A DNA stretch of 5,402 nt from Armatimonadetes bacterium RBG_19FT_COMBO_69_19 (lineage in GTDB: Bacteria > Sysuimicrobiota > Sysuimicrobiia > Sysuimicrobiales > Kaftiobacteriaceae): positions 16,402 through 21,803 of the forward strand of contig MENB01000174.1 in NCBI GenBank assembly GCA_001768125.1, in the 5' to 3' direction. How positions within the stretch are numbered: position 1 is the first letter of the stretch; each line of letters begins with the position of its first letter. The notes beneath the pieces are model-generated. The model was not told where the DNA came from. It did no database searches and saw only the letters and a program-made list of their open reading frames with translations. Shown here piece after piece: positions 1 through 5,402 of this stretch. The position numbers were made by a program, and so were the translations under genes.

Positions 1-1982
1 AGGTCCCGTGTGCCATTGGGTGAAGGCGCCGGCGATGCTCCACCCTTAGACGCCGCACGGCCAGCAACTACCATCCACACCCGCTGCAGGAAGCGCTGCG
101 CGCCTTCAATCCCCCGGCTGTTCCAGGGCCCCCCGCCGTCCCACGGTCCGATGAACATCAGGTAGGCGCGTACCACATCCGCGCCCATGGTAGTGACGTA
201 GTCGTCCGGGTTCACCACGTTGCCGCGAGACTTGCTCATCTTCTCGCCGTCTTCGCCCAGGATGACGCCCTGGTTGAACAGCCGCGTCATCGGTTCCCCA
301 AAGGTCACCAGCCCCAGATCGCGCATCACCTTCGTCCAGAACCGCGTATACAGCAGGTGCATCACGGCGTGCTCGACGCCGCCCGTGTACTGATCGACCG
401 GCAGCCAGTATGCGCCCGGCGCCGGGTCGAAGGGACGGTCGGGCTCGTGCGGGCTGACGTACCGGTACTGATACCAGGACGAGTCGATGAAGGTGTCCAT
501 CGTGTCCGTCTCGCGCTCGGCCTCCCCACCGCAGTTCGGACACGCGACCTTCCGGAAGCCTTCGTGCTGCTTGAGCGGCGACTCGCCGGTCGGCAGGAAT
601 TCCGCGTCCATCGGGAGCCGGACCGGCAGATCCGTCTCCGGGACCGGCACGGTCCCGCAGTGCGGGCAGTAGAGGATCGGGATCGGCGTCCCCCAGTAGC
701 GCTGGCGGCTGATCAGCCAGTCATGTAGCCTGTAGTTCGCTTTCCTCTCGCCGAGGCGATGCTGCTCCATGGAGTCCGCGATGGCATGCCAGCCCATCGC
801 GGACGACATGCCGTCGAACGGACCAGAGTTCACCATCGTCCCCTCACCCAGGTAGGCCTCGCGCGGCGGAGCGCCGTCCCAGCTCGGGGGGGCGATGACC
901 ACGGGGATCGGCAGGCGGTACTTCTTCGCGAAGTCGAAGTCCCGCGCGTCGTGGGCCGGCACGCCTTGGATGGCGCCGGTGCCATACGTCAGCAGCACGT
1001 AATCCGCGATGAAGATCGGCACCTTCTCCTGGTTCATCGGGTTCAAGGCGTACGCACCGATGAAGACCCCGTCGCGCTCCTTCTCGGTGGACATCCGCTC
1101 GATGTCGGACTCGCGCGCCGCCTTGAACTTGTAGGCCTCGACCTGTGCTTTGCGGTCCGGCGTGGCGAGACGATCAACCAGGGGATGTTCCGGCGCCAGG
1201 ACCGCAAAGGTCATCCCGTACACCGTGTCGGGACGCGTCGTGAAGACACGGAACCCCACCCCGGCGTAGCCGGCGATCTTCAGCTCAAACTCCACGCCGA
1301 CGCTCTTGCCGATCCAGTTCTCCTGCAGCACCCGCACGCGCTCGGGCCACTCGACGCTGGAGAAGTCCAGCAGTTCGTCGGCGTATGCCGTGATCCGGAG
1401 GAACCACTGCTCCAGGTTCTTCTTGATGACCGGTGTCCCGCAGCGCTCGCAGACCCGCTCCTCGCCGACGACCTGCTCGCGGGCCAGGGTCGTGTTGTCC
1501 TTGGGGCACCAGTCCACCGGCGCGAGCGCCCGGTAGGCCAGCCCCTTCTCGTACATCTTCAGGAAGAACCACTGGTTCCAGCGGTAGTAATCGGGGTCGC
1601 AGGTGACGACCTCGCGCTGCCAGTCCCACATCGCCCCCATGGAGCGCAGCTGAGCTCGCATCCGGGCGATGTTGTCCATCGTCCATCGATAAGGATGGAT
1701 CTTGTGCTGGATGGCGGCGTTTTCCGCCGGGAGTCCGAAGGCGTCGAAGCCGATCGGGAACATCACATTGTACCCCTGCATCCGCTTGAAGCGCGCCGCG
1801 GCGTCGGAGGGCGCCATCGCGTACCAGTGGCCGATGTGCAGGTCCCCCGATGGATACGGGTACATCGTCAGGAAGTACCACTTCGGAGCCGGATCGAAGT
1901 CGCGGGCGTGGTGCAGCCCGTCGGCCTCCCACCGCGCCTGCCACTTCGCCTCGATCGAAACCGGATCGTATCGCTGGACCAT
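1..1982 (-). CDS. leuS: Leucyl-tRNA synthetase (class I), 3' end cut by window edge
   Basis: This enzyme charges tRNA-Leu with leucine in the cytoplasm. The frame is open from ATG 1982-1980 to the left edge (660 codons plus 2 nt). The family usually has about 800-880 residues, so the C-terminal anticodon-binding region is mostly missing. Visible in order: the catalytic signature HIGH at residues 49-52; a Cys pair C178/C181 of a zinc-knuckle-like insert; the CP1 editing domain with TTRPDT (248-253) and VPAHDARDFDF (341-351), which keeps the Asp (D348) conserved for hydrolysing mischarged tRNA; LISRQRYWGTP (423-432); Cys pairs at 439/442 and 481/484; and an exact KMSKS loop at 581-585. The start is secure: an in-frame TAG (the ilvE stop) lies six codons upstream, and AGAGGAG precedes the ATG by about 10 nt. 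It is the second gene of a leucine-controlled operon with ilvE. No frameshift is seen. Confidence 0.97.
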   Translation of the reverse strand, partial: MVQRYDPVSIEAKWQARWEADGLHHARDFDPAPKWYFLTMYPYPSGDLHIGHWYAMAPSDAAARFKRMQGYNVMFPIGFDAFGLPAENAAIQHKIHPYRWTMDNIARMRAQLRSMGAMWDWQREVVTCDPDYYRWNQWFFLKMYEKGLAYRALAPVDWCPKDNTTLAREQVVGEERVCERCGTPVIKKNLEQWFLRITAYADELLDFSSVEWPERVRVLQENWIGKSVGVEFELKIAGYAGVGFRVFTTRPDTVYGMTFAVLAPEHPLVDRLATPDRKAQVEAYKFKAARESDIERMSTEKERDGVFIGAYALNPMNQEKVPIFIADYVLLTYGTGAIQGVPAHDARDFDFAKKYRLPIPVVIAPPSWDGAPPREAYLGEGTMVNSGPFDGMSSAMGWHAIADSMEQHRLGERKANYRLHDWLISRQRYWGTPIPILYCPHCGTVPVPETDLPVRLPMDAEFLPTGESPLKQHEGFRKVACPNCGGEAERETDTMDTFIDSSWYQYRYVSPHEPDRPFDPAPGAYWLPVDQYTGGVEHAVMHLLYTRFWTKVMRDLGLVTFGEPMTRLFNQGVILGEDGEKMSKSRGNVVNPDDYVTTMGADVVRAYLMFIGPWDGGGPWNSRGIEGAQRFLQRVWMVVAGRAASKGGASPAPSPNGTRD

Positions 1983-1992
1983 GGACGTTCGA

Positions 1993-1999
1993 CTCCTCT
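1993..1999 (-). promoter_or_regulatory. Ribosome binding site of leuS, overlapping the ilvE stop
   Basis: AGAGGAG ends about 10 nt before the leuS ATG. Its first bases are the last two of the ilvE stop codon TAG (2000-1998), so translation of the two genes is probably coupled. Confidence 0.75.
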
Positions 2000-3032
2000 A
2001 TGCCCGCTCGCCGCTACCGCGGCGCACCGGCGCGGGACCGTCGCCCACACGGTGGCCGTCGCCGGAGTCATGCCCGCTGCCGGAGCGAGTGGCACTGCCG
2101 GGCCGGTCGGCGTTCACGTCCGTGAGCCAGCCGTGCCGGTCGGGCAGGTGCCCCCCGGTGATCCCGAAGAACTGCTCGGCCACCCTGGCCGTCACCGGTC
2201 CCCGGCGGCCCTCGCCGACCGCGATGCGGTCCACCGAGCGCACCGGTGTGATCTCCGCGGCGGTGCCGGTGAAGAACACCTCGTCGGCCATGTACAATGT
2301 CTCGCGCAGCAGCGGCTCCTCACGAACCGCAAGCCCGAGATCGCGCAACAGCGTCAGCACGGCCGCGCGTGTGACGCCGGGCAGGACGCTCGCCGACAGC
2401 GGCGGGGTGAAGACCACCCCATCGCGGACCACGAAAACGTTCTCGCCGCTGCCCTCGCTGATGAACCCCTGCGCGTCCAGGGCGATGCCCTCGGTGAAGC
2501 CGTGGTCGGCGGCCTCCATCGCGATGAACTGCGAGGTGACGTACTGTCCGCCGATCTTCGCCATCGGCACGGCGGTATCGGGCGCGGCGCGCCGCCAGGA
2601 ACTGACCATCACGTCGACACCCTGCTCCACGGCTTCCTGTCCCAGGTAGCGTCCCCACTCGAAGGTGATGATCGCCACTTCAACCGAGGCCTTCCGCGGG
2701 TCGAGGCTGAAGGTCCCCGGCCCGCGAAACACGAGCGGACGGATGTAGCAGCTCTCGTGGTTGTTCGCGCGCACCGTGGCCACGATCGCCTCCGTCACCT
2801 CACTGGCCGTGTACGGCAGCGTCATCCTGAAGATCCGGCACGAGTCCATCAGCCGCCGCACGTGCTGGGGCAGGCAGAAGACGGCCGGCCCCCTCGGCGT
2901 CGCGTAGGCCCGGATCCCCTCGAAGACGCTGCTGCCATAGTGCAGGGCGTGCGCCGTCACCGGCACGCGCGCCTCCTCCGCGCTGACCAAGGCCCCGTTG
3001 AACCAGATCGATGCCGCGCCCGCCATCTCCAT
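1998..3032 (-). CDS. ilvE: Branched-chain amino acid aminotransferase (class IV PLP enzyme)
   Basis: This PLP enzyme interconverts Leu, Ile and Val with their 2-keto acids, using glutamate/2-oxoglutarate, in the cytoplasm. From ATG 3032 it has 344 residues, against about 309 for E. coli IlvE, which it resembles throughout. Seen: IWFNG near the N-terminus, HALHYGSSVFEGIRAY, MVSSWRRAAPDT, the PLP lysine in AKIGGQY (K159), ISEGSGENVF, and the phosphate-binding GTAAEITPVRSVD. The homologous region ends at HGWLTDVN, followed by a Gly/Ser/Arg/Asp-rich tail of about 36 residues not found in typical IlvE. A second ATG at 3026 (MAGAASIWFNG) has slightly better spacing from the G-run and is almost equally likely. 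The frame opens further upstream to TTG 3125, but that lies in the T-box antiterminator and is not coding. Expression should depend on the leucine T-box upstream. Confidence 0.96.
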   Translation of the reverse strand: MEMAGAASIWFNGALVSAEEARVPVTAHALHYGSSVFEGIRAYATPRGPAVFCLPQHVRRLMDSCRIFRMTLPYTASEVTEAIVATVRANNHESCYIRPLVFRGPGTFSLDPRKASVEVAIITFEWGRYLGQEAVEQGVDVMVSSWRRAAPDTAVPMAKIGGQYVTSQFIAMEAADHGFTEGIALDAQGFISEGSGENVFVVRDGVVFTPPLSASVLPGVTRAAVLTLLRDLGLAVREEPLLRETLYMADEVFFTGTAAEITPVRSVDRIAVGEGRRGPVTARVAEQFFGITGGHLPDRHGWLTDVNADRPGSATRSGSGHDSGDGHRVGDGPAPVRRGSGERA

Positions 3033-3067
3033 CCCCCCGTCGTTGATGAACGAGCAGATCGCCGATG

Positions 3068-3107
3068 AAAACATAAATGCCGCCATCGCCATTGGGACGA
3101 AGGCGGC
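3068..3107 (-). terminator. Intrinsic terminator of the T-box leader
   Basis: GCCGCC (3107-3102) pairs perfectly with GGCGGC (3084-3079). Inner pairs are TCG/CGA and CC/GG around a CAAT loop, and the T-rich tract ATTTATGTTTT (3078-3068) follows. Its 5' arm and loop contain the 3' strand of the antiterminator (CTTCGTCCCAA), so the two structures exclude each other. This marks the riboswitch as a transcriptional attenuator rather than a translational one. The T-tract is interrupted, so termination may be leaky. The ilvE start follows 35 nt later. Confidence 0.82.
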
Positions 3108-3125
3108 CTCCGCGGTACCACCCAA
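3092..3125 (-). promoter_or_regulatory. T-box antiterminator with UGGU tRNA-acceptor-binding bulge
   Basis: The sequence has the highly conserved T-box core GGGTGGTACCGCG. Helix A1 is TTGGG (3125-3121) with CCCAA (3096-3092). The seven-base bulge TGGTACC (3120-3114) follows, then helix A2, GCGGAG (3113-3108) with CTTCGT (3102-3097), including G-U pairs. The bulge bases TGGT (3120-3117) pair with an uncharged ACCA tRNA end, which fits a tRNA with discriminator A such as tRNA-Leu. It begins only 13 nt after the 3' end of the embedded tRNA-Ala. Confidence 0.93.
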
Positions 3126-3128
3126 GGT

Positions 3129-3223
3129 GATAGCGATCTGGTGGAGCTGGAGGGAATTGAACCCTCGACCTCCCGCACGCCAAGCGGGCGCTCTCCCGCT
3201 GAGCTACAGCCCCATTCGCTATC
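3129..3223 (-). repeat. 8-bp inverted repeat clamping the tRNA-Ala
   Basis: On the minus strand GATAGCGA (3223-3216) lies 2 nt before the tRNA 5' end. Its exact reverse complement TCGCTATC (3136-3129) lies 2 nt after the encoded CCA. In RNA the arms would form an 8-bp stem that closes the tRNA off as a side domain of the leader. It could be a processing stem, or the remnant of an original linker hairpin into which the tRNA was inserted. Pairing is seen in the sequence; function is inferred. Confidence 0.8.
3139..3213 (-). tRNA. tRNA-Ala (anticodon GGC), CCA encoded
   Basis: A complete 75-nt cloverleaf can be drawn. The 7-bp acceptor stem GGGGCTG/CAGCTCC includes the G3-U70 wobble that is the identity mark for alanyl-tRNA synthetase. 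The D stem is GCTC/GAGC. The anticodon stem CCCGC/GCGGG carries loop TTGGCGT with anticodon GGC. The variable loop is AGGTC. The T stem GAGGG/CCCTC carries loop TTCAATT. Discriminator A is followed by an encoded CCA (3141-3139). No mismatch or missing position is seen, so it looks functional and reads GCC/GCU alanine codons. Oddly, it sits inside the T-box leader of ilvE-leuS, between Stem I and the antiterminator. No separate promoter is evident, so it is probably processed from the leader transcript. Confidence 0.97.
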
Positions 3224-3285
3224 CGCTCAACTCACGTATCGTGTGAGGACGGCGGCCCTGCGCGCCGGACGCACCGTGCGCGGTC
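3224..3285 (-). other. T-box linker between Stem I and the tRNA module
   Basis: This is 62 nt of GC-rich leader with no coding signal. It contains one clear hairpin, CTCAC (3247-3243) with GTGAG (3235-3231) around a 7-nt loop, and GC-rich self-complementary sequence at about 3281-3262 that may form the linker stem of the T-box. With the clamped tRNA module removed, the distance from Stem I to the antiterminator would be only about 65 nt. No -35/-10 pair for the tRNA is visible here. Confidence 0.5.
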
Positions 3286-3404
3286 GGGCCTGCTGCTCGC
3301 GGACGAGTTCGGCTGACTCCTGGCGCCGGTCGTTCCACCCTCTCCACCGGCTCGCTCCATCCCGAGCACCAGCCTACTGCTTCCGCTCATCGCGTTTCAG
3401 ACCC
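3286..3404 (-). ncRNA. T-box riboswitch Stem I, leucine (CUC) specifier
   Basis: This is the tRNA-sensing half of a T-box leader. The base helix is GGGTCTG (3404-3398) with CAGGCCC (3292-3286). A K-turn/GA region follows (CGATGA against GAGC), then helix GCGGA (3386-3382) with TCCGC (3303-3299). The specifier loop has the conserved AGTA (3378-3375) on its 5' side and GAACTCG (3310-3304) on its 3' side, with specifier codon CTC at 3307-3305. Above it lie helix GGCTG (3374-3370) with CAGCC (3315-3311), a TGG/CCA helix, the AG bulge AGCGA (3356-3352), and apical helix GCCGGT (3351-3346) with ACCGGC (3330-3325). The apical loop carries GGTGGAA, matching the distal-loop consensus GGUGNRA. CUC fits tRNA-Leu(GAG) and the downstream ilvE-leuS genes. 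Confidence 0.9.
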
Positions 3405-3408
3405 TGTC

Positions 3409-3438
3409 ATTATACCGACGGCTGCCGAGATCCGTCAA
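3409..3438 (-). promoter_or_regulatory. Sigma70-type promoter of the T-box-tRNA-ilvE-leuS transcript
   Basis: TTGACG (3438-3433) and a perfect TATAAT (3414-3409) are separated by 18 bp. The expected start at about 3402-3405 coincides with the first base of the Stem I closing helix, which supports both calls. A near-consensus promoter suits a leader that must be transcribed constantly, because control is by attenuation and it also has to supply tRNA-Ala. Confidence 0.88.
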
Positions 3439-3461
3439 TCGAGTGACCTCGTTCACTCGAT
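3438..3461. repeat. 9-bp inverted repeat touching the -35 box
   Basis: ATCGAGTGA (3438-3446) and TCACTCGAT (3453-3461) are perfect inverted arms around a 6-bp centre. The repeat abuts and shares one base with the -35 element of the leader promoter. No T-run follows on either strand, so it is not an obvious terminator. A protein-binding operator is plausible but unproven. Confidence 0.55.
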
Positions 3462-3586
3462 GGTGGACACTTCCCCCTCCCTGCTGCGATCATGCCGTTC
3501 AGCTTCAGGGAGCGCGGCGGCAGGGTGACCAGGTGGGTCCCGGCCGCAGGCCGTCCGGCCCCGAACCAATTGACCCAAACAGGTCC

Positions 3587-3624
3587 CACAACTCGGTTCG
3601 AACCGAGTTGTGTCGTGGGCCCAC
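3587..3624. repeat. Perfect 26-bp palindrome plus adjacent 10-bp palindrome
   Basis: Positions 3587-3612 form a gap-free palindrome centred on TTCGAA, with arms beginning CACAACTCGG. A second palindrome, GTGGGCCCAC, occupies 3615-3624. The two centres (3599.5 and 3619.5) are exactly 20 bp apart, about two helical turns. The site lies between the divergent promoter and the likely start of the HNH gene, so it may be an operator or a structured 5' UTR. There is no T-tract. The rest of 3462-3680 shows no recognisable gene, RNA or convincing promoter. Confidence 0.7.
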
Positions 3625-3680
3625 CGAACAGCCCATGTGGGTCATTGTGCGCAGGCGCCAGATCACCATCATGGATAGTC

Positions 3681-4925
3681 ATGAGCACACAAGCGGCGTT
3701 TGCGAGCACGGAGACCATATCCACGAGTCGGGGGATGATGTCGTGTGCTCGGGGACTCTCCAATCACGAGCTTATCGCGCGTGTCAAAGAGCTGGCCGAC
3801 CATGAGCGGCGCGCCACCGCCGTGCTGATCGCCCACCTGTCCGTCCTGGACGAGCGACAGCTGTATCTCGCCGAAGGATGCTCGTCCCTCTTCACCTACC
3901 TCACGCAGGTCCTTCACCTCTCCGAACACGCCGCGTACGGTCGCATCCAGGCGGCCCGGGCGGCTCGGCGGTATCCAGTCATCCTCGACCTGCTCGGCGA
4001 GGGGTCGGTCAACCTGACGACGATCACGCTGCTCGCCCGCGAGCTCACTACCCGCAACCATCGTGAACTCCTCACGGCAGTCAGGCACAAGAGCCGGCGT
4101 CAGGTCGAAGAACTCGTCGCGCAGCTGCGACCCCGGCCCCCGGTCCCCTCGTCCATGCGCAGGCTGCCGAACATGGCGCATAGCTCGCCGTCGTCCCCGG
4201 CGCCCGAAACCGGGTCACCCGCCCCAAGCCCCGCCGCCGAATGGGGGCCCCCAGACGCGGCTCCGGGATCGCAGGCGAACACCCCGGGCCTCGAGAGCCT
4301 CTCGTCGCCGGCCCCGGGTCACCCTGTGGCCGCGGGACCTGCGGCTGCGCACAGGAGCACCATCATCCCGCTGGCCCCGCAATGCTACAGAGTGCAGTTC
4401 ACGGCGAGTGCCGAGATGCGGGCGAAGCTGCGCGCGGCCCAGGATCTCCTTCGGCACCAGATACCGGATGGGGATGTGGGGAAGATCCTGGATCACGCTC
4501 TGACGGCGCTGCTCACGGATTTGACGAAGCAGAAATTCGCGGCGACTGATCGCCCGCGGGGAAGCCACGGCGACGGGAACCCCGGCACAAACTCGGGCTC
4601 GCGACACATCCCTGCGGACGTCAGGCGCGCAGTATGGATCCGGGACGGCGGCCGGTGTGCGTACACCGGCCGCAACGGTCGCCGCTGCACCGAACGTGGC
4701 TTCCTCGAGTTCCACCATGTCGTTCCCCACAGCGCTGGTGGACAGGCCACCGCCGACAACATCCAGCTCCGGTGCCGTGCGCACAATAACTATGAAGCCA
4801 ACCTGTATTTCGGTTCGGAAGGACCCCCCGTCCGGGATAAGCCGGTCTCGACCGGTCGTCCGGGTGCACTACCCGCGGACCGGGGCGGCCGCGAGCCAAC
4901 AGGACCTCCGGGCGCCGCCACTTGA
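3681..4925 (+). CDS. HNH endonuclease-domain protein with DUF222-like N-terminal region
   Basis: This is a probable metal-dependent DNA endonuclease of the HNH superfamily; its cellular role is unknown. From ATG 3681 it has 414 residues. Residues about 26-150 are a helical region (LSNHELIARVKELADHER..., LHLSEHAAYGRIQAARAARR, HKSRRQVEELVAQLRP) typical of the many-copy bacterial HNH proteins that also include the mycobacterial 13E12-repeat type. Residues about 154-232 are a Pro/Ser/Ala-rich, probably disordered linker. After a second conserved segment (YRVQFTASAEMRAKLRAAQDLL) comes the nuclease: GGRCAYTG, RRCTERGFLEFHHVVPHS, ADNIQLRCRAHNNYEANLYFG. The HNH residues are H345/H346, N360 and H368, with C326, C336 and C365 nearby. 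A Pro/Gly-rich tail follows. The start is uncertain: ATG 3738 has a GGGGG just upstream and retains all homology, while ATG 3492 would put the palindrome in the coding region. It may belong to a duplicated, mobile-like gene family. Confidence 0.88.
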   Translation: MSTQAAFASTETISTSRGMMSCARGLSNHELIARVKELADHERRATAVLIAHLSVLDERQLYLAEGCSSLFTYLTQVLHLSEHAAYGRIQAARAARRYPVILDLLGEGSVNLTTITLLARELTTRNHRELLTAVRHKSRRQVEELVAQLRPRPPVPSSMRRLPNMAHSSPSSPAPETGSPAPSPAAEWGPPDAAPGSQANTPGLESLSSPAPGHPVAAGPAAAHRSTIIPLAPQCYRVQFTASAEMRAKLRAAQDLLRHQIPDGDVGKILDHALTALLTDLTKQKFAATDRPRGSHGDGNPGTNSGSRHIPADVRRAVWIRDGGRCAYTGRNGRRCTERGFLEFHHVVPHSAGGQATADNIQLRCRAHNNYEANLYFGSEGPPVRDKPVSTGRPGALPADRGGREPTGPPGAAT

Positions 4926-5402
4926 CTACAGCGCCCGCTCGAAGTAGAGGTACGTCCGCTCGGTCCGGGCCCCGAGCGCGCGGATGAAGCGCGCTGCGGC
5001 GACATCCGTGCCCCAGTACGTCGTCACGGACGGGACGCGCTTGGCCTGAAAGAACTGGTGGGCCGCATGCGCGAGCGTGCGGCCGATGCCCCGCCCGCGG
5101 TGGCCCTCCCGTACACCGATCGTCCATCGGCCCGCGCCGTCTCTGACCTGCGCGATCAGCAGGCCCACGGGAAACTTCTCCCGCTCTGCCAGCATGACCC
5201 GAACGTCGGGCTGGCGCCAGAGAGCGTTCAAATCACTGCTCCGCAGCGCGTGGCCGGTCGTCTCCTCGTGCAGCCGCGCGATGTGCTTGCCGTCCGTCTG
5301 AACCGCCCGGCGGATGTGATAACCCTCTGGCGCACTGCCGGCCCCCGCCGCCCCGCTGCCGCCTGGGGCCCCACTCGTGGCGACCAGCAGTGCGTTCCCG
5401 AA
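4926..5402 (-). CDS. GNAT-family N-acetyltransferase, 5' end cut by window edge
   Basis: The protein transfers an acyl group, usually acetyl from acetyl-CoA, to an amine; the substrate cannot be told. The frame is open from the right edge to TAG 4928-4926, giving 158 visible residues. A GNAT domain runs from about residue 27 (EGYHIRRAVQTDGKHIARLHEE) to the end. The acetyl-CoA loop in motif A is clear (TIGVREGHRGRGIGRTL; R102-x-x-G105-x-G107 fits Q/RxxGxG/A). The C-terminal part VAAARFIRALGARTERTYLYFER is typical of the fold. The first 26 visible residues are Gly/Ala/Ser-rich, like a linker after another domain, so the protein may be a two-domain fusion. A TTG at 5231 would start inside the fold and is rejected. 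The gene is convergent with the HNH gene, with stop codons side by side. Confidence 0.85.
   Translation of the reverse strand, partial: FGNALLVATSGAPGGSGAAGAGSAPEGYHIRRAVQTDGKHIARLHEETTGHALRSSDLNALWRQPDVRVMLAEREKFPVGLLIAQVRDGAGRWTIGVREGHRGRGIGRTLAHAAHQFFQAKRVPSVTTYWGTDVAAARFIRALGARTERTYLYFERAL

Follow-up and report, generated by a model that had tools for sequence, protein, structure and literature searches.

A leucine T-box leader with a complete tRNA-Ala(GGC) gene inside its Stem III recurs in several bacterial phyla

Results

Anatomy of the leader

The stretch of DNA analyzed here, 5,402 nt in length and referred to as the window, raises the question of what a complete gene for one tRNA is doing inside a leader predicted to sense another. 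A reading made from the letters alone (the sequence-only reading) had placed a tRNA-Ala gene between Stem I and the antiterminator of a leucine T-box, had pointed out that the embedded tRNA is not the sensed one, and had called for a covariance search with the T-box family RF00230. The search returned a match at 3399-3090 on the minus strand (model positions 1-219, 66.9 bits, E 2.4e-14), in which Stem I was aligned (model positions 1-103, with GAA-CUC-G present) and the tRNA appeared as an insert in the Stem III loop. ARAGORN called the tRNA-Ala(GGC) at 3213-3139, and RF00005 scored it at 69.5 bits. Both the nesting and the mismatch between the two tRNAs were thereby borne out: the anticodon of the insert is GGC, and the specifier, in the context GAA-CUC-GUCC, is the leucine codon CUC. 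The parts of the locus are listed below in the order of the minus strand.

3409..3438, minus strand: sigma-70-like promoter, TTGACG (3438-3433), 18 nt, TATAAT (3414-3409); 11/12 consensus matches
3295..3393, minus strand: T-box Stem I with AGUA (3378-3375), specifier loop and CUC specifier (3307-3305); RF00230 alignment
3224..3228, minus strand: GAGCG, the RRRNG motif 5' of Stem III; sequence
3216..3223, minus strand: Stem III 5' strand, GAUAGCGA; RF00230 alignment, fold and covariation
3139..3213, minus strand: tRNA-Ala, anticodon GGC (3181-3179), with encoded CCA and G3:U70, in the Stem III loop; ARAGORN and RF00005
3129..3136, minus strand: Stem III 3' strand, UCGCUAUC; RF00230 alignment and fold
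3092..3125, minus strand: antiterminator with the T-box core GGUGGUACCGCG (3122-3111) and a CGUCCC 3' arm; RF00230 alignment and relatives
3068..3107, minus strand: terminator hairpin (3107-3079) and weak U tract AUUUAUGUUUU (3078-3068); hairpin fold
1998..3026, minus strand: ilvE, class IV (branched-chain) aminotransferase, start at 3026 or 3032; PF01063, E 2.2e-53
3..1982, minus strand: leuS, leucyl-tRNA synthetase, truncated by the window end; PF13603, E 1e-62, and PF00133

The stretch around the tRNA reads GAGCG, GAUAGCGA, AU, tRNA, GA, UCGCUAUC, T-box core and antiterminator, and the 8-bp Stem III (3223-3216 with 3136-3129) closes around the tRNA. A separate closing stem in the linker had been proposed earlier; the stem is real, but it is Stem III itself, and the tRNA sits in its loop and not in a free linker. 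The GAGCG-Stem III part of the RRRNG-Stem III-AA frame is kept in the window, with AC and not AA as the 3' dinucleotide; the available text of the TBDB paper (PMC7778990) describes this frame as part of aminoacylation sensing. The T-box core, able to pair with the NCCA end of a tRNA, is present in the antiterminator bulge. The promoter expected ahead of Stem I was found there, with the near-consensus boxes listed above. The antiterminator and terminator had been called canonical, and both folds were recovered, the terminator hairpin (-20.3 kcal/mol, z -3.1) overlapping the 3' arm of the antiterminator so that the two compete; the U tract is weak, and a simple terminator scan of the window reported none. 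Unconstrained folding of the 376-nt leader was no better than that of shuffles (z -0.76) and was uninformative.

The 66.9 bits of the window leader compare with an RF00230 gathering score of 93, which is a curator's threshold and not a part of the RNA. None of the seven T-boxes found in the window's genome passed it (best 88.1), the other six being without a tRNA, and it was passed by 11 of 18 distant leaders with the same tRNA insert. The nested tRNA may explain the low T-box search scores of some leaders. Elsewhere in the window we observed an HNH endonuclease domain (PF01844) in a divergent 477-aa ORF (3492-4925, plus strand), a GNAT acetyltransferase (PF00583; 4926-5402, minus strand), a perfect 13-nt palindrome CACAACTCGGTTC/GAACCGAGTTGTG (3587-3612) and a 9-nt inverted repeat touching the -35 box of the T-box promoter (3438-3461); either repeat might be an operator or a terminator.

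Stem III closes around the tRNA

Folded alone, the tRNA-Ala adopts the cloverleaf as its minimum-energy structure. With Stem III included, the unconstrained fold is not the cloverleaf (-48.1, against -43.3 for the canonical and -45.0 for the constrained fold). We then compared Stem III among leaders, using 106 of 115 loci with 75 distinct stems (nine loci were dropped for a missing motif or length) and anchoring each stem at the nearest [AG]AGNG, chosen blind to pairing. Paired cells amounted to 68.7%, against 53.5% (sd 1.8) when the 3' strands were shuffled among loci, and 23 of the 75 distinct stems were fully paired, against a mean of 3.7 in the shuffles. Interchangeable pairs among the leaders include GAUAGC/GCUAUC, GGUAGA/UCUACC, GACAGG/CCUGUC and GAGAGC/GCUCUC, and the AA dinucleotide follows Stem III in 95 of 106 leaders. 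A strict rule of at least five uninterrupted pairs at fixed anchors finds the stem in 76 of 114 leaders and does not find it in 38.

The arrangement recurs in several phyla

The locus had been regarded as an oddity with no known parallel, a view that did not survive when genomes, one per species, were scanned for a T-arm with a T-box core 10-40 nt behind it. The scan yielded at least 120 stretches, and among the 120 listed ARAGORN called tRNA-Ala(GGC) in 100, with the tRNA ending 9-26 nt before the T-box core. Two more of the listed stretches (L053 and L142) have the same arrangement by eye, truncated by the locus end. The rest of those listed were set aside: L109 carries an Ala-CGC tRNA with no Stem I seen, L084, L097, L117 and L151 carry other tRNAs with no T-box seen, and 13 had no tRNA called and by eye are not the nested arrangement, among them L043, L060 and L115, which look like the ends of other tRNAs, and L047 and L088, which look like ordinary T-boxes. 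The nested arrangement is thus present in about 100 other genomes from several phyla.

Among the 63 genomes of the Syntrophomonas wolfei class, 53 had the pattern. The Desulfofundulus class gave 17 out of 100, and the phylum of a Sphaerobacter genome, which includes the Ktedonobacteria hosts as well and which we take to be Chloroflexota, gave 27 out of 400. In the window's phylum, which includes contigs recorded as Armatimonadetes MAGs, it was found in 13 of 43 genomes, one of these being false; a match in the genome G022 was to tRNA-Leu(CAG), with no CUC specifier found. Because the pattern misses variants, these counts lean low: when leaders with the tRNA further from the core are counted, at least 20 of the 43 genomes have the arrangement, 19 of the 20 with CUC by regular expression. 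The reversed pattern matched none of the 606 genomes, whereas the true pattern matched 110 (one or more falsely), and the joint between tRNA and T-box is therefore not a matter of chance. The stretches L012 and L082 were identical over the length compared. Three stretches in records named Coprothermobacterota and Caldisericota (L059, L076 and L081) hold a nested tRNA-Ala(GGC) beside a very short Stem I, with about 20 nt from AGUA to the specifier.

Specifier, tRNA and target are nearly constant

Specifiers were compared in 115 non-redundant tRNA-Ala loci including the window, 112 of which had enough upstream sequence. CUC was present in 111 of the 112, the window included (104 by regular expression and seven by eye, with slightly different flanks); the exception was L109, the Ala-CGC locus in which Stem I was not seen. 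Of 123 loci with a tRNA, 110 have LeuS downstream, and IlvE precedes it in 21 of these; two loci have IlvE alone, near a contig end. The other 11 comprise four that are not T-boxes, five whose downstream sequence is shorter than 500 nt, and two (L042 and L096) where there was no LeuS within 1.2-1.7 kb downstream. At a few loci the LeuS start is estimated to be 1.5-2 kb away, and another gene may intervene. The specifier (Leu), the tRNA (Ala-GGC) and the target (leuS or ilvE-leuS) are nearly constant across the leaders.

We also observed an Ala-CGC tRNA just before Stem I in nine leaders (L069, L107, L108, L112, L113, L122, L138, L150 and L330), giving the order tRNA-Ala(CGC), T-box with nested tRNA-Ala(GGC), leuS. 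The order at L109 is tRNA-Ala(CGC), T-box core, terminator-like sequence and ilvE-leuS, with no visible Stem I; this may be a remnant.

The nested gene is the only Ala-GGC copy found in two fully read genomes

All tRNA matches were read in two genomes, and in both the nested copy is the sole Ala-GGC gene found. The window's genome (81% complete, 31 tRNA matches) has one Ala-UGC besides, and tRNA-Leu(GAG) was not found among its 31 matches. G023 (97% complete, four contigs, 47 matches) also has Ala-UGC and Ala-CGC, together with a tRNA-Leu(GAG) whose anticodon could read CUC in the specifier. Fifteen distant genomes were queried with the window's tRNA, and 30 of the 34 matches were read: nine genomes gave the nested gene and no second Ala-GGC, three gave only other tRNAs and three gave nothing.

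A proposed single transcript with two products

The order of the parts, the closure and covariation of Stem III, the single Ala-GGC copies and the recurrence across phyla are best explained, with a probability that we put at roughly 0.7, by a single transcript that is both a tRNA-Ala(GGC) precursor and a leucine T-box leader, with a shared terminator and with read-through into ilvE-leuS on uncharged tRNA-Leu. Transcription would start at the one predicted promoter before Stem I, and the tRNA would form a domain of its own at the distal end of Stem III. Uncharged tRNA-Leu would stabilize the antiterminator and allow read-through; otherwise the T-box terminator would end the tRNA transcript as well. 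The tRNA would be released by RNase P at its 5' end followed by 3' processing. Since this excision would part Stem I from the antiterminator, the T-box decision should come first, and the closed Stem III beside the cleavage site may delay RNase P until it has been made. Because the tRNA lies upstream of the terminator, both outcomes of the switch contain it and the decision would alter only the downstream genes. Such an RNA would deliver tRNA-Ala(GGC) constantly and ilvE-leuS only when charged tRNA-Leu is short. The suggestion that the locus fuses tRNA supply with amino-acid sensing is thus supported only by half: the two would be on a common transcript, but synthesis of the tRNA should escape the switch.

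Un-nested relatives and the origin of the arrangement

Close relatives provided empty sites. In the genomes G038, G029 and G017 the leucine T-box of ilvE-leuS is present but its Stem III is an ordinary hairpin, and each carries a tRNA-Ala(GGC) on the same strand, about 1.6, 3.5 and 0.3 kb, respectively, upstream of the T-box core. In G038 a phage-type integrase ORF (L357, 733-1890) lies between the tRNA and the empty T-box. A tRNA precedes an empty T-box at L201, L205, L206, L328 and L329.

Thirty pattern-negative genomes were checked for LeuS, and 24 gave a usable locus. Two of these (L330 and L337) are nested leaders that the pattern missed; L328 and L329 have Ala-CGC and Ala-GGC in tandem before the empty T-box; L326 and L349 have a T-box with no tRNA nearby; L336 and L347 have tRNA-Ala(GGC) before leuS with no T-box core; 15 have neither tRNA nor T-box, and one begins at a contig end. 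The survey indicates that the arrangement is absent from many relatives. At L336 (genome G532), inspection by eye revealed a promoter-like sequence, tRNA-Ala(GGC), a terminator-like hairpin and leuS, with no visible Stem I or T-box core, and the locus looks like a leader that has lost its sensor and kept its tRNA and terminator. Nesting is not required, since in some genomes the tRNA precedes leuS without a T-box or with an empty one, and the linkage of tRNA and leuS is wider than the nesting, since the empty-site relatives keep the tRNA upstream.

A LeuS tree of 117 rows was built by a fast method, with a weak root and with sampling that favored nested loci. Explaining the nested state on this tree takes 16 changes, of which starred branches force ten or more. 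The empty sites of the close relatives fall among occupied ones with modest support. An insertion of the tRNA into a pre-existing T-box, as first proposed, is possible given the three empty-site relatives; their position among occupied sites, however, suggests that in the window's clade the tRNA may have moved out of the T-box and not in.

These results bear on why the arrangement has been kept. One explanation, to which we give somewhat better than even odds, is that an old linkage of tRNA-Ala(GGC) with leuS put the tRNA into a T-box loop that tolerates inserts, without any regulation of the tRNA, and that the arrangement persists because losing the leader would mean losing the only Ala-GGC gene. 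The linkage without nesting elsewhere (L201, L205, L206, L328 and L329, and the T-box-free L336 and L347) and the mixing of nested and un-nested states on the LeuS tree speak for it, although near fixation in one class (53 of 63 genomes) and recurrence across phyla are much to ask of chance. This explanation is compatible with the single-transcript reading and differs only in the reason for retention.

Could processing and antitermination be coupled?

A second possibility is that cleavage of the nested tRNA by RNase P and antitermination at the T-box affect each other. Early cutting could detach Stem I and force termination, or docking of tRNA-Leu together with the closed Stem III could delay release of tRNA-Ala; either route would link the leucine state with the supply of alanine tRNA. 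The geometry is suggestive: in the window 2 nt separate the end of Stem III from the tRNA, and among the 76 leaders found by the strict rule this gap is 6 nt or less in 50. RNase P is slowed when bases close to its cleavage site are paired (PMC9433436). A function of this kind would also explain the presence of the arrangement in 53 of 63 genomes of one class. Against it, the spacers are longer in the remaining 26 of the 76 leaders, the position of the tRNA before the terminator makes a simple supply link needless, and related genomes get by with a tRNA placed outside the T-box. We regard such coupling as a tentative proposal with the odds well against it. Slightly more doubtful still is the extended form, a two-RNA device in which the leucine state and the supply of the GCC-reading alanine tRNA would be set by one folding event through the Stem III closed around the tRNA.

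A predicted single transcription unit

The nesting would be merely apparent if the tRNA had a promoter of its own between Stem I and Stem III. We scored promoters in 106 leaders (eight loci were dropped), within 110 nt before the Stem I AGUA and in the linker between Stem I and the tRNA. At 11 or more of 12 consensus matches, 59 of the 106 leaders had a promoter before Stem I (0.2% of shuffles) and none had one in the linker. At 10 or more the counts were 67 (shuffles 1.2%) and 3 (shuffles 0.09%), and at 9 or more they were 76 (shuffles 8.3%) and 8 (shuffles 1.6%). The linker matches, slightly above the shuffles, suggest that a few linkers may hold a weak site, as in L039 from Ktedonobacteria, where TTGTCG-17-TATAAT lies between Stem I and the nested tRNA and nothing scored before Stem I. 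No such promoter was found in the window, and with promoters common before Stem I and rare in the linker, the tRNA and the leader look co-transcribed, as the sequence-only reading had held; a separate tRNA promoter, which that reading had named as a reason to give up its view, is improbable. In 98 of 113 leaders the core is followed by a hairpin with at least five T in the next 10 nt; shuffled sequences show this in 11.7% of cases.

The insert is unlikely to be a mimic or an artefact

The insert might instead be a structural mimic or pseudogene unused in translation, serving as an enlarged Stem III or offering its ACCA in cis to the UGGU of the T-box, some 20 nt away in the window. The GGC anticodon and G3:U70 are, however, kept in all 118 nested Ala-GGC tRNAs (four duplicates included), the nested gene is the sole Ala-GGC copy in the two genomes fully read, and U stands at position -1 of the nested tRNA in 73 of 111 sequences, against 20% in the leader. 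These sequences are related, which makes the P value of the excess too favorable. U at -1 is described in PMC9433436 as the optimal base for bacterial RNase P. Since 23 of the 118 were not called with an encoded CCA, cis pairing of ACCA with UGGU was rejected as a general rule, and we consider the mimic very improbable. An assembly artefact joining a T-box locus to a tRNA locus, conceivable for so fragmented a genome (190 contigs, 81% complete) and raised as a concern at the outset, is rejected because about 100 independent records share the joint, among them the isolates Syntrophomonas palmitatica and Desulfofundulus and the four-contig genome G023.

Comparison with known systems

The leader resembles a leucine T-box of the transcription-attenuating family RF00230 in its Stem I, CUC specifier, RRRNG-Stem III-AA frame, core, antiterminator/terminator and aminoacyl-tRNA synthetase target. 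It differs from the known T-boxes in that its Stem III carries the complete gene of a tRNA that is not the ligand, and we know of no earlier riboswitch with a working gene for a different tRNA inside it. A search of titles and the beginnings of abstracts, with subscription papers outside its range, found no description of a tRNA inside a T-box, and earlier reports may exist; the available parts of TBDB (PMC7778990) and of the 2008 T-box survey (PMC2494555) make no mention of one.

The leader would be the first such riboswitch known to us, kept in the genomes of several phyla, and it identifies the loop of Stem III as a place where a folded RNA of 75 nt is naturally accommodated. Whether RNase P cuts before or after the T-box decision becomes a question open to experiment, and the locus suggests that a single-copy tRNA can, through the position of its gene, become coupled to the amino-acid control of a different pathway. 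Transfer RNA genes co-transcribed with mRNAs are familiar from thrU-tufB and metY-nusA of Escherichia coli. The predicted transcript is like these in yielding tRNA and mRNA together; there the tRNA is a separate unit before the mRNA, whereas here a folded regulatory element encloses it. Tandem and duplicated T-boxes also exist as composite leaders, which is the likeness to the present one, but to our knowledge they hold no tRNA gene. T-boxes and tRNA-mRNA co-transcripts were both known already; the locus is a T-box with a new and conserved composite architecture.
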